The notes beneath the pieces are model-generated. The model was given only the letters and a program-made list of their open reading frames with translations, was not told the origin of the DNA and ran no database searches. Source: Candidatus Nitrosotalea okcheonensis (GTDB lineage Archaea > Thermoproteota > Nitrososphaeria > Nitrososphaerales > Nitrosopumilaceae). Taken from it: a stretch of DNA of 64,000 bases. Numbering within the stretch: the first letter of the stretch is position 1; the number at the start of each line of letters is the position of its first letter. Positions 1 to 64,000 of the stretch are shown here, piece after piece. The DNA is taken from positions 1,735,559-1,799,558 of the forward strand of contig NZ_LT841358.1 of assembly GCF_900177045.1 (NCBI RefSeq), in the 5' to 3' direction. The position numbers and the translations under genes were made by a program.

Positions 1-118
1 TAACGTCTACAACTCAAAACTCATCAGTAAATATTGTATAATTCGCATTTTTCAATTTTTTAGAATTTGAAATCTTGCTGATCAGAAGTTTTATAATTAC
101 TAAATCCTTTATATCTAC

Positions 119-1816
119 ATGAGTTTTACAGATGGCATACTTGGTGAAGGTACACAATTCTCTGTAGGCGAAGAAACGCGAAGATACAATTTACTTGCTG
201 GACAATTAATTGCTGATCTTATCAAAACCTCATTTGGACCTAGAGGGTTTGAAAAAATCTACATTGATCTTTTGGGTGAAGCTACCTTGACAAAGAATGG
301 CTCTACGATGTTGCGTAAAATCGACGTTGAACACCCTGCTGCCAAGGCAATGATAGATGCTTCAAATTCTGTTGACAATGAAGTTGGTGATGGAACAATA
401 TCGGTAGTTATTTTGGCTGGGTCTTTGCTTGAAAAGGCGGGAAAATTACTGGATCTGGGTATGTCGCCTTCTACAATTGAGGCAGGATACAGGAAAGCGA
501 CTGAATATTCACTTGATATTGTAAAATCAATTGCAAAAGTTTCTCATTATTCAAATAAAGAAGTCATGCTCAAGTTGGCTGAAACATGCTTGCGAACAAA
601 GGCAATCTCTGTATTTAGCGAAAATAAATATGTAGCAAAACTAGTAACTGACGCATTTTGTACAATTGCAGATTTTGTAAATCGTACAGTTGAAGTAGAT
701 GATATTAAAATAGAAGAAAAACCTGGCAATACTTCAGATATCCAACTGGTAAGAGGGGTGGTTATTGACAAAACAATAGATTATTCTGGAATGCCAAGGA
801 TGATTGAAAACTCAAACATTCTTCTAATCAATGTAGAGCTTGATGATGAAAGAACAAAGACTGATGCAGAGATTGTAATTAGCTCTCCGCAAGAAATGCA
901 AGCATACATTTTGAAAGAAAGTGATGACATAAAGAGAAAAGTCCAAAAAATAATTGATTCAGGTGCAAATCTTGTGGTTTCCCAAAAGGGAATTAGTCGA
1001 TCGGCCCAAAATTACCTGTCTAGGGCAGGCATAATATCGCTTCGTAGGGTAAAAGAAAATGACCTCCATTGGTTGGAAAAAGCATCAGGTGCTTTGACAG
1101 TGACTGATCTTGACAATATATCTGAAAAACATCTGGGATTTGCAGGTAAAGTTTATGAGAAATTTGTAGGTGATGATAAGATGGTATTTGTAGAAGGATG
1201 TAAAAATCCAAAATCAGTCACTATACTATTACGAGCAAATTCCAAGAGAATGCTTGATGAATACCACCGTACGGTACTTGATGCTATAATAGTTCTCAAA
1301 GATTTCTTTATCAATCCGTCTATAGTAGTTGGTGGAGGTTCTACTGAAATGATTATTGCAAATGAGCTTAGAAAAAGATCACTTTCAATAGAAGGGAAAG
1401 AACAGATTGTGATTCAAAATTTTGCTGAAGCCTTTGAAGAAATTCCACTAACAATTGCTAGAAACTCAGGAATGAATATGGTTGATACAATTGTTCAGTT
1501 AAGAAATAAAAACTCTGAACATAACAATGGGCGTATTCATTCATGGTATGGAGTGGATGCAATTGAAAGAAAAGTTCGAGAGATGTATTCGCAGGATGTT
1601 ATCGAACCACTTGCAGTCAAGGAACAGGTAATAAAAACAGCTTCTGAAGTAGCATCATTATTGATACATGTGGATGAAGTTATCATGAAACAACCTATAA
1701 TGTATACTCATACTCATGGTGATGGAAAAACACATTCACATGCACGAGGTAACCAACCTCACGATCATTTTGACAAACTTGGTAAGATGCAACGACCATC
1801 TCACCATTATTATTGA
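119..1816 (+). CDS. Divergent thermosome/Cpn60 (group II chaperonin) subunit
   Basis: A 565-residue protein colinear with thermosome subunits: equatorial motif TSFGPRGFEK (residues 37-46), a GDGT loop (90-93), an apical region, VVGGGSTEM in the distal equatorial half and an IEPLAVKEQ segment near the end. Group II chaperonins fold proteins in the cytosol in ATP-driven double rings. It departs from the family in three visible ways: the usual NDGAT is K-N-G-S-T (Asn60 replaces the Asp equivalent to GroEL Asp52), GDGTT is GDGTI, and the tail (about residues 530-565) is histidine-rich (THTHGDGKTHSHA, then HHYY) instead of GGM-type. A TATA-like TTTTATAA lies about 25 bases before the ATG, which fits a leaderless transcript. 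It probably works as a paralogue beside canonical thermosome subunits, which are not in this window. Confidence 0.9.
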   Translation: MSFTDGILGEGTQFSVGEETRRYNLLAGQLIADLIKTSFGPRGFEKIYIDLLGEATLTKNGSTMLRKIDVEHPAAKAMIDASNSVDNEVGDGTISVVILAGSLLEKAGKLLDLGMSPSTIEAGYRKATEYSLDIVKSIAKVSHYSNKEVMLKLAETCLRTKAISVFSENKYVAKLVTDAFCTIADFVNRTVEVDDIKIEEKPGNTSDIQLVRGVVIDKTIDYSGMPRMIENSNILLINVELDDERTKTDAEIVISSPQEMQAYILKESDDIKRKVQKIIDSGANLVVSQKGISRSAQNYLSRAGIISLRRVKENDLHWLEKASGALTVTDLDNISEKHLGFAGKVYEKFVGDDKMVFVEGCKNPKSVTILLRANSKRMLDEYHRTVLDAIIVLKDFFINPSIVVGGGSTEMIIANELRKRSLSIEGKEQIVIQNFAEAFEEIPLTIARNSGMNMVDTIVQLRNKNSEHNNGRIHSWYGVDAIERKVREMYSQDVIEPLAVKEQVIKTASEVASLLIHVDEVIMKQPIMYTHTHGDGKTHSHARGNQPHDHFDKLGKMQRPSHHYY

Positions 1817-1852
1817 ATTATGAAATCGTGATTAGAAAATCTTTCATATTTT

Positions 1853-2794
1853 TCATCTATTTATTCTGGCAAGTAGTGCTGAATAGATGAATGGTAAAAT
1901 GGTTGTTATTTCTGCATGTATCGTAGTTTGTTTTGCATTTTGAGTTACCTTGCCCCATGAAATAGCCTCTCTTACAAGTGCTCCACTCAAACTTCCGTCA
2001 AATTCTTGTGCCGTAGTGATGTAGACAGCATAATCCAAACCATTTCTATATTGATTCCACCAAAGAGTATGATGTTTTGATATTCCGCCACCTAACATAA
2101 AAGCACCAGATTTCTTTGCCTCAAAAATGAGCGAAGACAAGAGATCGCTATCTCCTACCACATTTAGTTTGAAATCCTTGTGTTTTTGAGTAAAAAGCCA
2201 GATCTGACTGCCTACTCCTCCATCCATTATTCCTGGTACTATTACTGGTATGTTGTTCTTATATGCCCAATACAAAAATGAGCCATCTCCCAGATTTTCA
2301 CCTATCATTCTAGTAATGTCTGCAGTGAACATTTCTTTTTTACCTGATTTGTAAGCTTCTTCCAAGAATTCTTGCATCTTTTCTTCAATTATGGGCCCAT
2401 AGCTTTCTAGGGGAACAAGCACATTTCCTAATCTGTGAACATTTTGTTCTAAAAGTTCTGAATCATCAAGAGTAAATGATCCTTCTAAATAATTTGAAAA
2501 ATATCTTGCTATGTCATGATCAAGTGCTCCACATGTAGTAATAACAACATCAAACATCTTGTTCTTGAGCATATCTGCAATTATTCCTCGAAGACCAGTG
2601 GATGTAATTGCTGCAACAAACGAGAGAAATTTTAGACATTGTTTATCGTTAATCATTGCTGAGAGAATTTCCAGTCCATCAGCAAGGCTTCTTGATTCAA
2701 ACCCGCCAGATGTTGACATCTGATTGAATATGTTTTGAAGATCATCCCCATTTTTTATTATGATGTCTCTTACTGGTCTATCATTGCCTTTCAT
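1853..2794 (-). CDS. dys: Deoxyhypusine synthase
   Basis: A full-length 313-residue deoxyhypusine synthase. The family transfers the aminobutyl group of spermidine, NAD-dependently, to a lysine of translation factor aIF5A. The active-site motif GGGISKHH is present with Lys240, followed by WWNQYRNGLDYAVYITTA and the EFDGSLSGA loop that closes the active site. TCGALDHDIAR near residues 87-97 is also typical. It diverges from the arginine decarboxylase gene 90 bases away, and a second, shorter family member follows at 3483-4558, so the locus concerns polyamines and hypusine. Confidence 0.95.
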   Translation of the reverse strand: MKGNDRPVRDIIIKNGDDLQNIFNQMSTSGGFESRSLADGLEILSAMINDKQCLKFLSFVAAITSTGLRGIIADMLKNKMFDVVITTCGALDHDIARYFSNYLEGSFTLDDSELLEQNVHRLGNVLVPLESYGPIIEEKMQEFLEEAYKSGKKEMFTADITRMIGENLGDGSFLYWAYKNNIPVIVPGIMDGGVGSQIWLFTQKHKDFKLNVVGDSDLLSSLIFEAKKSGAFMLGGGISKHHTLWWNQYRNGLDYAVYITTAQEFDGSLSGALVREAISWGKVTQNAKQTTIHAEITTILPFIYSALLARINR

Positions 2795-2883
2795 CCTCTT
2801 CTAATTTACCTCGTAGTATAAATTTCTTGAAATTTTATTTGTTGAGATTAGAGAGATTTTAAATATTTGTAGTTTAATTGAAG

Positions 2884-3438
2884 ATGATGCTAGATCTAGT
2901 TCCAAAAAAAATATTCCTTACTAGGGGTAAAGGAGTACATCAAGACCAACTCACAAGCTTTGAATTTGCATTACGTGATGCAGGTATTCCAAACACGAAT
3001 TTGGTATTGATTTCGAGCATATTTCCTCCTGGAGCGCGAGTAATTTCACGTACCGAAGGTTTGAAATTGATTCGCCCTGGTAGCGTTCAATTCGTAATCT
3101 ACGCACGACAACAATCTAATGAGCCTCATAGGTTGATGGCAGCTTCAGTAGGATTAGCAGAACCCGCAGACAAGAAAAAATGGGGATATCTATCTGAGTA
3201 TCAATCATTTGGAGAAACAGAAAAAGAGGCTGGTGATTATGCAGAAGATATAGCAGCTCAGATGTTAGCCTCTTCATTAGGAATACCATTTGATGCAGAT
3301 AAGAATTGGGATCAGAAAAGACAACAGTGGAAAGTATCTGGACAGATATACAAAACTAGGAATATCACTCAGAGTGCAGTTGGAAATTCTAAAGGAAGAT
3401 GGACTACAGTGTTTGCTGCAGCAGTATTGATCCTCTAA
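2884..3438 (+). CDS. pdaD: Pyruvoyl-dependent arginine decarboxylase
   Basis: About 184 residues matching the PvlArgDC family, which makes agmatine from arginine as the first step to putrescine and spermidine. The proenzyme cleaves itself between two serines to create the pyruvoyl group; the expected site is visible as LISSIFPPG (Ser44-Ser45 from this start). VPKKIFLTRGKGVH at the N terminus and the GYLSEYQSFG segment are also characteristic. Two adjacent ATG codons (2884, 2887) are the likely starts; an in-frame TTG at 2878 would add two residues. It sits between two deoxyhypusine-synthase-type genes, consistent with supplying spermidine to the hypusine pathway. Confidence 0.93.
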   Translation: MMLDLVPKKIFLTRGKGVHQDQLTSFEFALRDAGIPNTNLVLISSIFPPGARVISRTEGLKLIRPGSVQFVIYARQQSNEPHRLMAASVGLAEPADKKKWGYLSEYQSFGETEKEAGDYAEDIAAQMLASSLGIPFDADKNWDQKRQQWKVSGQIYKTRNITQSAVGNSKGRWTTVFAAAVLIL

Positions 3439-3482
3439 AATAATTATTTTTCAAACTGCAAAAAGAGACAAGTCTCTGCTCT

Positions 3483-4558
3483 TTATGGATGGTTTAATTT
3501 CTTTTTGTTAAAATAAGTTTCAGATAATTCCTTGTAATATTGTTCTAATTTTTTGTATAATCGTTTTGGCTTTCGTGGGCTTTCCATGCCTAGTGCGTAT
3601 AAACATAAAACTGGAAATGCTACTGTGGCATCTGCATACACTACGATGACGTCTTCATGAGAATCTTTTACCTTACCCCAGCTTTTTCCTTCCTGTAATG
3701 TAGCTCCAGACAGCCTCCTGTGTCGGGTCTGGCATCAGTAATCTGAATGATGTAATTTTGTCCGCCATGACCCAATCCCAATATTTGGTCTAATAGTGGA
3801 CCGGTCTGTTGTGCCGTATTTTTTGGAACGCCTCCGCCAATTTCCACAATTCCTGCCTTTTTTGAATTATACAAAATTGCTGCCTGTTCAATTATTTCCC
3901 TCACAAAATCTAATGAAAATGGTTTGTTAGCAAGCCTAAGAGGAGCTAAATCAAGGGCAAGTGAAGAATCCTTCAATGTCGAAATGTAGAGGGGTACATC
4001 ATAATCATATGCAGAAACAACAAAACTTTTTTCTGGTTTTTTTGAATACTCTTTTGAGTATTTGCCCATCCAATTTGCAAATTCTGCTGTAGTAAATGGT
4101 TTTTCAATTAAATTCTTTTCAAACATTTTATGTATGATTTTATCTTGTTCCTTGAGTGTTTCTTCACCTTTGATGTAGACATCTCTAATTCTGACAATAT
4201 CTTTTTGATATAGAATCATATCATCCACTTCAAAATGTCCTTGTTTTACAGGTAAATTCCATGCAAAATGATCTTCATGATATAAATTGGAACCTGTAGA
4301 AATTATCCAATCAACAAATCCTTTCTCAATAAGAGATTTAAACAAACCTCCAAATCCAACTGGAGTCATTGCACCTGCAATAGTGAGGCATATTGTTGCA
4401 TCATCTTCAATCATTTTTCTAAACAATTTTGCAGCTTCACCAAGCTGTCTTGCATTGTAACCTGAATTTGCATAAATTTCTACGAGATCATCGATTTTCA
4501 TATCAGGATTTACTTCTATGTGAGGAATATTCTTTCCATGAAAATGGTGATAATCCAT
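3483..4558 (-). CDS. Deoxyhypusine synthase-like protein, frameshifted near its 3' end
   Basis: The uninterrupted frame runs 4558 to 3668 and encodes 296 residues of the deoxyhypusine-synthase-like family, with GGGVPKN (Lys246 at the active-site position) and ITDARPDTGG. After that the frame reads CLELHYRKEKAGVR and stops. Shifting by one base at about 3712-3717 restores the expected family sequence LSGATLQEGKSWGKV and continues to a stop at 3483-3485. The intact gene would therefore span 3483-4558 and about 358 residues. Members with this PKN-type motif are often homospermidine/carboxy-polyamine enzymes or of unknown specificity rather than true hypusine enzymes. Whether the shift is a mutation, an assembly error or a programmed event cannot be told here. 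Confidence 0.8.
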
Positions 4559-4694
4559 CAGACCGTGTAATTACGATTCTACTAGATAATATTTTCTAAT
4601 GACATCAATATTTTATTCCAATTTTATTGAACAGAAAATATTTCATATATCCATGTTCTTGAAACAGAATTTTGCTATGAAAAAAAATAATTTT

Positions 4695-4760
4695 GCAGTT
4701 TACGTATAACTTTGTAAGAGTAATTTTGTAGTTTACGTTTTTTCAAGACATCTTTTTATA
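4695..4760 (+). promoter_or_regulatory. Promoter with two spaced AGTTTACGT boxes (copy 1)
   Basis: GCAGTTTACGT at 4695-4705 and GTAGTTTACGT at 4728-4738 start exactly 33 bases apart (about three helical turns). A TATA element TTTTTATA follows at 4753-4760, 25 bases after the start of the second box and about 30 before the ATG at 4789. The same arrangement, with identical spacings, precedes the nickel permease gene at 5794. Confidence 0.7.
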
Positions 4761-4788
4761 CAAAGATTTGATCCAATTGGTGCTTACA

Positions 4789-5526
4789 ATGAAAACAAGT
4801 TCAAAAAATGCTTCACTGTTATGGGCTGGAACAATAGCCGTTTTGTTACTTGTAGTAATATCTGGCAATTCTGTCTCAACATTCTCAGTTTATGCCGATT
4901 CAGGTTATGTTGGTTCTAATACACAAACTGCCAAATCATGTTCTGGAAAACCATCACAAAATACTGACTGGTCTAATTGTGATTTACATGGTGTTGATCT
5001 TTCATTTCTTAACCTATCTGGAATAAATCTTTCAGGAGCAAATCTTCAGGGTGCGAATTTGTATGGCACTAATCTTTCAGGAGCAAATCTTGTAGGTGCA
5101 CAATTGGCTGGCGCTAGCGTCAACTCTGTAGTTTTGTCTGGTGCAAAATTGGACGGAATTACCGCACAAAATATGGACTTTTATCATGCCACTCTCGTCG
5201 GAGCAGATTTTCAAGGTGCAAATCTACAGGGTTCTGCATTTGGCTCTGTTAATTTTCAAAATGCTAATTTCACAGGTGCAAATCTCTCAGGTATTAGGGC
5301 AATAACATCAAGTTTTACAAATGTTAATCTTTCAAAAGCGGACTTGTCAAATGCAAACTTGCGCGCCTCTGATCTTACAGGTGCAAACCTATCTGACACA
5401 AATCTTCAATACGCGGATATTTCATACGCCATTTTAGCTGGTGCGGATCTTACTGGAGCTAATGTAAGTGGACTTGCTACTGCAGGCACTGATCGTTCTT
5501 GTCATGGAAGTCCAATCTGTCACTAG
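4789..5526 (+). CDS. Secreted pentapeptide-repeat protein
   Basis: About 245 residues: a charged N-terminal segment, a hydrophobic signal peptide (WAGTIAVLLLVVISG) ending near VYADSG, then repeated A(N/D)LxG/S units such as LSGANLQGANLYGTNLSGANL spread over roughly residues 55-230. Pentapeptide repeats fold into a right-handed quadrilateral beta-helix. The tail CHGSPICH, together with CSGKPSQN and SNC after the signal, supplies cysteines that could form disulfides or bind metal. The ATG at 4789 fits the TATA box at 4753-4760; an in-frame TTG lies at 4768. Its promoter is duplicated before the nickel/cobalt permease, so a metal-linked role is an inference. No specific function is recognised. 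Confidence 0.88.
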   Translation: MKTSSKNASLLWAGTIAVLLLVVISGNSVSTFSVYADSGYVGSNTQTAKSCSGKPSQNTDWSNCDLHGVDLSFLNLSGINLSGANLQGANLYGTNLSGANLVGAQLAGASVNSVVLSGAKLDGITAQNMDFYHATLVGADFQGANLQGSAFGSVNFQNANFTGANLSGIRAITSSFTNVNLSKADLSNANLRASDLTGANLSDTNLQYADISYAILAGADLTGANVSGLATAGTDRSCHGSPICH

Positions 5527-5638
5527 TAGTTTTAATTAGTTGAAATTATTATATAAAGTAAATTCTATATCTACATAGTATGTTTAAAAATTTGAACAGT
5601 CAATAGGAAATTGATTTGATTTGTATGAAAACGATTCT

Positions 5639-5704
5639 GCAGTTTACGTATTGTTGTATGTGTAAAATTTTGTAGTTTACGTTTTTTTAGGACATATTTT
5701 TATA
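5639..5704 (+). promoter_or_regulatory. Promoter with two spaced AGTTTACGT boxes (copy 2)
   Basis: GCAGTTTACGT at 5639-5649 and GTAGTTTACGT at 5672-5682 are 33 bases apart, followed by TATA element TTTTTATA at 5697-5704, again 25 bases after the second box. The sequence from the second box through ATACAAAGATTT is nearly identical to copy 1, which implies a duplicated or selectively kept operator-promoter. Confidence 0.7.
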
Positions 5705-5793
5705 CAAAGATTTCACAGCTTGTTTGTGCAAATAGTATTACTCCTACCAAATTTTGTAATACTATCATGTACATTTTTTGGAGGTTTCTCATA

Positions 5794-6594
5794 ATGGATG
5801 TGTGGCCTTTTGTATTTTTATCAATTCCAACTATGGTTATTTTGGGATTACGCCATGGGGTAGATATTGATCATATAACAGCTATCGATAATCTTGTTCG
5901 ATTACATAATGCTATGAAGAAGTCACGATGGATAGGAGCTTCATTCAGTTCCGGTCATATGACATCCGTGTTAGTAGAAATGATCTTTATCATATACCTA
6001 GTTGGCGGGTTCATTAATCTTAACAATTTAGCATTTTGGGGAGGAATAATTGGAGCAATTGCTCTTGGAACAATAGCGGTAGTAAATATTTACTCTATGA
6101 AGAGATGGGGTAAAAGCAGCTCTGCGATACTTGCAAGTAGAATCTTGTCTAAAACTGGTATGCTGGGTACTTCCGGTTCGGCATTTGTTACAGGTCTTGT
6201 ATTTGGATTAGGTTTTGATACTGCAACACAGATATCAGCGATCAGCTTATCAGCTGTAGCTTCTGCAACAATGGGAGTTCAAGTGGCACTATTCCTTGCG
6301 GGATTTTTTGCATTAGGGATGATTCCAATTGATACTCTTGATAGTGTATTGCTAAGATCTGCACTTTCTAAGATATTCCATACCAAAGGATTTCGATACA
6401 TGTCATATGCTCTTAGTGGGGTTGCACTACTTGTAGCCACGGGTGAATCCTATGGAATACTGATGCATGTAGATGTTCTGCCTGTGTGGGTAGGTGCTAC
6501 ATTGGCCGCAGGAATCATTTTGACATCATTTGCATATGGATTTGCTACGCGAAAGGGTGGAGTAAACATATCTCAATCTCCTAAACCTTTGTAG
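5794..6594 (+). CDS. NiCoT-family nickel/cobalt permease
   Basis: About 266 residues with seven to eight hydrophobic segments. The NiCoT signature in the second segment is clear: LRHGVDIDHITAIDN with the metal-binding H-x4-D-H at residues 21-27, and the later family motif LGFDTATQI. The family imports Ni(II) and/or Co(II) with high affinity. I prefer ATG 5794 because GGAGGT lies 8 bases upstream (5780-5785); an ATG at 5767 is in frame but precedes that site. It shares its promoter architecture with the pentapeptide-repeat gene upstream. Nickel could feed the LarC/LarE pathway at 54-56 kb and cobalt could feed cobamide synthesis. The 3' end overlaps the decayed EamA gene by 14 bases. Confidence 0.92.
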   Translation: MDVWPFVFLSIPTMVILGLRHGVDIDHITAIDNLVRLHNAMKKSRWIGASFSSGHMTSVLVEMIFIIYLVGGFINLNNLAFWGGIIGAIALGTIAVVNIYSMKRWGKSSSAILASRILSKTGMLGTSGSAFVTGLVFGLGFDTATQISAISLSAVASATMGVQVALFLAGFFALGMIPIDTLDSVLLRSALSKIFHTKGFRYMSYALSGVALLVATGESYGILMHVDVLPVWVGATLAAGIILTSFAYGFATRKGGVNISQSPKPL

Positions 6595-7432
6595 ATTCCT
6601 GTCCTTCTCTTGCAATAAGATGAATACCAAACAGTATAATTGCAATGGCAATTAACTGATATGTACCAATAGGCTCATGCAAGAATATTGTTGCAAAGAC
6701 AAGACCGAATATTGATGATGTAGAAAAAATTAGTATTGTTCTTACTGTTCCTATTCGCTTAAGGCTGTGCAAAAAGAAATAAAGTGAAAATCCAAAACCT
6801 AGAATTCCGAGAAAAAGAATATTTGGGATTTCTGAAGGTGTTATGTTGGTGGGTATCTTTGATAACAGTACAGTAACAAAGAGTATGCCGCCCTGATTAT
6901 GGATCTTAGTCGAACTAATCTTGAGATGTCTACTCTGTGAGAGACAATTCTGCTTAGATTATTATCTAATGCGTAACATATGGCAGCTGAAAGAATAAGT
7001 AAATTCCCTTCCTTTTTTAAATCAGAAAGAAAATTTGAAAATTCAAGATTCGTTGTAATTACTATGACATCAATTAACACTAATATTATTACAAGATAAC
7101 CTAAAGGCTCGAGTTTCTCTTTAAAGAGTAGGATTGCAAATAAAACTATGAACACAGTCTCACCGTTTAACAAAATGGATGCATCAGAAGCAGTAGTTTT
7201 TGTTAGGTCCATAAGTAATAGAGTTGGAGCCAAAACCGGATATAACTAAGATAAAATACCAATCTTTCTTCTTTATTGGTTTTAACACGGATTTTCTTGT
7301 CAGTGATACAGAAGCTAAAAAAGCTAAAAGATAAACTAATGATGCTAACAATAATGGATTTATGTTTGAAAGAATTAGTTTTGAAAGTGTAGAGATGGAG
7401 CCAACCAAAAGAACAGATAATATTGCAGCCAA
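6581..7432 (-). pseudogene. EamA/DMT-family transporter, broken by at least two frameshifts
   Basis: Three successive frames together spell a ten-helix drug/metabolite-type transporter. The N-terminal part (7432 to about 7235) reads LSVLLVGSISTLSKLILSN. The middle (about 7233 to 6895) reads APTLLLMDLTKTTASDASILLNGETVF and LSAAICYALDNNLSRIVSHRVD. The last part (about 6895 to 6581) reads LFLGILGFGFSLYFFLHSLKRIGTVRTIL and ends GIHLIAREGQESTKV. Breaks lie near 7231-7236 (a run of four A) and near 6886-6897. No single frame can make the protein, so it is a recent pseudogene unless the assembly has errors. The original substrate is unknown. Confidence 0.82.
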
Positions 7433-7571
7433 GTATCATATTTTTGCAGACTTGAGATCTAGCTGATTCAATAAATTATTGTTATATTGCTTGAAGTTAA
7501 ATCTCGTTCTACGTTTTGACTAGTGTAAATAAGAAAATGAAATAAATCATCTAATTGTAATAATTAAAAAG

Positions 7572-7730
7572 TTACTTGTGTCTTTTTTCTGTTATTTTTA
7601 AACCTGTACTATTATCTTCGATTTCATCAAGCCTAGCTTCAATTTTTGGTTGATATTTCTTCATTGCAACCCATGTAAGAAGACTACAAAAGGTTATGAT
7701 TGCTCCAATTGTTAGCGCTTCTGCTATCAT
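7572..7730 (-). CDS. Small single-pass membrane protein (52 residues)
   Basis: A short frame reading MIAEALTIGAIITFCSLL at the N terminus (one transmembrane helix), then a charged cytoplasmic-type tail KKYQPKIEARLDEIED. The amphipathic order is typical of small thaumarchaeal membrane proteins. No family is recognised. It stands alone, between the decayed transporter and the zinc-ribbon mini-gene. Confidence 0.55.
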   Translation of the reverse strand: MIAEALTIGAIITFCSLLTWVAMKKYQPKIEARLDEIEDNSTGLKITEKRHK

Positions 7731-7992
7731 GTTCAAATGCGTTATCTGATCATTATGATATAAAATAACATCATAATATAAGATTCAAATTTTAGTCGTG
7801 ATTATGGAAAAATTATATGAAATTTTCTATATGAAAAGATAATTTCCATAGTTTTATTGATACATGTGATTTTTATATGCTTGTTCAAGTTTGACCAAAA
7901 TTAGTAAGTTACACATACTAAGTTACGCATACTAATCCAATATAATAATAGCTGGAAGCATAGTAAAGATTAGAGATTTACTATGTCTAGTC

Positions 7993-8115
7993 CTAATCGA
8001 ATTTTACTTCTTCTTGTTGTGTAGTAGCGTTACAGTGTGCACACTTTTCTGACGGGGTCTTGAAATATACCATGTGGCAATTTTTACAGGCTCTCAGATC
8101 ACTCAATCTTATCAT
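7993..8115 (-). CDS. Zinc-ribbon mini-protein (40 residues)
   Basis: This tiny frame encodes one zinc ribbon: CKNCHMVYF, a 12-residue spacer, then CAHC, and an acidic tail QQEEV. The RACKNCH opening resembles the zinc ribbon at the start of Spt4-type elongation factors, but the NGN-binding part is absent, so it is not a full Spt4. Two CxxC pairs in such a short frame are unlikely by chance. Partner and function are unknown. Confidence 0.6.
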   Translation of the reverse strand: MIRLSDLRACKNCHMVYFKTPSEKCAHCNATTQQEEVKFD

Positions 8116-8249
8116 ATTAGTCTTATCAGTATCTCTAGTAGAAAAATCTTATTTTGATTTTAGCTACAAATTGTGATAACTATTCAGCATTTCTGAAATG
8201 CATCTAATCTAATGTTTGATTTATCTGCAACATATGAAAAAACTAGTGT

Positions 8250-8702
8250 ATGAAGAGTCATTATAGGGAATATCTGAAGCTAAACAAAAACATTTTTCTT
8301 GCATTTCTTGCATCTGTTATAATTTCTGCTATATTTGCACAAATATTCTCACTTCAAGCAAAATATGTCAATAGTTCATTAACTCTTGTAATTGATTTGT
8401 CAGTTTACTATGCAGCTTTTTCAGGCTTTTTTTATATTGACAATAATAAAAAATATCTCTTAGAATCAGGTAAGTTAGACAAATCTAGGCTGAAAACAGA
8501 CCTATTCAAAATTATTACTTCATTGGGATTGAGTGAAATAATCTATGTTGTATGTAGATGGATATTACAATATTATCTTTTAACTAGTAATTATGAAGCA
8601 TATGCCTCATCTGTTTTGGCGCAATCAATTTCATTCATAGTTTATTTAATCTGTGTGAATCTTATTGCTAGGTCCGTAAAGTTGTATAAAGATAAAGGGT
8701 AA
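8250..8702 (+). CDS. Four-helix membrane protein of unknown function
   Basis: 150 residues with hydrophobic segments at about 14-34, 43-64, 87-110 and 120-142, joined by a charged loop (NNKKYLLESGKLDKSRLKTD). The basic N terminus (MKSHYREYLKLNKN) suggests that end is inside. No catalytic or binding motif was recognised. It is a stand-alone gene before TBP. Confidence 0.75.
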   Translation: MKSHYREYLKLNKNIFLAFLASVIISAIFAQIFSLQAKYVNSSLTLVIDLSVYYAAFSGFFYIDNNKKYLLESGKLDKSRLKTDLFKIITSLGLSEIIYVVCRWILQYYLLTSNYEAYASSVLAQSISFIVYLICVNLIARSVKLYKDKG

Positions 8703-8850
8703 CTACATTATCATTATTAATTCGTAATCTACAAAATATTTGTTATAAAGAATAAAGCAAAAATAACAAAATTTTTCCTAGTTATTGTGATATTAGTAGA
8801 TTACATATTATATATCTGGATATATATGATAGAATATCACACTCACGTAG

Positions 8851-9414
8851 ATGCCGCAAACAAAACCTATTGTTGATATAGTAAATGTCGTTGCTTCTGC
8901 ATCAATTGATCAAAGAATTGATCTTGTAGAAATCACCAAAGCATTTCCGGAATCTGAATACAATCCAGCTCAATTTCCAGGATTAGTTTTTAGATTAAAA
9001 ACTCCTAGAACTGCTATTCTTATCTTTAGTTCTGGCAAATTTGTTTGTACTGGATCAAAATCCGAAAAGGATGCAATAGCTGCAATAAATACTGTAATAC
9101 AAAAACTTCGAAAGACAAAAATAAAAATAAAAAATGATGCTGTCATAACAATCCAAAATATTGTTGCGTCTGTCAATCTTGGCGGTGGAGTTCACTTGGC
9201 GCTTGCTGCTAGAAGTCTTCCAAGAAGTATGTATGAACCTGAACAATTCCCAGGTGTTATACATAGGATGATAGATCCTAAAACAGTGACACTGATCTTT
9301 GTTTCAGGTAAGCTTGTATGCGTTGGGGCAAGAACCGAATCCGAGGTATATCGGGCAGTCTATAATTTACACACAATGCTCGAGGAAAAACAACTCATGC
9401 ATTATCAAACCTAG
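8851..9414 (+). CDS. tbp: TATA-box-binding protein (TBP)
   Basis: 187 residues formed by the two imperfect repeats of the TBP saddle: IVNVVASASIDQRIDL...QFPGLVFRLKTPRTAILIFSSGKFVCTG and IQNIVASVNLGGGVHL...QFPGVIHRMIDPKTVTLIFVSGKLVCVG. TBP recruits TFB and RNA polymerase to TATA promoters. The acidic C-terminal tail often seen in archaeal TBPs is short here (EEKQLMHYQT). The upstream region is extremely AT-rich with several overlapping TATA-like stretches (8800-8830). Confidence 0.96.
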   Translation: MPQTKPIVDIVNVVASASIDQRIDLVEITKAFPESEYNPAQFPGLVFRLKTPRTAILIFSSGKFVCTGSKSEKDAIAAINTVIQKLRKTKIKIKNDAVITIQNIVASVNLGGGVHLALAARSLPRSMYEPEQFPGVIHRMIDPKTVTLIFVSGKLVCVGARTESEVYRAVYNLHTMLEEKQLMHYQT

Positions 9415-9724
9415 AAGTCTTGATCACCGAACTTGAACTAAAATTAATTCATTCATGTTTTAAAGGAGGGAACTAAACTAAGTGAACAAAACCCCTCAAG
9501 GGCCCGTCTAATACCTTTTTGACGAAATTATAGGTAGAGAATTAAACTGATTGAATAACTCTCCCAACGAGTCTTTAGGAATAAAATCAACACTAAAACA
9601 CTAGCAGAATCCTACACCAATTTTTTAAAGCATGTATGTCCAGTACGTGTAAGAAATGAAAATGTTACTAATAATCAAAATTACACCTACAATTAATGCA
9701 ATCTTAGTATTCAATAATTCTTCT
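9415..9724. other. Gene-poor 310-base stretch
   Basis: No convincing gene. On the minus strand a short frame near 9520-9600 reads VDFIPKDSLGELFNQFN and stops, possibly a fragment of a former gene. A 29-residue hydrophobic frame opening with TTG near 9700 (minus) overlaps the end of the DsbA-like gene but has no ribosome binding site. The tract CCCCTCAAGGG at about 9496 is a short GC-rich imperfect palindrome in otherwise AT-rich DNA. Confidence 0.4.
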
Positions 9725-10564
9725 TTATGATCTTGGAATGAATCGCAGCCTGGTCTTTGCAGATACTGTAATTATTGATACTAACGCAACAACAAGTATC
9801 AAAGATGCAATGGAACCAAATTCTGGTACTGGTTGAGTACTGATTTGATCAATTGTTGAAGAAAATATAGCTGCTGGCTGTGGTCCCATTATCTCTTGCA
9901 TGGAACCAGATGAGCCAACTATGAAAAATGCAGGTGTTCCCTGTATCCCTTTTGATGAACCAATGTCTTTGTTGTATGCTACGCTATCTGCATACTTGCC
10001 AGAATCAAGGCAAGAGTTGAATTTGCTTGCATCAAGACCTAGGGTTATAGCGTATGATTTGAGATTATTTGAATTGGCCCATCCGCTCTGTATTGCTCCC
10101 TGATTGGAATATAGATAATCATGATACTCCCAGTACTTGTTCTGATCTCCTGCACAATGTGCAGCCTGTGCTGCTACAGGTGAATCTGCCCCTAAATATG
10201 GAAAGTCAACAAAATACAATTTTGTCTTGTTTGTATCGATATAATTTGCCTTTATCGTAGGCTCTTCGTTCTTAAACCAAGCATCACATTTTGGACACTG
10301 GTAATCACCAAACTCTATAATTGTAACAGGGGCATTTGGAGAACCTAGAACTGGGGATGCTTTTGAAAGGTCAATGTTTCCACTTGCCATCATGGCACCT
10401 TCATTCATCATAGTTTTATTTCCCCAATTAGACATGTTTCCATTCATGGAACTATTTTTCATGCTATCAATTGCAGGCATTGAACCTTGCATAGTTTGAG
10501 CAAAAGCGTATGAAGTACCTGCAACTAAAACTGAAAACATTATAATCGATAAAGCAATTTTCAT
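9725..10564 (-). CDS. Secreted DsbA-like thiol oxidoreductase with PEFG-CTERM anchor signal
   Basis: 279 residues: a signal peptide ending near SYAFAQ, a methionine-rich linker (residues 24-60), a DsbA/thioredoxin-fold domain with active site CPKC (Cys90-Cys93), a cis-proline segment GTPAFFI, and a C-terminal PVPEFGSIASLILVVALVSI helix followed by KTRLRF. The last part is the PEFG-CTERM sorting signal thought to be processed by an archaeosortase, so the enzyme should end up tethered outside the cell. It likely makes or isomerises disulfides in exported proteins. It is divergent from the membrane gene at 10694, with a perfect palindrome between them. Confidence 0.92.
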   Translation of the reverse strand: MKIALSIIMFSVLVAGTSYAFAQTMQGSMPAIDSMKNSSMNGNMSNWGNKTMMNEGAMMASGNIDLSKASPVLGSPNAPVTIIEFGDYQCPKCDAWFKNEEPTIKANYIDTNKTKLYFVDFPYLGADSPVAAQAAHCAGDQNKYWEYHDYLYSNQGAIQSGWANSNNLKSYAITLGLDASKFNSCLDSGKYADSVAYNKDIGSSKGIQGTPAFFIVGSSGSMQEIMGPQPAAIFSSTIDQISTQPVPEFGSIASLILVVALVSIITVSAKTRLRFIPRS

Positions 10565-10623
10565 TTCTGCAAGGCAGATCTTTTTTTATCATTTAAGTTT
10601 TTTTCCAAATTGATCAAAAAATC

Positions 10624-10635
10624 TTGAACGTTCAA
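10624..10635. promoter_or_regulatory. Perfect palindrome TTGAACGTTCAA in a divergent promoter
   Basis: A 12-base perfect inverted repeat, four bases before the TATA-like TTTTATA (10640-10646) of the membrane gene at 10694 and 60 bases before the DsbA-like gene start. Its form resembles operators of ArsR/SmtB-type dimeric repressors. A near copy, TTGAACTGTTCAA, occurs at 11193-11205 after the same membrane gene. Confidence 0.5.
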
Positions 10636-10693
10636 AATGTTTTATAGGATTTGGAAATATCGTTAAATAATCTGCAGTCCCTATCTAGTCGGA

Positions 10694-11173
10694 TTGCAAA
10701 GACAGGCACTGGAACTAGTTTTTTCAAACAAAAAATACCTTGCATTATCAGCATCCATTTTTTTCTCCCTGTTTTTTACATTGTCAATAGTTTCAGAGTT
10801 TATCTTCTTTTCACCCAAATTCATATTCTATGTGCCATTTTCTGCAAGCATCAGTTTTACATTGATTGTAATAGTATCTGCTCTATCTAGTATTGTAATC
10901 AGTCTTAGTATCTATCGAATTCGTATGATGGGAATCGGTGTCAGAAAATCTGGCTCTGGATTTTTAGGTTTCATAATTGGTGCAGGAGCGGGAGCTTGCA
11001 GTTGTGGATCGATTGGATTTGCAGTAATATCTACATTTGGTGCGGTCGGTGGAACAGCTACTGCCTTTCTTACAAACTATGAGATTCCGCTACGTCTAGT
11101 TTCAATAGCAATTTTGGCATACACGTATTACGTTACTGTCAAGGGAATAACAGCACAGTGTAAAATCACATAA
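10694..11173 (+). CDS. Multi-pass membrane protein with CSCG motif, DsbA partner candidate
   Basis: 159 residues with about four transmembrane helices. A small-residue-rich helix contains GAGAGACSCGSIGFAV, and the C terminus reads VKGITAQCKIT. The Cys-x-Cys inside a glycine-rich membrane segment is unusual and could be redox active or bind copper. Divergent arrangement with a secreted DsbA-like enzyme suggests a joint role in thiol redox at the membrane, but this is inference. The start is TTG at 10694: a stop lies upstream in frame and no ATG occurs before residue 75. Confidence 0.7.
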   Translation: MQRQALELVFSNKKYLALSASIFFSLFFTLSIVSEFIFFSPKFIFYVPFSASISFTLIVIVSALSSIVISLSIYRIRMMGIGVRKSGSGFLGFIIGAGAGACSCGSIGFAVISTFGAVGGTATAFLTNYEIPLRLVSIAILAYTYYVTVKGITAQCKIT

Positions 11174-11192
11174 TGGAATATTCAATATGATC

Positions 11193-11205
11193 TTGAACTG
11201 TTCAA
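11193..11205. repeat. Inverted repeat TTGAAC-T-GTTCAA
   Basis: A 13-base palindrome with a one-base centre, 20 bases after the stop of the membrane gene, flanked by GATC/ATC so the symmetry nearly continues. It may be a second copy of the operator at 10624 or a terminator stem. Confidence 0.4.
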
Positions 11206-11267
11206 ATCAATACTTTAGTATCTATTTGAGGGCAGGATCTATGTGACTCAAAAAACTCTGCAAATAG

Positions 11268-11441
11268 CTACTTTTGGACAAGACAAGGAAGCATACTGGC
11301 AGCCATGTCTTCATCCAAGTTCATCAAGGTAGGAATTGTTTCGATTTCTGCAATACTGTCACATGACTTGAAAAAGGAGCAGTTCTGTCTCCAGTACGAT
11401 GAGTCACATCTTGTGCATTTCAGATGTCCAGTCTGGAACAC
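11268..11441 (-). CDS. Possible small cysteine-rich protein
   Basis: A minus-strand frame open from before 11460 reads GIYLVFQTGHLKCTRC, then WRQNCSFFKSC, and ends LPCLVQK. Four cysteines arranged C-x2-C ... C-x5-C suggest a zinc-binding domain. The only usable start seen is GTG at 11441 (57 residues); reading upstream the frame stays open to a TAA without ATG, so this may be a degraded gene. No family recognised. Confidence 0.35.
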   Translation of the reverse strand: MFQTGHLKCTRCDSSYWRQNCSFFKSCDSIAEIETIPTLMNLDEDMAASMLPCLVQK

Positions 11442-11510
11442 CAGATAAATGCCGTACGTTGGATGATTGTATGCTAATCTTTAAGAAGACAACTGAAGTA
11501 AGTTTAAAAC

Positions 11511-12605
11511 ATGGCAAGTAAGGGCATTCTGAGCCTTATTTTAGTAGCTATTTTATTTTTAGGTTTTCATGGAACATCATCTGTTTTTCAGGTGCCACAA
11601 AAACAAGTTACCACGATTCTAGATCCTGTCAAAACTGGCCTGTTTGGAGTGGTATTTGCTGACGAGGGCGACAGCTCAGACAATCAAAAGACAAGTACGG
11701 AGGGTGAGCATAGCTCACAGAACCGATCACAATTTCAAGAAAGCAACCAAACCACAAATACACAAAATAACGAGTCAGAGAGCAATCATCAATCAGAACA
11801 CCAGTTAGAAAGTAATGTTAAAAGTAATCCTCTTTACACCGGACCTGATGATAAGAAATACAACCAGACCGAAGGCAGTGTACAGTCTAACCCAGAAAAT
11901 AACCAGACCGAATCTGAACACCAGATAGAAAATCAAGCAATAAACAAAAATCAAAACCAGACAGAACATGAAACAGAAAATGCTAACAAGACAGAGGCTG
12001 AGCATCAAGCAGAGACTGAAAATTCAGATAAAGAAATCAAAAACGAGAACAATAATCTTAATGCAACACGCCATGCAACAGAACATGATCTATCCGATAT
12101 AGCAGAAGCAAAGACAAACCAGACCATTGCAGCACAGGCAGATATTGGAACAGGAAATGTTACTGCAAAATCTATTGATAACAATGTTGTCTTGAAGGTT
12201 GAAAATTCCACCACTGATGCTGTAAACATGACTGTCAGTGCATCCAGTCAGAGCGGTCCCAAGGTCATACTGATAAATCTTAACAGTACTACAATAGATG
12301 TTGGAAACGTAAAATATCTGCACATAATGTATGATGGACAGCCAATAGAACCTGCTGCAAGTGTTGCTGATGTACTGCATCCCACAAGCTCTGGCCCGCC
12401 TCGCTTTGCTATACTTGTTACACAGAGTGGTGCACAGATTCTCATATCCATCCCACACTTTTCTACACATACAATAACCATTACCTCGCTTTCCAAAGTT
12501 ATTCCCTCAGTTCCGGAATTTGGTCCCCTTACAGGTATTGTCTCAATATTGGCAGTTATCAGCGTCGTCATAATTTCACGGAAAGCTAAATTTTATATTT
12601 CTTAA
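11511..12605 (+). CDS. Secreted Asn/Gln/Glu-rich protein with PEFG-CTERM
   Basis: 364 residues: hydrophobic signal segment (residues 5-25), a long low-complexity region (about 55-200) rich in N, Q, E, S, H and T with many Asn-x-Thr/Ser sequons (NQT, NKT, NRS, NTT), a beta-rich domain (about 205-325), and the terminal sorting signal VPEFGPLTGIVSILAVISVV followed by SRKAKF. The sequon density predicts heavy N-glycosylation at the cell surface. Repeats such as NQTE and SEHQ suggest slippage expansion. No enzymatic motif. It lies 19 bases before the NHL-repeat gene, so they may be co-transcribed. Confidence 0.82.
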   Translation: MASKGILSLILVAILFLGFHGTSSVFQVPQKQVTTILDPVKTGLFGVVFADEGDSSDNQKTSTEGEHSSQNRSQFQESNQTTNTQNNESESNHQSEHQLESNVKSNPLYTGPDDKKYNQTEGSVQSNPENNQTESEHQIENQAINKNQNQTEHETENANKTEAEHQAETENSDKEIKNENNNLNATRHATEHDLSDIAEAKTNQTIAAQADIGTGNVTAKSIDNNVVLKVENSTTDAVNMTVSASSQSGPKVILINLNSTTIDVGNVKYLHIMYDGQPIEPAASVADVLHPTSSGPPRFAILVTQSGAQILISIPHFSTHTITITSLSKVIPSVPEFGPLTGIVSILAVISVVIISRKAKFYIS

Positions 12606-12624
12606 AACCGAAAAATGATAGTAG

Positions 12625-15258
12625 GTGATATCCCAGCAAAAAAATGTGCTTAGGGGAGGGAAGAAGTTTACTTTTGCCATCAGAACAAACCGTAACAACT
12701 ATTGGATTGTCATATTTCAAGCCTCTATTCTGGCTCTATTCTTTTTACAGTTTCACTATTCTTATGCATTTGTGACCAATCAAAACTCATCGTTTGTGGT
12801 AGGTCAGCCCTCATTTACCACCATGATAAATACACCAATAAATTCAAGTTCGCTTAATGGCCCAATCGGCATTACGTTTGATTCTGGAGGAAATCTTTGG
12901 GTTGCCGATAGTAGTAACAACAGAATTCTTAATTACTCCTCATCAAGTTTTGGCTTTAACCGCCCAAATGCCACAACTGTACTGGGACAGTCGTCCTTTA
13001 CAGCAGGTGGATTTGGTACGACTTCGACCACATTACGTGCTGCATCTGCACTTGCATTTGACTCCTCAGGAAACCTGTGGGTGGCAGATGAAGATAACAG
13101 TCGCATACTGGAATATTCACCTCCATTTACAACAGGCCAGGCAGCATCTCTTGTACTTGGACAATCATCTTTTACAACTGGTGGTACTGGTACAAACACA
13201 ACAACACTTAACACACCTGATGCTCTTGCATTTGATTCGCATGGAAATCTGTGGGTCTCAGACCAAGGCAACAATCGCATACTAGAATATTCACCTCCAT
13301 TTACAACAGGCCAGGCAGCATCTCTTGTACTTGGTCATTCAACATTTACTCAAACATCCTCTGGAACTAATGCAACTGCACTGAACAACCCCTTTAGCTT
13401 GGTATTTGACTCGTCTGGAAATCTCTGGGTCACAGATCAAAATAACAATCGCATACTACGATATTCCACACCATTTACTAATAATATGGCTGCAAGCCTA
13501 GTCTTGGGACAATCATCTTTTACTACAAATACTGTCGGTACGTCCAATAATACGCTCAATAACCCCAGCAACATTGCATTTGACTCGTCTGGAAACCTCT
13601 GGGTTGCAGACGGCAGCAATAATCGTGTACTGGAATACAAGTCATCGTTTTCAAACGGAATGGCAGCATCACTTGTGTTTGGCCAGGCAAATTTTACATC
13701 AAATGGAATAAACAACGGGTTTGCCAATCCTTCAGCAAGCTCTCTTAACGATGTAAACGGACTTTTATTTGACAAGTCAGGTAATCTCTGGGTGTCAGAC
13801 TCGGGCAACAACAGAATAATACGATTTGTCCAAACAGGCCAGAATCAAGCCCTGGTTGATAATTCTATTGCCACGGTAACAGTCAATCCAACCACGCCAC
13901 AATTGATGATAGCTAATTCCAACACTAATCTGTCAACTATAAAAATCCCTTCAACAGTTACCAACACTACAATAAACTACTCCAACATCCTAGTCAAGAA
14001 ATCTGATGGTAATTCAGTTACTCTCAATAACGCATTAACTGTCAAGGCCAACAGTACAAATGGAAATGTTCAGATCCTCTTGCCAAAAAATATTGTAATA
14101 AATGGTTCAAGCTCATGGAAAGGTACTATCAATACTGCAACTATCAGTTCGGTGTCTTTGCCTCAAGGAACCTTACCTGCTGCAAAAATAGAGGTAGGTT
14201 TTGGCTCGGCAAAATTGACACTCAGTAAGGCAGTAGAATTGGACTTTTCAGGAAATGCAGGAAAGAGAATTGGTTTTACACATGGTGGACCATTCACGGA
14301 AATTACACAAGTTTGTAGTACGGATGACGCAACAGGGATACCATCAGGTTTAACCGACTGCAAAATTGATGTAGGCTCAGATCTGCATGTCTGGACTTTA
14401 CACTTTACCACTTTTGTAGTATTTACTGTTCAATCAGCAGTAGGGGGAAGTACTCCTGGCTTTGCGCCATCGTTTACTACTGGATTTGCACAAAATGAAT
14501 ATCCTCTTACAATAAATGCAAATAACTACAAACTTCCAAACTATACTAATACAGGGATATTCAGCACGATTCAGGTAGGGGAACCATTTGTCATCAAAGT
14601 ATTACTATATGGTGACAATGGACTACAATCTGTAAAACATGTCTCTCTTGTTACAAATATGCGTGGAAACTATGCATCAATTGCAGGTGCTGATACAGCA
14701 ATATTTTGGGATGCGACACAACCATTGCAGATAGTAGACCCTCACCATTTTTTTGGACCAGTCACGGTAAATACTACCGTTGTTGACAATAAGATACTCC
14801 TTACATTCCATGGTACTTTTGCAAAACCAATGCCTGTATCAAATATTGGAATCAGGACATGGGGTTATGACCTCTATTCGCGTGATGTTTATGTAATCAA
14901 TGCATGGCAAGCAACTTCGAGTCCGCCAATACAACAGCTAAACACTACGCCACCATCGCAAAAACAACTTCTAGTTAATGATTCCACCGTAGGCGCTACA
15001 TTGAATCTACAGTCTACAAACCCGCAACTATTGTCAACATCAAATAAACTAGACTTGATGGAATCGATCAAAGAATGGGGCGGATACTCTAATAAATCAA
15101 TCTCAGATTCTGAGATGCTTCATATGTTTGGATTGAGTGGAGATCATGTGCCACAATGGGTGATGAAAAATATCAAGTGGATAATTGATGGAACAATAAA
15201 CATACAAGACTTTGGAGATGCACTACATTATCTAAGTGACAACAAGATAATAAAATAA
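12625..15258 (+). CDS. Secreted NHL-repeat beta-propeller protein
   Basis: 877 residues. A signal/anchor helix lies near residues 28-48. At least six NHL-type repeats follow (about 60-400), each with the pattern AFDSSGNLWVADxxNNRILEY and a spacer VLGQSSFT. The middle holds beta-sandwich-like sequence, and the C terminus reads VPQWVMKNIKWIIDGTINIQDF, a WxxxNxxWW-like module common at the ends of thaumarchaeal secreted proteins. NHL propellers usually mediate binding, so adhesion or ligand binding outside the cell is likely. The start is GTG at 12625; another GTG at 12646 is possible. Two repeats share an exact 50-base DNA segment. Confidence 0.85.
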   Translation: MISQQKNVLRGGKKFTFAIRTNRNNYWIVIFQASILALFFLQFHYSYAFVTNQNSSFVVGQPSFTTMINTPINSSSLNGPIGITFDSGGNLWVADSSNNRILNYSSSSFGFNRPNATTVLGQSSFTAGGFGTTSTTLRAASALAFDSSGNLWVADEDNSRILEYSPPFTTGQAASLVLGQSSFTTGGTGTNTTTLNTPDALAFDSHGNLWVSDQGNNRILEYSPPFTTGQAASLVLGHSTFTQTSSGTNATALNNPFSLVFDSSGNLWVTDQNNNRILRYSTPFTNNMAASLVLGQSSFTTNTVGTSNNTLNNPSNIAFDSSGNLWVADGSNNRVLEYKSSFSNGMAASLVFGQANFTSNGINNGFANPSASSLNDVNGLLFDKSGNLWVSDSGNNRIIRFVQTGQNQALVDNSIATVTVNPTTPQLMIANSNTNLSTIKIPSTVTNTTINYSNILVKKSDGNSVTLNNALTVKANSTNGNVQILLPKNIVINGSSSWKGTINTATISSVSLPQGTLPAAKIEVGFGSAKLTLSKAVELDFSGNAGKRIGFTHGGPFTEITQVCSTDDATGIPSGLTDCKIDVGSDLHVWTLHFTTFVVFTVQSAVGGSTPGFAPSFTTGFAQNEYPLTINANNYKLPNYTNTGIFSTIQVGEPFVIKVLLYGDNGLQSVKHVSLVTNMRGNYASIAGADTAIFWDATQPLQIVDPHHFFGPVTVNTTVVDNKILLTFHGTFAKPMPVSNIGIRTWGYDLYSRDVYVINAWQATSSPPIQQLNTTPPSQKQLLVNDSTVGATLNLQSTNPQLLSTSNKLDLMESIKEWGGYSNKSISDSEMLHMFGLSGDHVPQWVMKNIKWIIDGTINIQDFGDALHYLSDNKIIK
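13111..13334 (+). repeat. Exact 50-base direct repeat inside the NHL gene
   Basis: The segment beginning GAATATTCACCTCC is identical at 13111-13160 and 13285-13334, one NHL unit (174 bases) apart. This indicates recent duplication or conversion between propeller blades. Confidence 0.75.
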
Positions 15259-15381
15259 TAAATTAAGCCTTGCTTAACGTATTCCATCTCAATTTTTTCT
15301 TTAAACTCTCTTTCTATTTCACAGCTTATTGCAATTGTGGTGTTTATGATCTAGTATGATGCACACAGGCCATTAAAATCA

Positions 15382-15708
15382 CTAATTCTTTTTCACTATT
15401 GCCAAAAAGAACAGCCCAAGTATTACAAAACCTAGTATGGAAATGAGAGTGTCTGCTATTGTAGTAATCTGCAGGTTTGGTAGAATAATGTCCATTCTTG
15501 GCAGTACGGCTCTAATAGAATAGAGCCCAAATGCAGCGGAAACAAAAAGAAGCCTTTTCAGATTTGTGCGTCTGTAGGCAAAAAGTGATAATGCGAACAA
15601 AAATGCCGCAAATATACCGCTTGCAAAGTCCAGAGATTCTGGAAGGGCTGGAAGTTCGCCTCCAAGTTCAGGTGATCCTTGAATAGCAAGCAAAATTTGG
15701 TGTAGCAT
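15382..15708 (-). CDS. Small three-helix membrane protein (module copy A)
   Basis: 108 residues with a short extracellular-type N terminus (ELGGELPALPESLDFASG) and three transmembrane helices separated by YRRTNLKR and LPRMDIILPN. It is clearly paralogous to the protein at 25651-25977 (shared PESLDFA-GIFAAFL, LKRLLFVSAAFGLY, FVILALFF-AIVKKN). In both places it follows directly, by one- or four-base overlap, a two-domain winged-helix regulator, so it is likely a sensor or modulator of that regulator. No known domain recognised. Confidence 0.8.
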   Translation of the reverse strand: MLHQILLAIQGSPELGGELPALPESLDFASGIFAAFLFALSLFAYRRTNLKRLLFVSAAFGLYSIRAVLPRMDIILPNLQITTIADTLISILGFVILGLFFLAIVKKN

Positions 15709-16265
15709 TATTTATCCCCCTTTTCCTTTTCATCTGACGAGAGTTGTAAGAAGAGGTCTACAAATCTATCCAATAGTCTGTCCCAGATGCTTGGGTGGTA
15801 TTCTTTTAAAAGTGATGCCATGTTTTGCAGGTCTATTGCCAACTCGTATCGGACTGTCCTACCATCTCTTATGGATTTGACAATGCCTGATTCAACCAGT
15901 CTTGACATGTGCCAGCTTATGGTTGGAGGGGAGAATCCCTTGAAGTCTATGATATCTTTTTGTGTAGAATCTGGGTGCTCCAAAAGAAATACCAGTATGT
16001 CTCGTGATGTCTCTTGCCTCAAAAATGCAAGTATCTTATGATGTATCTCAAGTATCTCGACTGTATAATAATGCCTGTACATGCCAGACTTGGTGGACCT
16101 TATTTTGCCTGATTTTTCCAAGACTTCTAGATGGTGCTGAGTTGCACCCATGGCTAACCCTAATTCTCTTGTAATCATTCTAAGATGAGCTCCTGGATTT
16201 TTTTGAATGTACTCATATATTCGTCTTCTATTTTCCGAATCGTCTTCATTGTAATCATCTCGCAA
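15708..16265 (-). CDS. Two-domain winged-helix transcription regulator (module copy A)
   Basis: 185 residues with two ArsR-like winged-helix domains: the first (about 10-65) with GAHLRMITRELGLAMGATQHHLEVLEKSGKI, the second (about 80-150) with STQKDIIDFKGFSPPTISWHMSRLVESGIV and the wing RDGRTVRYEL. The C terminus is helical (WDRLLDRFVDLFLQL). Such tandem domains bind DNA as one unit or a dimer. Start is TTG at 16265. The promoter carries the shared TTAG...ACCT box on the minus strand (16310-16336), suggesting autoregulation. Paralogue at 25070-25654. Confidence 0.88.
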   Translation of the reverse strand: MRDDYNEDDSENRRRIYEYIQKNPGAHLRMITRELGLAMGATQHHLEVLEKSGKIRSTKSGMYRHYYTVEILEIHHKILAFLRQETSRDILVFLLEHPDSTQKDIIDFKGFSPPTISWHMSRLVESGIVKSIRDGRTVRYELAIDLQNMASLLKEYHPSIWDRLLDRFVDLFLQLSSDEKEKGDK

Positions 16266-16309
16266 CAGATCTCTACCAATACTGTTAGATGTGATATAAT
16301 AAAGACTAA

Positions 16310-16336
16310 TGATAGTATAGGTGCAGTTAGCTAACT
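16310..16336 (-). promoter_or_regulatory. Shared regulatory box, copy 1 (regulator A)
   Basis: On the minus strand: GTTAGCTAACTGCACCT then ATACTATCA. It matches the TTAG-N6-TG-ACCT core of the other six copies, with CACC replacing TACC. It lies about 45-70 bases before the TTG start of the regulator. Confidence 0.6.
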
Positions 16337-16465
16337 TTGCAAAATAAATACACTTCGGGCAACAGTTAGCATTGAAAATCAGATCAAACCTGAATTCAAA
16401 TGTGAAACATCATATTCCAGAAACATTAGAACAGAATTAACAAAAACCTGGAAAAAGGAGACGTG

Positions 16466-16502
16466 GTGGAGCAACCTAGGATGGGGAGAAGGTTTACTCC
16501 AC
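16466..16502 (-). terminator. Hairpin after the small secreted protein gene
   Basis: On the minus strand GTGGAG-T-AACC pairs with GGTT-G-CTCCAC around a 14-base loop, beginning 8 bases after the stop codon of the 16511-16774 gene. Likely a transcript-end stem; there is no clear U-run after it. Confidence 0.45.
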
Positions 16503-16510
16503 AATGTGTT

Positions 16511-16774
16511 TTATTGCTGCAGATTGTCGGTATCTGATGCGCTATCTGATCCGCTATCTGATCCACTTTCAGGTGATTCTGCACCCTTAGGACCACTCTT
16601 GTCTACGCCAGTCTGATCACCGTACTGACCACCGTGTTGTCCTTGCTGGTCTACGTTTGCCGAGCTTGAACTTGTGGGTTGTGCAAATACGTTATGTGAC
16701 ATACCGACTAGTCCAATAGCTATTACTGCAATTGCCATTAGTGGTATTGCTGCGAGTGTGTTTTTCTTGTTCAT
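16511..16774 (-). CDS. Small secreted acidic protein (family member 1)
   Basis: 87 residues: positively charged start MNKKNTLAA, hydrophobic segment IPLMAIAVIAIGLVGM, predicted cleavage after NVFAQ, then a 58-residue low-complexity tail rich in S, G, D and Q (SGSDSGSDSASDTD). The N-terminal half is nearly the same as in the 24702-24914 protein (KKTLLAIPLMAIAVIAIG, NVFAQ). A ribosome binding site GAGGTGA lies about 11 bases before the ATG. The promoter has the shared box (16815-16843). Function unknown; an exported, disordered product. Confidence 0.8.
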   Translation of the reverse strand: MNKKNTLAAIPLMAIAVIAIGLVGMSHNVFAQPTSSSSANVDQQGQHGGQYGDQTGVDKSGPKGAESPESGSDSGSDSASDTDNLQQ

Positions 16775-16814
16775 TGTTTTGTTTTCACCTCGAAAATATA
16801 GATATCAGATTTTG

Positions 16815-16843
16815 TATATTATAATTGAGGTACGGTTGTCTAA
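16815..16843 (-). promoter_or_regulatory. Shared regulatory box plus TATA, copy 2 (secreted protein 1)
   Basis: Minus strand reads TTAGACAACCGTACCT followed at once by CAATTATAATATA. The TATA part is continuous with the box, and the start codon is about 45 bases further, after a GAGGTGA site. Confidence 0.7.
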
Positions 16844-17071
16844 TTGTTCTGTTTAGGTTTTGCAATGATTCTCGATGATATCTATCCCGTCTTAAGAATA
16901 AGCGAAAAATGGTTTACACAAATTTTTCATGAGAAATTTTCAGCGTAAAATGAATCAGTGGATTGTATGTGTAGAAAAAATGGGGCAGTTTGTGTTAACA
17001 AAATCTTTACCTTTTCATAATTTCTCATTGATCATTATTTCCAGTACTCTACTGTACAATACCTGTTAACT

Positions 17072-17101
17072 GTTAGCTGATTGTACCTCAATTATAATAT
17101 A
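17072..17101 (+). promoter_or_regulatory. Shared regulatory box plus TATA, copy 3 (seven-gene operon)
   Basis: GTTAGCTGATTGTACCT followed by CAATTATAATATA, ending 29 bases before the ATG at 17130. It faces copy 2 across a 228-base divergent spacer. Confidence 0.72.
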
Positions 17102-17129
17102 CGATAAAAATTATTTTCAAACAATTCAA

Positions 17130-17447
17130 ATGTTGACTATAACACAGCAAAGGAGACCCTTTCAAGTTAGCAAATACAGAAGCAAGATGGCCATAATTGC
17201 TGACATTTTGGAGGTTCTCATAGATTATGGATCAGACGGAGCACTAATATCTGCTATATCGCGAAGGGCAAATCTCTCACACTATGCAGTACTTGATGAG
17301 TGTCAGAGGCTAGGGGATGCAGGCATGGTAATATCTATGAAAAACAAGAAAAACCACATCTTTAGGATAAACGAGAAAGGCATACAATTCTTTTTTGAAC
17401 TCCAGCGGTTTCTAGCTATAGTGCAGACAATGAACCTGAGGTACTAA
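17130..17447 (+). CDS. Single winged-helix DNA-binding protein (operon head)
   Basis: 105 residues forming one winged helix of the thaumarchaeal type: MAIIADILEVLIDYGSDGALISAISRRANLSHYAVLDECQRL, then a wing KNKKNHIFRINEKG and a C-terminal helix. Paralogue of 26055-26342, with the same ISRxANLSHY recognition segment. Both genes carry the shared box, so this protein may regulate itself. It heads a tightly packed operon that runs to the HtrA gene at 21842. Confidence 0.82.
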   Translation: MLTITQQRRPFQVSKYRSKMAIIADILEVLIDYGSDGALISAISRRANLSHYAVLDECQRLGDAGMVISMKNKKNHIFRINEKGIQFFFELQRFLAIVQTMNLRY

Positions 17448-17462
17448 AGGAGATGACTGCAA

Positions 17463-18092
17463 TTGAATATGAGTAAATCACAATTTCTCTTGGCATTAAT
17501 TGGAGTTGCTGCTCTGGTGGCATTTACATTTTATACCTTCTGGTCCTCTTCCTTGCCCAAGGCAGGAACAAAAGTAGAGCCGGCTGCAAGTACAATTTAT
17601 GTTAACAACAATTCCAGCGTAAAACAAAACTCTGCAAACTCGGTTGCAATGAACATATTTGATAATAAAGACATGCCAGAAAATTACTATACTATACAGT
17701 TTCCGACCAACTTCAAGGTTGTACATGGGGATAAACAAGGCAAGCTAATTGCAAGACTGCAGCAAGGAACTGTTTCAGCCGAACTCATGGATGTACCGGA
17801 TAACTCTAATCTACAACAATATGTTATAACACAGATAGAACCATCACTTACGTCATCTTTGCAAGGGTACAGCCGCATCAATTTCGGTCATCTCACAGTT
17901 ACAGGCAACAATGCATTGGACATCACCTATACGTGGAAGAACTCTACATCTGAGATGGAGTCAACAAAGACCTTCGTTGAAGGCCAAGATCACACGATGG
18001 TGATAACATCCTCGTGGCCAAGAAATGAGTTCAAGCAGAATAATCCTTTGACAAATTCAATAATAGACAGCTTCCAGTGGCTGAGAAAGTGA
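17463..18092 (+). CDS. Membrane-anchored extracytoplasmic protein, PsbP-like fold candidate
   Basis: 209 residues: N-terminal signal/anchor helix (FLLALIGVAALVAFTFYTFW), a 40-residue linker and a domain from about residue 70 (YYTIQFPTNFKVVHG...GKLIARLQ...NALDITYTWKNS...TMVITSSW) whose order resembles PsbP/DUF1795-type lipoprotein domains. I choose TTG 17463 because GGAG (17449-17452) sits 10 bases upstream; ATG 17469 is the alternative. It lies in the operon between the regulator and the exporter. Exact function not recognised. Confidence 0.7.
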   Translation: MNMSKSQFLLALIGVAALVAFTFYTFWSSSLPKAGTKVEPAASTIYVNNNSSVKQNSANSVAMNIFDNKDMPENYYTIQFPTNFKVVHGDKQGKLIARLQQGTVSAELMDVPDNSNLQQYVITQIEPSLTSSLQGYSRINFGHLTVTGNNALDITYTWKNSTSEMESTKTFVEGQDHTMVITSSWPRNEFKQNNPLTNSIIDSFQWLRK

Positions 18093-18352
18093 GGTATGAT
18101 TTGAAACAAATTCACATGCAAATAAAATATTTGGCTGCAATTCTATCAGTCATACTACTCTTTGGTGGGCTATACCTCATGTTTTTGTATGACGTTCCAG
18201 ATACAGAGATGGCAACAAACACATGGGTTAGCCTGACACTAATAATTGCTGGAATAGCAGGCATCATAGTAAGCTTGCTCTGGAAAAAGAGGAACCCATT
18301 GATTGATGATACTGATCATAATGATGATACTGAGGATGAAGGGAAAAGATGA
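18077..18352 (+). CDS. Small two-helix membrane protein
   Basis: Up to 91 residues with two transmembrane segments (YLAAILSVILLFGGLYLMFLY and TWVSLTLIIAGIAGIIVSLLW) and an acidic C-terminal tail DDTDHNDDTEDE. The first possible start, GTG 18077, overlaps the previous gene; TTG 18101 has GAGGT six bases upstream and is a good alternative. It overlaps the ATPase gene by 4 bases (ATGA). It may be an accessory subunit of the exporter that follows. Confidence 0.7.
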   Translation: MAEKVRYDLKQIHMQIKYLAAILSVILLFGGLYLMFLYDVPDTEMATNTWVSLTLIIAGIAGIIVSLLWKKRNPLIDDTDHNDDTEDEGKR

Positions 18353-19329
18353 TGGAACTCCATAATCCAAGTATTTTAACATCGAACCTCTCAAAGGTTT
18401 ACGGGACATTCAAAGCAGTTGACTCTCTAACTATGGATGTTGAAGCAGGTGACATCTTTGGATTTCTAGGTCCTAACGGATCTGGTAAGACTACAACAAT
18501 TAGGATGTTATGTGGACTAATTTTGCCAAATTCCGGAAAAGCAGAAATTGCAGGATTTGATATTATCAAGGACAGTGTAGAGATACGGAAGATAATTGGG
18601 CTTTTTCCTGAGAGTTCCGGCTTTTATAACTGGATGGGTGCAGAAGAATATCTAAACTATTTTGCAGCATTATACAAAATTGAAGCACAAATTGCAAAGA
18701 AGCGAACAAAAGAGCTTTTAGAAAAAGTAGGACTTGCATCAAAATCGCATGTGCCTATTGGATATTATTCAAGAGGAATGAGGCAGAGGTTGGGGCTTGC
18801 AAGGACTCTGATAAATGATCCACAAATCATATTCTTGGACGAGCCTACGCTTGGACTTGATCCAAAAGGACAGAAGGACATACAAAAAATATTATTTGAT
18901 CTTAACCATGATAAAGGAATCACAATATTTCTGTCATCTCATGCACTAAATGAGGTTTCAGCTCTTTGCAAAAACGTAGCAATACTAAACCGTGGAAGAC
19001 TGGTTGCCCAAGGTACAATAGATGAGCTAAGAAAACGTGTGGAAGGCTCTAAGGGATTGCTGATTACTATATTGAATTCTAGTGATGCACTAGAGGCTTT
19101 ATCGCACATGCCATTTCAAGCTGAAGTAAAAGCAGATGGCAAATTAGTACACGTGACTATCCATGAGACCTTTGATTCTGTAAACGAGCTTGTTGATAGT
19201 TTTGAAAAAAACGGACTTGAAATACATGAGATCATCAGAAGGGAGATGAATCTTGAAGAAATATTCATAAAATTAACAGCGGATACCACGAACTCGTTAG
19301 AGAAAGGAGTGCTAAAGCAACATGCTTGA
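18349..19329 (+). CDS. ABC transporter ATP-binding protein
   Basis: 326 residues of a DrrA/CcmA-type export ATPase: Walker A GPNGSGKTT (41-49), Q-loop region, signature YSRGMRQRLGLA, Walker B IIFLDEP, D-loop and switch LSSHALNEV. The C-terminal 90 residues form the extra domain typical of ABC-2 exporters. It hydrolyses ATP to drive the permease encoded next, with which it overlaps by 8 bases. Confidence 0.94.
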   Translation: MMELHNPSILTSNLSKVYGTFKAVDSLTMDVEAGDIFGFLGPNGSGKTTTIRMLCGLILPNSGKAEIAGFDIIKDSVEIRKIIGLFPESSGFYNWMGAEEYLNYFAALYKIEAQIAKKRTKELLEKVGLASKSHVPIGYYSRGMRQRLGLARTLINDPQIIFLDEPTLGLDPKGQKDIQKILFDLNHDKGITIFLSSHALNEVSALCKNVAILNRGRLVAQGTIDELRKRVEGSKGLLITILNSSDALEALSHMPFQAEVKADGKLVHVTIHETFDSVNELVDSFEKNGLEIHEIIRREMNLEEIFIKLTADTTNSLEKGVLKQHA

Positions 19330-20083
19330 GTTTTTTAGACATGAGGTTTACGGAAACTTTTACTCTTGGCGTGGTGCCGCATGGCTTGTTGCAGCATCAC
19401 TGATCTTCAGCCTAGTTGCATATCTGCTTATGACTGACAAGGAACTGAGTCTACTACAGCAGGGAGAGATGATCTACATCTTAGGTGAGGTCATAGTTGC
19501 CTTGGGAATAGTAATGTCTGCTGCAAGTGCATCTTCTACCATATCTGGAGAAATGGAAGCTGGTACAATGGAAAGCATACTTCTCACACCAATTACACAC
19601 AGACAAATAGCCTTGCAAAAATTATTCTCTATACTTTCCATCTGGACTATATTTTATATCATTTCTATCCCGTATCTTGTGGTAGTTTCTCTTGGTACAA
19701 ATCTTACACTTGCAGCAGTTCTCTATGTGGGTCTATTTGGAACCATCTTGGTTGCAGCAATTTCGTCACTTTCGATTGCAATCTCTGCCAAGTTGAAATC
19801 TTCTAAGGGCAGCATAATGACGGCTTTAATGATCATTCTAATATTACTAGCCCCTACCATGTTCTTTTCAAGTCTCTTCAGAAAGACTAGTTTTGGTATT
19901 ATGCTAGATCAAATCAATCCAGTATCACATGCTATCAATTCTCTTGATAGTGTTCTAGTAGATAATCAGCAGACACTAGCTGAACAATTCAATCACATAT
20001 GGCCTGTGATCATCTTTTTGATAATCTGCATATCGTTGTTTATGATATACACAAAAAGATTAGAGGTGCAAGGTACACAATGA
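19322..20083 (+). CDS. ABC-2 type permease
   Basis: 253 residues with six hydrophobic segments and the ABC-2 motif region GEMEAGTMESILLTPITHRQIALQKL, which contacts the ATPase. Substrate is not evident; the operon also encodes an extracytoplasmic CARDB-like protein and a protease, so export linked to the cell envelope is plausible. Confidence 0.88.
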   Translation: MLEFFRHEVYGNFYSWRGAAWLVAASLIFSLVAYLLMTDKELSLLQQGEMIYILGEVIVALGIVMSAASASSTISGEMEAGTMESILLTPITHRQIALQKLFSILSIWTIFYIISIPYLVVVSLGTNLTLAAVLYVGLFGTILVAAISSLSIAISAKLKSSKGSIMTALMIILILLAPTMFFSSLFRKTSFGIMLDQINPVSHAINSLDSVLVDNQQTLAEQFNHIWPVIIFLIICISLFMIYTKRLEVQGTQ

Positions 20084-20661
20084 GATTATCAATCAAAATA
20101 ACTGTTACAAGTTTACTTTCTCTTTTGCTATTCTCCATTTTAATGCCCATCCACTCCCCAGATCAATCTGTATTTGGAGAATTGCCTACTGGCTCTAACC
20201 CAATAAAAATGGAGATTACATCTTCTAGTAATATTCATGCAATTGCAGGACAGATCATCACAGTTAACGGAACAATAACAAATCTTGGTTCAAGTCCTGT
20301 TGGAGGAATTGCATATATCTCAATTATTGATGTCAAGGGCAAAATTCCTATAGATTTAGAAGACTGGAGTGCACACAAGGGCATTGCAATAGATTCCCTA
20401 GCCCCTGGTCAATCAATTCCAATGGAATGGCACGTAAGGCTTGTCAAGGATGGCTCTTATACCGTTGTCATACTTTTTAGCTCAAATGATGGTTCTACGC
20501 CACCAACATCTAGTGTAAAAACATTCCTTGAAGTATCTCCAAAGCACAGTCTAAATCCAGGCAATGTCCTTCCAGTGGTTTTTGGAGTTCCCGCTTTGCT
20601 AATGACAATACTTGGAGCAATCAATTATGGCAGAGGAAGAAAGATGGGAGTTTACAGATGA
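20080..20661 (+). CDS. Membrane-anchored protein with Ig/CARDB-like domain
   Basis: About 193 residues from ATG 20080, which overlaps the permease stop as ATGA. Signal helix near residues 5-22, then a beta-sandwich of the CARDB/NEW3 kind (INVNGTITNLGSSPVGGIAYISIID...LAPGQSIPMEWHV...GSYTVVILFSS), and a C-terminal transmembrane helix (VLPVVFGVPALLMTILGAI) with a basic end RGRKMG. The beta-sandwich faces outward. Likely an accessory or substrate-binding part of the exporter. Confidence 0.75.
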   Translation: MRLSIKITVTSLLSLLLFSILMPIHSPDQSVFGELPTGSNPIKMEITSSSNIHAIAGQIITVNGTITNLGSSPVGGIAYISIIDVKGKIPIDLEDWSAHKGIAIDSLAPGQSIPMEWHVRLVKDGSYTVVILFSSNDGSTPPTSSVKTFLEVSPKHSLNPGNVLPVVFGVPALLMTILGAINYGRGRKMGVYR

Positions 20662-20690
20662 GATTATTCGCCTGTATTTTTTCAAGTTAG

Positions 20691-21842
20691 GTGTTTGCCA
20701 CGAAACCAAGACAAGTCATTGAAATCTCCATGATTGCAGTACTGGCTATTGTAGTTGTAACCCAAATATCAACAAATAACGTATACTCAACTAATTTTTC
20801 TACAACTATTTCTGTTCCAGTTACACAAGAAAACCTTACTACAATATTCAAAAATACCGAAAAGTCTGTTGTGCAAATCACAAGTACCGTGTCAACTGTT
20901 GATTCCAGCATAATCGTGAATGGCTATCCACTTCAGGGCCAATCCACGCGGCTTGGTTCTGGTTTTATTTATGACACCAATGGAGATATCATTACAAATA
21001 ACCATGTGGTTGACGGTTCCAAGACAGTCAACGTAACCTTTGTTGAGGGCAACACATACACAGCCAAAGTCATAGGGACGGATCCATACAATGACATTGC
21101 AGTAATACATATCATTGACAACTTTACAGGCGAAAATCTTGCGCCACTGGTTCTTGCAAACTCGTCACAGCTTGAGGTTGGACAAGGAGTAGCAGCAATA
21201 GGGAATCCATATGGACTAAGCGATACAATGACTCATGGTATCATAAGTCAGATGGGCAGGCTTCTCAATGAACAAAGTGCTGGTGGATTCTCAATACCTG
21301 ATGTGATCCAGACAGACGCTGCAATAAATCCGGGAAACTCTGGAGGACCGTTACTAGACATGAGAGGTGAGGTCATAGGAATGAACACTGCTATTAGGAC
21401 AATTTCAGGGGCATTTTCCGGCATTGGGTTTGCAATCCCATCAAACGACATATCGCGTATAGTTCCCTATCTGATAAAGGATGGTTCATACAAGCACCCA
21501 TGGCTTGGAATTACTGGAACGAGTGTAAATCCAGAATTTGCAAAGCTTCACGGCCTGCCGCGAAACTATCACGGGGTCGTAGTTGAACAAATTGTCAAAG
21601 ACAGCCCAGCACAAAAGGCTGGACTTGTGGGAGCCAACGTTGATCAAAACAACAACGTTACCAACAAGTCAGACATTATTATTGCAGTTGACGGACATCC
21701 AGTGAAGACAATTTATGACATAATATCGTACATGGATGAACACAAGTCAGTTGGAGATAAAATAGTACTGACTGTTAACAGAGACGGCAAGACAATTGAC
21801 TTGAATACAGTCCTACTGGGCAGACCAAATCGGAATTCATAA
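20691..21842 (+). CDS. HtrA/DegP-like serine protease with PDZ domain
   Basis: 383 residues: N-terminal anchor helix (11-25), trypsin-like domain with triad His105 (TNNHVV), Asp135 (DPYNDIAVI) and Ser217 (NPGNSGGPLL), then one PDZ domain (about 275-375) with GVVVEQIVKDSPAQKAGL. HtrA proteases degrade or refold damaged exported proteins. The start is GTG 20691, 29 bases after the previous gene, so it most likely ends the operon that begins at 17130. Confidence 0.93.
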   Translation: MFATKPRQVIEISMIAVLAIVVVTQISTNNVYSTNFSTTISVPVTQENLTTIFKNTEKSVVQITSTVSTVDSSIIVNGYPLQGQSTRLGSGFIYDTNGDIITNNHVVDGSKTVNVTFVEGNTYTAKVIGTDPYNDIAVIHIIDNFTGENLAPLVLANSSQLEVGQGVAAIGNPYGLSDTMTHGIISQMGRLLNEQSAGGFSIPDVIQTDAAINPGNSGGPLLDMRGEVIGMNTAIRTISGAFSGIGFAIPSNDISRIVPYLIKDGSYKHPWLGITGTSVNPEFAKLHGLPRNYHGVVVEQIVKDSPAQKAGLVGANVDQNNNVTNKSDIIIAVDGHPVKTIYDIISYMDEHKSVGDKIVLTVNRDGKTIDLNTVLLGRPNRNS

Positions 21843-22057
21843 TTTTTGATTCAATTTATTTTCAATTCTGATTGTCATATGAAAGACTGAAACAAATCTC
21901 TTTCAATATGTTCTAGTTTTTACAATGCAATTATTCTCTGATCGGAATTTATTTTAAGATAAGAGTAAGATTTTGTAGAATCACTGCTCCATATTTTAGA
22001 TTTGATATTCATCAAACATTCACTCTCATTAGATATTCGATACATATCATAACTGAT

Positions 22058-22086
22058 TTAGTCAACTGTACCTCAATTATAATATA
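22058..22086 (+). promoter_or_regulatory. Shared regulatory box plus TATA, copy 4 (secreted protein 2)
   Basis: TTAGTCAACTGTACCT followed by CAATTATAATATA, 26 bases before the first possible start codon at 22112. The TTAG is preceded by A rather than G. Confidence 0.7.
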
Positions 22087-22111
22087 CACATGATAGCAAT
22101 TTGCTTTCGAG

Positions 22112-22378
22112 GTGAAAACCAAAATAAACAAGAAAATAAAAGTAATGTTTGTATTGCATCTACTTGCAATCGTGGTAGCAGCAGGAGTCTTAATGTTAGC
22201 TACAGAAAATGCCTTCGCAGAGTCTACAACAAAGTCTCCAAACACAAATTCACAAGTACGAACAGATAACTCGGCAGATCTTAGTGACGAGTCAAACTAT
22301 TCGCATACAAACGTAAATGATGTGCCAAATAGTATCGTCAATACAGAACAACCAGACCAGATAAAATCCCAAAAGTAG
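22112..22378 (+). CDS. Small secreted protein (family member 2), unusual start
   Basis: Up to 88 residues: basic N terminus (KTKINKKIK), hydrophobic segment VLHLLAIVVAAGVLMLA, cleavage near ENAFAES, then a polar N/S/D/T-rich tail. It shares layout and promoter with the proteins at 16511 and 24702. The start is a puzzle: GAGGTGA, which acts as ribosome binding site in the two relatives, here overlaps the GTG at 22112, and the position of their ATG is occupied by ATA (22124). The next ATG, 22145, would remove the charged n-region. Either GTG or ATA is used, or the gene is poorly translated. Confidence 0.65.
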   Translation: MKTKINKKIKVMFVLHLLAIVVAAGVLMLATENAFAESTTKSPNTNSQVRTDNSADLSDESNYSHTNVNDVPNSIVNTEQPDQIKSQK

Positions 22379-22500
22379 AGTTCCTACTATTGGTTATCAC
22401 TTTTTTCTAATGTCATTGTGGCAGATCTGTTGCTTGTACAAATAATTACTCAAGTGCACCTGAATCATTAAATGCGAAAATTCAATCAGACAAACGTTGA

Positions 22501-22775
22501 TTAAAAAATCACCATACTTTTCATTCTGATATCAGATATTGCTGGAGTTAGCTCTTTCAACCCCTCTTGATACCTCATACCGTAATAGGGCTGGAATTCA
22601 GGGGCGAACACGAGATACTTTACACGACAGAACCTCTCAATCCTGATAAAACAGTATTTCTTGGGAGGCCTCCTTCATAGGACTTTAAAGATCTCTCAAA
22701 AAATTCAATAAATTCTTCCCTTCCTGCCAGATAGCGAGGTTCTATCCCATTTCCAGGCATGAATGGATTTGACAC
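22501..22775 (-). pseudogene. Remnant of an archaeal AAA-type ATPase
   Basis: From GTG 22775 the minus strand reads SNPFMPGNGIEPRYLAGREEF and ends SGLRGSVV followed by stop. This is the conserved N terminus of archaeal NTPases that lead up to a P-loop (normally GLRGxGKT), cut precisely at Walker A. In another frame the next stretch reads KYLVFAPEFQPYYGMRYQEGLKEL to a stop at 22501-22503. The nucleotide-binding core is missing, so the gene was internally deleted and is dead. Confidence 0.6.
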
Positions 22776-23280
22776 CTTTGAAAGTAAACAATTGTCAACA
22801 AAAAAAAGTGTTTACATTTGTTTACTTGATTAATTTTCAAGCATGATTCATTCGTACACCTGGGATCTGTTGTAGCCAATTGTATAATTCATACATCGGC
22901 AGATGTTTGCAGAATGTGCTCAAATATCAGAAACCCTGTAAATGTTACACCCTGTAAAGTTTAAAGTGAATATGAAGAATTTGCTTGTGGTTCTGTTGAC
23001 TGGTGCCAATTCAAGTTGCAGTGATTATTGGTTATGCATTTTTGCATATGTATGCAATGTTGCATACATTAAATCGCATAAAAATGAAAAATTATAATAT
23101 AAAACAGGAAAGTAGGATTTTTACTCTGCATGCAGAGTGGAAATTCTTCATGAGGCAACTGGGATTTACACCAATCACACATATACACATGGTTATATTT
23201 TAATTCATAGTGCAGCTTGGTAGGACTAGCACCATCCTCCATAACAAATGTCTACTTTTTCTGCCACATATTTTTCTTAT
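22776..23280. other. 505-base AT-rich stretch without a recognised gene
   Basis: No supported gene. It contains clustered TGCAT/ATGCA words near 23033-23070, a 14-base perfect palindrome CTCTGCATGCAGAG at about 23126-23139, and short open frames without family resemblance or start signals. Confidence 0.4.
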
Positions 23281-23712
23281 TCATTTTATTATTAAAACCG
23301 GACATTTGGCCGAGTGGCATACAGCATTACTCACGCTGCCTAACACAAATTGGTTAAATCCTGTCCGTCCGTGTGAACCCATTACAATCAGATCAATCTT
23401 TTTTGAGGTGGCAAAGTTGATAATTTGCTTGGAGATGGATTTTGTTTCAATAACATGAACAGAAAGTGGAACATTTACATCTTTTGCCGTCTTTTCTAGT
23501 TCTGAGATAAAATCCATTGCAAATTTCTCTGCGTCTTTGATTATCTGTATGTGTGCGTTTTTATTAATACACCATGCGCTAATATTTTCTTTTTCCAAGC
23601 AAGCCAGAACACTGATTTTGGCGCCATACTTTTTTGCTATATCAAGTGCAAAATTAAATGCTTTGACCGAATATTTTGATCCATCAACAGGTACTAGAAT
23701 ATTTTTTATCAT
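23281..23712 (-). CDS. Universal stress protein (UspA family)
   Basis: 143 residues of the Usp alpha/beta fold: MIKNILVPVDGSKYSVKAF at the start and the ATP-binding signature GSHGRTGFNQFVLGSVS near the end (G-x2-G-x9-G-S). Family members bind ATP and modulate stress responses. It overlaps the preceding membrane protein gene by 4 bases, so the two are translated together. Confidence 0.93.
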   Translation of the reverse strand: MIKNILVPVDGSKYSVKAFNFALDIAKKYGAKISVLACLEKENISAWCINKNAHIQIIKDAEKFAMDFISELEKTAKDVNVPLSVHVIETKSISKQIINFATSKKIDLIVMGSHGRTGFNQFVLGSVSNAVCHSAKCPVLIIK

Positions 23713-24518
23713 GACACTTGGTCTCCGAAATTGCTCTTTCTAATGACGTCTTTTTTTGTTATCGCCAGATATATGACTGTAGCCAGTATGGTGGCAAGGA
23801 AAATCACGCTTGTTATTACGGTTCCTAGTCCCAAGCCGCCGTTACTCACATCTTGTGAGAGATAGTCGCCTATCGAAGCTCCAAGAGGACGAGTTAGAAT
23901 GTATGCTATCCAAAATGCCAAAATAGCATTTACCTTGAAAACAAAATGACTTATTGCAACAGCTGCAATTAGTGTACCAAAAATGACTGCAGAAAGCAGA
24001 TAACCAAGGTGTATGGACTCTGCTAATAGGTCTCCTGCAGCGGTTCCAAGTGCAAATGTAAACAGAATGGCTAGCCAATAAAACGACTCTCTTCGAGTAG
24101 TGACGATTGTATGTATTGACAATGTTTTTTCCTTCTTGTACCAAACAGCAAAGACTATTGAAAGCAAGATGGTGAAGGTTATTGTAGTATACATCAAAGG
24201 TATTCCAAGTTTGTCAGTCAAATTATCTGTGATGAGAGTTCCTACTATGCTTATTAGAACAACTGCTAGCCAGTAGATTCCGGGAATATATTTTTTGAAT
24301 CTGAACTGGAAGATCAGTACTACAGCAAGCAATGCCCCCATGATTGCCGTTACATTATCAAGTCCAAAATTCAACCCCATATTTAAAAAATCTGCACCTG
24401 TTTCACCAACTGTAGTGCATAAAATCTTGATTATCCAAAAGAACAACGTGATTTCGGGTACCTTGTTTAGCATTACTTGGACCCCTGACTGATGATCTTT
24501 ATCTTTCATTTTTTTCAC
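23709..24518 (-). CDS. DUF347-family multi-pass membrane protein
   Basis: 269 residues with about eight transmembrane helices arranged as internal repeats: KVPEITLFFWIIKILCTTVGETGADFL near the N terminus and FYWLAILFTFALGTAAGDLLAE in the middle, followed by NAILAFWIAYILTRPLGASIGDYL. These GE/GD-containing repeats match the family of uncharacterised membrane-anchored proteins (COG4705). Substrate unknown. Co-translated with a Usp protein, which suggests a stress-linked transporter. Confidence 0.85.
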   Translation of the reverse strand: MKKMKDKDHQSGVQVMLNKVPEITLFFWIIKILCTTVGETGADFLNMGLNFGLDNVTAIMGALLAVVLIFQFRFKKYIPGIYWLAVVLISIVGTLITDNLTDKLGIPLMYTTITFTILLSIVFAVWYKKEKTLSIHTIVTTRRESFYWLAILFTFALGTAAGDLLAESIHLGYLLSAVIFGTLIAAVAISHFVFKVNAILAFWIAYILTRPLGASIGDYLSQDVSNGGLGLGTVITSVIFLATILATVIYLAITKKDVIRKSNFGDQVS

Positions 24519-24684
24519 TACCTATGAATCTGATGTTAATCATAATGGTCAGTCCAAGTGATCTCTCTTCCAACCTGAGATTTTTTCATTTTATTGGTAT
24601 ATTACAGTATAGGTACACTTGACTAAATTATGAATATCTTGGATATACCATATTTCATAGAATTAAAAAAATTGGAAATAAAAA

Positions 24685-24704
24685 TAGAGGGAGGAGTTTC
24701 TCTA
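24685..24704 (-). terminator. Stem overlapping the stop codon, followed by a T-run
   Basis: On the minus strand TAGAG (whose TAG is the stop of the 24702-24914 gene) pairs with CTCTA, and TTTTTATTT follows. Likely transcription end. Confidence 0.45.
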
Positions 24705-24914
24705 CTTTTTCAATTCGGTCTGGTCGTTTTGCTCTCCATCGCTATGGTTGTCTACGTTATTGTCTGCAGCATCTACTACGTTTGGAGTATCTGGCTGGTC
24801 AACTGCTGCTGGTGTGGTTGATTGAGCAAATACATTACTGGTCATTCCAAATCCAATGGCTATTACTGCAATTGCCATCAAAGGAATTGCCAAGAGTGTT
24901 TTCTTGTTTGTCAT
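24702..24914 (-). CDS. Small secreted protein (family member 3)
   Basis: 70 residues from the ATG at 24914: TNKKTLLAIPLMAIAVIAIG, cleavage after NVFAQ, then an acidic tail (VVDAADNNVDNHSDGEQ). A GAGGTGA site lies about 11 bases upstream of this ATG, as in the 16511-16774 relative, which is why I reject an earlier in-frame ATG at 24977. The promoter carries the shared box (24957-24986). Exported product of unknown function. Confidence 0.8.
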   Translation of the reverse strand: MTNKKTLLAIPLMAIAVIAIGFGMTSNVFAQSTTPAAVDQPDTPNVVDAADNNVDNHSDGEQNDQTELKK

Positions 24915-24956
24915 GTTGTGTTGTTTCACCTCTTGGATTTGATGATCACATTTTTG

Positions 24957-24986
24957 TATATTATGATTGAGGAACATCTGGCTAAC
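24957..24986 (-). promoter_or_regulatory. Shared regulatory box plus TATA, copy 5 (secreted protein 3)
   Basis: Minus strand: GTTAGCCAGATGTTCCT followed by CAATCATAATATA. One core base differs (TTCC for TACC). Confidence 0.68.
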
Positions 24987-25032
24987 TTTGATGAAAAATG
25001 TTAACCTGAAATTATACCTTATCGCATCAACA

Positions 25033-25058
25033 CTTAGCTGAATGTACCTGTAATAATC
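25033..25058 (+). promoter_or_regulatory. Shared regulatory box, copy 6 (regulator B)
   Basis: CTTAGCTGAATGTACCT followed by GTAATAATC; the start codon of the regulator is 12 bases on. The TATA part is weaker here, as in copy 1, which also serves a two-domain regulator. It diverges from copy 5 with only 46 bases between them. Confidence 0.65.
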
Positions 25059-25069
25059 ATTCCTTTATT

Positions 25070-25654
25070 ATGCCTAGACATTCTAGTGGTAGAAGGAGAA
25101 GACTGTTGCGAAATGAAAAAGATGACGATTCTGAAAATAGATTACGGATATATGATTACATTAAAAAAAATCCAGGGGCACATCTTAGAATGATCGCAAG
25201 GCAATTAGAGATGGGTATGGGTGCAACTCAGCATCACTTGGATATTTTGGAAAAGTCTGGAAAAATAAAATCAAGGAGAATTAACATCTATAGACATTAT
25301 TATGCAGTTGAAGTATTAGAGGCAGAACATAACATACTTGCCTTTCTGAGACAAGAAACAGCCATGGACATTCTCACATATTTGATGGATCACCCAAAGT
25401 CTTCTCAGAGTGACATAATCAATTTCAAAGGGTTTTCAGCACCCACAATAAGCTGGCACATGTCACGACTTGAGGAGGCTGGATTGGTTAGTTCTCTAAA
25501 AGATGGTAGAACAGTAAGATATGCCATAGTGGACATGCAAAGTATATCTGCTGCCCTTAAGACGTATCATCCCAATGTATGGGACAAGATGTTGAGCAGG
25601 TTTGCGGATCTCTTCTTGCAGATGGCTTCCAAGAATGATGGGAAGGGTACATGA
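25070..25654 (+). CDS. Two-domain winged-helix transcription regulator (module copy B)
   Basis: 194 residues, paralogous over its length to the 15708-16265 regulator. A basic N-terminal arm (HSSGRRRRLLR) is followed by winged helix one (GAHLRMIARQLEMGMGATQHHLDILEKSGKI) and winged helix two (SSQSDIINFKGFSAPTISWHMSRLEEAGLV, wing KDGRTVRYAI). The basic arm is absent from copy A. The ATG at 25070 follows the box closely, implying a leaderless or very short leader. Overlaps the membrane protein gene by 4 bases. Confidence 0.88.
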   Translation: MPRHSSGRRRRLLRNEKDDDSENRLRIYDYIKKNPGAHLRMIARQLEMGMGATQHHLDILEKSGKIKSRRINIYRHYYAVEVLEAEHNILAFLRQETAMDILTYLMDHPKSSQSDIINFKGFSAPTISWHMSRLEEAGLVSSLKDGRTVRYAIVDMQSISAALKTYHPNVWDKMLSRFADLFLQMASKNDGKGT

Positions 25655-25977
25655 TGTTTGAAAATATTTTATTTGCAATCAGTAGAATGGCCGAAGTGGG
25701 AGGAGAGGCACCAGATCTTCCAGAATCGTTGGACTTTGCAACAGGAATATTCGCAGCATTTTTGCTTGTAGTGTCGCTATTTGCATATAAGAGAACCAAG
25801 ATGAAAAGACTGCTTTTTGTCAGTGCAGCCTTTGGACTTTATGCATTTCGAGCAATATTGTCAAGATTGGAAATTATTCTTCCTACTATGGAAGCAACAA
25901 CTATTATTATCATATTGTCATCAACAGGATTTGTAATACTGGCATTGTTCTTTGTAGCTATAGTGAAAAAGAATTAG
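25651..25977 (+). CDS. Small three-helix membrane protein (module copy B)
   Basis: 108 residues, paralogue of 15382-15708 with the same length and layout (PESLDFATGIFAAFLLVVSLFAYKR, MKRLLFVSAAFGLYAFRAIL, FVILALFFVAIVKKN). Translationally coupled to the regulator before it (ATGATG overlap). Conserved pairing in both modules suggests the two proteins act together, for example as membrane sensor and DNA-binding output. Confidence 0.8.
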   Translation: MMFENILFAISRMAEVGGEAPDLPESLDFATGIFAAFLLVVSLFAYKRTKMKRLLFVSAAFGLYAFRAILSRLEIILPTMEATTIIIILSSTGFVILALFFVAIVKKN

Positions 25978-26003
25978 GAAATTGTGATAAAAAATAATAT
26001 ACA

Positions 26004-26033
26004 CTTAGACAATTGTCCCTGTATTGTAATATA
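26004..26033 (+). promoter_or_regulatory. Shared regulatory box plus TATA, copy 7 (winged-helix gene)
   Basis: CTTAGACAATTGTCCCT followed by GTATTGTAATATA, ending 22 bases before the ATG at 26055, as expected for a leaderless mRNA. Confidence 0.68.
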
Positions 26034-26054
26034 CTGATTTCACAGTATAACATC

Positions 26055-26342
26055 ATGTCAAAACAACCCTACAGAACAGAAATGGGAATAATCTCCGACA
26101 TTTTACGTGTAACATTAGATTGTGATAGACACGGTGCAATAATATCATCCATATCTAGAAAAGCAAATTTGTCACACTATTCGGCAATTGAGAAATGCCA
26201 AAAACTGGTAGGTTTTGGATTGCTAGAATCTGTAAACAATGAAAGAAATCGTATTTTTATTATTACCGAGAAAGGAATGAAATTTTTTCAAGAAATGCAA
26301 AAGTTCATAGCAATTGCACAGGCGGTAAAAATAAGATATTAA
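26055..26342 (+). CDS. Single winged-helix DNA-binding protein (module B)
   Basis: 95 residues; paralogue of the 17130-17447 protein (GIISDILRVTLDCDRHGAIISSISRKANLSHYSAIEKCQKL, then EKGMKFFQEMQKF). I start at ATG 26055 because an earlier in-frame TTG at 26013 would lie inside the promoter box. It follows the regulator/membrane pair on the same strand but has its own box, so it can be transcribed independently. Confidence 0.82.
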   Translation: MSKQPYRTEMGIISDILRVTLDCDRHGAIISSISRKANLSHYSAIEKCQKLVGFGLLESVNNERNRIFIITEKGMKFFQEMQKFIAIAQAVKIRY

Positions 26343-26412
26343 GCAAGTGACTTGATTCCCTAAAATGAACACTTCACTACATATGCTTTCTACTTATAGA
26401 ACTGCATCATAG

Positions 26413-26685
26413 GTAAATCCAGATTATACACATGGTTCACCAGTATTTACTGTAATCAGCAAAGAAAATCAATTCATTCTCTCAATAAACAATAACATAC
26501 AGCCCAGAATGATTGCGCAATTCTCAGTTTTTGACGAAATTAAATGGGATGCAGTAAACTCTACAATTCCAATACAAAATTGGACTCATCTTGCAGCAAC
26601 ATACAATGTAAGTGTAATCAGTATCTATGTAAATGGAATCTTACAGTCCACGGAAATCCAGTATATGACACAATATTGCTTCTAG
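26413..26685 (+). pseudogene. Fragment of a LamG/concanavalin-like lectin domain
   Basis: A 90-codon frame bounded by stops and without a start codon reads SPVFTVISKENQFILSIN, then IPIQNWTHLAATYNVS and ISIYVNGILQSTE. The NWTHLAATYN...IYVNG pattern is diagnostic of LamG-type lectin domains in secreted proteins. It is an orphan piece of a former surface-protein gene. Confidence 0.6.
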
Positions 26686-27139
26686 TGGACAGCAAGACCG
26701 TCTATGTATCCAATAGACAGTTGTTCACAAGCGGGCAGACTCGTGTAAAGCTTGAATGTAGACCCAGCCTGCCTTTGCTCCATATCTGTCGTGATCCTAG
26801 TCTCTTGGCTATGGGATGAACTAATTTTAGGATAATAGAACTTTCTAGTGTTTACGACATCTTAATATCAAAGGAACTGAAATTTATTTTGGAAAGTTTG
26901 AATAAATCATACATGATTATTACAATAGGTATTGCTATAATGGCAATTGGATTTGGAGTTTATTTTTCTGAAACTGAAACCACGCCTCCAAAGCAGTTGG
27001 AAGGACATTATCATCAAATTCAGGTAAATGATAATGTTGCAATAGGGGAAAAACACGGTTAGCCTATGTTTATAAGATAATTCCAAAATGGAATCAGTAT
27101 ATTCATTTTTAATTCCGTAGTATTTATTTACAAGATCTC
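26686..27139. other. 454-base stretch with only doubtful small frames
   Basis: The first part is an unrecognised open frame ending LLAMG. At 26914-27062 two overlapping frames would join, with one base inserted, into a small anchored protein (MIITIGIAI then MAIGFGVYFSETETTPPKQ, ending GEKHG); as written, only the 40-codon frame from ATG 26940 reaches the later stop. I do not call it a gene. Confidence 0.35.
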
Positions 27140-27982
27140 GTGAATGTAAATGTGCAAAGTAAGGTAGGGTTATCGTTAGGTATAGTCGTCGGGTGTATTA
27201 TCACATTTGCTATTGTTGAATTTGGGTTTACATCAATAATTCCTGATAATAACATGCATTCTCTTACGATGGGAAATATACCGGATGGACCGGTTCCAAT
27301 GGATATAGTCACAGTTACAGTTCATGATAAAAACGGAAACCTAGTTACAGAACAAAAGACACATAATATTATAACTACTAACGGTGCTGTTTGGTATTGT
27401 ATAGCGCAAAACAGGTGTACATCACAGATAACAGGTGTAAGCCCAGCTGTTCCAAATGTTGCAGGGGCTACATATTGGGTGCAGTTTATTCATGGACCAG
27501 CTAACACTAACGAACCTACTGCTGCTGATTGTACATCCCCCTCTGGAGGAGGCGCAATATCCGGAAACCTAAACGGTACATCTCCGACCCAGAGGTGTAT
27601 TGTAATATTTGGTTCGCCCCCTGCCCAGTATCAATCTGGAGGATATATTGTAAGCGTTAGTACCATTGCAAACAATAAAAATTTGACAGGTACTGGAACT
27701 TTTGATAGTGTTAATAGGTTTGTACAGACAACGCGGGCGACTACATGTTCTGTAATAAATGACGGTTCAGCTCCATCTTCTGGCACATGCCAATTTTCTG
27801 AAACTACCCCAGTCTTGACCAACAATTCCGGGCAGGCTATAACAATCAATGGTCTTGCACTTTCAAGCGGTACAAATTCGGCAGTAGCAGCTGGACCACT
27901 GATCATTGCAGAAACTACTATAACACCAATAACCTTGCAGTCTGGAGATACTGTCAGTGTCACTTGGACAATAACAACATAA
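27140..27982 (+). CDS. Secreted or anchored surface protein of unknown family
   Basis: 280 residues: one N-terminal transmembrane helix (VGLSLGIVVGCIITFAIVEF), then an extracellular beta-rich region with paired cysteines (YCIAQNRC, DCTSPSG, TTCSVIN, GTCQFSE) and a final strand-rich part ending SGDTVSVTWTITT. N-glycosylation sequons occur (NLT, NGT, NNS). The start is GTG. No domain recognised; the layout fits archaeal pilin-like or envelope proteins. Confidence 0.72.
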   Translation: MNVNVQSKVGLSLGIVVGCIITFAIVEFGFTSIIPDNNMHSLTMGNIPDGPVPMDIVTVTVHDKNGNLVTEQKTHNIITTNGAVWYCIAQNRCTSQITGVSPAVPNVAGATYWVQFIHGPANTNEPTAADCTSPSGGGAISGNLNGTSPTQRCIVIFGSPPAQYQSGGYIVSVSTIANNKNLTGTGTFDSVNRFVQTTRATTCSVINDGSAPSSGTCQFSETTPVLTNNSGQAITINGLALSSGTNSAVAAGPLIIAETTITPITLQSGDTVSVTWTITT

Positions 27983-28121
27983 GATTGTTTTACAGTATTA
28001 TGTACGAGCGAATTAATATGTGGAGAAATGATTGTTTATGTACGAAATTAAAAATGACTTGAATCGCTTTAACTAGTCGTACAATGGTTTTCTGTCTACC
28101 CTTTTATGGGAATCAAACGAA

Positions 28122-28171
28122 CAAAACATACTTGGGTTTTTACTATGTTGTAATGTAACAAGTATGTTTTG
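28122..28171. repeat. 13-base perfect inverted repeat between converging genes
   Basis: CAAAACATACTTG (28122-28134) and CAAGTATGTTTTG (28159-28171) are exact reverse complements with a 24-base loop. The site lies between the ends of a plus-strand and a minus-strand gene, so a bidirectional terminator is the simplest reading. Confidence 0.6.
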
Positions 28172-28189
28172 GAAAAATCTAAAAAAGCA

Positions 28190-28537
28190 TCAAAATATTC
28201 CAAATTTGCTTGACTCCATCTCTTCCTTGATGGCTAGTTTGACCTTCAGATTTTTTTGGCTAACCTTTTCACTCAACCACGTCAAAAACTTGTGTTCTAA
28301 ACCTTTTCCCTTGATCTTTTCAAAATCTGGTCCCATTTGGTCTGACAGTCTTTCTACAAGAGACTTGTTGACACAAACCACGTAAAAATGCCATCCAAAG
28401 GCAAATTCTGAATCAGTTACTACAAAATCATTTTCTCCATGAACCATCTTTTCTACATTGCCAAGTGTTGATATGATTGCCTTGCTGGTATTTTCGTAAT
28501 CTATAGCTGATACGTTGATGTTGATCCTTTCTCGCAT
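28190..28537 (-). CDS. Hypothetical protein (115 residues)
   Basis: Alpha/beta protein beginning MRERININVSAIDYENTSKAI, containing HGENDFVVTDSEFAFGWHFYVV and a charged C terminus (KVKLAIKEEMESSKFGIF). I take ATG 28537; an extra 24 residues from 28609 would overlap the methyltransferase gene and pass through AT-rich promoter-like DNA. No family recognised. Confidence 0.65.
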   Translation of the reverse strand: MRERININVSAIDYENTSKAIISTLGNVEKMVHGENDFVVTDSEFAFGWHFYVVCVNKSLVERLSDQMGPDFEKIKGKGLEHKFLTWLSEKVSQKNLKVKLAIKEEMESSKFGIF

Positions 28538-28586
28538 GTATATACTTGTAACATTTGTAAATAAAAACATGACTGATAACTTGGTC

Positions 28587-29351
28587 CTAGTGGTCAAGCA
28601 AATGTTCAACTTCTATGTTGAAAAAAGTCTTGAGAATTCCTATATAGCTCTTTACGGGTTCTGGAATGTCTTCACCACATGCAATTCCAAGATTTTTTGC
28701 ATTTATCCATATTACAAGGGTCTGAAGTATTGTCAGAAATCTATCATTTTCAAAATTTCTTGAACTAATAGCTTTGGAATACCTGTCAGCATATTCCCAC
28801 GCAACAGAAAAATCAATACAATCTGTATCAAATATGACAAGCATCTGCTCTCGCAGTGATTCTGCCTTCTTGAATGGTGTTACATTTAGGATGTATGGAA
28901 AGTCTACTTTGTTTGGCATGCATCCAGTAAGAGGCCCCCATATGGTTATTATTTTGCATCCGGGTCTTAGACTTTGAAACTTTGAAATCATTTTTTCAAT
29001 TGTTTTTTCATCTGAAAACCAAAAAAGTATCACACTGGCATCACTAATATCGGCATCTATGATATCCTGATACCTAAGTGACCCATTTGTGATATGCTTC
29101 TCTGCAAGTAGTTTTTTTCCTTGCGATATTTTTTCCTCGTTGTTGTCTATACCGATGGATCTCTCTACTCTGAATTCTTGTGAAGCAATTGCAATACTGT
29201 TGCTATTTCCACATCCTAAATGATAAAAAATATCGTCTTTCGTCATTTCCGCAAATCTGAATATCTCTCTTAGTGTATCATCTGATAATTCAACATCATC
29301 TCCATTCATTATGGATCTTGGGAGAGATGATAGGTACTCTTCGATTTTCAT
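28587..29351 (-). CDS. Class I SAM-dependent methyltransferase
   Basis: 254 residues. Motif I appears as IFYHLGCGNSNSIAIAS, motif II acidic residue in SIGIDNNEE, and a later strand reads ASVILFWF; the order is that of class I (DOT1-like) methyltransferases. The C-terminal 90 residues are helical and unassigned. Substrate unknown. It is followed 50 bases on by the hypothetical gene at 28190-28537 on the same strand. Confidence 0.78.
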   Translation of the reverse strand: MKIEEYLSSLPRSIMNGDDVELSDDTLREIFRFAEMTKDDIFYHLGCGNSNSIAIASQEFRVERSIGIDNNEEKISQGKKLLAEKHITNGSLRYQDIIDADISDASVILFWFSDEKTIEKMISKFQSLRPGCKIITIWGPLTGCMPNKVDFPYILNVTPFKKAESLREQMLVIFDTDCIDFSVAWEYADRYSKAISSRNFENDRFLTILQTLVIWINAKNLGIACGEDIPEPVKSYIGILKTFFNIEVEHLLDH

Positions 29352-29376
29352 TGAATAATTACAGCATGTACTAAAT

Positions 29377-29661
29377 TTATTCTCTTATTCTCTCAAGGGC
29401 AGAAACTGCTTGCCATAGTGTAACTCTTACATATGATGGCATGTTGGGGTCTTGGGATATGTCATCAAGAAGGCTTATGGCGTTTGCAGCCCTCACAGAA
29501 ACGGGATAATCTTGTTTTTTCAAGTTTACAACAAGGTCAGTCAAATCTTTCTTGATGTTTCTTGGAGTGGAAGGATTTGATGCAATTTCAGCTAGCGTAT
29601 TGATGGCCATGTTTAAAGTGTCAATATTTGGATCCTTTTTCTCGACCATTGTACCATTCAA
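29377..29661 (-). CDS. UPF0147 family protein
   Basis: 94 residues, all-helical, matching the archaeal UPF0147 family: TLAEIASNPSTPRNIKKDLTDLV and VRAANAISLLDDISQDPNMPSYVRVTLWQAVSALE. Function unknown. A TATA element lies at about 29682-29690; the TnpB element begins 14 bases beyond it, so the insertion cut away whatever upstream sequence this promoter once had. Confidence 0.9.
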   Translation of the reverse strand: MNGTMVEKKDPNIDTLNMAINTLAEIASNPSTPRNIKKDLTDLVVNLKKQDYPVSVRAANAISLLDDISQDPNMPSYVRVTLWQAVSALERIRE

Positions 29662-29695
29662 GCTTATGCTAATTGAGCTTATTTTATAAAGTTTG

Positions 29696-29703
29696 CACTA
29701 TAC
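29696..29703. repeat. Target site duplication, left copy (CACTATAC)
   Basis: The 8 bases directly outside the left inverted repeat are CACTATAC and recur directly outside the right inverted repeat at 30965-30972. Confidence 0.85.
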
Positions 29704-29726
29704 GGTTCTGCTAACTTATCGAGACC
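29704..29726 (+). repeat. Left terminal inverted repeat of the TnpB element
   Basis: 23 bases beginning GGTTCTGCTAAC and ending ATCGAGACC, perfectly complementary to 30942-30964. Confidence 0.9.
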
Positions 29727-29765
29727 TGCCACAAATGATAATAATTCAAAAATGAAAGTAAGATA

Positions 29766-30926
29766 GTGAAAGTAAGAAAGACAATAAAACAGTCATTCAA
29801 TCCCAATACTGAAATCCACTCCATGATGGAAACATTCAAGGACATGGTAAACCATTGCATCAGAATCGGTCTTGAAAACAATGCCTCAACATTAAAAAAC
29901 TCTCTCGATGCTTTCATACAACCAGTTAAAGGAATACAACATACCGTCATATTACAAACTTACTGCAATATCACAGGCAACAGGAGGCTTGCACAGATGA
30001 AGATGTCAATCAAGCGCGGTATAAAGACAAAATCGCCATTCATAACAAAACCATATCTTGTGTCATGCTATGGATTCAAGATAAACTACATGCTCTTGTC
30101 CATACCAACAGGAAACAGACAGGTGATCTTGGTCAAACTAAATGATCATACAATATCAAAACTTGCAGAAGATGGTATAAAGCCAAAATCTTTCACTATT
30201 ACACCAGAGTCACTATGCATCTCAGTTGAAAAAGATGTGGAAGAAATCAAACCAGAATCAGTGATAGGGATAGACAGGAATCTCAGAAATATTACAATAT
30301 CAACTCAAAGTGGAACAGTAATGTACAAGACCAACAAACTACTTTCAATAAAGGAAAATACATCACATGTCATATCATCCTTCAAAAGGTTTGATGTAAG
30401 AGTAAAGAGACATTTCCAGCAGAGATTAGGCAATAGAAGGTCAAGACGGATACAACAATACCTGCACAAAATATCAAAAGACATTGTTCAAAGAGCAGTA
30501 AACACAAAATCAATCCTCATACTAGAAGATCTAAAAGGAATCCGTAAACTATACAGAAAGGGAAATGGTCAGGGGAAAAAGTATCGCAGAAAATTAAATT
30601 CATGGTCGTTCTACGAACTGCAAAGGCAGATTACATACAAAGCAGAATGGGAAGGGATTCCTGTTGGATTCGTAGATCCTAAACGCACAAGCCAACTCTG
30701 TCCAATATGCGGAAAGAGACTCCAAGAGGACAGGTTACAACTTCGTAAATTATTGTGCATTAATTGTAAGAGAACGATGGACAGGGATGTAATTGCATCC
30801 ATGAACATTGCTTACAAGGGGTGGAGTAGGTTTTGCCATCCTAGAGGGCTTTCAGAAGAAGCAGTGAACGGGAATCTGGAAAACTTTCGGCCAGTAATAT
30901 CCTGCAAGTTGATGGAAGCAAGTTGA
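29766..30926 (+). CDS. tnpB: TnpB (IS605 OrfB) RNA-guided nuclease
   Basis: 386 residues with an apparently intact RuvC-like domain: Asp170 (IGIDRN), Glu254 (ILEDLKGI) and Asp341 (DRDVIASMNI), and a zinc finger CPIC...CINC (312-315, 331-334). TnpB proteins use an RNA made from the element's right end to cut DNA at the vacant site. No tnpA is present. Start is GTG 29766; the preceding ATG frame stops after four codons. The stop is immediately followed by a stem-loop that would form the end of the guide RNA scaffold. Confidence 0.93.
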   Translation: MKVRKTIKQSFNPNTEIHSMMETFKDMVNHCIRIGLENNASTLKNSLDAFIQPVKGIQHTVILQTYCNITGNRRLAQMKMSIKRGIKTKSPFITKPYLVSCYGFKINYMLLSIPTGNRQVILVKLNDHTISKLAEDGIKPKSFTITPESLCISVEKDVEEIKPESVIGIDRNLRNITISTQSGTVMYKTNKLLSIKENTSHVISSFKRFDVRVKRHFQQRLGNRRSRRIQQYLHKISKDIVQRAVNTKSILILEDLKGIRKLYRKGNGQGKKYRRKLNSWSFYELQRQITYKAEWEGIPVGFVDPKRTSQLCPICGKRLQEDRLQLRKLLCINCKRTMDRDVIASMNIAYKGWSRFCHPRGLSEEAVNGNLENFRPVISCKLMEAS

Positions 30927-30952
30927 TTATCGAGAACATAGGGTCTCGATAA
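30927..30952 (+). ncRNA. Stem-loop at the tnpB right end, candidate guide-RNA scaffold
   Basis: Directly after the stop codon, TTATCGAGA pairs with TCTCGATAA (9 perfect base pairs) around the loop ACATAGGG. The right arm is part of the terminal inverted repeat. TnpB guide RNAs are transcribed from this part of their elements; the assignment is by position and structure only. Confidence 0.45.
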
Positions 30953-30964
30953 GTTAGCAGAACC
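30942..30964 (-). repeat. Right terminal inverted repeat of the TnpB element
   Basis: Exact reverse complement of 29704-29726. Confidence 0.9.
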
Positions 30965-30972
30965 CACTATAC
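30965..30972. repeat. Target site duplication, right copy (CACTATAC)
   Basis: Matches 29696-29703. On the minus strand it contains TAG (30967-30969), the stop codon of the Rieske gene. Confidence 0.85.
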
Positions 30973-31275
30973 TTCAACAAAGATATTTTCTGATTCTACT
31001 ATTACTTTATACGAATTCAAGTCTTTTATTTTGACAGGAAAGGCAGAAAGCTTACCTGTTTTACAATCGAATTTTGCTCCATGCCAACCACATGTTATTA
31101 TTGATCCCTCCAAACTTCCTTCAGAAAGACTTGCTCCTGCATGTGTACATGTATCGTTGACTGCATGGTATTCTCCATCTATGTTGGCAACAATAACATC
31201 TTTACCGTCTATTGTAACTTTCTGTATTTTGCCGGGAACAAAGTCGCTTACCTTACCAACAATTATTTTTCCCAT
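30967..31275 (-). CDS. Rieske-type [2Fe-2S] ferredoxin
   Basis: 102 residues with both halves of the Rieske cluster site: CTHAGASL (Cys43, His45) and CGWHGAKF (Cys62, His65). Soluble electron carrier of the type that serves oxygenases or other reductases. The stop codon lies within the 8-base duplication made by the TnpB element, so the insertion occurred at the last codon without changing the protein. Confidence 0.95.
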   Translation of the reverse strand: MGKIIVGKVSDFVPGKIQKVTIDGKDVIVANIDGEYHAVNDTCTHAGASLSEGSLEGSIITCGWHGAKFDCKTGKLSAFPVKIKDLNSYKVIVESENIFVEV

Positions 31276-31339
31276 GACTGGGTGAAAAACTTGACTCTTA
31301 ATAATTTTAATGTCTATTCTAGAATGTCAAAATTCTAAA

Positions 31340-32200
31340 TTAAACAAATCTTACTGTGTTTTGTATTTTGCCTAGATTTTCTATTTCCATCTCTATCTTG
31401 TCCCCATCCTTCAAGAATATGGCATCTGGCTTGTTTAGCATGACTCCAGCTGGTGTTCCAGTAGATATGATGTCTCCTTTTTCTAAGGTCATTGCTTTAC
31501 TTAGCAATGATACAATAGAATATACTTTTAGGTGCATGTTTGACGTCGAAGAGTTTTGTCTAACATCCCCATTTACCTTGGTTGTCATTTTGAGATTTTG
31601 CGGTTCTGGTATTTCATCCGCAGACGTTATCCAAGGACCGCAGGGTGCAAAAGTGTCAAAGCCTTTTGCTCTAGTGAATTGTTTATCCTTGGCTTGTATG
31701 TCTCGTGCAGAAGCATCGTTTAAGATCATATATCCAAAAACTGCATCCTTTGCCTCTTTTTCTGATATGTTCTTGCAATCTTTGCCAATTATTACCGCAA
31801 GTTCAATTTCGTAATCAAGCTTTGAGACAAATGATGGACAGACTATGTCGGATGTAGCTCCATTGAGAGTTGTTCTGGGCTTTATTACTATTGCTGGCTC
31901 ATCCGGTGGGATCAAGTTTTGCTCTTTTGCATGATCCTTGTAATTAAAAGCTAAACAAATTATCTTGGATGGATTTGGAATGGGCGGGAGAAACTTGAAA
32001 TCCGATAAATTTTCATTATAGCTCATATTTTTTACATTGCTTTTTATTTCATCATACCACCCATCAAACAAGAAATCTTTGATGCTCTGAGGTATGGGAA
32101 TTCCGGTCTGAGATGTCATGCTCTCTCTTGTCAAAACCTTTTCTCCGTTAACAAAAGCATATGTTTCCATATTTTGTCTAAGCAATCGTGCAATTTTCAT
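31340..32200 (-). CDS. Fumarylacetoacetate hydrolase family protein
   Basis: About 286 residues from ATG 32200. The catalytic/metal region is present: CLAFNYKDHAKE, DYEIELAVIIGK (the E-x-E metal ligands), and DASARDIQAKDKQFTRAKGFDTFAPCGPW. The family hydrolyses or decarboxylates beta-keto acids, often oxaloacetate or acylpyruvates. Starting at 32200 leaves 5 bases after the gltX stop; a longer version would overlap gltX. Confidence 0.92.
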   Translation of the reverse strand: MKIARLLRQNMETYAFVNGEKVLTRESMTSQTGIPIPQSIKDFLFDGWYDEIKSNVKNMSYNENLSDFKFLPPIPNPSKIICLAFNYKDHAKEQNLIPPDEPAIVIKPRTTLNGATSDIVCPSFVSKLDYEIELAVIIGKDCKNISEKEAKDAVFGYMILNDASARDIQAKDKQFTRAKGFDTFAPCGPWITSADEIPEPQNLKMTTKVNGDVRQNSSTSNMHLKVYSIVSLLSKAMTLEKGDIISTGTPAGVMLNKPDAIFLKDGDKIEMEIENLGKIQNTVRFV

Positions 32201-32205
32201 TTTCT

Positions 32206-33912
32206 TCACTTGTGTGTATATATCGCTTGATTTGCAGAATCTTTTCTGCAATATCCGAATCTTACGAACTGGATTTCTGCTCCCACATTTAACTCTAAGT
32301 AGTACTGTTCTGTTATAGCTTGCTTGATTTGTAAACTGTTTTCATTAAACTGATCATTTACGAATAATACGTCTGACATCAAAACCTCCATGTTTACTGG
32401 ATTCTTTCTTGAAATCCATTGAATTTTAGGAATATTCGGTTTGTAACTGGTATCAGTAATCTCTCCTTCTATCTCTGGACTCATTTTTGTTATTCTTATG
32501 TTGTACAGCTCCAACAATCTTATCTCGTCACCCGTCTTCAATGTCTTGGCGTCATTATCAGGTATGTAGAAACTTCCATCTATCTCAACTCGTCTTTTAC
32601 CCATGTCGTTTTGTGGATGATTTGAAATTTCAATTTCAGTAAGATTGTTGTTAGTCACTGTTAATTTTACTGGGTTAAAAACAATGAATAGTCTTACACT
32701 TTTTGGATCAATTATTGTTCGATTAATTGATTCTAGCGTTTCAAATGGTGGCATGGTATCAGATTTGGTAAAGCCAAGAGAAAGAACAAATTTTCGAATA
32801 GCTTCTGGGACTATGCCTCTTCTACGTAATCCTTCAAGGGTCGGAAGCCTGGGATCGTCAAACCCTGATACTTTTCCTTCTTCCACTAGAGGTTTTAGTA
32901 CTCTCTTGGAGACCGGCATTCCTTCAAACTCCAATCTTGAAAACTCTAACATCTTTGGTTTACGCATGTTTAGTTTATCCAAAAGCGCATAATAGAGTTC
33001 AGTACGTAATTCATATTCTTTGGTTCTAAACGCATGAGTGATTCCATCAATGCTGTCTTCAATGGCAACTGCAAAGTCATAGTTTGGCCAAACTCTGTAT
33101 TTGTCTCTGTGGATTGGATGCGGTTCATCTATTATTCTAAGCAAGGTTGGATCTCGCATGACCGTATTCTCTGAACTCATGTCTCCTCGAAATCTCACTA
33201 TGGCTTCGCCAGGTTTGAATTTGTCAAACATCTTATTCCAGCGAGTATTGTTTTGATCAAGATTTCCTGCTCTGCACTTGCAAGGTAACATCTCTCTTCT
33301 ATTCTTACTAATTGTATCCTTGTTGCACGTGCATACATATGCATCACCTAAATCAATGAGTTCCTTGGCTTTCTTGTAGATTATCTCCATGTCATCCGAG
33401 GTATTTTTTACAAGATCATATTTTACACCCAGCCAGTCTAGGCCAACTTTTATTGCAGCATAATATTCTAAACGTTCTTTTTCCGGATTTGTATCATCAA
33501 ATCTTAAAATGAGCTTTCCTCCATACATCTTTGCATATTCTTCATCTATTATCGATGCCTTTGCATGACCAATGTGGGGATAGCCATTAGGTTCTGGGGG
33601 GAAACGCGTGATTACATTTCCTTGTTCTGCTCCTTCAAGGGGTGGAAGACCGATTCTCTCTTGTTTTGGTTTTACTATCAAGAGTTCTGCATATTTTCTA
33701 GCAAGCTCTTCTTTTTGTGATTCCACTGATAATTTGTTAACATCATCTACTGCCTGTAAAATAAGTGGAATGACATCTTTGATTCTGGAACGAAGTTCTG
33801 GCTTGATTCCAATTACTTTGGATATGATTGAATCATTTCTAGTTTTTCCATCATGTTCTGACGCATTCAAAAGGGCAATTCCACGAATTACGCTTTTTAA
33901 TTCGTCATCCAA
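32206..33912 (-). CDS. gltX: Glutamyl-tRNA synthetase (archaeal type)
   Basis: 568 residues. Class I signature PPEPNGYPHIGHAKA (HIGH at 113-116) and KMSKS-equivalent GMPVSKRVLKPL are visible, along with the archaeal/eukaryal beta-barrel anticodon domain after residue 400. Charges tRNA-Glu, and in archaea lacking GlnRS usually tRNA-Gln too. Start abuts the polyprenyl synthase stop. Confidence 0.96.
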   Translation of the reverse strand: MDDELKSVIRGIALLNASEHDGKTRNDSIISKVIGIKPELRSRIKDVIPLILQAVDDVNKLSVESQKEELARKYAELLIVKPKQERIGLPPLEGAEQGNVITRFPPEPNGYPHIGHAKASIIDEEYAKMYGGKLILRFDDTNPEKERLEYYAAIKVGLDWLGVKYDLVKNTSDDMEIIYKKAKELIDLGDAYVCTCNKDTISKNRREMLPCKCRAGNLDQNNTRWNKMFDKFKPGEAIVRFRGDMSSENTVMRDPTLLRIIDEPHPIHRDKYRVWPNYDFAVAIEDSIDGITHAFRTKEYELRTELYYALLDKLNMRKPKMLEFSRLEFEGMPVSKRVLKPLVEEGKVSGFDDPRLPTLEGLRRRGIVPEAIRKFVLSLGFTKSDTMPPFETLESINRTIIDPKSVRLFIVFNPVKLTVTNNNLTEIEISNHPQNDMGKRRVEIDGSFYIPDNDAKTLKTGDEIRLLELYNIRITKMSPEIEGEITDTSYKPNIPKIQWISRKNPVNMEVLMSDVLFVNDQFNENSLQIKQAITEQYYLELNVGAEIQFVRFGYCRKDSANQAIYTHK

Positions 33913-34896
33913 CTAAAGACTCCTCTCTACCACAAAATCAAGCAAAGAAAGTAATTCATTTTTTGCAGATCCATCGTATATTAATATTGATTTCATGGCT
34001 GCATTGGAGTGATACATTGCCTTTTGTTTTATCGTATCCTCTATTCCAAGGGAAGAAATAGTGGAAATGGCTCTCTCCACTTCACTTTTTGAGACAGATG
34101 AATTGCCAAATGCGTTAAGGATTATCTTTTTTTCTTGACTGCTTGCTTTTTTGATTGCCATCAAAATTGGCAGTGATTTCTTTCCTTCTCTGATGTCGTT
34201 ACCAACAGGTTTTTTTGTAATCTTTGGATTCCCTGTAACCCCAATTAGATCATCAATTATCTGAAAAGCAATTCCCAGATTTCTTCCAAATGTAGATAGT
34301 CTTGTCACATCTGCAAAATCTTTGTTTGCTGATATTGCTCCCATCGCACAAGATGCCACAAATAATGACGATGTTTTTTTCTCGATCATTTTTATATATT
34401 GATCTTCACTTGGTATCTTACTTGATTTTGCCATGCTGATGTCTAATGCTTGTCCTTCGCACACATCAGTACAAGCCTTTGCCAATGTGGCGACAAGATT
34501 CAAACCTACATTTCCTGACTTGTGAAGGTAAGGCTTTGAAATGGTTTCAAATGCCCTTGAAAACAACAAATCTCCCGCAAGAATGCCAATGGGCATTCCA
34601 AATCTTACATGTACTGTAGGTACACCATGCCTTACTTCATCATTGTCCATGATATCGTCATGTACCAATGTAAAATTGTGTACCATTTCAACTGCGGCCG
34701 CTGCAGGTATTGACTGCTTCATAGTTCCACCCAAAATCTGGCAGCTCTTTATTACCATGTATGGCCTTAATCTCTTTCCTCCATGATCAATCAAATAACT
34801 TGCTGCTTGGTACAAATCCTTGGGTTCTCCAGAAAGTCTGGATGAGAGAAACGAGTCTATCTTTGATACTGTCTCTGCAAGTTTCTCCAGATTCAT
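33913..34896 (-). CDS. Polyprenyl (GGPP-type) diphosphate synthase
   Basis: About 327 residues: first aspartate motif VHDDIMDND, second DDLIGVTG, KRLRPY substrate-binding segment and GILAGDLLFSRAFE. Condenses isopentenyl diphosphate with allylic diphosphates to build C15-C20 chains for archaeal lipids. ATG 34896 overlaps the upstream stop as ATGA; GTG 34914 is in frame but less likely. Confidence 0.95.
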   Translation of the reverse strand: MNLEKLAETVSKIDSFLSSRLSGEPKDLYQAASYLIDHGGKRLRPYMVIKSCQILGGTMKQSIPAAAAVEMVHNFTLVHDDIMDNDEVRHGVPTVHVRFGMPIGILAGDLLFSRAFETISKPYLHKSGNVGLNLVATLAKACTDVCEGQALDISMAKSSKIPSEDQYIKMIEKKTSSLFVASCAMGAISANKDFADVTRLSTFGRNLGIAFQIIDDLIGVTGNPKITKKPVGNDIREGKKSLPILMAIKKASSQEKKIILNAFGNSSVSKSEVERAISTISSLGIEDTIKQKAMYHSNAAMKSILIYDGSAKNELLSLLDFVVERSL

Positions 34897-35531
34897 TCTT
34901 TTTTTAGCTCCCACCTGTGATCTGGAAAATGATGCTTTAACGATTCCTCTAGTTGACTCTTGATTTTGTCTTTATTCCACATCTTGAGAATGTCTTTGTG
35001 TGCGTTGCTTATGTTGTGACTTGACTCTGATATGAAATATAATGCAACTAGCATCCACGGACAGAAAATTTGTGGTGTTTTTTTAATCTCTGATAATGCC
35101 TGTTCTGGTGTTACCCATCTGATATCTGAAATTTCATCTTCTACAATCTTTATTTTTGAAGGATCATCCAATATTCCAATTAAAGTTCCACAAACTTCGT
35201 TTTCTGATCCAATGTCTTTGTAAGGTACGTGATATTCAAATTTATACAAGTAATCTAATTTGCACGTCACGCCCAATTCTTCTGGCAGTCTTCTTTCTGC
35301 AGATGAGATGTAGTCCTCTGACTGTCTTGGATGACTAGCTACGGTCCCATCCCAATCTCCTGGCCAGAGCATCTTGCTCATACTTCTCTGTGTGAGCAAA
35401 AGTTTTCCTTCTCTATTGAACAAAAATATGGTAAACGCTCTGTGTAGTTTTCCGTCCGGTAAATGACATTTTACTTTTTCTTCAGTTCCTATTTGATTAT
35501 CGTTGCTATTCACAAGAATGAGATACTCCAT
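34893..35531 (-). CDS. idi: Type 1 isopentenyl-diphosphate isomerase-like Nudix protein
   Basis: 212 residues aligned by eye to IDI-1: metal-binding His23, His30 and His67, SENEVCG with the two glutamates, and the Nudix-like helix SSAERRLPEELGV. IDI-1 interconverts IPP and DMAPP. The residue matching catalytic Cys67 of the E. coli enzyme is alanine here (WDGTVASHP, Ala65). It sits in the lipid-precursor operon, so the physiological role is probably still IPP isomerisation, but the missing cysteine makes this uncertain. Confidence 0.85.
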   Translation of the reverse strand: MEYLILVNSNDNQIGTEEKVKCHLPDGKLHRAFTIFLFNREGKLLLTQRSMSKMLWPGDWDGTVASHPRQSEDYISSAERRLPEELGVTCKLDYLYKFEYHVPYKDIGSENEVCGTLIGILDDPSKIKIVEDEISDIRWVTPEQALSEIKKTPQIFCPWMLVALYFISESSHNISNAHKDILKMWNKDKIKSQLEESLKHHFPDHRWELKKE

Positions 35532-35533
35532 AA

Positions 35534-36274
35534 TTATCCTCTGAATATTGTTCCCTCAAAACTCTTGCCATTTATTGCATTTCTTATCCTCTTTGGAATG
35601 TTTCCATTTACAAAGAAAACATCTGTTCCATGCTTTGATATGTTAAATGCCTCTTTTATTTTACGAGACATGCCGCCTGTTACATCCATTGACACTTTTG
35701 ATGTAACTGGTTTCTCTGTTGTAATTTCTTTCAAAAGTTTTTTGCTTTTCATATCTAAATACACCCCATCCACATTTGTAACAAAAATCGCTAGACGAGG
35801 ATGTAACAGTTTGGAGAGAATTCCCATGATTCTGTCTCCTGATAGGATGTAAAATTTGTTTTTTCCATACCACATGACATCTCCATAAGAAATTGGCATT
35901 AATCCCGTCTTTGCAATCTTGGGAATTTCCCTGACTTTATTGACTAGTGGTCTATCACCAATCATAAAATCACTTGGTGGCAAACAATATGGTTTTAGAC
36001 CAGATTGCAAAAATGATTCAAGTACAATACTGTTCAGTTCTATCATTGAATTTTTAACAACCGAAACTCCTTTGGCTTGATGTCTTTCTGGCCTTGTATG
36101 CATATCATACTTTACCGACCAATAATGCCCAAATGAACCTCCTCCATGTACTATGACAAGTGGTTCATTTACATTTTTGAGACTTGTGGCAATTCTTCTT
36201 ATTGAATTTCTATTTGATGTTAACGGTTTTTCCTTGTTGGTAATTATTGAACCCCCGAGTTTTATCAAGATCAT
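35534..36274 (-). CDS. Isopentenyl phosphate kinase
   Basis: About 246 residues of the amino acid kinase fold: LIKLGGSIITNK at the start, IVHGGGSFGHYW with the catalytic histidine, and VTGGMSRKIKEA near the end. Phosphorylates isopentenyl phosphate to IPP in the archaeal mevalonate pathway. ATG 36274 begins exactly at the first strand, so I drop 14 upstream residues. Confidence 0.94.
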   Translation of the reverse strand: MILIKLGGSIITNKEKPLTSNRNSIRRIATSLKNVNEPLVIVHGGGSFGHYWSVKYDMHTRPERHQAKGVSVVKNSMIELNSIVLESFLQSGLKPYCLPPSDFMIGDRPLVNKVREIPKIAKTGLMPISYGDVMWYGKNKFYILSGDRIMGILSKLLHPRLAIFVTNVDGVYLDMKSKKLLKEITTEKPVTSKVSMDVTGGMSRKIKEAFNISKHGTDVFFVNGNIPKRIRNAINGKSFEGTIFRG

Positions 36275-36421
36275 GATTTTTAACAATGCTATGAACGGTT
36301 TTAAAAAGTATCTCACTGAAACAGTGATACAATTCTTTGATTATGGTGATAACCCCTTTTTTTATTTTTAAATGATGCCTGTGAATTATTGATTTTTTAA
36401 TTAGAGCAAAGTTTCTGCATT

Positions 36422-37375
36422 TTATACATACTGGAGTCCGTCATAATCTATCTTTGCTATAAAACAATCTGAAATTTTTCTTAAATTATCAAGCGTATCT
36501 TTGATGTTAGAATTGTCAACAAGAGCAATAATACATCCACCACCACCTGCCCCTGTTATCTTTGCACCATGTGCTGTCTTTTTTGCTTCTTTGATCAAGA
36601 GATCTATTTTCTCTGTTGAAACTCCAATCTGTTTTAATAACTCATGATTTTTTAACATCAACAAACCTAGTTTATTCAAGTTATTTTCCCTCAAAGATAT
36701 TATTGCATTGTTGATTATGTCCATCTCTTCTTTGCATAACCTGTTGAAAAGATCTTCATTTTTTTCTTTAAATTGCCTGACTTGTCTTACGACATCTTGG
36801 GTATTGTGAACTTGTGCAGAATTTGATATTATGAAACTCAGGTCATTTCTTGATGGAATTGGTTGAAATCCACTCTTTAGATCATATGACACAAGTCCAC
36901 CAAATGTAGAAACTGAGGAATCGGCTCCTGAATTTTGTTCAAATATTGTACGCTCTGCCTGTATAGCTATTTTCACTACTTCCTCACTTGATAATTTACG
37001 AAACAACCCATTGACAGAGGCTGTAACTGCTACGCAAGCAGAAGACGATGAACCAAGTCCAACTCCTGCAGGTATCTCTGATTCTATGGTTATCTCTATT
37101 CCTTGTTTTGTAGAGTTCTCCATTAATGTTTTTTTTGCTACATGAAAAAAAGGTCTCATAAATTTTTGTTGCACATTTTCCAAATTATCCAATGAGTCTA
37201 TGTCCATCTCTGCTTCTCCCAAGGAAGATCTTATCCTGACTATTCTCTCATCTACAAATTGTGAAGTTGCAGTTATTCTCTTGTCTATGGAGCATAAGAC
37301 TGCTTTTGTGCCATGTACCACAAAATGTTCTCCAAAAAGAATGATCTTGCCAGGAGCAGACGCAACAGATTTCAT
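36422..37375 (-). CDS. mvk: Mevalonate kinase
   Basis: 317 residues of the GHMP kinase family: SAPGKIILFGEHFVVHG, ATP-binding PAGVGLGSSSSACVA and GAKITGAGGGGCIIAL. Phosphorylates mevalonate at the start of the lipid-precursor pathway. Overlaps the MEMO gene by 4 bases. About 145 bases separate it from the kinase gene downstream. Confidence 0.95.
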   Translation of the reverse strand: MKSVASAPGKIILFGEHFVVHGTKAVLCSIDKRITATSQFVDERIVRIRSSLGEAEMDIDSLDNLENVQQKFMRPFFHVAKKTLMENSTKQGIEITIESEIPAGVGLGSSSSACVAVTASVNGLFRKLSSEEVVKIAIQAERTIFEQNSGADSSVSTFGGLVSYDLKSGFQPIPSRNDLSFIISNSAQVHNTQDVVRQVRQFKEKNEDLFNRLCKEEMDIINNAIISLRENNLNKLGLLMLKNHELLKQIGVSTEKIDLLIKEAKKTAHGAKITGAGGGGCIIALVDNSNIKDTLDNLRKISDCFIAKIDYDGLQYV

Positions 37376-38211
37376 GAAAACACTATCGATGCATATCCTA
37401 CCACTGAATCCTTGTTGTTTCCTGATATGTCTCCACTAGTGGCATATTTGATCAAGGTCCCCTTGGTTGCTCCAAGTTTCTTACAGGCTATCATGGTGGA
37501 AGCGATCGCTCCATAACCGCATGCGCTAATCTTTTTTTCTTGCAATACCTCATAAAATGCGTCTACATCTAGATTCACTATCGTGTCTATCAAAGATTTG
37601 TCCTGATCATGTGCAAAATCATTTGGTTCGTAATGAGTAAAATCCGAAGAACCAATTATTATGGTATTTTTAATTTTTGAAATCATTGCTACTGACTCAC
37701 CAATTTTGATTGCGGCATGGCGACTCTGATCAATTAAGATTATGGGTAAAATCTTAAATTTATGCGAAAATATTTCCTGAAGCATCGGGATCTGTACCTC
37801 CAAACAATGATCTCTTGTATGAGAAAAAAAATCAAACTCTATCAATTTTGAAATCTTGCCAATCTTAATTGCAGAATCTGTGTCTACCTCAATGTCGCCA
37901 ATAGGCGTTCTCCATATTCCTTCCTTCATTGTTGCAACGTCTCTTCCTATTGCCCAGTGATTTGGTCCTATGATTATTACAAGTTCAGGTCTATGTGATG
38001 ATATTGCATAGTATGAATTTGCAGCTATGGGACCAGAATATTCATATCCCGCATGCGGGCATATTGCACCAATAATTTTTTTATCATGTGTTGAGGGGGG
38101 TAGTATTCCCGGGCCATATTTGTGTAGAAAACAATTTTTTATGCTTGATTTTAATTCTTGACTTGTTTTTGGATAGAACATGCCAGCAACAGCTGGTGTT
38201 CTTACCTGCAT
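37372..38211 (-). CDS. MEMO family protein (AmmeMemoRadiSam protein B)
   Basis: 279 residues: VRTPAVAGMFYP, GAICPHAGYEYSGPIAANSY, IIGPNHW and IIGSSDFTHYE match the MEMO1 fold, related to non-haem iron dioxygenases. Its role in archaea is unknown. In this phylum it sits beside the mevalonate kinase and S2 genes, as here. Confidence 0.93.
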   Translation of the reverse strand: MQVRTPAVAGMFYPKTSQELKSSIKNCFLHKYGPGILPPSTHDKKIIGAICPHAGYEYSGPIAANSYYAISSHRPELVIIIGPNHWAIGRDVATMKEGIWRTPIGDIEVDTDSAIKIGKISKLIEFDFFSHTRDHCLEVQIPMLQEIFSHKFKILPIILIDQSRHAAIKIGESVAMISKIKNTIIIGSSDFTHYEPNDFAHDQDKSLIDTIVNLDVDAFYEVLQEKKISACGYGAIASTMIACKKLGATKGTLIKYATSGDISGNNKDSVVGYASIVFS

Positions 38212-38215
38212 TGTG

Positions 38216-38887
38216 TTATTGCCTCTGTGATCTAATTCTTGGAGGGTGCATCCTTTCGGTTTCCTCCTCTAATTCTTCTTCTGTTATTTTAGTCTCAAAA
38301 TCGTCTATTTGATATTTCATCGATTCTAAATTTTTTAACTTGCCTTTCTGTATTAATATCTCCCTTGCTAAAAGCCAATAGGTCGCAGCTAGGGATTTTC
38401 TTCCCCTATTGTTTGCGGGAATTACCAAATCAATCTTGGAGGTAACATTGTCTGTATTGGAAATTCCTATTACTGGTATTCCTGCATTAGTAGCTTCTAC
38501 AACGGCCTGTTCATCTACTTGAGGATCTGATACAAAAACTAGTTCTGGTTCTCTGTAGTAAGGTAATGATGGATTTGTTAGAGTCCCTGGCATGAATCTT
38601 CCAAGCATGGGGGTTGCACCAGTAACCTCACAGAATTTCTCAACAGGAGTGCTAGCATATTCTCTGCCAGAACAAACTAAAATTTTTGTAATATCTGCCC
38701 TGTTGATGAACTTGGCAGCTGTTTGAATCCTGGATAATGTTTTTTTGCTATCAATAATGTAAAGTCCTTCATTTGTTGCCTTGGTGACAAATGGCGTCAT
38801 GAATTTTGTTTTTACTTGTGTGCCTACCCTTATTCCTGTGGACAGCACATACTTTTCCATGTGCTCAAAATCTTCTTGTTTGCTCAT
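38216..38887 (-). CDS. rpsB: 30S ribosomal protein S2 (uS2)
   Basis: 223 residues of uS2: YVLSTGIRVGTQVKTKFMTPFV, LVFVSDPQVDEQAVVEATNAGIPVIGISNTDN and a charged C-terminal tail. Small-subunit protein near the head and platform. Nine bases separate it from enolase, as in other archaeal S2-enolase operons. Confidence 0.96.
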   Translation of the reverse strand: MSKQEDFEHMEKYVLSTGIRVGTQVKTKFMTPFVTKATNEGLYIIDSKKTLSRIQTAAKFINRADITKILVCSGREYASTPVEKFCEVTGATPMLGRFMPGTLTNPSLPYYREPELVFVSDPQVDEQAVVEATNAGIPVIGISNTDNVTSKIDLVIPANNRGRKSLAATYWLLAREILIQKGKLKNLESMKYQIDDFETKITEEELEEETERMHPPRIRSQRQ

Positions 38888-38896
38888 TCTGTGTTT

Positions 38897-40135
38897 CTAA
38901 ATCTCGGCCATTCCACGTATTAAATCATACTCTGAGAGTCTGATCAGTTCGTTGAGTTTGGCTATCCTTTCTCCACCCAATATGCCAACTTTGAGCATCT
39001 TAGATTTTGTAGCAAGTCCAATGTGTGATATGTGCGAGTCTATTGACTCACCCGATCGATGGGATGTGATGAGTTTTACATTGTTATTGTTTGCCTCTTT
39101 GGCAAATTCAAGTGCGTCATAAAGGCTTCCTGCCTGATTTACTTTTAATATTGCTCCGCTACAAGCTCTTATTTTTACGGCTTTCTTGAGAATTTTTGTA
39201 TTTGTTACCAATAGATCATCCCCAGTTATGAGGACATGGGGAAATTTCCTAGTCAAAATTGCCATATCTTCAAATGCTTCTTCATGAACTGCATCTTCGG
39301 CATAAACAAGTTTGTATTTTTTTATTATTTCTGATGCAAACTCGATCTGTTTTTCTGGAGTGTTTTCAAAACCTGCTCTATTGTACACATATTTTTTTTT
39401 CTTTTCATCCCATTGCGTGGATGAAGCAAAATCCACACCTAAAGAAACCTCTTTCCCTAATGTAAAACCTAGTTGTTCACAAGCTTTTGCAGATATTTCA
39501 AGAGCTTCATCATTTTTTAATTTTGGAGCCCATCCGCCTTCGTCCCCCCTTCCATTTGTAAAACTTGGATCCTTCTTTGCCAGAATTTTTCCTACTTCTT
39601 TATGTATCATCAAGTTAACTTCTATTGCATCACAAATAGTTTTGGAACCTGTGGCACAAACTAGAATTTCTTGAATATCTGGTGTACCTGGCCCGGCATG
39701 TGCTCCGCCCCCTAAAATATTTCCAAGAGGAAATGGATATCTAAAAGTTGAATCTTTTGCCAGCAACTTGAACATTGGAATCTGTAATGATTTTGAAGCC
39801 GATTCGATTGACGCAATAGTTAATGCAAATGCAAGCGAACCTCCAATTTTTGAATAATTCGGAGATGAGTCAATTTCTCTTAGGGTCTCATGAATTATTT
39901 TCAGGTTGGATGGATCAAGGCCTAAAAATTTCTTTATGTTTTTTTTTAATATGTCTAAACTTTTTTCTGGTTTATTCTGGGGAAAACTCTGTGCTTCATG
40001 TTTCCCAACACTTGCACCTGATGGAGCACAGACTCGTCCTACATGTTCATTATCTGATGTCACATCGATTTCTATAGTCTGACTTCCTCTGCTGTTGTAA
40101 AGTATCCTGCCTTTGATTGATGTAATCTTGGGCAT
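38897..40135 (-). CDS. eno: Enolase
   Basis: 412 residues: GRILYNSRGSQTIE, PSGASVGKHEA, the metal ligand region (GVDFASSTQWD, YAEDAVHEE, TGDDLLVTN), catalytic lysine in LKVNQAGSL and SHRSGESIDSHISH. Interconverts 2-phosphoglycerate and phosphoenolpyruvate in gluconeogenesis/glycolysis. One base from rpoN upstream. Confidence 0.97.
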   Translation of the reverse strand: MPKITSIKGRILYNSRGSQTIEIDVTSDNEHVGRVCAPSGASVGKHEAQSFPQNKPEKSLDILKKNIKKFLGLDPSNLKIIHETLREIDSSPNYSKIGGSLAFALTIASIESASKSLQIPMFKLLAKDSTFRYPFPLGNILGGGAHAGPGTPDIQEILVCATGSKTICDAIEVNLMIHKEVGKILAKKDPSFTNGRGDEGGWAPKLKNDEALEISAKACEQLGFTLGKEVSLGVDFASSTQWDEKKKKYVYNRAGFENTPEKQIEFASEIIKKYKLVYAEDAVHEEAFEDMAILTRKFPHVLITGDDLLVTNTKILKKAVKIRACSGAILKVNQAGSLYDALEFAKEANNNNVKLITSHRSGESIDSHISHIGLATKSKMLKVGILGGERIAKLNELIRLSEYDLIRGMAEI

Positions 40136-40136
40136 T

Positions 40137-40379
40137 CTATTCTAATTCAGATCTTACTTCTTGCTCTCTTCTTCTAATGGCTTCGTAAAATGGAATAACT
40201 TGGTGAATTGTCTCAACAGATGTCAATATCATTGCTCTACAACAGTATCTTTTAAAACCAAAAGAATCTAAAACTTTTCCAGGATCCTCTCCACCCTTGA
40301 CGCGGTTTTGATATTCCTTAAATTTGTCAGCAACCAAATTTCCACAAGTAAAACATCTGACAGGAATTAACACAGTCAC
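40137..40379 (-). CDS. rpoN: RNA polymerase subunit N (Rpb10)
   Basis: 80 residues with the zinc site IPVRCFTCGN and KRYCCRAMILT, characteristic of subunit N, which links the D/L platform to the large subunits. Start is GTG 40379. It heads the enolase-S2-lipid gene string. Confidence 0.95.
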   Translation of the reverse strand: MTVLIPVRCFTCGNLVADKFKEYQNRVKGGEDPGKVLDSFGFKRYCCRAMILTSVETIHQVIPFYEAIRRREQEVRSELE

Positions 40380-40426
40380 AAAAAGTAATCAAGGCTTATA
40401 AAAACCATACATGGGTAAAACCAATT

Positions 40427-40511
40427 GCGGGAGTCGCCCAGCCTGGTCAAAGGCGCTAGCTTGAGGGGCTAGTATCTTAGGATTTCGAGGGTTCAAATCC
40501 CTTCTCCCGCA
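40427..40511 (+). tRNA. tRNA-Leu (anticodon GAG)
   Basis: The acceptor arms GCGGGAG and CTCCCGC pair perfectly. A D-arm with GGTC, anticodon stem CTAGC/GCTAG around loop TTGAGGG (anticodon GAG), a long type II variable arm and the T-arm GGGTTCAAATCCC follow. The final A is the discriminator; CCA is not encoded. No intron. A TATA-like CTTATAAA lies about 35 bases upstream. Confidence 0.96.
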
Positions 40512-40778
40512 TTAATGATTTTATAACAATACGTCCAAGGTTTGCACGCCTCTATAAATCATCGATGATACATGGCTGAATTCTTTTTCTGTTTACTAAG
40601 GTAATTCCTGATGGCACGGTGTTGATTTTATTGTAGAATGTATTATGGGAGTTTCCTAATATTCTTGTATAACTGTTCATTAATTTCTACGAATCTCCAG
40701 ACTTGGATGGTTCGGTCTATGTTTGCATGAATATGTATTTTGGTAAAGCCCTTATTTGACATAAAATCTTGTATTGTT

Positions 40779-41432
40779 ATGGAAATTACTGTAAAACAAA
40801 TGATGCAAATTGAGGAGAATGGACATCAAATGGGTTTTTTTAGAAAACTAATGATGGAAAATGCAGGTGCTGTTACTGCAAGACACATTACAGAACGTTA
40901 CCATGATCTAACATCAAAAAAAATAATAGTTTTTGCTGGACTGGGAAATAATGGTGGTGATGCATTTGTTGTGGCCAGACATTTGGCTGCATTTGGATGT
41001 ACGCCTACCATAATACTTCTGGGACATCCAGATAAAATAAAAACAGAAGAAGCACGATCTAATTGGAAAATTTTAGAGAAGATGAATTCTGTGAATCTCA
41101 TACTTGCGTCTGCTATTGATACAATTACAGATGGTGCAGATGTAATAGTGGATGGAATATTGGGAACAGGCATGTCTGGAAAAATTAGAGAACCGTATTC
41201 CTCGGCAATAGATTTGATAAATCAATCAAATGCCTTCAAATTTGCGGTTGATGTACCATCCGGTCTTGACCCTGATACAGGAATAGTAAATGACAAATGT
41301 GTAAAAGTGGATATTACTATAACCTTTCACAAGATGAAGATTGGAATGCCAAAAAATCAAGACATGTGTGGCAAAATAATAGTTGAAAAAATAGGGATTC
41401 CACCTGAAGCGGAGATTGGTGTGTTGTTATGA
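40779..41432 (+). CDS. nnrE: NAD(P)H-hydrate epimerase (YjeF N-terminal domain)
   Basis: About 217 residues from ATG 40779: MENAGAVTAR, GLGNNGGDAFVVARHL (nucleotide-binding loop), DGILGTGMSGKI and VDVPSGLDPDTG. Repairs the damaged cofactor NAD(P)HX by epimerisation. The usual kinase/dehydratase domain is not fused. It overlaps the MBL hydrolase gene by 4 bases. Confidence 0.93.
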   Translation: MEITVKQMMQIEENGHQMGFFRKLMMENAGAVTARHITERYHDLTSKKIIVFAGLGNNGGDAFVVARHLAAFGCTPTIILLGHPDKIKTEEARSNWKILEKMNSVNLILASAIDTITDGADVIVDGILGTGMSGKIREPYSSAIDLINQSNAFKFAVDVPSGLDPDTGIVNDKCVKVDITITFHKMKIGMPKNQDMCGKIIVEKIGIPPEAEIGVLL

Positions 41433-42043
41433 AAGTGCATCAACTTCAAGTAGGAAATATGCAAAACTTTACTTATGTTCTTGAGGATGAGGATACAAAG
41501 GAATCTGTTATCATTGATCCTTCATGGGATCTAGAACTGGTAATGGAAATAATAGAAAGAAATGATCTAAAAGTCAAATATATCATTAACACACATCACC
41601 ATTTTGATCATACTATAGGAAATGATGCAATGGTAAAATATACCAAATCCAAAATCTTGCAACACGAAGCTTCTACTTTGAAAAATGACGTACGCTTATC
41701 TGATGGTGACAAAATAATGTTTGGCAAGTCCGAACTTGCTGTATTGCATACTCCGGGGCACTCAAAAGATAGCATATGTCTAGTTGGTGACGGAAAAATC
41801 TTTTCAGGCGATGCACTTTTTGTAGGAAACTGTGGTAGGACAGATTTACCGGGAGGAAGTGCAAAGGAACTATATCATAGCCTGTTTGATATTATCTATA
41901 GGCTTGATGATAATCTAGTGTTGTATCCCGGACACAATTATGGAAGCTTTCCGAATTCAACCATATCTAAAGAAAAAAAGACAAATTTTGTATTGCAACC
42001 CAGAACAGAATCAGAGTTCGTGAATTTTATGGGTAGTGATTAA
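41429..42043 (+). CDS. MBL-fold metallohydrolase (glyoxalase II-like)
   Basis: 204 residues with the metallo-beta-lactamase motif THHHFDHTIG, HTPGHSKDSI, FSGDALFVGNCGRTDLPGG and YPGHNYGS. The GRTD segment resembles persulfide dioxygenase/glyoxalase II relatives. The substrate could be a glutathione-free thioester or persulfide; not determined. Confidence 0.9.
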   Translation: MKVHQLQVGNMQNFTYVLEDEDTKESVIIDPSWDLELVMEIIERNDLKVKYIINTHHHFDHTIGNDAMVKYTKSKILQHEASTLKNDVRLSDGDKIMFGKSELAVLHTPGHSKDSICLVGDGKIFSGDALFVGNCGRTDLPGGSAKELYHSLFDIIYRLDDNLVLYPGHNYGSFPNSTISKEKKTNFVLQPRTESEFVNFMGSD

Positions 42044-42046
42044 TCA

Positions 42047-43102
42047 TTGCAAGACATTGAAATACTTGGAAACCAGCAAAAAGGCTTAGAATTCATAAAA
42101 CAAACTGAACAAAAAAAATTTATCTTCTCTCTAGTGATATCTTACACTGCGACATCTGAAATACCTGGAATAACTATGGCTGGAGAACATCCAGATCTGA
42201 TAAAATTTACAGGACCTGCAGATGCTGAATTTATCCACTACGGATATTGTAGAAGCATCTCTGTAATTCCGATGACTCCTGATGGAAAACCGACTCCAGC
42301 CCTGTTGACAAAAACTGCACTGGAAGCAGCAAGCATTCCAAGTGTTGTTGTAAATGCTGGTAGCAAAGTGTCTCCAAAACTTCCATTTATTGATATGAAC
42401 TTGAATTATGGTAAAAACATTGGAAAAGAATCAGCTCTTAGTCTTGATGATGTTGGAAAAGCGGTTGAATACGGCAGAATAATTGGAAGATTTCTCGGGG
42501 CTTCAACTGACTGTGTTATAGTTGGTGAAAGTATTCCTGGCGGTACTACTACAGCTCTTGGAGTGCTTGAAGGATTTGGAATTACAGGATCTGTTAGCAG
42601 TAGTATGCCTCAGAACCCTGTAGATCTCAAGATCCAAACGGTAAAAGAGGCATTGAAAAGGCTTCAATCAAACGATCCATTTGAAATTATATCACAATTG
42701 GGTGATCCAATGATTCCAACAGTTGCCGGCATACTTAGCACAGCATCTGAAATCTCTAGGGTTCTATTAGCTGGTGGAACACAGATGGCAGCCGTACTTG
42801 CTTTTGCAAAAAGTATTGGATTTGAAGGAAAGAATACTGCTGTTGGTACCACCTCTTATGTGTCTGAAGATAAATCTGCAAACCTGTCTGACATCATATC
42901 GCAGATAATGGATGTGCCTATACTGGTTGCCAGACTAAAACTTGCAGAATCAGAAATCTCTGGATTGAGCTCATATGCTAAAGGGTTTGTAAAAGAAGGA
43001 GCAGGGGCTGGAGGTTCATCTATTGGTTGCATGTTAAAGACAGGACTTGATGCAAAAAGTCTTTTGGCTCTAACTGAAAAGGAATATTTGAAAATTACTT
43101 GA
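42047..43102 (+). CDS. CobT-like nicotinate-nucleotide phosphoribosyltransferase (UPF0284)
   Basis: 351 residues of the archaeal CobT-like family: TMAGEHPDLIKFTGPADAEF, VVNAGSKVSPKLPFID, IVGESIPGGTTTALGVL and EGAGAGGSSIGCML. The family activates the lower base (dimethylbenzimidazole) in cobalamin assembly. Start is TTG 42047, three bases after the previous stop. The end converges on and overlaps glmS by 8 bases. Confidence 0.9.
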   Translation: MQDIEILGNQQKGLEFIKQTEQKKFIFSLVISYTATSEIPGITMAGEHPDLIKFTGPADAEFIHYGYCRSISVIPMTPDGKPTPALLTKTALEAASIPSVVVNAGSKVSPKLPFIDMNLNYGKNIGKESALSLDDVGKAVEYGRIIGRFLGASTDCVIVGESIPGGTTTALGVLEGFGITGSVSSSMPQNPVDLKIQTVKEALKRLQSNDPFEIISQLGDPMIPTVAGILSTASEISRVLLAGGTQMAAVLAFAKSIGFEGKNTAVGTTSYVSEDKSANLSDIISQIMDVPILVARLKLAESEISGLSSYAKGFVKEGAGAGGSSIGCMLKTGLDAKSLLALTEKEYLKIT

Positions 43103-44855
43103 CCGTTACTGATTTTGCCAAATTTCTTGGATAGTCTGGATCAAAGTCTTTGTCAATTGCAGCATAATATGCGAGAAGTTGTATTGGTACTATTTCTACA
43201 AGTGGATATAATGGCTCGTTGATACTGGGTATGTCTATCCAATGATCATATACATCACTTGGCTTGTCTGAAATTCCTATTATCTTGGCTCCTCTTGCTT
43301 TTATCTCTCTAGCTGATGTTAGCGTATCATTATAGGTGGAATCATTGGGGTTTATGATTAAAACATATGAATTAGAATCCATCAATGCCAAGGGACCGTG
43401 TTTTAATTCTCCTCCTGGAAGTCCCTCTGCATGTATGTATGTGAGTTCCTTTAACTTCAATGATCCTTCAGAAGCAATTGGATAATGCATGCCTCTTCCT
43501 AATACGTAAATATCTGAAACATTCTTCAGTCTCTTTGCAACATCTTTGATTTTAGAATCATTGGAGAGTATCTTCTTGATTGCTTCTGATACTTTTGTAA
43601 GATCTAGTTCCATACAGCCATCACATATTTTATCAATTATTTTATATAATACAACAAGTTGTGATGTGAAACTTTTGGTTGCTGCAACCCCTATTTCTGG
43701 ACCGCAATTGAGTCCCATGGAAATAGATGACTGGTGAACTAATGAGGACGTCATCATGTTTACTATTGATATGATTTTAGACCCTGTTTTTTTTGCAATA
43801 CCTACAGCTTCTAATACATCTGCACTTTCTCCACTCTGTGATATTGCAACTAGAATTGATTTTTCTTCAAACATGTCGGGCGAAAATTGTGCTTCGCTAG
43901 AAATCAATGGATCAATCTTTATCTTTGCATATTTTGAAAAAAGAAACTTTGCAATTAATGCTGCGTTGTAACTTGTCCCACTTCCAGTAATGTATACATT
44001 TCTTGCATGTTTTATTAAATCTGAAGCCAAGTCAATCTCAAGTTTGGTATTATTTCCAGCACTTGATACTGTTAATGGTTGTTCTGAAATCTCTTTCAAC
44101 GTGTAATGAGCATATTGACCCTTGTATACATCAGCAAATTCTTTTGACACTTTGGTTATCTGGTGACGTACTGGATTTGCATCAAAATCAAAGATCTTTA
44201 ATCCTTCTTTGTCAATTATTACAAATTCCTTGTTGTCTGGATAAATTACTTCATCAGTATATTCTACAAATCCAAGTACATCACTTGAAATAAAATATCC
44301 TTCTTTTCCTACTCCTATTATCAATGGTTCATGCAGTCTAGCTGCAGATAATGTACCATCTTGGAAGACTGCAACAAAAGCATAATTTCCTTTTAATTCA
44401 GCTACTGTGTCTACAACAGATTTCTTAATTTCTCTAGTCTTGTCATAGTTATACTGGAGAAGATTTGCAATTACTTCGCTGTCTGTTTGACTTTTAAAAG
44501 TATAACCATGTTTTTGGAGTTCTTTTTTTAATTCTTCATGGTTCTCAATTATTCCATTGTGTACAATAGCTATTTCTCCTGAACTTGATGGATGTGGATG
44601 AGCATTTGTGTCAGTTACCATTCCATGAGTAGCCCACCTAGTATGTCCTATGCCTATTGTTCCAGAAAGCTCGTCTAGTTTTTCTGTTTTGTTTACTTCT
44701 AAAACTTTACCCACACCCTTTCTTACACTGATTTGATGTTCGGAAAAAGTGGCAACTCCTACACTGTCATAACCACGGTATTCCATTCTCTTTAATCCCT
44801 TGACTATTATTGGTGCAGCAGAGCTTAGACCCAGATATCCTATAATTGAACACAT
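43095..44855 (-). CDS. glmS: Glutamine--fructose-6-phosphate aminotransferase
   Basis: 586 residues: N-terminal glutaminase domain with Cys2 (MCSIIGYLG) and RWATHG; two SIS domains with TGSGTSYNAALI, SQSGESADVLEA and the end NLAKSVTV. Makes glucosamine-6-phosphate for surface glycans and N-glycans. Follows the S4 gene on the same strand after 46 bases. Confidence 0.96.
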   Translation of the reverse strand: MCSIIGYLGLSSAAPIIVKGLKRMEYRGYDSVGVATFSEHQISVRKGVGKVLEVNKTEKLDELSGTIGIGHTRWATHGMVTDTNAHPHPSSSGEIAIVHNGIIENHEELKKELQKHGYTFKSQTDSEVIANLLQYNYDKTREIKKSVVDTVAELKGNYAFVAVFQDGTLSAARLHEPLIIGVGKEGYFISSDVLGFVEYTDEVIYPDNKEFVIIDKEGLKIFDFDANPVRHQITKVSKEFADVYKGQYAHYTLKEISEQPLTVSSAGNNTKLEIDLASDLIKHARNVYITGSGTSYNAALIAKFLFSKYAKIKIDPLISSEAQFSPDMFEEKSILVAISQSGESADVLEAVGIAKKTGSKIISIVNMMTSSLVHQSSISMGLNCGPEIGVAATKSFTSQLVVLYKIIDKICDGCMELDLTKVSEAIKKILSNDSKIKDVAKRLKNVSDIYVLGRGMHYPIASEGSLKLKELTYIHAEGLPGGELKHGPLALMDSNSYVLIINPNDSTYNDTLTSAREIKARGAKIIGISDKPSDVYDHWIDIPSINEPLYPLVEIVPIQLLAYYAAIDKDFDPDYPRNLAKSVTVK

Positions 44856-44901
44856 GTTGATATCGTATACATATTATTGATAAATAATGATTGCGTGTGT
44901 G

Positions 44902-45441
44902 TTATTCCGTTGGTTGTTCGGTTTCTACTTTTTGAACAGGCTGTTGTTTTGTCTTGCTAAGATCTAATTCTGGTGATAGGCAAATTTGATCTTCTTCCTC
45001 CACCTTTACCGTATATGAAGGAACAGTAACCACTCTTTCTCCTATCATCACATGACCGTGTACTACTATTTGTCTTGCAAGATATGGACTCTTGATTGAT
45101 TCTTTTTTCTGGATAATTGTCTGTAATCGCCTGGATAAAAAGTCCGTCACCTTTAGATTAAGTACATCATCTAAGGTTGAATTCTCTTTGACTAGTCCAA
45201 CTCTTGCAAGTGATTTCATCAATATTGGTTCTTTCGTACTTCTAACATCCTGAGTTAACGCCAAGAGTGATCTTGCTTGGTTTCTTATTCTTGAAAGTTC
45301 GGTATGTGCTTTCCATAATTCTCTTTTATTTTTGAGTCCAAAAGTACCTAGAACATGTAATTCTTCATTTAGTAAATCATAGTTGAGAGGACGTTTTGGT
45401 TTTCTCCACATTTTGCGTGAATTTTTTGGATGATCTCCCAC
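44902..45441 (-). CDS. rpsD: 30S ribosomal protein S4 (uS4)
   Basis: 179 residues: start KNSRKMWRKPKRPLNYD, S4 RNA-binding domain VTDFLSRRLQTIIQK...ARQIVVHGHVMIG, acidic/charged tail. Assembly-initiating small-subunit protein. Nine bases after S13, the usual archaeal S13-S4 order; S11 is not next to it. Confidence 0.95.
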   Translation of the reverse strand: MGDHPKNSRKMWRKPKRPLNYDLLNEELHVLGTFGLKNKRELWKAHTELSRIRNQARSLLALTQDVRSTKEPILMKSLARVGLVKENSTLDDVLNLKVTDFLSRRLQTIIQKKESIKSPYLARQIVVHGHVMIGERVVTVPSYTVKVEEEDQICLSPELDLSKTKQQPVQKVETEQPTE

Positions 45442-45450
45442 CTGTTACAC

Positions 45451-46074
45451 CTACTTTTTCTTTTCCGCTGCAGCAGGTTTTGCTGCAGGAGCTGCACCTG
45501 CCTTTGGAGCTGCTGCAGGAGCTGCACCTGCCTTTGGAGCTGCTGCAGGAGCTGCACCTGCCTTTGGAGCTGCTGCAGGAGCTGCGCCCTCAGCTGGTGC
45601 ACCAGGTGAACCAGCTGGTAATACCTTGCCACCTTTCTTAACCCCGACCGCACCGCCCTTTCTACCTGTGGTACGTGTACTTTGTCCGCGAACTTTTAAT
45701 CCATATGTATGACGAAATCCTCGCCAGCTATTCATGCCTTTTTCTCGCTCGATATCATTTCTTACGTTAAAGTCAATATCAGAAGTAATAAGATGAAAGT
45801 TATTTCCTGTATCCATATCCTTTTGCCTATTTAGAAACCACGTGGGTATATTGACAGATATTGGATCTCTCATGGCTTTTTCAATTTCTTCTACCTGTGA
45901 TTCTGTAAGAAAACCGACATTACTGTTAGGATTAATCTTTAATACTTCTAAAAGTGATTTTGCAAAATTATAACCAATTCCTTTTACTTGACCAACTCCA
46001 ATGATGGTCTTTTTAGCGCCTGGAATATCCTTACCAGCAATTCTAACTATGTGCCTAAACTCCTGTGAAGACAA
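45451..46074 (-). CDS. rpsM: 30S ribosomal protein S13 (uS13) with alanine-rich C-terminal extension
   Basis: 207 residues. The first 150 are a normal archaeal S13 ([49 protein letters not shown]). The last 57 are a repeat [10 protein letters not shown] in three copies, ending AAEKKK. S13 sits in the 30S head at the subunit interface; the positively charged flexible tail is not part of the standard fold. Confidence 0.95.
45481..45586 (-). repeat. 30-bp tandem repeat in the S13 tail
   Basis: Three exact copies of a 30-base unit beginning TGCTGCAGGAGCTGC (45481, 45511, 45541) and a 16-base partial copy. It encodes the [10 protein letters not shown] repeat. Confidence 0.9.
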
Positions 46075-46435
46075 GTATTAAAAAATCCCCGACATCCCCG
46101 ATAAAAACCATGCTAAATAGGCGCCGTTACATCTCAGGCCGATTTCATGGTTTTGGAATGGGTGGTCATTTTCTTAGATCAAGCACAAGAGAGTTACAAG
46201 TAGATGGAACTAATAATCGAGTTATCAAAAGTAGGTTCTAGGGAAACAGCAACTCTGTACCTGGTTTGGTAATTCTAAAGACAATACAAGTGAAGCGATG
46301 GAGAAAAATGTTGTGTACACCGCCATTAATTCTTCAAGTCAATGCATCAAAGTTACAGTTGGCCGGTTATCAAATGACAACATGCGAGTCCTAGAATAAT
46401 AATACTTTAAATCCAATTTAAAGAGTATTATTGTA
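46075..46435. other. 361-base stretch between S13 and the MoxR-like gene
   Basis: No supported gene. Plus-strand frames around 46203-46260 (MELIIELSKVGSRETATLYL) and 46255-46400 (NVVYTAINSSSQCIKVTVGRL) look protein-like but are split between frames, so this may be a decayed small gene. A TATA-like element for S13 lies near 46100 on the minus strand. Confidence 0.35.
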
Positions 46436-48070
46436 ATGTCTCCGGAATTTACAAATTTTGTTAGTAGAAGTTATGATTCTGAACCAAAGTATACTGAAAT
46501 CATGGCCGGTGTTCCTGAAGACTATGAACAAATCAAAACACTACGGGATCTTCTAGAAATTAATTATAAAGTAATTGGTGCAAAGGAACAACTTCGTAGA
46601 AATTTAATCTCAAAGATCAAATCCGGGAGTGTAAAATATCCTGGAATAGTAGGTTTTGATAATGACGTCATCCCCGCTTTAGATCGTGCAATATTGTCAT
46701 GTCATGATATGATTCTAGTTGGCCAGATAGGACAAGCAAAAACTAGGATAGCTCAAACAATTGCAAACACATTGCTTTCTCCAATGCCTGTAATCCAAGG
46801 AAGTGTGACAAATGATTGTCCCATGGATCTTCCACCAGACGATTTGATATTTTTATTGGAGGACAAAGACAATCCCACATCTGTTCCAAAATTCCACATA
46901 AATGGTGAAAGCATGGAAAAAATTCGTAATAACAAACTTGACACTTCTATTGAATGGATTGATGGTAAAAACAGATTCAAGTATGTGCTGGCAACTCCTG
47001 ATATTTCTGTAAAAGATCTAGTTGGACAGATAGATGCAATCAAGATAACTAAAAATGGTAAAGAACTTTATGAAATTGAATCTTATTCTCCAGGCCAACT
47101 CATGCAGGCAAAACATGGATTATTTTGTATTGATGAATTGCCAGTTCTTGATACTAGAAAACAGGTAGCACTTTTGTCTGTCTTACAAGAAGGACGATTC
47201 ACAACTGGCGCGTATCCTGTTATATTTGAACCAAAAACAGTATTCATCGCTACTGCAAATCCTATAGATTATACACACTCTGGAAAAATAATCGAGCCTC
47301 TTTATGATAGACTGAAAAGTCATATTCAAACACATTATCCAAAATCAATCTCAGAAGAGATGTTAATTATAATACAGGAAGCAAAAATACCTCATTCGTT
47401 TATTCCTGTATTCATACTGAAGATCCTGACAAGAATTGTTCAAGCAGCGCGTTCCAGTAATGAGATAAACCAAGACAAGGGTGTGAGTGTACGAATGGGA
47501 ATACATAGTTTGGAACTACTTGTGGGAGAGGCAGAAAGAACTAGATCCATATCTCATAATGTTTTGGCATTACCCAGACCATCTGATATATTCTCAATTG
47601 AACAATCTATAAAGTTTGAACTTGTTGAACTAGATGATACTGCTATAAATCGTTCCAAAGTTCTGCATAGTCTAATATCTGATTCTATAAGAGATACCTC
47701 GCTAGAATATCTAAAAGAAGTAGGTCCAAGTATTTTTGATTCAATAAAAAATGAATTTCTGAATAAATCATTTCAAGTGTCTCAAACAATTCTTGGCTCA
47801 AGTGATCTACAAACATCTTATGATAATCAATTAAAGACTTTTCCAGCCCTTTCAAATTTAGTTGCCAGTATATATTCAAAGGTTATTTCCGATCAGGAAA
47901 TATTTGTAAAAGAAACTGCACAGTATGAAATTTCTAACGATGCTCTAATAGTTTCAGATAATGCACAAAATGAACTTAAGGCAAGTGTAACCGAATTGGT
48001 ACTTGATGGTCTGTGCTGGGTTGAGCCAAAAATTCTGGACAAAAAAGAAGGTATGTACATTGCAAACTAG
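46436..48070 (+). CDS. MoxR/Mg-chelatase-like AAA+ ATPase
   Basis: 544 residues. P-loop variant LVGQIGQAKTRIAQ (Ala before the Lys, seen in chelatase-like relatives), a long insertion (about 130-210), Walker B LFCIDELP and sensor ATANPIDYTHSGKI with arginine-finger region PLYDRLKSH. Such ATPases pair with VWA proteins to remodel or insert metal into target proteins. The VWA partner is encoded next and overlaps by 11 bases. Confidence 0.88.
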   Translation: MSPEFTNFVSRSYDSEPKYTEIMAGVPEDYEQIKTLRDLLEINYKVIGAKEQLRRNLISKIKSGSVKYPGIVGFDNDVIPALDRAILSCHDMILVGQIGQAKTRIAQTIANTLLSPMPVIQGSVTNDCPMDLPPDDLIFLLEDKDNPTSVPKFHINGESMEKIRNNKLDTSIEWIDGKNRFKYVLATPDISVKDLVGQIDAIKITKNGKELYEIESYSPGQLMQAKHGLFCIDELPVLDTRKQVALLSVLQEGRFTTGAYPVIFEPKTVFIATANPIDYTHSGKIIEPLYDRLKSHIQTHYPKSISEEMLIIIQEAKIPHSFIPVFILKILTRIVQAARSSNEINQDKGVSVRMGIHSLELLVGEAERTRSISHNVLALPRPSDIFSIEQSIKFELVELDDTAINRSKVLHSLISDSIRDTSLEYLKEVGPSIFDSIKNEFLNKSFQVSQTILGSSDLQTSYDNQLKTFPALSNLVASIYSKVISDQEIFVKETAQYEISNDALIVSDNAQNELKASVTELVLDGLCWVEPKILDKKEGMYIAN

Positions 48071-49394
48071 TACTACAAAATTTGTCTATGTCTCAAGCGA
48101 AAATCACAAACCTGCAAGTCCTACAACAGAAATATCTGATGAAAAACTCAAACAAGCTCTTAAAACCCTGGCAACACAAGCCTTGAAGGAAAAAACACCA
48201 TCGATGAAAGATCTAGAAAATACACTGGATAGTGTGATGTCTAACACTTTTTCCAAAAATCAATTCAACAGTGAACAAGAAACAACAGCATATGGAAACA
48301 GTGAATCCGTGACAAAACACTTGCAAAAACTTGGATATCTTAAAGATGATAAGAAATGGTTAACAAAAAAAGCGTTTTTTGAAATTGGCCAAAAAATGCT
48401 CGGAGATATAATAAAAACAATCAACGAAGGAAATTCAGGTTTCCACGAAACCAAGAACATGGGATCAAGTGATGTAATGCTTGATACTACTAGAAAATTC
48501 GAAGTGGGTGATGATATTAGACATCTGAACGTACCAGTCACAATATTAAATTTAATTCAAAGAAAAAAAAATAAAAATGAACCAATTCAATTCCCACTTG
48601 AAATAAAACTTGACGATTTTGAAAAATTTGAAACAAAAGAGGAAGTAAAAGTTGCAGTAGTTTACTGCATAGATCTCAGCTCTACGATGAAATATTCTCT
48701 AAGTTCTGGAGAGGGAACTAGGATAGAGGCTGCAAAAAAGGCTCTCTGGGCATTATTTGTATTAAATAAAAAATTCTTTCCAAATGACTCTGTTTACATT
48801 GTAGGTTTTGGTTCGCTTGCTGCACAAATCAACCCTTCTGATATACCATATCTGAAAACATATGATGCAAATGATAATTTTCTTCATTATACAAATTATC
48901 AAGCCGCATTAAGACTTGCATTAAAAATTCTAAAGAAAGATGGATCGCAAAATAAAAGAATTGTTATGATAACTGATGGTCAACCAAGCGCATGTTTTGT
49001 AGATAATGAATCTCAAAAAAATTCCATATTGGCAAATAAACCATATTCGCATTTTTACAGGCCTGATGAACCAACTCTTTCTAAAATAAAAAATGAGCGA
49101 GATCTGAGGCTGGATATCATTGATGAATCGGTATACCTGTGTTACAGATACAGGCAAGTTGATCCTGTTGTGGAAGCAAAGACTTTGCAGGAAGCAAAAC
49201 AATGTAGAAAAGAAGGCATTGAAATTGATACAATCATGGTAAGCGAAGAGTCGGAATTGTTGAGCTATGTTCAAAGTCTTGAAAAACATTTGAAGGGGAG
49301 GGCATACTACATAAATCCAGAAAAAATCGATAGAGTTCTGGTAAGTGATTTTATATCTAACAGAAAAAAAATATTACATTCTAGGAACAGTTGA
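48060..49394 (+). CDS. VWA-domain protein, MoxR partner
   Basis: About 444 residues from TTG 48060, which has GAAGG 8 bases upstream; an earlier TTG at 48003 would overlap the ATPase gene by 68 bases. The N-terminal 200 residues are helical. A von Willebrand A domain follows with MIDAS motif CIDLSSTMKYS and later ITDGQPSA. The C terminus reads IDTIMVSEESELLSYVQSL. Works with the ATPase as an adaptor to a substrate protein. Confidence 0.88.
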   Translation: MQTSTTKFVYVSSENHKPASPTTEISDEKLKQALKTLATQALKEKTPSMKDLENTLDSVMSNTFSKNQFNSEQETTAYGNSESVTKHLQKLGYLKDDKKWLTKKAFFEIGQKMLGDIIKTINEGNSGFHETKNMGSSDVMLDTTRKFEVGDDIRHLNVPVTILNLIQRKKNKNEPIQFPLEIKLDDFEKFETKEEVKVAVVYCIDLSSTMKYSLSSGEGTRIEAAKKALWALFVLNKKFFPNDSVYIVGFGSLAAQINPSDIPYLKTYDANDNFLHYTNYQAALRLALKILKKDGSQNKRIVMITDGQPSACFVDNESQKNSILANKPYSHFYRPDEPTLSKIKNERDLRLDIIDESVYLCYRYRQVDPVVEAKTLQEAKQCRKEGIEIDTIMVSEESELLSYVQSLEKHLKGRAYYINPEKIDRVLVSDFISNRKKILHSRNS

Positions 49395-49399
49395 TAGAC

Positions 49400-49711
49400 A
49401 TGAATGAAAGCTTTGACAAGCAAAAAATGATGGAAACACTAGTTGATCCAGAAGTGTCATCTATTCTTACAGAGCTTGAGGGTGGAGAAAAAGACTCTGC
49501 ATATCTTACAGATAAACTACAACTTTCTCCAGGTCAGATAAAAGATCTTCTTTCATATGTGATAGAACACAAGTTTGTTGTGATAAATCAAAATGATGGC
49601 AAGGAAATTTTCAAAGTTGATCTTAACAAACTAAATAAAATTATGGAAAACGATGATAATTTTAAAAGTGTAGTTGATGGATTGACTGAACTAGATCAAT
49701 TTCTCAATTAA
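49400..49711 (+). CDS. Small winged-helix-like protein of the MoxR-VWA operon
   Basis: About 103 residues; PEVSSILTELEGGEKDSAYLTDKLQLSPGQIKDLLSYVIEHKFVVI has a winged-helix layout, followed by an acidic C terminus. ATG 49400 is preferred; TTG 49391 overlaps the VWA stop and has AGGA 8 bases before it, so it is possible. Third gene of a tight operon; could be its regulator or an adaptor. Confidence 0.72.
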   Translation: MNESFDKQKMMETLVDPEVSSILTELEGGEKDSAYLTDKLQLSPGQIKDLLSYVIEHKFVVINQNDGKEIFKVDLNKLNKIMENDDNFKSVVDGLTELDQFLN

Positions 49712-50208
49712 GACCTTGCCCGATTCCTAATGAGATACATCATGCCGACGGCAAGCCCGCTGAGACCTATTATGAGTGCTATGAATCCTGAAATGTCTGC
49801 CAATTCTATATCATGTGGATAGTATCCGATAATTCCGAGAACCTGTATATCGCCTTGTCCGTGATTTTCTATCTGTAATGTATAATTTCCTGATGTCGAA
49901 ATCTTGAATGTTTCCTGAATTGGGCTTTTTGTTATGGATTTTGTTATTATCGGCGTGCCGGTAGGATCAATTATTGTTGCCTTGACATTGTCATCATTTT
50001 TAAAATCTGTTATTTGAATAGAGTACACTCCTTTCTGGTTGTTATCTGGATTCATTTCCTTTGTAACAATCATCTGTGTTCCAATACCTATAGTATTTTG
50101 TTGGTTTGAAAGATTTTCTGAAGTTATCTGTGATTGATATGCTGTTATTGCAATACCGAGCAATACCAGTATTCCACTTACTATTAGAATTGGTTTGGGT
50201 TTTATCAC
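49708..50208 (-). CDS. Membrane protein with extracytoplasmic GOLD-like domain
   Basis: 166 residues: N-terminal transmembrane helix, about 95 residues of beta-rich sequence (GVYSIQITDFKNDDNVKATIIDPTGTPI...GNYTLQIENHGQ) resembling emp24/GOLD or jelly-roll folds, then a C-terminal helix (FIALIIGLSGLAVGMMYLI) with basic end RNRARS. Both ends inside, domain outside. Function unknown. Overlaps the converging HTH gene by 4 bases. Confidence 0.75.
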   Translation of the reverse strand: MIKPKPILIVSGILVLLGIAITAYQSQITSENLSNQQNTIGIGTQMIVTKEMNPDNNQKGVYSIQITDFKNDDNVKATIIDPTGTPIITKSITKSPIQETFKISTSGNYTLQIENHGQGDIQVLGIIGYYPHDIELADISGFIALIIGLSGLAVGMMYLIRNRARS

Positions 50209-50255
50209 ACCACAATTTCATCTCTTGCCCTAGTTAAAACCTGTGTACAGATGAT

Positions 50256-53200
50256 ATGCCAACAAAATTCAGTATGAATTATTCGATAACGTTATCTTGT
50301 ACATCTTCTCATATTAGAAAGTTGCATAAAACTCTGGTGATTCTTCTGGTTTTTTCAATGATTGTTTTACCATCATCTTCACCTGGCGTAAAAGCCTATT
50401 CTGATCATCCTAATCTTTTTGTCTCTTCAGAAAATAGTATTTTCGGTAATCATATTTCTGGACCTATGATAACAGAAGTTGTTGTACGGGAAGATAATAC
50501 TCAGCTAGATCAAGCAATAGGTCAGCCAAATGTTTCAATAAATGGTAAACACCTGTTGATGGCACAAGGCTCGGATGGTAATTGGTATGCATTTTTTGCT
50601 AATACTGATAGTGCAAAACAAGCTGACCAAGCAGCATTATCTGGTTCTTCTGGACAAAGTATTGATTTCGGAGTTTTTTGTTCAAGCTCTACAACTTCTT
50701 CTGTTTTGGGAGTAGATGTGTCTCAGACTGATGGGGTGGCAATTCCAGATTCTGCAGGATTGTCCGGAACTACTCAAGGGACAGCAGGTTTTAATTCGTG
50801 TAGTGGTACGCCGACAACTCCATCAAGCCAAAATAATGTTATACGAAACCCACCCTCTCTGAATTCCAACCCCAAAGTCCCATCAGGCCAAATAGGAATA
50901 AATCAAAATGTATGGCCCATGATCCAACTCTTCACGCTTAGTAATAATGTGCACATAGAATATGATAGATCTACAGGCACGCAAAGTGTTGATCTTGATT
51001 ATTCTGACATTCCAAATATATCAATAAGCCTTGATAGAACTCAATATCCATCAGGCTCTGATGTATTTGCAACCATTGATGATGCTGAATTAGGTATAGA
51101 TCCTACCTCTCAAGATTCTTGGACTTTTAATGTTGGATCTACCCCTGCAACATTTTATCAAGCCTTTGCAGAGTCAGGTAAAAGTGCAAGCGGTTCAGGT
51201 CTAGTGAATCTGATACCTTACTTGAGTAGTCTTGGGTTCAAAGACAATGGAAAATTGAGTATGGATACATCAGATGTTGTTAACTTGAAAACTAACTCTG
51301 TTCAGACTAGCACATCACTTAGTGGTGGATATAACAAGTTAGTAACTTTTGTAGAAACAGGGCCGCATACTGGAATTTTTGAGAGCTCCATTGCTGGCGT
51401 ATCAACCATAGGGATACTATCAAATGCTCCTAGGTCTCACGCTGGTTCAATTACTTATAATCTTCAGAGCACTTCTATTGTTTCTGGTACTACTGCTGCA
51501 AGTCTTAATGTTGGTAGTGGCCAAAGTCAATTTGGTCCTGGTCAAAAAGAAACAATCACTCTAGTGGATAATGATCAAAATATCAATTCCAATCTGATTG
51601 ATCAACTAGATGTTTTTAGATCTTCTGCAAAAATCCCTACCTTGAAGATTGGAAATCCAATAACACTGAGTAGTTCTTCTGGTGTTACATTCTATAATAG
51701 TACAAAGTCAATCAGTGTACCGTCTACTGTATTTGATGCCAACTCATTACGATTGATAATTGATACCCGATCTCAATCAATGCCAAATTTTCAGAAAATT
51801 ACACTAAATCTTGGCATTTCTGCTCAATCTCTCAAAGATCTATTCATAGATACCAGTCAACCGAATTCAAATGGAACCAATTGGGTTAATTATGATCTCA
51901 GATCTTTTCAACAGCAACTTGGAATAACTTCATTTTCCAGTACCAGTATGACTCTGTATTTTGGATCTGTTGGTTCTTCGCCAGTAACAATTGTCACTCC
52001 TGGAGAAATTGTGTCCGGTAATGGCTTACTGCAGATAAGCAATAGTGCCATATCTTCAATCAACTCCATGTCGTCAAGTCTACCTGTATTCCTAGAGATT
52101 AACTTCAATACTTCTGGCAAAATCTCAAACCCACGTGACACCCAACCAATAGTGTTTGATCTTTTCTCTTTTGGAATTCATAACAACCAACAGGTAAACA
52201 ATGCCATATATCGAGCCGAACTGCAAGAAACATCTCCCAATTCCGGTATATTTTCAGGAACAATTGAATATGCAGTAATAAACCAACTAAACCAGTTTGA
52301 TCCTGCTCTAATCAAAGGCCTCAAAACTTTTGGCAGTAATATCAAATTTCTTATAAACACTGAACTTACAGATGCTAACGCAATCCATTTTTCCATCTTG
52401 GGCGCACAAAGTGGAACATCAACAACAGTTACCTCACAACATAATCTTCCAACAAGTACTGGTACAGTAACACTTGACTCATCAAATTATAGAATTGGTT
52501 CGGATGTCACAATAACGGTAACTGATCCAGATTTGGTTACTGATTCTAATACTATCATAAGCTACCCAAGTGTAAATGATCCCGGCTCCCAGGCAGATGA
52601 TACTGTAGGAGATAATAATGGAAACATACTCTTAGAAGTTTGGATTAAGGGATTTAGATTCCAGCATTGTACTATAAACGGAGTGTCATATGGAGGACTT
52701 GCTGCCACTGGTTTTACTTTGACTGAAACTGGTCCAGGTACCGGTATATTCAAAGGAGTTTTTAAAATGCCTTCTTGGATATGCAGTGAGGACAAGACAG
52801 CCTTGATATCTCCTGTGGGAGGTAATGTTCAGGCATGGTATCATGACTTTCGAGATGCATATGGTAGATCTGTAATAGTGGGATCTACAGTGGCAGTTCC
52901 TGCTAAAACTCAACCTACAATTACAAATCAACCTGTGCCCAAGATCACAATGCCAATGATTTCAACATCTACACAAATTAGTGATCAATCTGGAAGACCA
53001 TTACTGCAAAGTCCACATGTTGGGCAAACAATAAACTTCAAAAGTATGCTTTCAAACATATATCAAAATTCTCAAGAAATTTCATACATCGTTCAAATAA
53101 AAGATAGTAGTGGCAAAGTAGTTTTTCTCAAATGGTCTCAAAATAATCTTGTAAACCTGTCTACTACAAATGAAGAAATTAGCTGGGTACCAACACTCCC

Positions 53201-53297
53201 CGGAATCTATTCTGCTGAAATTTATGTGTGGAATGGAATGAACTCTCTAGTACCACTTGTTGATCAAAATCAATATAAACTTCAAGTTCTGCCCTAA
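50256..53297 (+). CDS. Large S-layer-like surface protein
   Basis: 1013 residues: signal peptide (KTLVILLVFSMIVLPSSSPGVKAYS), then a long chain of beta-sandwich-like units. A motif ETGPHTGIFESSI / ETSPNSGIFSGTI / ETGPGTGIFKGVF recurs with about 260-320 residues between copies, and each is preceded by LD(S/R)xxYxxGSDVxxTxxDxD. The same T-G-I-F pattern occurs in thaumarchaeal S-layer proteins. No PEFG-CTERM or C-terminal helix was seen, so how it is anchored is unclear. Many Asn-x-Ser/Thr sites. Confidence 0.78.
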   Translation: MPTKFSMNYSITLSCTSSHIRKLHKTLVILLVFSMIVLPSSSPGVKAYSDHPNLFVSSENSIFGNHISGPMITEVVVREDNTQLDQAIGQPNVSINGKHLLMAQGSDGNWYAFFANTDSAKQADQAALSGSSGQSIDFGVFCSSSTTSSVLGVDVSQTDGVAIPDSAGLSGTTQGTAGFNSCSGTPTTPSSQNNVIRNPPSLNSNPKVPSGQIGINQNVWPMIQLFTLSNNVHIEYDRSTGTQSVDLDYSDIPNISISLDRTQYPSGSDVFATIDDAELGIDPTSQDSWTFNVGSTPATFYQAFAESGKSASGSGLVNLIPYLSSLGFKDNGKLSMDTSDVVNLKTNSVQTSTSLSGGYNKLVTFVETGPHTGIFESSIAGVSTIGILSNAPRSHAGSITYNLQSTSIVSGTTAASLNVGSGQSQFGPGQKETITLVDNDQNINSNLIDQLDVFRSSAKIPTLKIGNPITLSSSSGVTFYNSTKSISVPSTVFDANSLRLIIDTRSQSMPNFQKITLNLGISAQSLKDLFIDTSQPNSNGTNWVNYDLRSFQQQLGITSFSSTSMTLYFGSVGSSPVTIVTPGEIVSGNGLLQISNSAISSINSMSSSLPVFLEINFNTSGKISNPRDTQPIVFDLFSFGIHNNQQVNNAIYRAELQETSPNSGIFSGTIEYAVINQLNQFDPALIKGLKTFGSNIKFLINTELTDANAIHFSILGAQSGTSTTVTSQHNLPTSTGTVTLDSSNYRIGSDVTITVTDPDLVTDSNTIISYPSVNDPGSQADDTVGDNNGNILLEVWIKGFRFQHCTINGVSYGGLAATGFTLTETGPGTGIFKGVFKMPSWICSEDKTALISPVGGNVQAWYHDFRDAYGRSVIVGSTVAVPAKTQPTITNQPVPKITMPMISTSTQISDQSGRPLLQSPHVGQTINFKSMLSNIYQNSQEISYIVQIKDSSGKVVFLKWSQNNLVNLSTTNEEISWVPTLPGIYSAEIYVWNGMNSLVPLVDQNQYKLQVLP

Positions 53298-53310
53298 TTG
53301 AATTCTTGAA

Positions 53311-54468
53311 CTAAAAGTTGTACTTGCTTTTGTATGGGGATACAGCACGTAACTCTTGAACAACTTTTTTTAATGTGTCTACTGTCTCATCTATTTCTTG
53401 TTCTGTATTTGTTATTCCTGCTGTAAGGCGTAATGACCCTGTAACTTGTTCATGTGAAAAACCCATTGCTTTTAAAACATGTGATGCCTTCTGTATCTTT
53501 ACAGAACATGCAGAACCAGTAGACGCAGATATTTTATGTTCATCCAATTTTATTATAAGATCTTCCCCATTTATACCAAAAAAAGTAAAATGAGTATTAT
53601 TGGGAGTTCTCATGTTAGGATGTCCATTAAGAGTTGTGGCTGGTATTTCTTGTAATATTCTAGTAGTTAATTTTGAGGTTAGTTTTTTAAGATGAATTGA
53701 ATTCTCACTCATGTTGTTTTTTGCAAGTTCACACGCTGTTCCAAATCCAACTATGCTTGCCACATTTTCTGTACCAGATCGAAGTCCATTTTCTTGACCG
53801 CCGCCTAATATCAAAGGCGATATCTTTACACCATTTCTGATGTATAATGCTCCCACACCTTTTGGACCATTTATCTTATGAGATGATATTGAAAGTAAAT
53901 CAACTCCAAGTTCTTTGACATCTACCGGAATCTTTCCTACTGCCTGAACTGCATCTGTGTGAAAAATGACGTTTTTCTCTCTTGCAATCTGGACCATTTC
54001 CTTTATGGACTGTATTGTTCCAACTTCATTGTTTGCATACATTATTGTAATTAGACATGTATCGCTTGAAATTTCTTTTTTGAGATCCTCAGGATCTACA
54101 AAACCGTATCTATCTACAGGAAGAAAAGATATCATATATCCCTCTTTTTCAAGGCGCTTACATGGTTCTAATATGGCATCGTGTTCGATGGACGATGTTA
54201 TGATGTGTTTTCCCTTGCTTTGTGATGCTATGCCATAAATTGCTGTATTGTTTGACTCGGTTCCTCCAGAAGTTACAAGTATTTCATTGCTATGCGCATT
54301 GATGAGTGAAGCAATTCGTTTTCTTGCATTTTGAATGGCCATATTTGCAAATCTTCCATGTCTGTGTATGGAAGAAGGATTTCCATATTGTTCTCTAAAA
54401 TAAGGAACCATTTCTTCTATGACTTTTTCATGAACAGGTGTAGATGCGGCGTTATCTAGGTAGATCAA
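53311..54468 (-). CDS. Cysteine desulfurase (NifS/IscS class)
   Basis: 385 residues: PLP lysine in SISSHKINGPKGVGALY, HTDAVQAVGKIPVD, and the sulfur-carrying cysteine loop ASTGSACSVKIQ. Releases sulfur from cysteine for Fe-S clusters and thio-cofactors. Its start overlaps the larE stop by 4 bases, placing it in the LarC-LarE operon, where it could supply sulfide or clusters to LarE. Confidence 0.94.
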   Translation of the reverse strand: MIYLDNAASTPVHEKVIEEMVPYFREQYGNPSSIHRHGRFANMAIQNARKRIASLINAHSNEILVTSGGTESNNTAIYGIASQSKGKHIITSSIEHDAILEPCKRLEKEGYMISFLPVDRYGFVDPEDLKKEISSDTCLITIMYANNEVGTIQSIKEMVQIAREKNVIFHTDAVQAVGKIPVDVKELGVDLLSISSHKINGPKGVGALYIRNGVKISPLILGGGQENGLRSGTENVASIVGFGTACELAKNNMSENSIHLKKLTSKLTTRILQEIPATTLNGHPNMRTPNNTHFTFFGINGEDLIIKLDEHKISASTGSACSVKIQKASHVLKAMGFSHEQVTGSLRLTAGITNTEQEIDETVDTLKKVVQELRAVSPYKSKYNF

Positions 54469-55265
54469 TCTGTTATCACATTGAGTTTGCCGGGTCTATA
54501 GCCCTTGGGATCAATTAAGATATTGTCAAATCCCATGTCGTTCATATATTTTTCAAGTATAGACATTTTTTTCTCGTCATCTAGAAAGACTATCTCATTT
54601 TTATCTACCTCTACGCTTGCCATGTTTCCAAAATCCCGAACTCTTACCTGTCTTACTCCAAAAAGGTGTTTTATCATAACTTCACTCTTTTCTATTCTTT
54701 CAAGCTTTTCAGCTGTGACTGTGTTGCCCCATGGGATACGTGATGCCAGACAAGAGTTGGATGGTTTATCATGAATGGAAAGGCCAATCTCTTTTGCAAC
54801 ATCTCTGACATTAGATTTTGTGAATCCACTCTCTACAAGAGGACTTTGAACACCATTTTTTTTGAGCGCTATTATTCCAGGTCTATATTCCATCAAATCA
54901 TCTAGGTTAGTACCATCTACAATCAAGTTGATTTTTTCTCTTTTTGATAGCGCGACAAGATGTTCTGCCAATTCTGTTCTACAATGAAAGCACCTATTTT
55001 TGTCGTTTTTTACAAAATCTGGATTATCCAACTCACTATATTCAATAATTATATGTCTGATTCCTATCTCTTGGCAAACTCTTTTTGCAGAATCAAGTTC
55101 TTCTTGAGAAAGTGTCTTATAATCTGCAGTAACGGCAACAGCTTGTTTACCTAATGCTATCTGAGCTGCATATGCTACTAGGGCACTATCAACTCCTCCT
55201 GAAAGAGCCACTAGGGCTTTCTCTTTTCCGTGAAACCAAGTCATCAAATCTTTCATCTGTTTCAT
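54465..55265 (-). CDS. larE: LarE, sulfur transferase of nickel-pincer cofactor synthesis
   Basis: 266 residues with the PP-loop LSGGVDSALVAYA (22-34) and YRPGIIALKKNGVQSPL. Three cysteines sit where cluster-type LarE proteins bind a [4Fe-4S] cluster: Cys92 and Cys95 (RCFHC) and Cys172 (SNSCLASRIPWG). Lactobacillus LarE has only the last and sacrifices it. LarE adds sulfur to the pyridinium dicarboxylate precursor. Overlaps larC by 4 bases. Confidence 0.92.
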   Translation of the reverse strand: MKQMKDLMTWFHGKEKALVALSGGVDSALVAYAAQIALGKQAVAVTADYKTLSQEELDSAKRVCQEIGIRHIIIEYSELDNPDFVKNDKNRCFHCRTELAEHLVALSKREKINLIVDGTNLDDLMEYRPGIIALKKNGVQSPLVESGFTKSNVRDVAKEIGLSIHDKPSNSCLASRIPWGNTVTAEKLERIEKSEVMIKHLFGVRQVRVRDFGNMASVEVDKNEIVFLDDEKKMSILEKYMNDMGFDNILIDPKGYRPGKLNVITD

Positions 55266-56494
55266 TTTATGTTTAGCCTCGATTTGACTTCGTCTGATAT
55301 CAGTCCCAACGTTTCTTTGAATGATAATGATAACGAATCTGAAATTATCTTGACATCGTCTGATTCTACCTTGAAATGTTTTATAGTTTCATTATGTTTT
55401 ACAATTTTACATCTTACGATAAAATTATTTCCTTGTATCATGATGGGTATTGAAACAACTATTCTTGGAACCACATAACGACTAGATGATCTTATTCGCA
55501 CACCTAAAGTACCGGTCTCTGAAATTAGTGTACTAATCAAGGTGTTTGTAACAAATGGATCACATATCACAGAAACTAGATTTGTTGGCCTCCCTTTCTT
55601 TGTTATGCCGCCTGTTACGGTAACGTCCTTTGCGCCATTTGCAATCAACTTGTCAATCATGTGCCCTATTGTTTCGCCAGATACATCATCAAGATTTGTT
55701 TCAAGAATTTGGATGGTGTCCAATTGAAACTCTTCTGTTGATTCTCCTTGGACGATCTTTAAAACATTGGGAAATCCGTCAAAGTTCTTACTCCCCGCAC
55801 CATATCCTATTGACTTTATCTTCATTGCTGGATAAAACTCCGAACATCTATCTGCTAGATTTACAAGCAGACTTGCACCAGTGGGAGTAGTAATCTCTTC
55901 TTTTATCTGTCCTCCACGAATTGCTATGTCCGAACCGCGAAATATTTCTAGTATTGCACTTGCAGGGTTGGATACAATTCCGTGAGAAAATGCTAGTGTT
56001 CCACCACCAACTGCTACGGGTGTTGAAATAATCTCATCTGAAAATAATCTCAAATCATCTAATGCAATAGCAGAACCTATGATATCTATGACAGTGTCAA
56101 TGCTTGATGCTTCGTGAAAGTGTACTGACTCTAGTGGCTCTCCGTGTATGTTTGACTCTGCATAAAGTAGTGATCTAATGCTTTCTTTTGCAAAAACTTT
56201 GGCTTTTTCAGATAGTCCTATCCTGTCTGATGCAGATAAAATACACTCTTGAATCTCGACTCCTTTTCTTTCATGATATTTTTCATCTGTCTCTAATACA
56301 AGATATGTAGATTTTGTCCCATGTTTTACAGTTTTTTCAAAATCCATTTTTACAATTTTAGAACCTTTGAGGTATTCTTCAACTGAATATACTCCGTCTA
56401 TAATTTTGGATTTTTTTGCACCCATGTCTACTAGTGAAGAAAGCAGCATGTCTCCTGAAATCCCAGCCACCTGTGCATCAATTACTAGTACCAT
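55262..56494 (-). CDS. larC: LarC, nickel insertion protein of the pincer cofactor
   Basis: 410 residues: IDAQVAGISGDMLLSSLVDMG, HFHEASSIDTVIDIIGSA, TPTGASLLVNL and the C-terminal CTP-binding part LETNLDDVSGETIGHM. LarC is the CTP-dependent enzyme that inserts nickel into the thiolated precursor. It is one frame here, without the ribosomal frameshift needed in L. plantarum. Confidence 0.93.
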   Translation of the reverse strand: MVLVIDAQVAGISGDMLLSSLVDMGAKKSKIIDGVYSVEEYLKGSKIVKMDFEKTVKHGTKSTYLVLETDEKYHERKGVEIQECILSASDRIGLSEKAKVFAKESIRSLLYAESNIHGEPLESVHFHEASSIDTVIDIIGSAIALDDLRLFSDEIISTPVAVGGGTLAFSHGIVSNPASAILEIFRGSDIAIRGGQIKEEITTPTGASLLVNLADRCSEFYPAMKIKSIGYGAGSKNFDGFPNVLKIVQGESTEEFQLDTIQILETNLDDVSGETIGHMIDKLIANGAKDVTVTGGITKKGRPTNLVSVICDPFVTNTLISTLISETGTLGVRIRSSSRYVVPRIVVSIPIMIQGNNFIVRCKIVKHNETIKHFKVESDDVKIISDSLSLSFKETLGLISDEVKSRLNIK

Positions 56495-56623
56495 GATATT
56501 TTCTAAACATACTGAAATGCATATAAATTGTAATTTGATTCATGATTTTGATTACTGGATAACTGTAATCTGGACTGATGCGAAACAGTCAAGTTTAATT
56601 AGAGATTAAAGTGAGGGCCTTTT

Positions 56624-57532
56624 ATGATTACAATTATTGGTTCAGGAAAAGTTGGTGGGGCGGCAGCACTATTCACAGCTCTTCGAAAAATCACAGATGA
56701 GATATTATTACTAGATGTTGTTCAGGGCCTCCCACAAGGAGAGGCTATGGACATAAACCATATGTTGGCAGAAAAGGGGATTGATGTCAACGTTAGAGGA
56801 TCAAATGATTATTCTGAAATGAAAGGATCTGATATTGTAGTTGTTGTTGCAGGTTCTGGCAGAAAACCTGGGATGACAAGAATGGATCTCTTGAAAATAA
56901 ATGCATCAATAGTAAAGGGTGTTGTAGAAAATATTCAGAAACATGCTAAAGACGCAATGATAATTCCAGTGACTAATCCACTAGATCCTATGGTGTATCT
57001 TACATACAAAGTTTCAGGATTTCAAAAGAATAGAATATTTGGAATGGGCGGCATGCTTGACTTGTCACGTTTTACACAATTTATTCATGAATCTACTGGT
57101 TACTCTAGGAATTCCATACGTGGTCTTGTGATTGGAGAACATGGTGAAAACATGTTGCCGCTTCCAAGATTCTCCACAGTTTCTGGAATCCCATTGCCTT
57201 CAATTCTGTCAAAAGAGAAAATTGAGGAAATTGTGCAAGGAACAAGACAAGTTGCAGCAAAAGTAATAGAACTCAAGGGTGCTACAGTTCATGCCCCGGG
57301 TAATGCAATATCTACTATTATAGAGGCGGTATTAAATGACACAAAACAAGTTATTCCTGTGGCTACATATTTGGAGGGAGAATATGGCTATTCTGATGTA
57401 TCCATTGGCGTGCCTGCAGTTATTGGCAGAAATGGTGTTGAAAAAATAGTGGAATTGGACCTGGATTCAAATGAAAAAGAGTGGTTCAAAAAGGGAGTAG
57501 AAAGCGTCAAAAATGCAATCTCAAATCTTTGA
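56624..57532 (+). CDS. mdh: Malate dehydrogenase (LDH/MDH family)
   Basis: 302 residues: Rossmann motif [25 protein letters not shown] (the two arginines that select dicarboxylates, i.e. malate), [16 protein letters not shown] with catalytic histidine, and RFSTVSGIP. Interconverts malate and oxaloacetate with NAD(P). It lies between larC (divergent) and larB (38 bases downstream, same strand). Confidence 0.94.
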
Positions 57533-57569
57533 AACTGATTAAATTTTTAACTACACACTAGTTATCAAA

Positions 57570-58355
57570 ATGATGTTGGATCTTACCGAAATATTACAAT
57601 CACTTGACCTTGGAAAGATAAATGTCTCTCAGGCCAAGAAACTGCTTTCTCTTTATTCTGTTGAAAAAATTGAAGATTTTGCCAAGATCGATATAAGTAG
57701 AAAACTGAGGCGTGGAATACCTGAAGTAATATTTGCAGAAAAAAAAGAACTTGTAGATATCAAGAAAATAATTCTTACAACCACCTCTAAATCAGATTCT
57801 GTTCTTGTTTCTAGGATAAGCAAAGATCACTACAAGAAAATATTGACCTTCTCTAGAAAGAATAAATTGAAAATACATACGGGCAAAAATACCACGACCA
57901 TTCTCTTCTCTCCAAAACTACGTTTTACTGGAGGAAAAGTAGGTATACTGACAGCAGGAACTTCTGATATTGGAGTAGCGGAGGAAGCCAGACTGGTATG
58001 TGAGTCTATGGGATGTCAATGTATCTGTAGTTATGATATAGGTATAGCTGGAATTCATCGTCTTTTTCCTGTCATCAAGAAAGTGATATGTGAGGAGGTG
58101 GATGTAATTATAGTGGTTGCTGGAATGGAAGGTGCACTTGCATCAGTGGTATCATCCCTGGTTGACATACCTGTAATTGGCGTTCCATCATCAGTTGGAT
58201 ACGGTTATGGTGAAAAAGGAATTGCAGCACTGGCATCTATGTTACAAAGTTGCACTCTTGGGCTATCTGTTGTTAATATTGATAATGGTATAGGCGCAGG
58301 AGCATTTGCAGCTAATGTTGCAAATAGAAGCGTACGAAAGAAAACTAGGCCTTGA
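57570..58355 (+). CDS. larB: LarB, pyridinium dicarboxylate synthase
   Basis: 261 residues. The second half is PurE-like: GKVGILTAGTSDIGVAEEARLV, YDIGIAGIHRLF, VVAGMEGALASVVSSLVDIPVIGVPSSVGYG and NIDNGIGAGAFAA, which fits LarB, the enzyme that carboxylates NaAD in the first pincer cofactor step. The N-terminal 110 residues are the LarB-specific part. Converges with the VIT1 gene (11-base overlap). Confidence 0.92.
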   Translation: MMLDLTEILQSLDLGKINVSQAKKLLSLYSVEKIEDFAKIDISRKLRRGIPEVIFAEKKELVDIKKIILTTTSKSDSVLVSRISKDHYKKILTFSRKNKLKIHTGKNTTTILFSPKLRFTGGKVGILTAGTSDIGVAEEARLVCESMGCQCICSYDIGIAGIHRLFPVIKKVICEEVDVIIVVAGMEGALASVVSSLVDIPVIGVPSSVGYGYGEKGIAALASMLQSCTLGLSVVNIDNGIGAGAFAANVANRSVRKKTRP

Positions 58356-59064
58356 TAATTCCAAGACTTCCCAGTTCTGAGCCTATTCCATATCCTATGA
58401 GGGCAATACCTGTTCCAAGTCCTGCCATTTCTAACCCCCCTCGTAACATGCTGATGTTTGCAATCTTTGATTTTGTTGCTCCAATTACAAAAGATGCAGA
58501 AAGACTAACACCAATTGCTACAAAAAGTGGAACATACCCACTCAGAAAGAAATATGGAATGATTGGTAAGATTCCGCCTACTAGAAAAGCACCAAACATA
58601 CGAAATGCACTTTTTAGAGGACTTCCTACTATCTCTAAATTTAATTTGAGTTCTTCTGTAAGCATTGTATCTAACCAAACTTTCTTGTCTGATGTTATTT
58701 TGTTTACAATCTTATCCAAATCTTGACCTGCAAATCCTTTTGCTTTGTATATGTCTTCTATTTCTCTCCTCTCTGCTTCTGGCACATTGTTCATTTCCCA
58801 TTTTTCACGTTCAATTTCAGAATCTAAAATCTGTCTTTGTGATTTCACGGCAAGATAATTTTGAACTGCCATTGCTTTTGCACCCGTAAACATTGCAACA
58901 ATAGCTGCCAATATGATTATGTTAGAAGATACTTCTGCTCCGCCAACTCCAGCTACCAACCCTAAGGATGTGTTTATACCGTCTCCAAAACCAAATACGA
59001 AATCTCTTATCGAACTACTTTCTTTTTGATGCGCTTCTACATGTCGTGGTTCTATTCCGTTCAC
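58345..59064 (-). CDS. VIT1/CCC1-family iron/manganese transporter
   Basis: 239 residues: FVFGFGDGINTSLGLVAGVGGA in the first helix pair, AAIVAMFTGAKAMAVQNYLAVKSQ, a cytoplasmic helical metal-binding part with clustered glutamates (EIEREKWEMNNVPEAERREIEDI), and three more helices. The family moves Fe(II)/Mn(II) out of the cytoplasm. Confidence 0.9.
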   Translation of the reverse strand: MNGIEPRHVEAHQKESSSIRDFVFGFGDGINTSLGLVAGVGGAEVSSNIIILAAIVAMFTGAKAMAVQNYLAVKSQRQILDSEIEREKWEMNNVPEAERREIEDIYKAKGFAGQDLDKIVNKITSDKKVWLDTMLTEELKLNLEIVGSPLKSAFRMFGAFLVGGILPIIPYFFLSGYVPLFVAIGVSLSASFVIGATKSKIANISMLRGGLEMAGLGTGIALIGYGIGSELGSLGIIKA

Positions 59065-59170
59065 TGTCTACAGTATGTAATACCTGTTTATATGTCAAAA
59101 GTAAAAATTTTCAAAATGATATAGCAAGGTAAACGATTTATATCATAGTAGAAAGAACTCGAAGAAAGGA

Positions 59171-60736
59171 ATGGCAGGAAGGAGAATAGTTCTAACTGCA
59201 GATCGTAGCCTTATGACCAATTATAGGGGTAATTTTCTGTATGGTTTCATAGCATGTGGTCCTTACGAAGTGGTTCCTGAATGGGTCTTTGATAAAGTAT
59301 TCTGTCCACCAGTTGAAACTGATCAGATAACTGGTGAAGCCAAGGTTGCTCAAGTTGGATTACGCAGAGTAGAATCTGCACTATTACAAGGTTACAAAAG
59401 AGACGATGTGTTTATTGCAAATCCTGATTATCTTGAAAAATGCATTGGTCCTGATACTAAAGTGGTTGGAATAAATGTAATGGATCCACTTGGTATGGCG
59501 CCGGTGACTACTACCATGTCGCCTGAAAAGCTCTCTTATGTAGCAATGAAATTCAAGAGAATGTGTGCCAAGATAATCCAGCTAAAAAAGAAGTATAATT
59601 TTCATGTTGTCGTTGGTGGGAACGGAGCATGGGAGCTTGCAAAAACTGACAGAATGAAAATTCATGGAATTGACACTGTTGTTGTAGGGGAGGCAGATGA
59701 GTTAGCTTTGGATCTTTTTCACGATCTTGAAAAAGGTGATGCTCCTGAACTAATGCATTGCTTTGTTAAGAATATTCAAAACATTCCGGTGATTCAGGGA
59801 CCTACTGTTAATTCTCTGATTGAAGCAATGCGAGGGTGTGGAAGGGGATGTGACTTTTGTGATGTTAACAAAAGATCGAAAAAAGATTTGCCGCTAGAAC
59901 GATTGCAACAAGAAGCAAAAATGAATCTGAATTACGGTTTCGATTCTGTCTGGTTACATTCTGATGAAATGCTTCTCTATGGATGTGATAATAGAAACTT
60001 TCAACCAAATTATGACGCCATAATTGAATTGTGGAAAGGACTAAAGTCTCTAGGTCCAAGGTTTGTTGGAACAACGCACATGACATTTTCAGCTGTGTGT
60101 GCTGATCCCAAACTTTTACATGACATGTCTGAAGTAAATGGCATGAGTAATGAAAAATGGCTTGCCACCAATCTTGGAATTGAGACGGTGGCACCAAGAA
60201 TGGTTAAGAAACACCTTGGTGTAAAAACAAAACCGTTTTCAACAGATGAATGGGGCTGGGTTGTACGAGAAGGCGCAAGAATACTAAATGAGAATCATTG
60301 GTTCCCGGCAGCAACCATCATAATTGGTTGGCCAGATGAGACTCCTGATGAAACACAGTATACTATAGATTTGATTGAGGATTTCAAGAAAACAAGAATG
60401 CGAGGTCTTGTTGCTCCTCTGTTGTACCAAGACTTTAATGAAAAGAACTCTATGCACTTTGGTAACCTCAATGAGGCCCAATTCACACTATTCTGGAAAT
60501 CTTGGGAACATAATCTGAGAGTTATCAATGATATAATTCCTATAATTATTAGAAACAAGACATTTGGTCCTCCTATGAAACTTGTCATGTATGGCATGAT
60601 AAAAGCTGGAACTTGGGCAATAATGCGATATCTAAGAGGTTTGTCTAAAGACTTGTTCAACGGCAAGCTTCCGGAAGATATAATGGAAAAATATGCAAGG
60701 AGCAGATCCGTAAATGCTCCTTCTTATACTAGGTAG
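59171..60736 (+). CDS. Radical SAM protein with B12-binding-type N-terminal domain
   Basis: 521 residues. The N-terminal 200 look like a cobalamin-binding Rossmann fold (VVGGNGAWELAKTDRMKIHGIDTVVVGEADELALDLF). The radical SAM cluster motif is MRGCGRGCDFCDV (C-x3-C-x2-C). The C-terminal part is helical with IIIGWPDETPDETQYTIDLI. Archaeal proteins of this size and layout include the GDGT ring synthases and related lipid-modifying enzymes, a possible role here, but I cannot assign a substrate. Highly conserved-looking and monocistronic. Confidence 0.85.
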   Translation: MAGRRIVLTADRSLMTNYRGNFLYGFIACGPYEVVPEWVFDKVFCPPVETDQITGEAKVAQVGLRRVESALLQGYKRDDVFIANPDYLEKCIGPDTKVVGINVMDPLGMAPVTTTMSPEKLSYVAMKFKRMCAKIIQLKKKYNFHVVVGGNGAWELAKTDRMKIHGIDTVVVGEADELALDLFHDLEKGDAPELMHCFVKNIQNIPVIQGPTVNSLIEAMRGCGRGCDFCDVNKRSKKDLPLERLQQEAKMNLNYGFDSVWLHSDEMLLYGCDNRNFQPNYDAIIELWKGLKSLGPRFVGTTHMTFSAVCADPKLLHDMSEVNGMSNEKWLATNLGIETVAPRMVKKHLGVKTKPFSTDEWGWVVREGARILNENHWFPAATIIIGWPDETPDETQYTIDLIEDFKKTRMRGLVAPLLYQDFNEKNSMHFGNLNEAQFTLFWKSWEHNLRVINDIIPIIIRNKTFGPPMKLVMYGMIKAGTWAIMRYLRGLSKDLFNGKLPEDIMEKYARSRSVNAPSYTR

Positions 60737-61067
60737 ATTTTTTCTCTAGTATTCTGATTGCTGCATCTGCAATAGTGTTTGATTTTGGAGTCAAAACGAC
60801 GAAATAGATCTTGTCTGATCTTTCCGCACTTTCTACATTCTTAAATTTTTTCAGATTCATGTCAAACTCTAATAACTTTCCATCAAGTTTTCCTTTTACA
60901 TATATCATCAAATACGAATTTCCAGAAGCAGGGGTTAGGGGAATTATTGAAAAAACATATCCTTTGTATGAGTTTATTGGTAAAATGTTTTTCATTGGTG
61001 GAGCCATAGTGGACATGGCAATAAATATGTCTTCGGGAGAATCAAACTCTTCGAATTCAAAATCCAT
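60729..61067 (-). CDS. Hypothetical protein (112 residues)
   Basis: Soluble, beginning MDFEFEEFDSPEDIFIAMSTMAPP with SYKGYVFSIIPLTPASGNSYLMIYVKGKLDG and ending NTIADAAIRILEKKST. No family recognised. Converges with and overlaps the radical SAM gene by 8 bases. Confidence 0.7.
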   Translation of the reverse strand: MDFEFEEFDSPEDIFIAMSTMAPPMKNILPINSYKGYVFSIIPLTPASGNSYLMIYVKGKLDGKLLEFDMNLKKFKNVESAERSDKIYFVVLTPKSNTIADAAIRILEKKST

Positions 61068-61278
61068 AGATTGTCTTTCTTTGGTCTTGTATAATAATCT
61101 ATGATCTATCTACACAATTTGCATTGATTGTATCTTTGTTACCTCTTTATGGTCTGATGTTGTTACTGATTTTTTGAGGCTAGATTTGTAATGCTTTGAA
61201 AAATCTGTTATTTATCGCGATTGTGTGACTTGATTGCAATTACTAGATTTCTTTGAATCTTGAAAATATGAAAATGAA

Positions 61279-61381
61279 CTAGTATTTTGGCATAAATCTT
61301 AGTCCAGTCTTTGCTGATACTGCAATTATTGATATTATTGCAATAGCAAATACTAGAGCTGCGATTGGGCCAAACTCTGGA
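61279..61381 (-). repeat. 103-bp PEFG-CTERM block, copy 1 of 3
   Basis: The 3' ends of the three tandem genes are the same at DNA level: 61279-61381, 62352-62454 and 63268-63370, with one mismatch in copy 1. Copies 2 and 3 stay identical for a further 23 bases. Confidence 0.88.
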
Positions 61382-62283
61382 ATTATGATGGTGCCAACTA
61401 TGTCAATCTTGGAATCTCCCTTGCTGAATGGGATGCTGAGTGTTCTTGCATTTTGATTCTTTGTTTCACTGAACTGTGTAATCTGCTTTCCGCCATCTGT
61501 TACTATGAATGTGGCATCTTCCAATCCTGCTGGGTTTACCTTCGCGCCAGTCAAGTTTGCATCAGGATTTGGAGGCGGCGGTACCTTTGCATCTATTATG
61601 TTTCTAGGTAGGGTTACTGTGATAGAACCATCTGCGTTAGTGTTTAATGCAATTTCTAAAGTGTATTGCTGTGCATAGATGCTCATGCTGCTAACAGTAC
61701 CACCCTTTATGATGTATGGTATGTTGTAAATTTGATTTCCTGATTGTAATCCATATGTTCCATTGATAGCTTTGGTAACTGTGGTACTTCCATCTCCACC
61801 ATTATAATGAAACCTTGCAGTTGAATTCAGGTATACTCCATATTGAGCTATTATTGTGTAATTTCCAGCATCTTTCCAATATTGCCCGGTAGCTGCAAAT
61901 GTCTTGGTAAAACTTCCATCTGCTCCAGGTGTTAACTGGCCGATGAAAACCAAATTCTTAAGCGGACTGATAACTTTGATTGTTACAGCAGTTGCGTTTA
62001 TAGGATCTCTGATATGTCCTGTCATGATTACCGTGTCACCTTGATTGTATGTAGGCAAATCTGTATTGATGGATAAAGGTGCAATTGTAGTTTGAATTAC
62101 TCCAGTTCGATTTGCTTCCTGTTGTAAGAGTTTGTAAGCAGTAGTTACATTTGCATTTGGATTGGCTGGCCCTCCTCCAACTGTAGGACTTCCACTGGTT
62201 TGTGCATAAACTGGTAATGCAATTACTGCAATGCTTACTGCGATTGTCAACAATATTATATAACAGATGCTTGATCTTCTCAT
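61279..62283 (-). CDS. Secreted PEFG-CTERM protein, tandem paralogue 1
   Basis: 334 residues: signal peptide (ICYIILLTIAVSIAVIALPVYAQ), two beta-sandwich domains (YNQGDTVIMTGHIRDPINATAVTIKVISP; NITLPRN-type strands with VTDGGKQITQFSE), and the terminal signal PEFGPIAALVFAIAIISI followed by KTGLRFMPKY. The first domain resembles CARDB/macroglobulin-like surface domains. Product should be anchored outside by the archaeosortase route. Confidence 0.85.
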   Translation of the reverse strand: MRRSSICYIILLTIAVSIAVIALPVYAQTSGSPTVGGGPANPNANVTTAYKLLQQEANRTGVIQTTIAPLSINTDLPTYNQGDTVIMTGHIRDPINATAVTIKVISPLKNLVFIGQLTPGADGSFTKTFAATGQYWKDAGNYTIIAQYGVYLNSTARFHYNGGDGSTTVTKAINGTYGLQSGNQIYNIPYIIKGGTVSSMSIYAQQYTLEIALNTNADGSITVTLPRNIIDAKVPPPPNPDANLTGAKVNPAGLEDATFIVTDGGKQITQFSETKNQNARTLSIPFSKGDSKIDIVGTIIIPEFGPIAALVFAIAIISIIAVSAKTGLRFMPKY

Positions 62284-62351
62284 GCTTGCTAGCCAATACT
62301 CAAGGATCTTGAGTATTTATGTATTGATAAAAGAAAATTTGACTTGTAGTT

Positions 62352-63197
62352 CTAGTATTTTGGCATAAATCTTAGTCCAGTCTTTGCTGATACTGCAATT
62401 ATTGATATTATTGCAATAGCAAGTACTAGAGCTGCGATTGGGCCAAACTCTGGAACTATCTGTGTACCGATTATCTCTATATCTTGATCTCCTTGCAAGA
62501 ATTGAACAGTTATGTTTCTAAAATTATTGTTTGCAGATTCACTTTGTGGTTTTACTTCTGCACCGTCTATTAGGATGATGAATGTGTCATCTTGACCTGA
62601 ACTTGTCTTTGCATCGATCAAACTTCTTGGTAATTGCAGGGTGACTGTTCCGTCACTTGTGGAATTTATTGAAACAATTACTGATAAACTCTGGGCATCT
62701 ATGGTCATTGTATTTATGGTTCCACCATTTATGGTGTAATTGACATTGAACGTCTGCTGGCTATTGGGGTCTTTGAGTTGAAATGCATTACTTATGATGG
62801 TAGGTGTACTTTGAAAAGCAAAAGTAGTTTGTGCAGTTACATTTGGAGGGCCATATTGAACCTTGACTGTATAGATCCCATTTAATTTCCAGTATGGTCC
62901 TACTGCCTTGATGGTGTCTGTGTACCTGCCGTCTTGCGATACGTCAATTTGTGCTATTTGAACCAAGCCATTGTTTGGATCAAAGATCTGTATGACTAGT
63001 GGAGTTCCAACTACTACTGCCCGCACTTGACCTGAGATGACAATTGTGTCCCCTAGAGTATATGATGACCTGTCAATATTTGTTGTAATTGATGCCGGTG
63101 CAGGTGGAGATGTCAATGGTGTGGTTTGTGCAAATACGGGAATTGATAATGCTGACAGAGATAAAATTAATGCCATGAGAATAGGAGTGTATTGCAT
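62352..63197 (-). CDS. Secreted PEFG-CTERM protein, tandem paralogue 2
   Basis: 281 residues, same layout as its neighbours: signal peptide (LMALILSLSALSIPVFAQ), SYTLGDTIVISGQVRAVVVGTPLVIQIFDPN, a second beta domain with VTLQLPRSLIDAK and FIILIDGAEV, then PEFGPIAALVLAIAIISI and KTGLRFMPKY. The last 126 bases are identical to those of paralogue 3. Confidence 0.85.
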   Translation of the reverse strand: MQYTPILMALILSLSALSIPVFAQTTPLTSPPAPASITTNIDRSSYTLGDTIVISGQVRAVVVGTPLVIQIFDPNNGLVQIAQIDVSQDGRYTDTIKAVGPYWKLNGIYTVKVQYGPPNVTAQTTFAFQSTPTIISNAFQLKDPNSQQTFNVNYTINGGTINTMTIDAQSLSVIVSINSTSDGTVTLQLPRSLIDAKTSSGQDDTFIILIDGAEVKPQSESANNNFRNITVQFLQGDQDIEIIGTQIVPEFGPIAALVLAIAIISIIAVSAKTGLRFMPKY

Positions 63198-63267
63198 ATC
63201 GAATTTGTCTTTCAGTTGTATATTTCCTTTGCTATGTCAGTAATAAAAAATGAAAAAGTAGAGCGTC

Positions 63268-64000
63268 CTAGTATTTTGGCATAAATCTTAGTCCAGTCTT
63301 TGCTGATACTGCAATTATTGATATTATTGCAATAGCAAGTACTAGAGCTGCGATTGGGCCAAACTCTGGAACTATCTGTGTACCGATTATCTCAATTTTT
63401 TCAGATGCCATTTGGAATGGAATTGTGATTGTTCTTGTGTCTGTGGAAGGTGTTTCTGTGAATTGTTGTATTTGTTCACCGTCTACTAGAACTGCAAAGA
63501 CACTGTCACCTGTACCACTTTTTGCATCAAGCACTGATCTTGGAATGTTAAGAGTGATCTGACCATCGTTGGTTGCTTGTATGTTTACAACAAGGGCTTT
63601 TGATGCAGTATCCAATGTTGCTCCAGAAACTGTTCCACCGTTGATGGTGTAGTCGATACAATACATTTCACTACCAGTTGTAGCTGCAAGTTGTTGCGGT
63701 GTGCAACTTGACTGTCCGCCACCAGGTAGTGTGAACTGTGTTGTTGTCGATAGTAGTCCTTGTTGTGAGCCAGCTTGAACATAAATGGTATAAGTTCCAC
63801 CTGCTGTCCATAATGGGCTTGAGGTGTTGATTTTATCTTGAAAATCACCGTTGCTGTTCAATGTTATCTGATCTACTTCTACAACCTTTCCATTGGGGTC
63901 TGAAACTTTCATGGTAACAGCTTGTCCGCCTATGGAATTTTGGACATGTCCTGTAACAATTACTATTGACTGTCTGTCGTATGCACTTTTGTCTGTAGAC
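63268..64000 (-). CDS. Secreted PEFG-CTERM protein, tandem paralogue 3 (5' end outside window)
   Basis: The frame is open to the window edge: it reads AYDRQSIVIVTGHVQNSIGGQ before the internal ATG at 63912, matching the TYNQGDTVIMTGH region of paralogue 1, so the signal peptide and start lie beyond 64000. It continues with VSDPNGKVVEVDQI, a domain with ITLNIPRSVLDAK and FAVLVDGEQIQQF, then PEFGPIAALVLAIAIISI and KTGLRFMPKY. Confidence 0.85.
   Translation of the reverse strand, partial: STDKSAYDRQSIVIVTGHVQNSIGGQAVTMKVSDPNGKVVEVDQITLNSNGDFQDKINTSSPLWTAGGTYTIYVQAGSQQGLLSTTTQFTLPGGGQSSCTPQQLAATTGSEMYCIDYTINGGTVSGATLDTASKALVVNIQATNDGQITLNIPRSVLDAKSGTGDSVFAVLVDGEQIQQFTETPSTDTRTITIPFQMASEKIEIIGTQIVPEFGPIAALVLAIAIISIIAVSAKTGLRFMPKY

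What the first reader, a model, noticed from the sequence alone, without database searches (positions are those of the whole stretch)
29696..30972. TnpB element with DDE-type ends: perfect 23-bp repeats and an 8-bp target duplication
The element holds only tnpB, yet its ends are exact 23-base inverted repeats and it is bordered by CACTATAC on both sides. IS200/IS605 elements move as single strands, lack such repeats and create no duplication. The GGTTCTG terminus and 8-base duplication recall IS6-family elements. This suggests TnpB riding as cargo in a non-autonomous DDE transposon, mobilised in trans.
Basis: seen in the sequence. Interest (0 to 1): 0.75.

Follow-up and report, generated by a model that had tools for sequence, protein, structure and literature searches.

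The report
RNA-guided nuclease riding a DDE transposon
In an ammonia-oxidising archaeon, the gene for an RNA-guided DNA-cutting enzyme (TnpB, of the family ancestral to Cas12) travels inside a small IS6-like (DDE) transposon instead of its usual carrier, and its many relatives sit next to a short motif of the kind TnpB needs, which suggests that the enzyme helps keep the transposon in place.

Summary
A 1,261-bp tnpB-only element (29704-30964) has perfect 23-bp inverted ends and CACTATAC on both sides. Eighteen aligned congeners carry the empty site; where CACTATAC itself is unchanged it occurs once, so it is a true 8-bp duplication. The interpretation also holds. Thirty independent elements of the family (this one included) and 9 in other families of the order have GGTTCTG-type ends and 8-bp duplications. 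Transposons with such ends encode an IS6-family transposase; one in a congener (4,910 bp, transposase plus restriction-modification enzyme) has the ends of several tnpB copies. The host has no Y1 TnpA. A 50-bp MITE, what recombination within this element would yield (two mismatches), has its own 8-bp duplication.

New beyond the finding: oriented by tnpB, the bases just before the left duplication are T-A/G (usually TTR) in 31 of 39 insertions, against 7 of 39 on the other side and 3 of 24 flanks of tnpB-less transposons. That is where a TnpB target-adjacent motif must lie. With intact RuvC residues and purifying selection (dN/dS about 0.1-0.3), the best reading is an active nuclease that retains a trans-mobilised DDE element. 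Cleavage, the guide RNA and the exact transposase for this copy are untested.

The parts
29696..29703 (.). left copy of the 8-bp target site duplication, CACTATAC
   Evidence: single copy in empty sites of congeners
29693..29695 (+). TTG directly 5' of the left duplication: putative TnpB target-adjacent motif (TAM, consensus TTR)
   Evidence: T-A/G at this place in 31 of 39 tnpB elements, 7 of 39 on the mirrored right side
29704..29726 (+). left terminal inverted repeat GGTTCTGCTAACTTATCGAGACC
   Evidence: shared end motif GGTTCTG-N5-TTATCGAGACC with other tnpB elements and with the IS6-type transposon L175
29716..29724 (+). TTATCGAGA, first of two direct repeats whose recombination would give the 50-bp MITE found at G000:C1:1220836-1220885
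29766..30926 (+). tnpB, 386 aa, GTG start; RuvC-type D170, E254, D341 and zinc ribbon C312-C315...C331-C334
   Evidence: dN/dS 0.10-0.29 among copies
30850..30964 (+). probable 3' part of the guide-RNA scaffold (overlaps the 3' end of tnpB; includes conserved GATGGAAGCAAGTTG and a strong hairpin made with the right end); limits inferred
   Evidence: no Rfam match, no covariation shown
30927..30935 (+). TTATCGAGA, second of the two direct repeats
30942..30964 (-). right terminal inverted repeat (reads GGTCTCGATAAGTTAGCAGAACC on +)
30965..30972 (.). right copy of CACTATAC; completes the last codons of the neighbouring Rieske-type ferredoxin gene (30967-31275, -)
30965..30984 (+). expected guide segment (duplication plus right flank: CACTATACTTCAACAAAGAT)
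   Evidence: inference from known TnpB right-end RNAs (own knowledge; PMC11043419)

Best explanation
This is a non-autonomous IS6-type (DDE) transposon whose only gene is tnpB. An IS6-like transposase supplied in trans recognises its GGTTCTG ends and inserts it with an 8-bp staggered cut (end sharing and duplications shown; transposition not tested). The right end doubles as the 3' end of the TnpB guide RNA, so the guide reads the duplication plus the right flank (inferred). TnpB then cuts alleles that lack the element where the sequence just before the guide is a TTR-like TAM, and repair from the occupied copy restores or spreads the element (inferred). Insertions that lack the TAM gain nothing from tnpB and are lost more often, which leaves the strong one-sided TTR signal (signal shown; cause inferred).
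For: Ends and 8-bp duplications: this copy, 30 independent elements across Nitrosotalea and its family and 9 in other families of the order. Empty sites with one octamer and, for a second own-genome copy, empty site TTTTGGAC in congeners. Transposons with IS6-like transposase, mostly GGTTCTG-type ends and perfect 8-bp duplications; the L175 transposase is IS6 by NCBIfam NF033587, 129 bits over cut-off 125. Inner end sequences shared between tnpB elements and transposase elements at 15-17 of 18 positions, never reached by 18,000 shuffled ends (maximum 14), including ends of the own-genome transposase element L075. No Y1 TnpA in this genome. MITE that this element would yield by internal recombination (two mismatches), with its own duplication CTTGATAG. 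TAM-like TR upstream of the left duplication 31/39, right 7/39 (Fisher 7.5e-8), tnpB-less transposons 3/24 (2e-7); the 9-element order-level set, not used to find the motif, gives 7/9 (p = 5e-5) with T at -2 in 9/9. Catalytic residues invariant in an alignment of 17; dN/dS 0.10-0.29.
Against: No experiment. This genome holds three IS6-like transposases, and none has ends identical to this copy; this copy matches the L175 end at only 12 of 18 inner positions (p = 0.007). The guide RNA is not seen in Rfam and its structure shows no clear covariation. Eight of 39 insertions lack TR; three of these read AT. Only one tnpB-less transposon (L175) has the same end type as the tnpB copies, and one of its two flanks is TA, so the control is for the transposase group, not for this end type.
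Confidence: 0.82

Rival explanations
1. The element is DDE-mobilised as described, but TnpB is inert cargo and the one-sided TTR is a target preference of the transposase that is read asymmetrically because the two ends differ.
For: The two ends of many copies differ slightly. The transposase lineages of the tnpB-less controls are not identical to the unknown transposase of this copy.
Against: The motif follows the orientation of tnpB across many end types and several genera, while 12 transposase-bearing transposons do not show it above background on either side (3/24). tnpB is under purifying selection with an intact active site.
Confidence: 0.13
2. An ordinary IS200/IS605-type (IS1341-like) tnpB-only element whose inverted ends and duplication are coincidental.
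For: The protein belongs to the TnpB/OrfB family; tnpB-only elements are usually filed under IS200/IS605 as IS1341 (PMC9956272).
Against: Perfect 23-bp ends, 8-bp duplications in 38 further elements, single-octamer empty sites, no TnpA in the genome.
Confidence: 0.01
3. tnpB inserted by its own route into an existing IS6-type MITE, and only the shell is DDE-like; the copies then spread by recombination rather than by transposition.
For: MITEs with the same ends exist (G028:C99).
Against: The local MITE has the structure of a deletion product of the tnpB element, not of its precursor. The tnpB copies have different 8-bp duplications, as transposition requires.
Confidence: 0.04

Closest known systems
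IS6 family (archaeal members and their MITEs; PMC7986276, PMC6807381)
   Same: 8-bp target duplications, GG...CTG-type inverted ends, IS6-family DDE transposase in the partner transposons
   Different: this element encodes no transposase but tnpB; partner transposases are about 370-455 aa with an N-terminal cysteine-rich part, against 211-237 aa for the archaeal IS6 members read in PMC6807381, and the partners carry cargo such as a restriction-modification enzyme
IS200/IS605, IS607 and tnpB-only IS1341 elements
   Same: TnpB of the same family, reading towards a right end that probably forms the guide RNA
   Different: long perfect inverted ends, 8-bp duplication, no Y1 TnpA in the genome; TAM not dictated by the transposase's target choice
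Fanzor1 (and some Fanzor2) elements of eukaryotes and their viruses (PMC3627910, PMC10711439)
   Same: TnpB relative captured by DDE transposons with inverted ends and target duplications, some without a transposase but with the ends of full transposons
   Different: those are eukaryotic or viral, in Mariner, hAT, MuDr and other transposons; here archaeal, IS6, with a small prokaryotic TnpB and a detectable TAM signature
TnpB-driven retention or gene drive of insertion sequences (PMC11870625)
   Same: expected logic: cut the allele without the element next to a TAM, copy the element in by repair
   Different: there the TAM equals TnpA's target site; here the transposase group shows no such preference, so the TAM bias would have to arise after insertion

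Membership tests
IS200/IS605 (incl. IS1341) | Y1 HUH transposase TnpA in the element or genome | tested here: not met
   PF01797 search: 0 matches in this genome, controls ring
IS200/IS605 (incl. IS1341) | no inverted terminal repeats and no target duplication | tested here: not met
   23-bp perfect repeats and 8-bp duplication with empty sites
IS607 | serine recombinase TnpA | not tested
   no serine recombinase in the element; the genome was not searched for one; IS607 leaves no duplication
IS6 family (as a non-autonomous member) | 8-bp target duplication | tested here: met
   this copy and 38 relatives
IS6 family (as a non-autonomous member) | ends shared with an element that encodes an IS6-family transposase | tested here: met
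   L175 and others for the group; for this exact end type the match is partial, 12 of 18 inner positions
IS6 family (as a non-autonomous member) | encodes an IS6 transposase | tested here: not met
   only tnpB is present; hence non-autonomous at most
TnpB RNA-guided nuclease (OMEGA) | RuvC D/E/D and zinc ribbon | tested here: met
   invariant D170, E254, D341, C312, C315, C331, C334 in 17 sequences; NF040570 over cut-off
TnpB RNA-guided nuclease (OMEGA) | TAM next to the site matched by the guide | tested here: met
   statistical signature TTR; no cleavage assay
TnpB RNA-guided nuclease (OMEGA) | guide RNA from the right end | tested here: inconclusive
   conserved 3' segment and hairpin, no Rfam match, no covariation shown
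TnpB RNA-guided nuclease (OMEGA) | guide-directed DNA cleavage | not testable with these tools
   needs biochemistry
Fanzor1 | eukaryotic or viral clade | tested here: not met
   archaeal host; protein scores as prokaryotic guided_TnpB

The most novel reading that the evidence does not exclude
The TAM is chosen at integration: TnpB, bound to its guide RNA or to TAM sites, takes part in directing the IS6-type transposase, so that a DDE transposon has become partly TAM- or RNA-directed, rather than only being filtered afterwards by retention.
Probability: 0.1. Interest if true: 0.95.

Novelty: new variant of a known kind. Interest (0 to 1): 0.78.

Why it matters
How the very common tnpB-only elements move is an open question (PMC9956272 calls it unclear whether IS1341 members are autonomous or decayed copies). 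Here one large archaeal group has an answer: they are DDE, IS6-type elements, presumably mobilised in trans. It also separates two jobs that IS605 joins: there the transposase's target site is the TAM; here the transposase group shows no such preference, yet the TAM is there. That gives a natural test of whether TnpB by itself keeps a transposon in a genome, and a prokaryotic parallel to Fanzor1 in eukaryotic DDE transposons.

Tried and rejected
IS6 transposase loci with 1.5-kb flanks were too short to show ends; wider fetches solved it. RNAalifold on 30 right ends gave a weak structure and Rfam gave nothing. The Y1 TnpA loci of three congeners were checked: one (G033) has a distant TnpB beside it, so ordinary IS605-like elements exist in the genus; their ends were not compared in detail. 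Literature searches for TnpB in prokaryotic DDE or IS6 elements found none; the library lacks most subscription papers, so a prior description cannot be excluded. L104 and L260 were dropped from the statistics (spurious right duplication; same insertion as L259).

Full report
What is there. The window comes from a 1.97-Mb genome (G000); most of the close named matches of its TnpB are Candidatus Nitrosotalea. At 29704-30964 lies a 1,261-bp element with perfect 23-bp inverted ends, bordered by CACTATAC on both sides. Its one gene, 29766-30926 (+), encodes a 386-aa TnpB (NCBIfam guided_TnpB, 138 bits).

The duplication is real. The genes to the right are conserved in the genus. In all 18 congeners aligned the element is absent and the sequence corresponds to the window with the element and one octamer removed; where the octamer is unchanged they read AAAGTTTGCACTATACTTC with one CACTATAC, the rest differ by point changes within it. 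The insertion point is at the last codons of a Rieske-type ferredoxin gene, and the right copy of the duplication completes its 3' end with the stop codon.

It is one of many. In the same genome the TnpB search gave 16 matches. Those with recognisable ends have GGTTCTGTCGGGTTATC-like inverted repeats, and most have their own 8-bp duplications: GAAAACCG, TGAATCAA, CTAGATAA, GATTGTAA, TGCAACAA, TATAATAG. In the family sample 29 of 250 genomes hold relatives at E below 1e-50, in an order sample 57 of 400 at E below 1e-60. In all, 30 independent elements of the family and 9 from other families have GGTTCTG-type ends with 7 or 8 of 8 duplicated bases.

The DDE partner. Transposases with the IS240/IS6 DDE domain (PF13610) occur in 19 of 37 genomes of the genus. 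Where the ends could be found they mostly begin GGTTCTG or close to it, with perfect 8-bp duplications (L080, L081, L085, L086, L088, L089, L090, L091, L140); two (L077, L087) have ACTTCTG ends. The most telling case is G011:C14:3722-8631 (L175): 4,910 bp, identical 25-bp ends GGTTCTGTCGGGTTATCGAGACCTA, duplication TTTATTGA, an IS6-family transposase (NF033587, 129 bits, cut-off 125) and an Eco57I/MmeI-like restriction-modification protein. Its inner end sequence agrees with tnpB elements L008 (this genome) and L111 at 17 of 18 positions; the transposase element at 736 kb of this genome (L075) agrees with tnpB elements of other species (L109, L273) at 17 of 18; L088 and L091 agree with L100 at 15 of 18. 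None of 18,000 shuffled ends did better than 14. The genome has no Y1 TnpA.

The ends alone probably suffice. A 50-bp palindromic MITE at 1,220,836 has its own duplication CTTGATAG. Joining this element at its two TTATCGAGA repeats (29716, 30927) gives that MITE with two mismatches. So it has the structure of a deletion product of an element of this very subtype, at another site with another duplication; whether the deletion came before or after the move cannot be told.

A TAM signature. TnpB guides are read from the right flank. With an 8-bp duplication the guide is the duplication plus what follows, and in the empty site the TAM must lie directly before the left duplication. Oriented by tnpB, that place reads T-A/G in 24 of 30 family-level elements (background 0.15; usually TTR, T at -3 in 21), against 4 of 30 on the mirrored right side and 3 of 24 flanks of 12 transposons without tnpB. 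The order-level set, collected afterwards, gives 7 of 9, with T at -2 in 9 of 9. Combined: 31/39 against 7/39, p = 7.5e-8. For this copy it is TTTG. The signal is tied to the orientation of tnpB, which a symmetrical target preference of a DDE transposase would not give. TTR resembles known TnpB motifs (TTTAA and the weak TTTGA in Sulfolobus, PMC11043419). The right end of the element finishes in CC, not TR, so the occupied site should not be a target; at the left junction only the TAM and 8 bases of the target remain.

Is TnpB functional? The RuvC residues and zinc ribbon are invariant in 17 sequences. dN/dS between copies is 0.10-0.29, also for pairs with dS below 0.1. The 3' part of the gene and the right end contain conserved blocks (GATGGAAGCAAGTTG) and, in this copy, a strong hairpin built with the right repeat, as expected of a guide RNA that overlaps the gene; Rfam has no match and covariation was not shown.

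Mechanism, steps shown and inferred. Shown: DDE-type ends, 8-bp duplications, ends shared with IS6-type transposons, TTR signature, selection on tnpB. Inferred: mobilisation in trans, guide RNA, cutting of empty alleles, loss of insertions without TAM. Not identified: the transposase that moved this copy; candidates are L075 in this genome and a relative of L175 that is not in it now.

Relation to the known. It probably works like a TnpB-retained insertion sequence and moves like IS6; it is not a member of IS200/IS605. Fanzor1 elements in eukaryotic DDE transposons are the nearest precedent (PMC3627910; PMC10711439). I found no description of TnpB in prokaryotic DDE elements in the papers searched, and the IS6 review does not mention TnpB (PMC7986276). 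A survey of thaumarchaeal insertion sequences lists IS200/IS605 as the dominant family in one species (PMC6563490); some of those may be elements of this kind (inference, not tested).

Noticed in passing
G000:C1:1824018 (L012) and G033:C61, G028:C174 (L029, L329): The same site, in the same orientation, is occupied by tnpB elements of clearly different lineages in sister species whose flanks are about 95% identical; other congeners have the empty TTTTGGAC site. Either repeated insertion at one TAM site or replacement of one element by another through recombination.
   Followed up: partly
L175:1223-6132 and L080, L081, L088-L091: IS6-type transposons of 2.3-4.9 kb in Nitrosotalea carry cargo (restriction-modification enzyme in L175, GIY-YIG-like and unknown ORFs in others), unusual for IS6 elements.
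   Followed up: partly
transposases of L075, L080, L175 and relatives: The IS6-like transposases have an N-terminal CxC...CKH (SWIM-like) part and a zinc-ribbon before the DDE domain and are about 370-455 aa, longer than the listed archaeal IS6 transposases.
   Followed up: no
L138:4587-6988 (G000:C1:1611586-1613987): A tnpB element with intact ends and duplication TATAATAG is interrupted by another insertion that encodes a 347-aa transposase-like ORF.
   Followed up: partly
window 29753-29780: The start of tnpB is tandemly repeated (TGAAAGTAAGATAG / TGAAAGTAAGAAAG); the first copy begins with ATG but soon reaches a stop, so the gene appears to start at the second copy with GTG.
   Followed up: no
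L254, L255 (G212), L118 (G034): Three of the eight insertions without TR read AT before the duplication; L254 and L255 are related TnpBs, so this branch may use another TAM.
   Followed up: no
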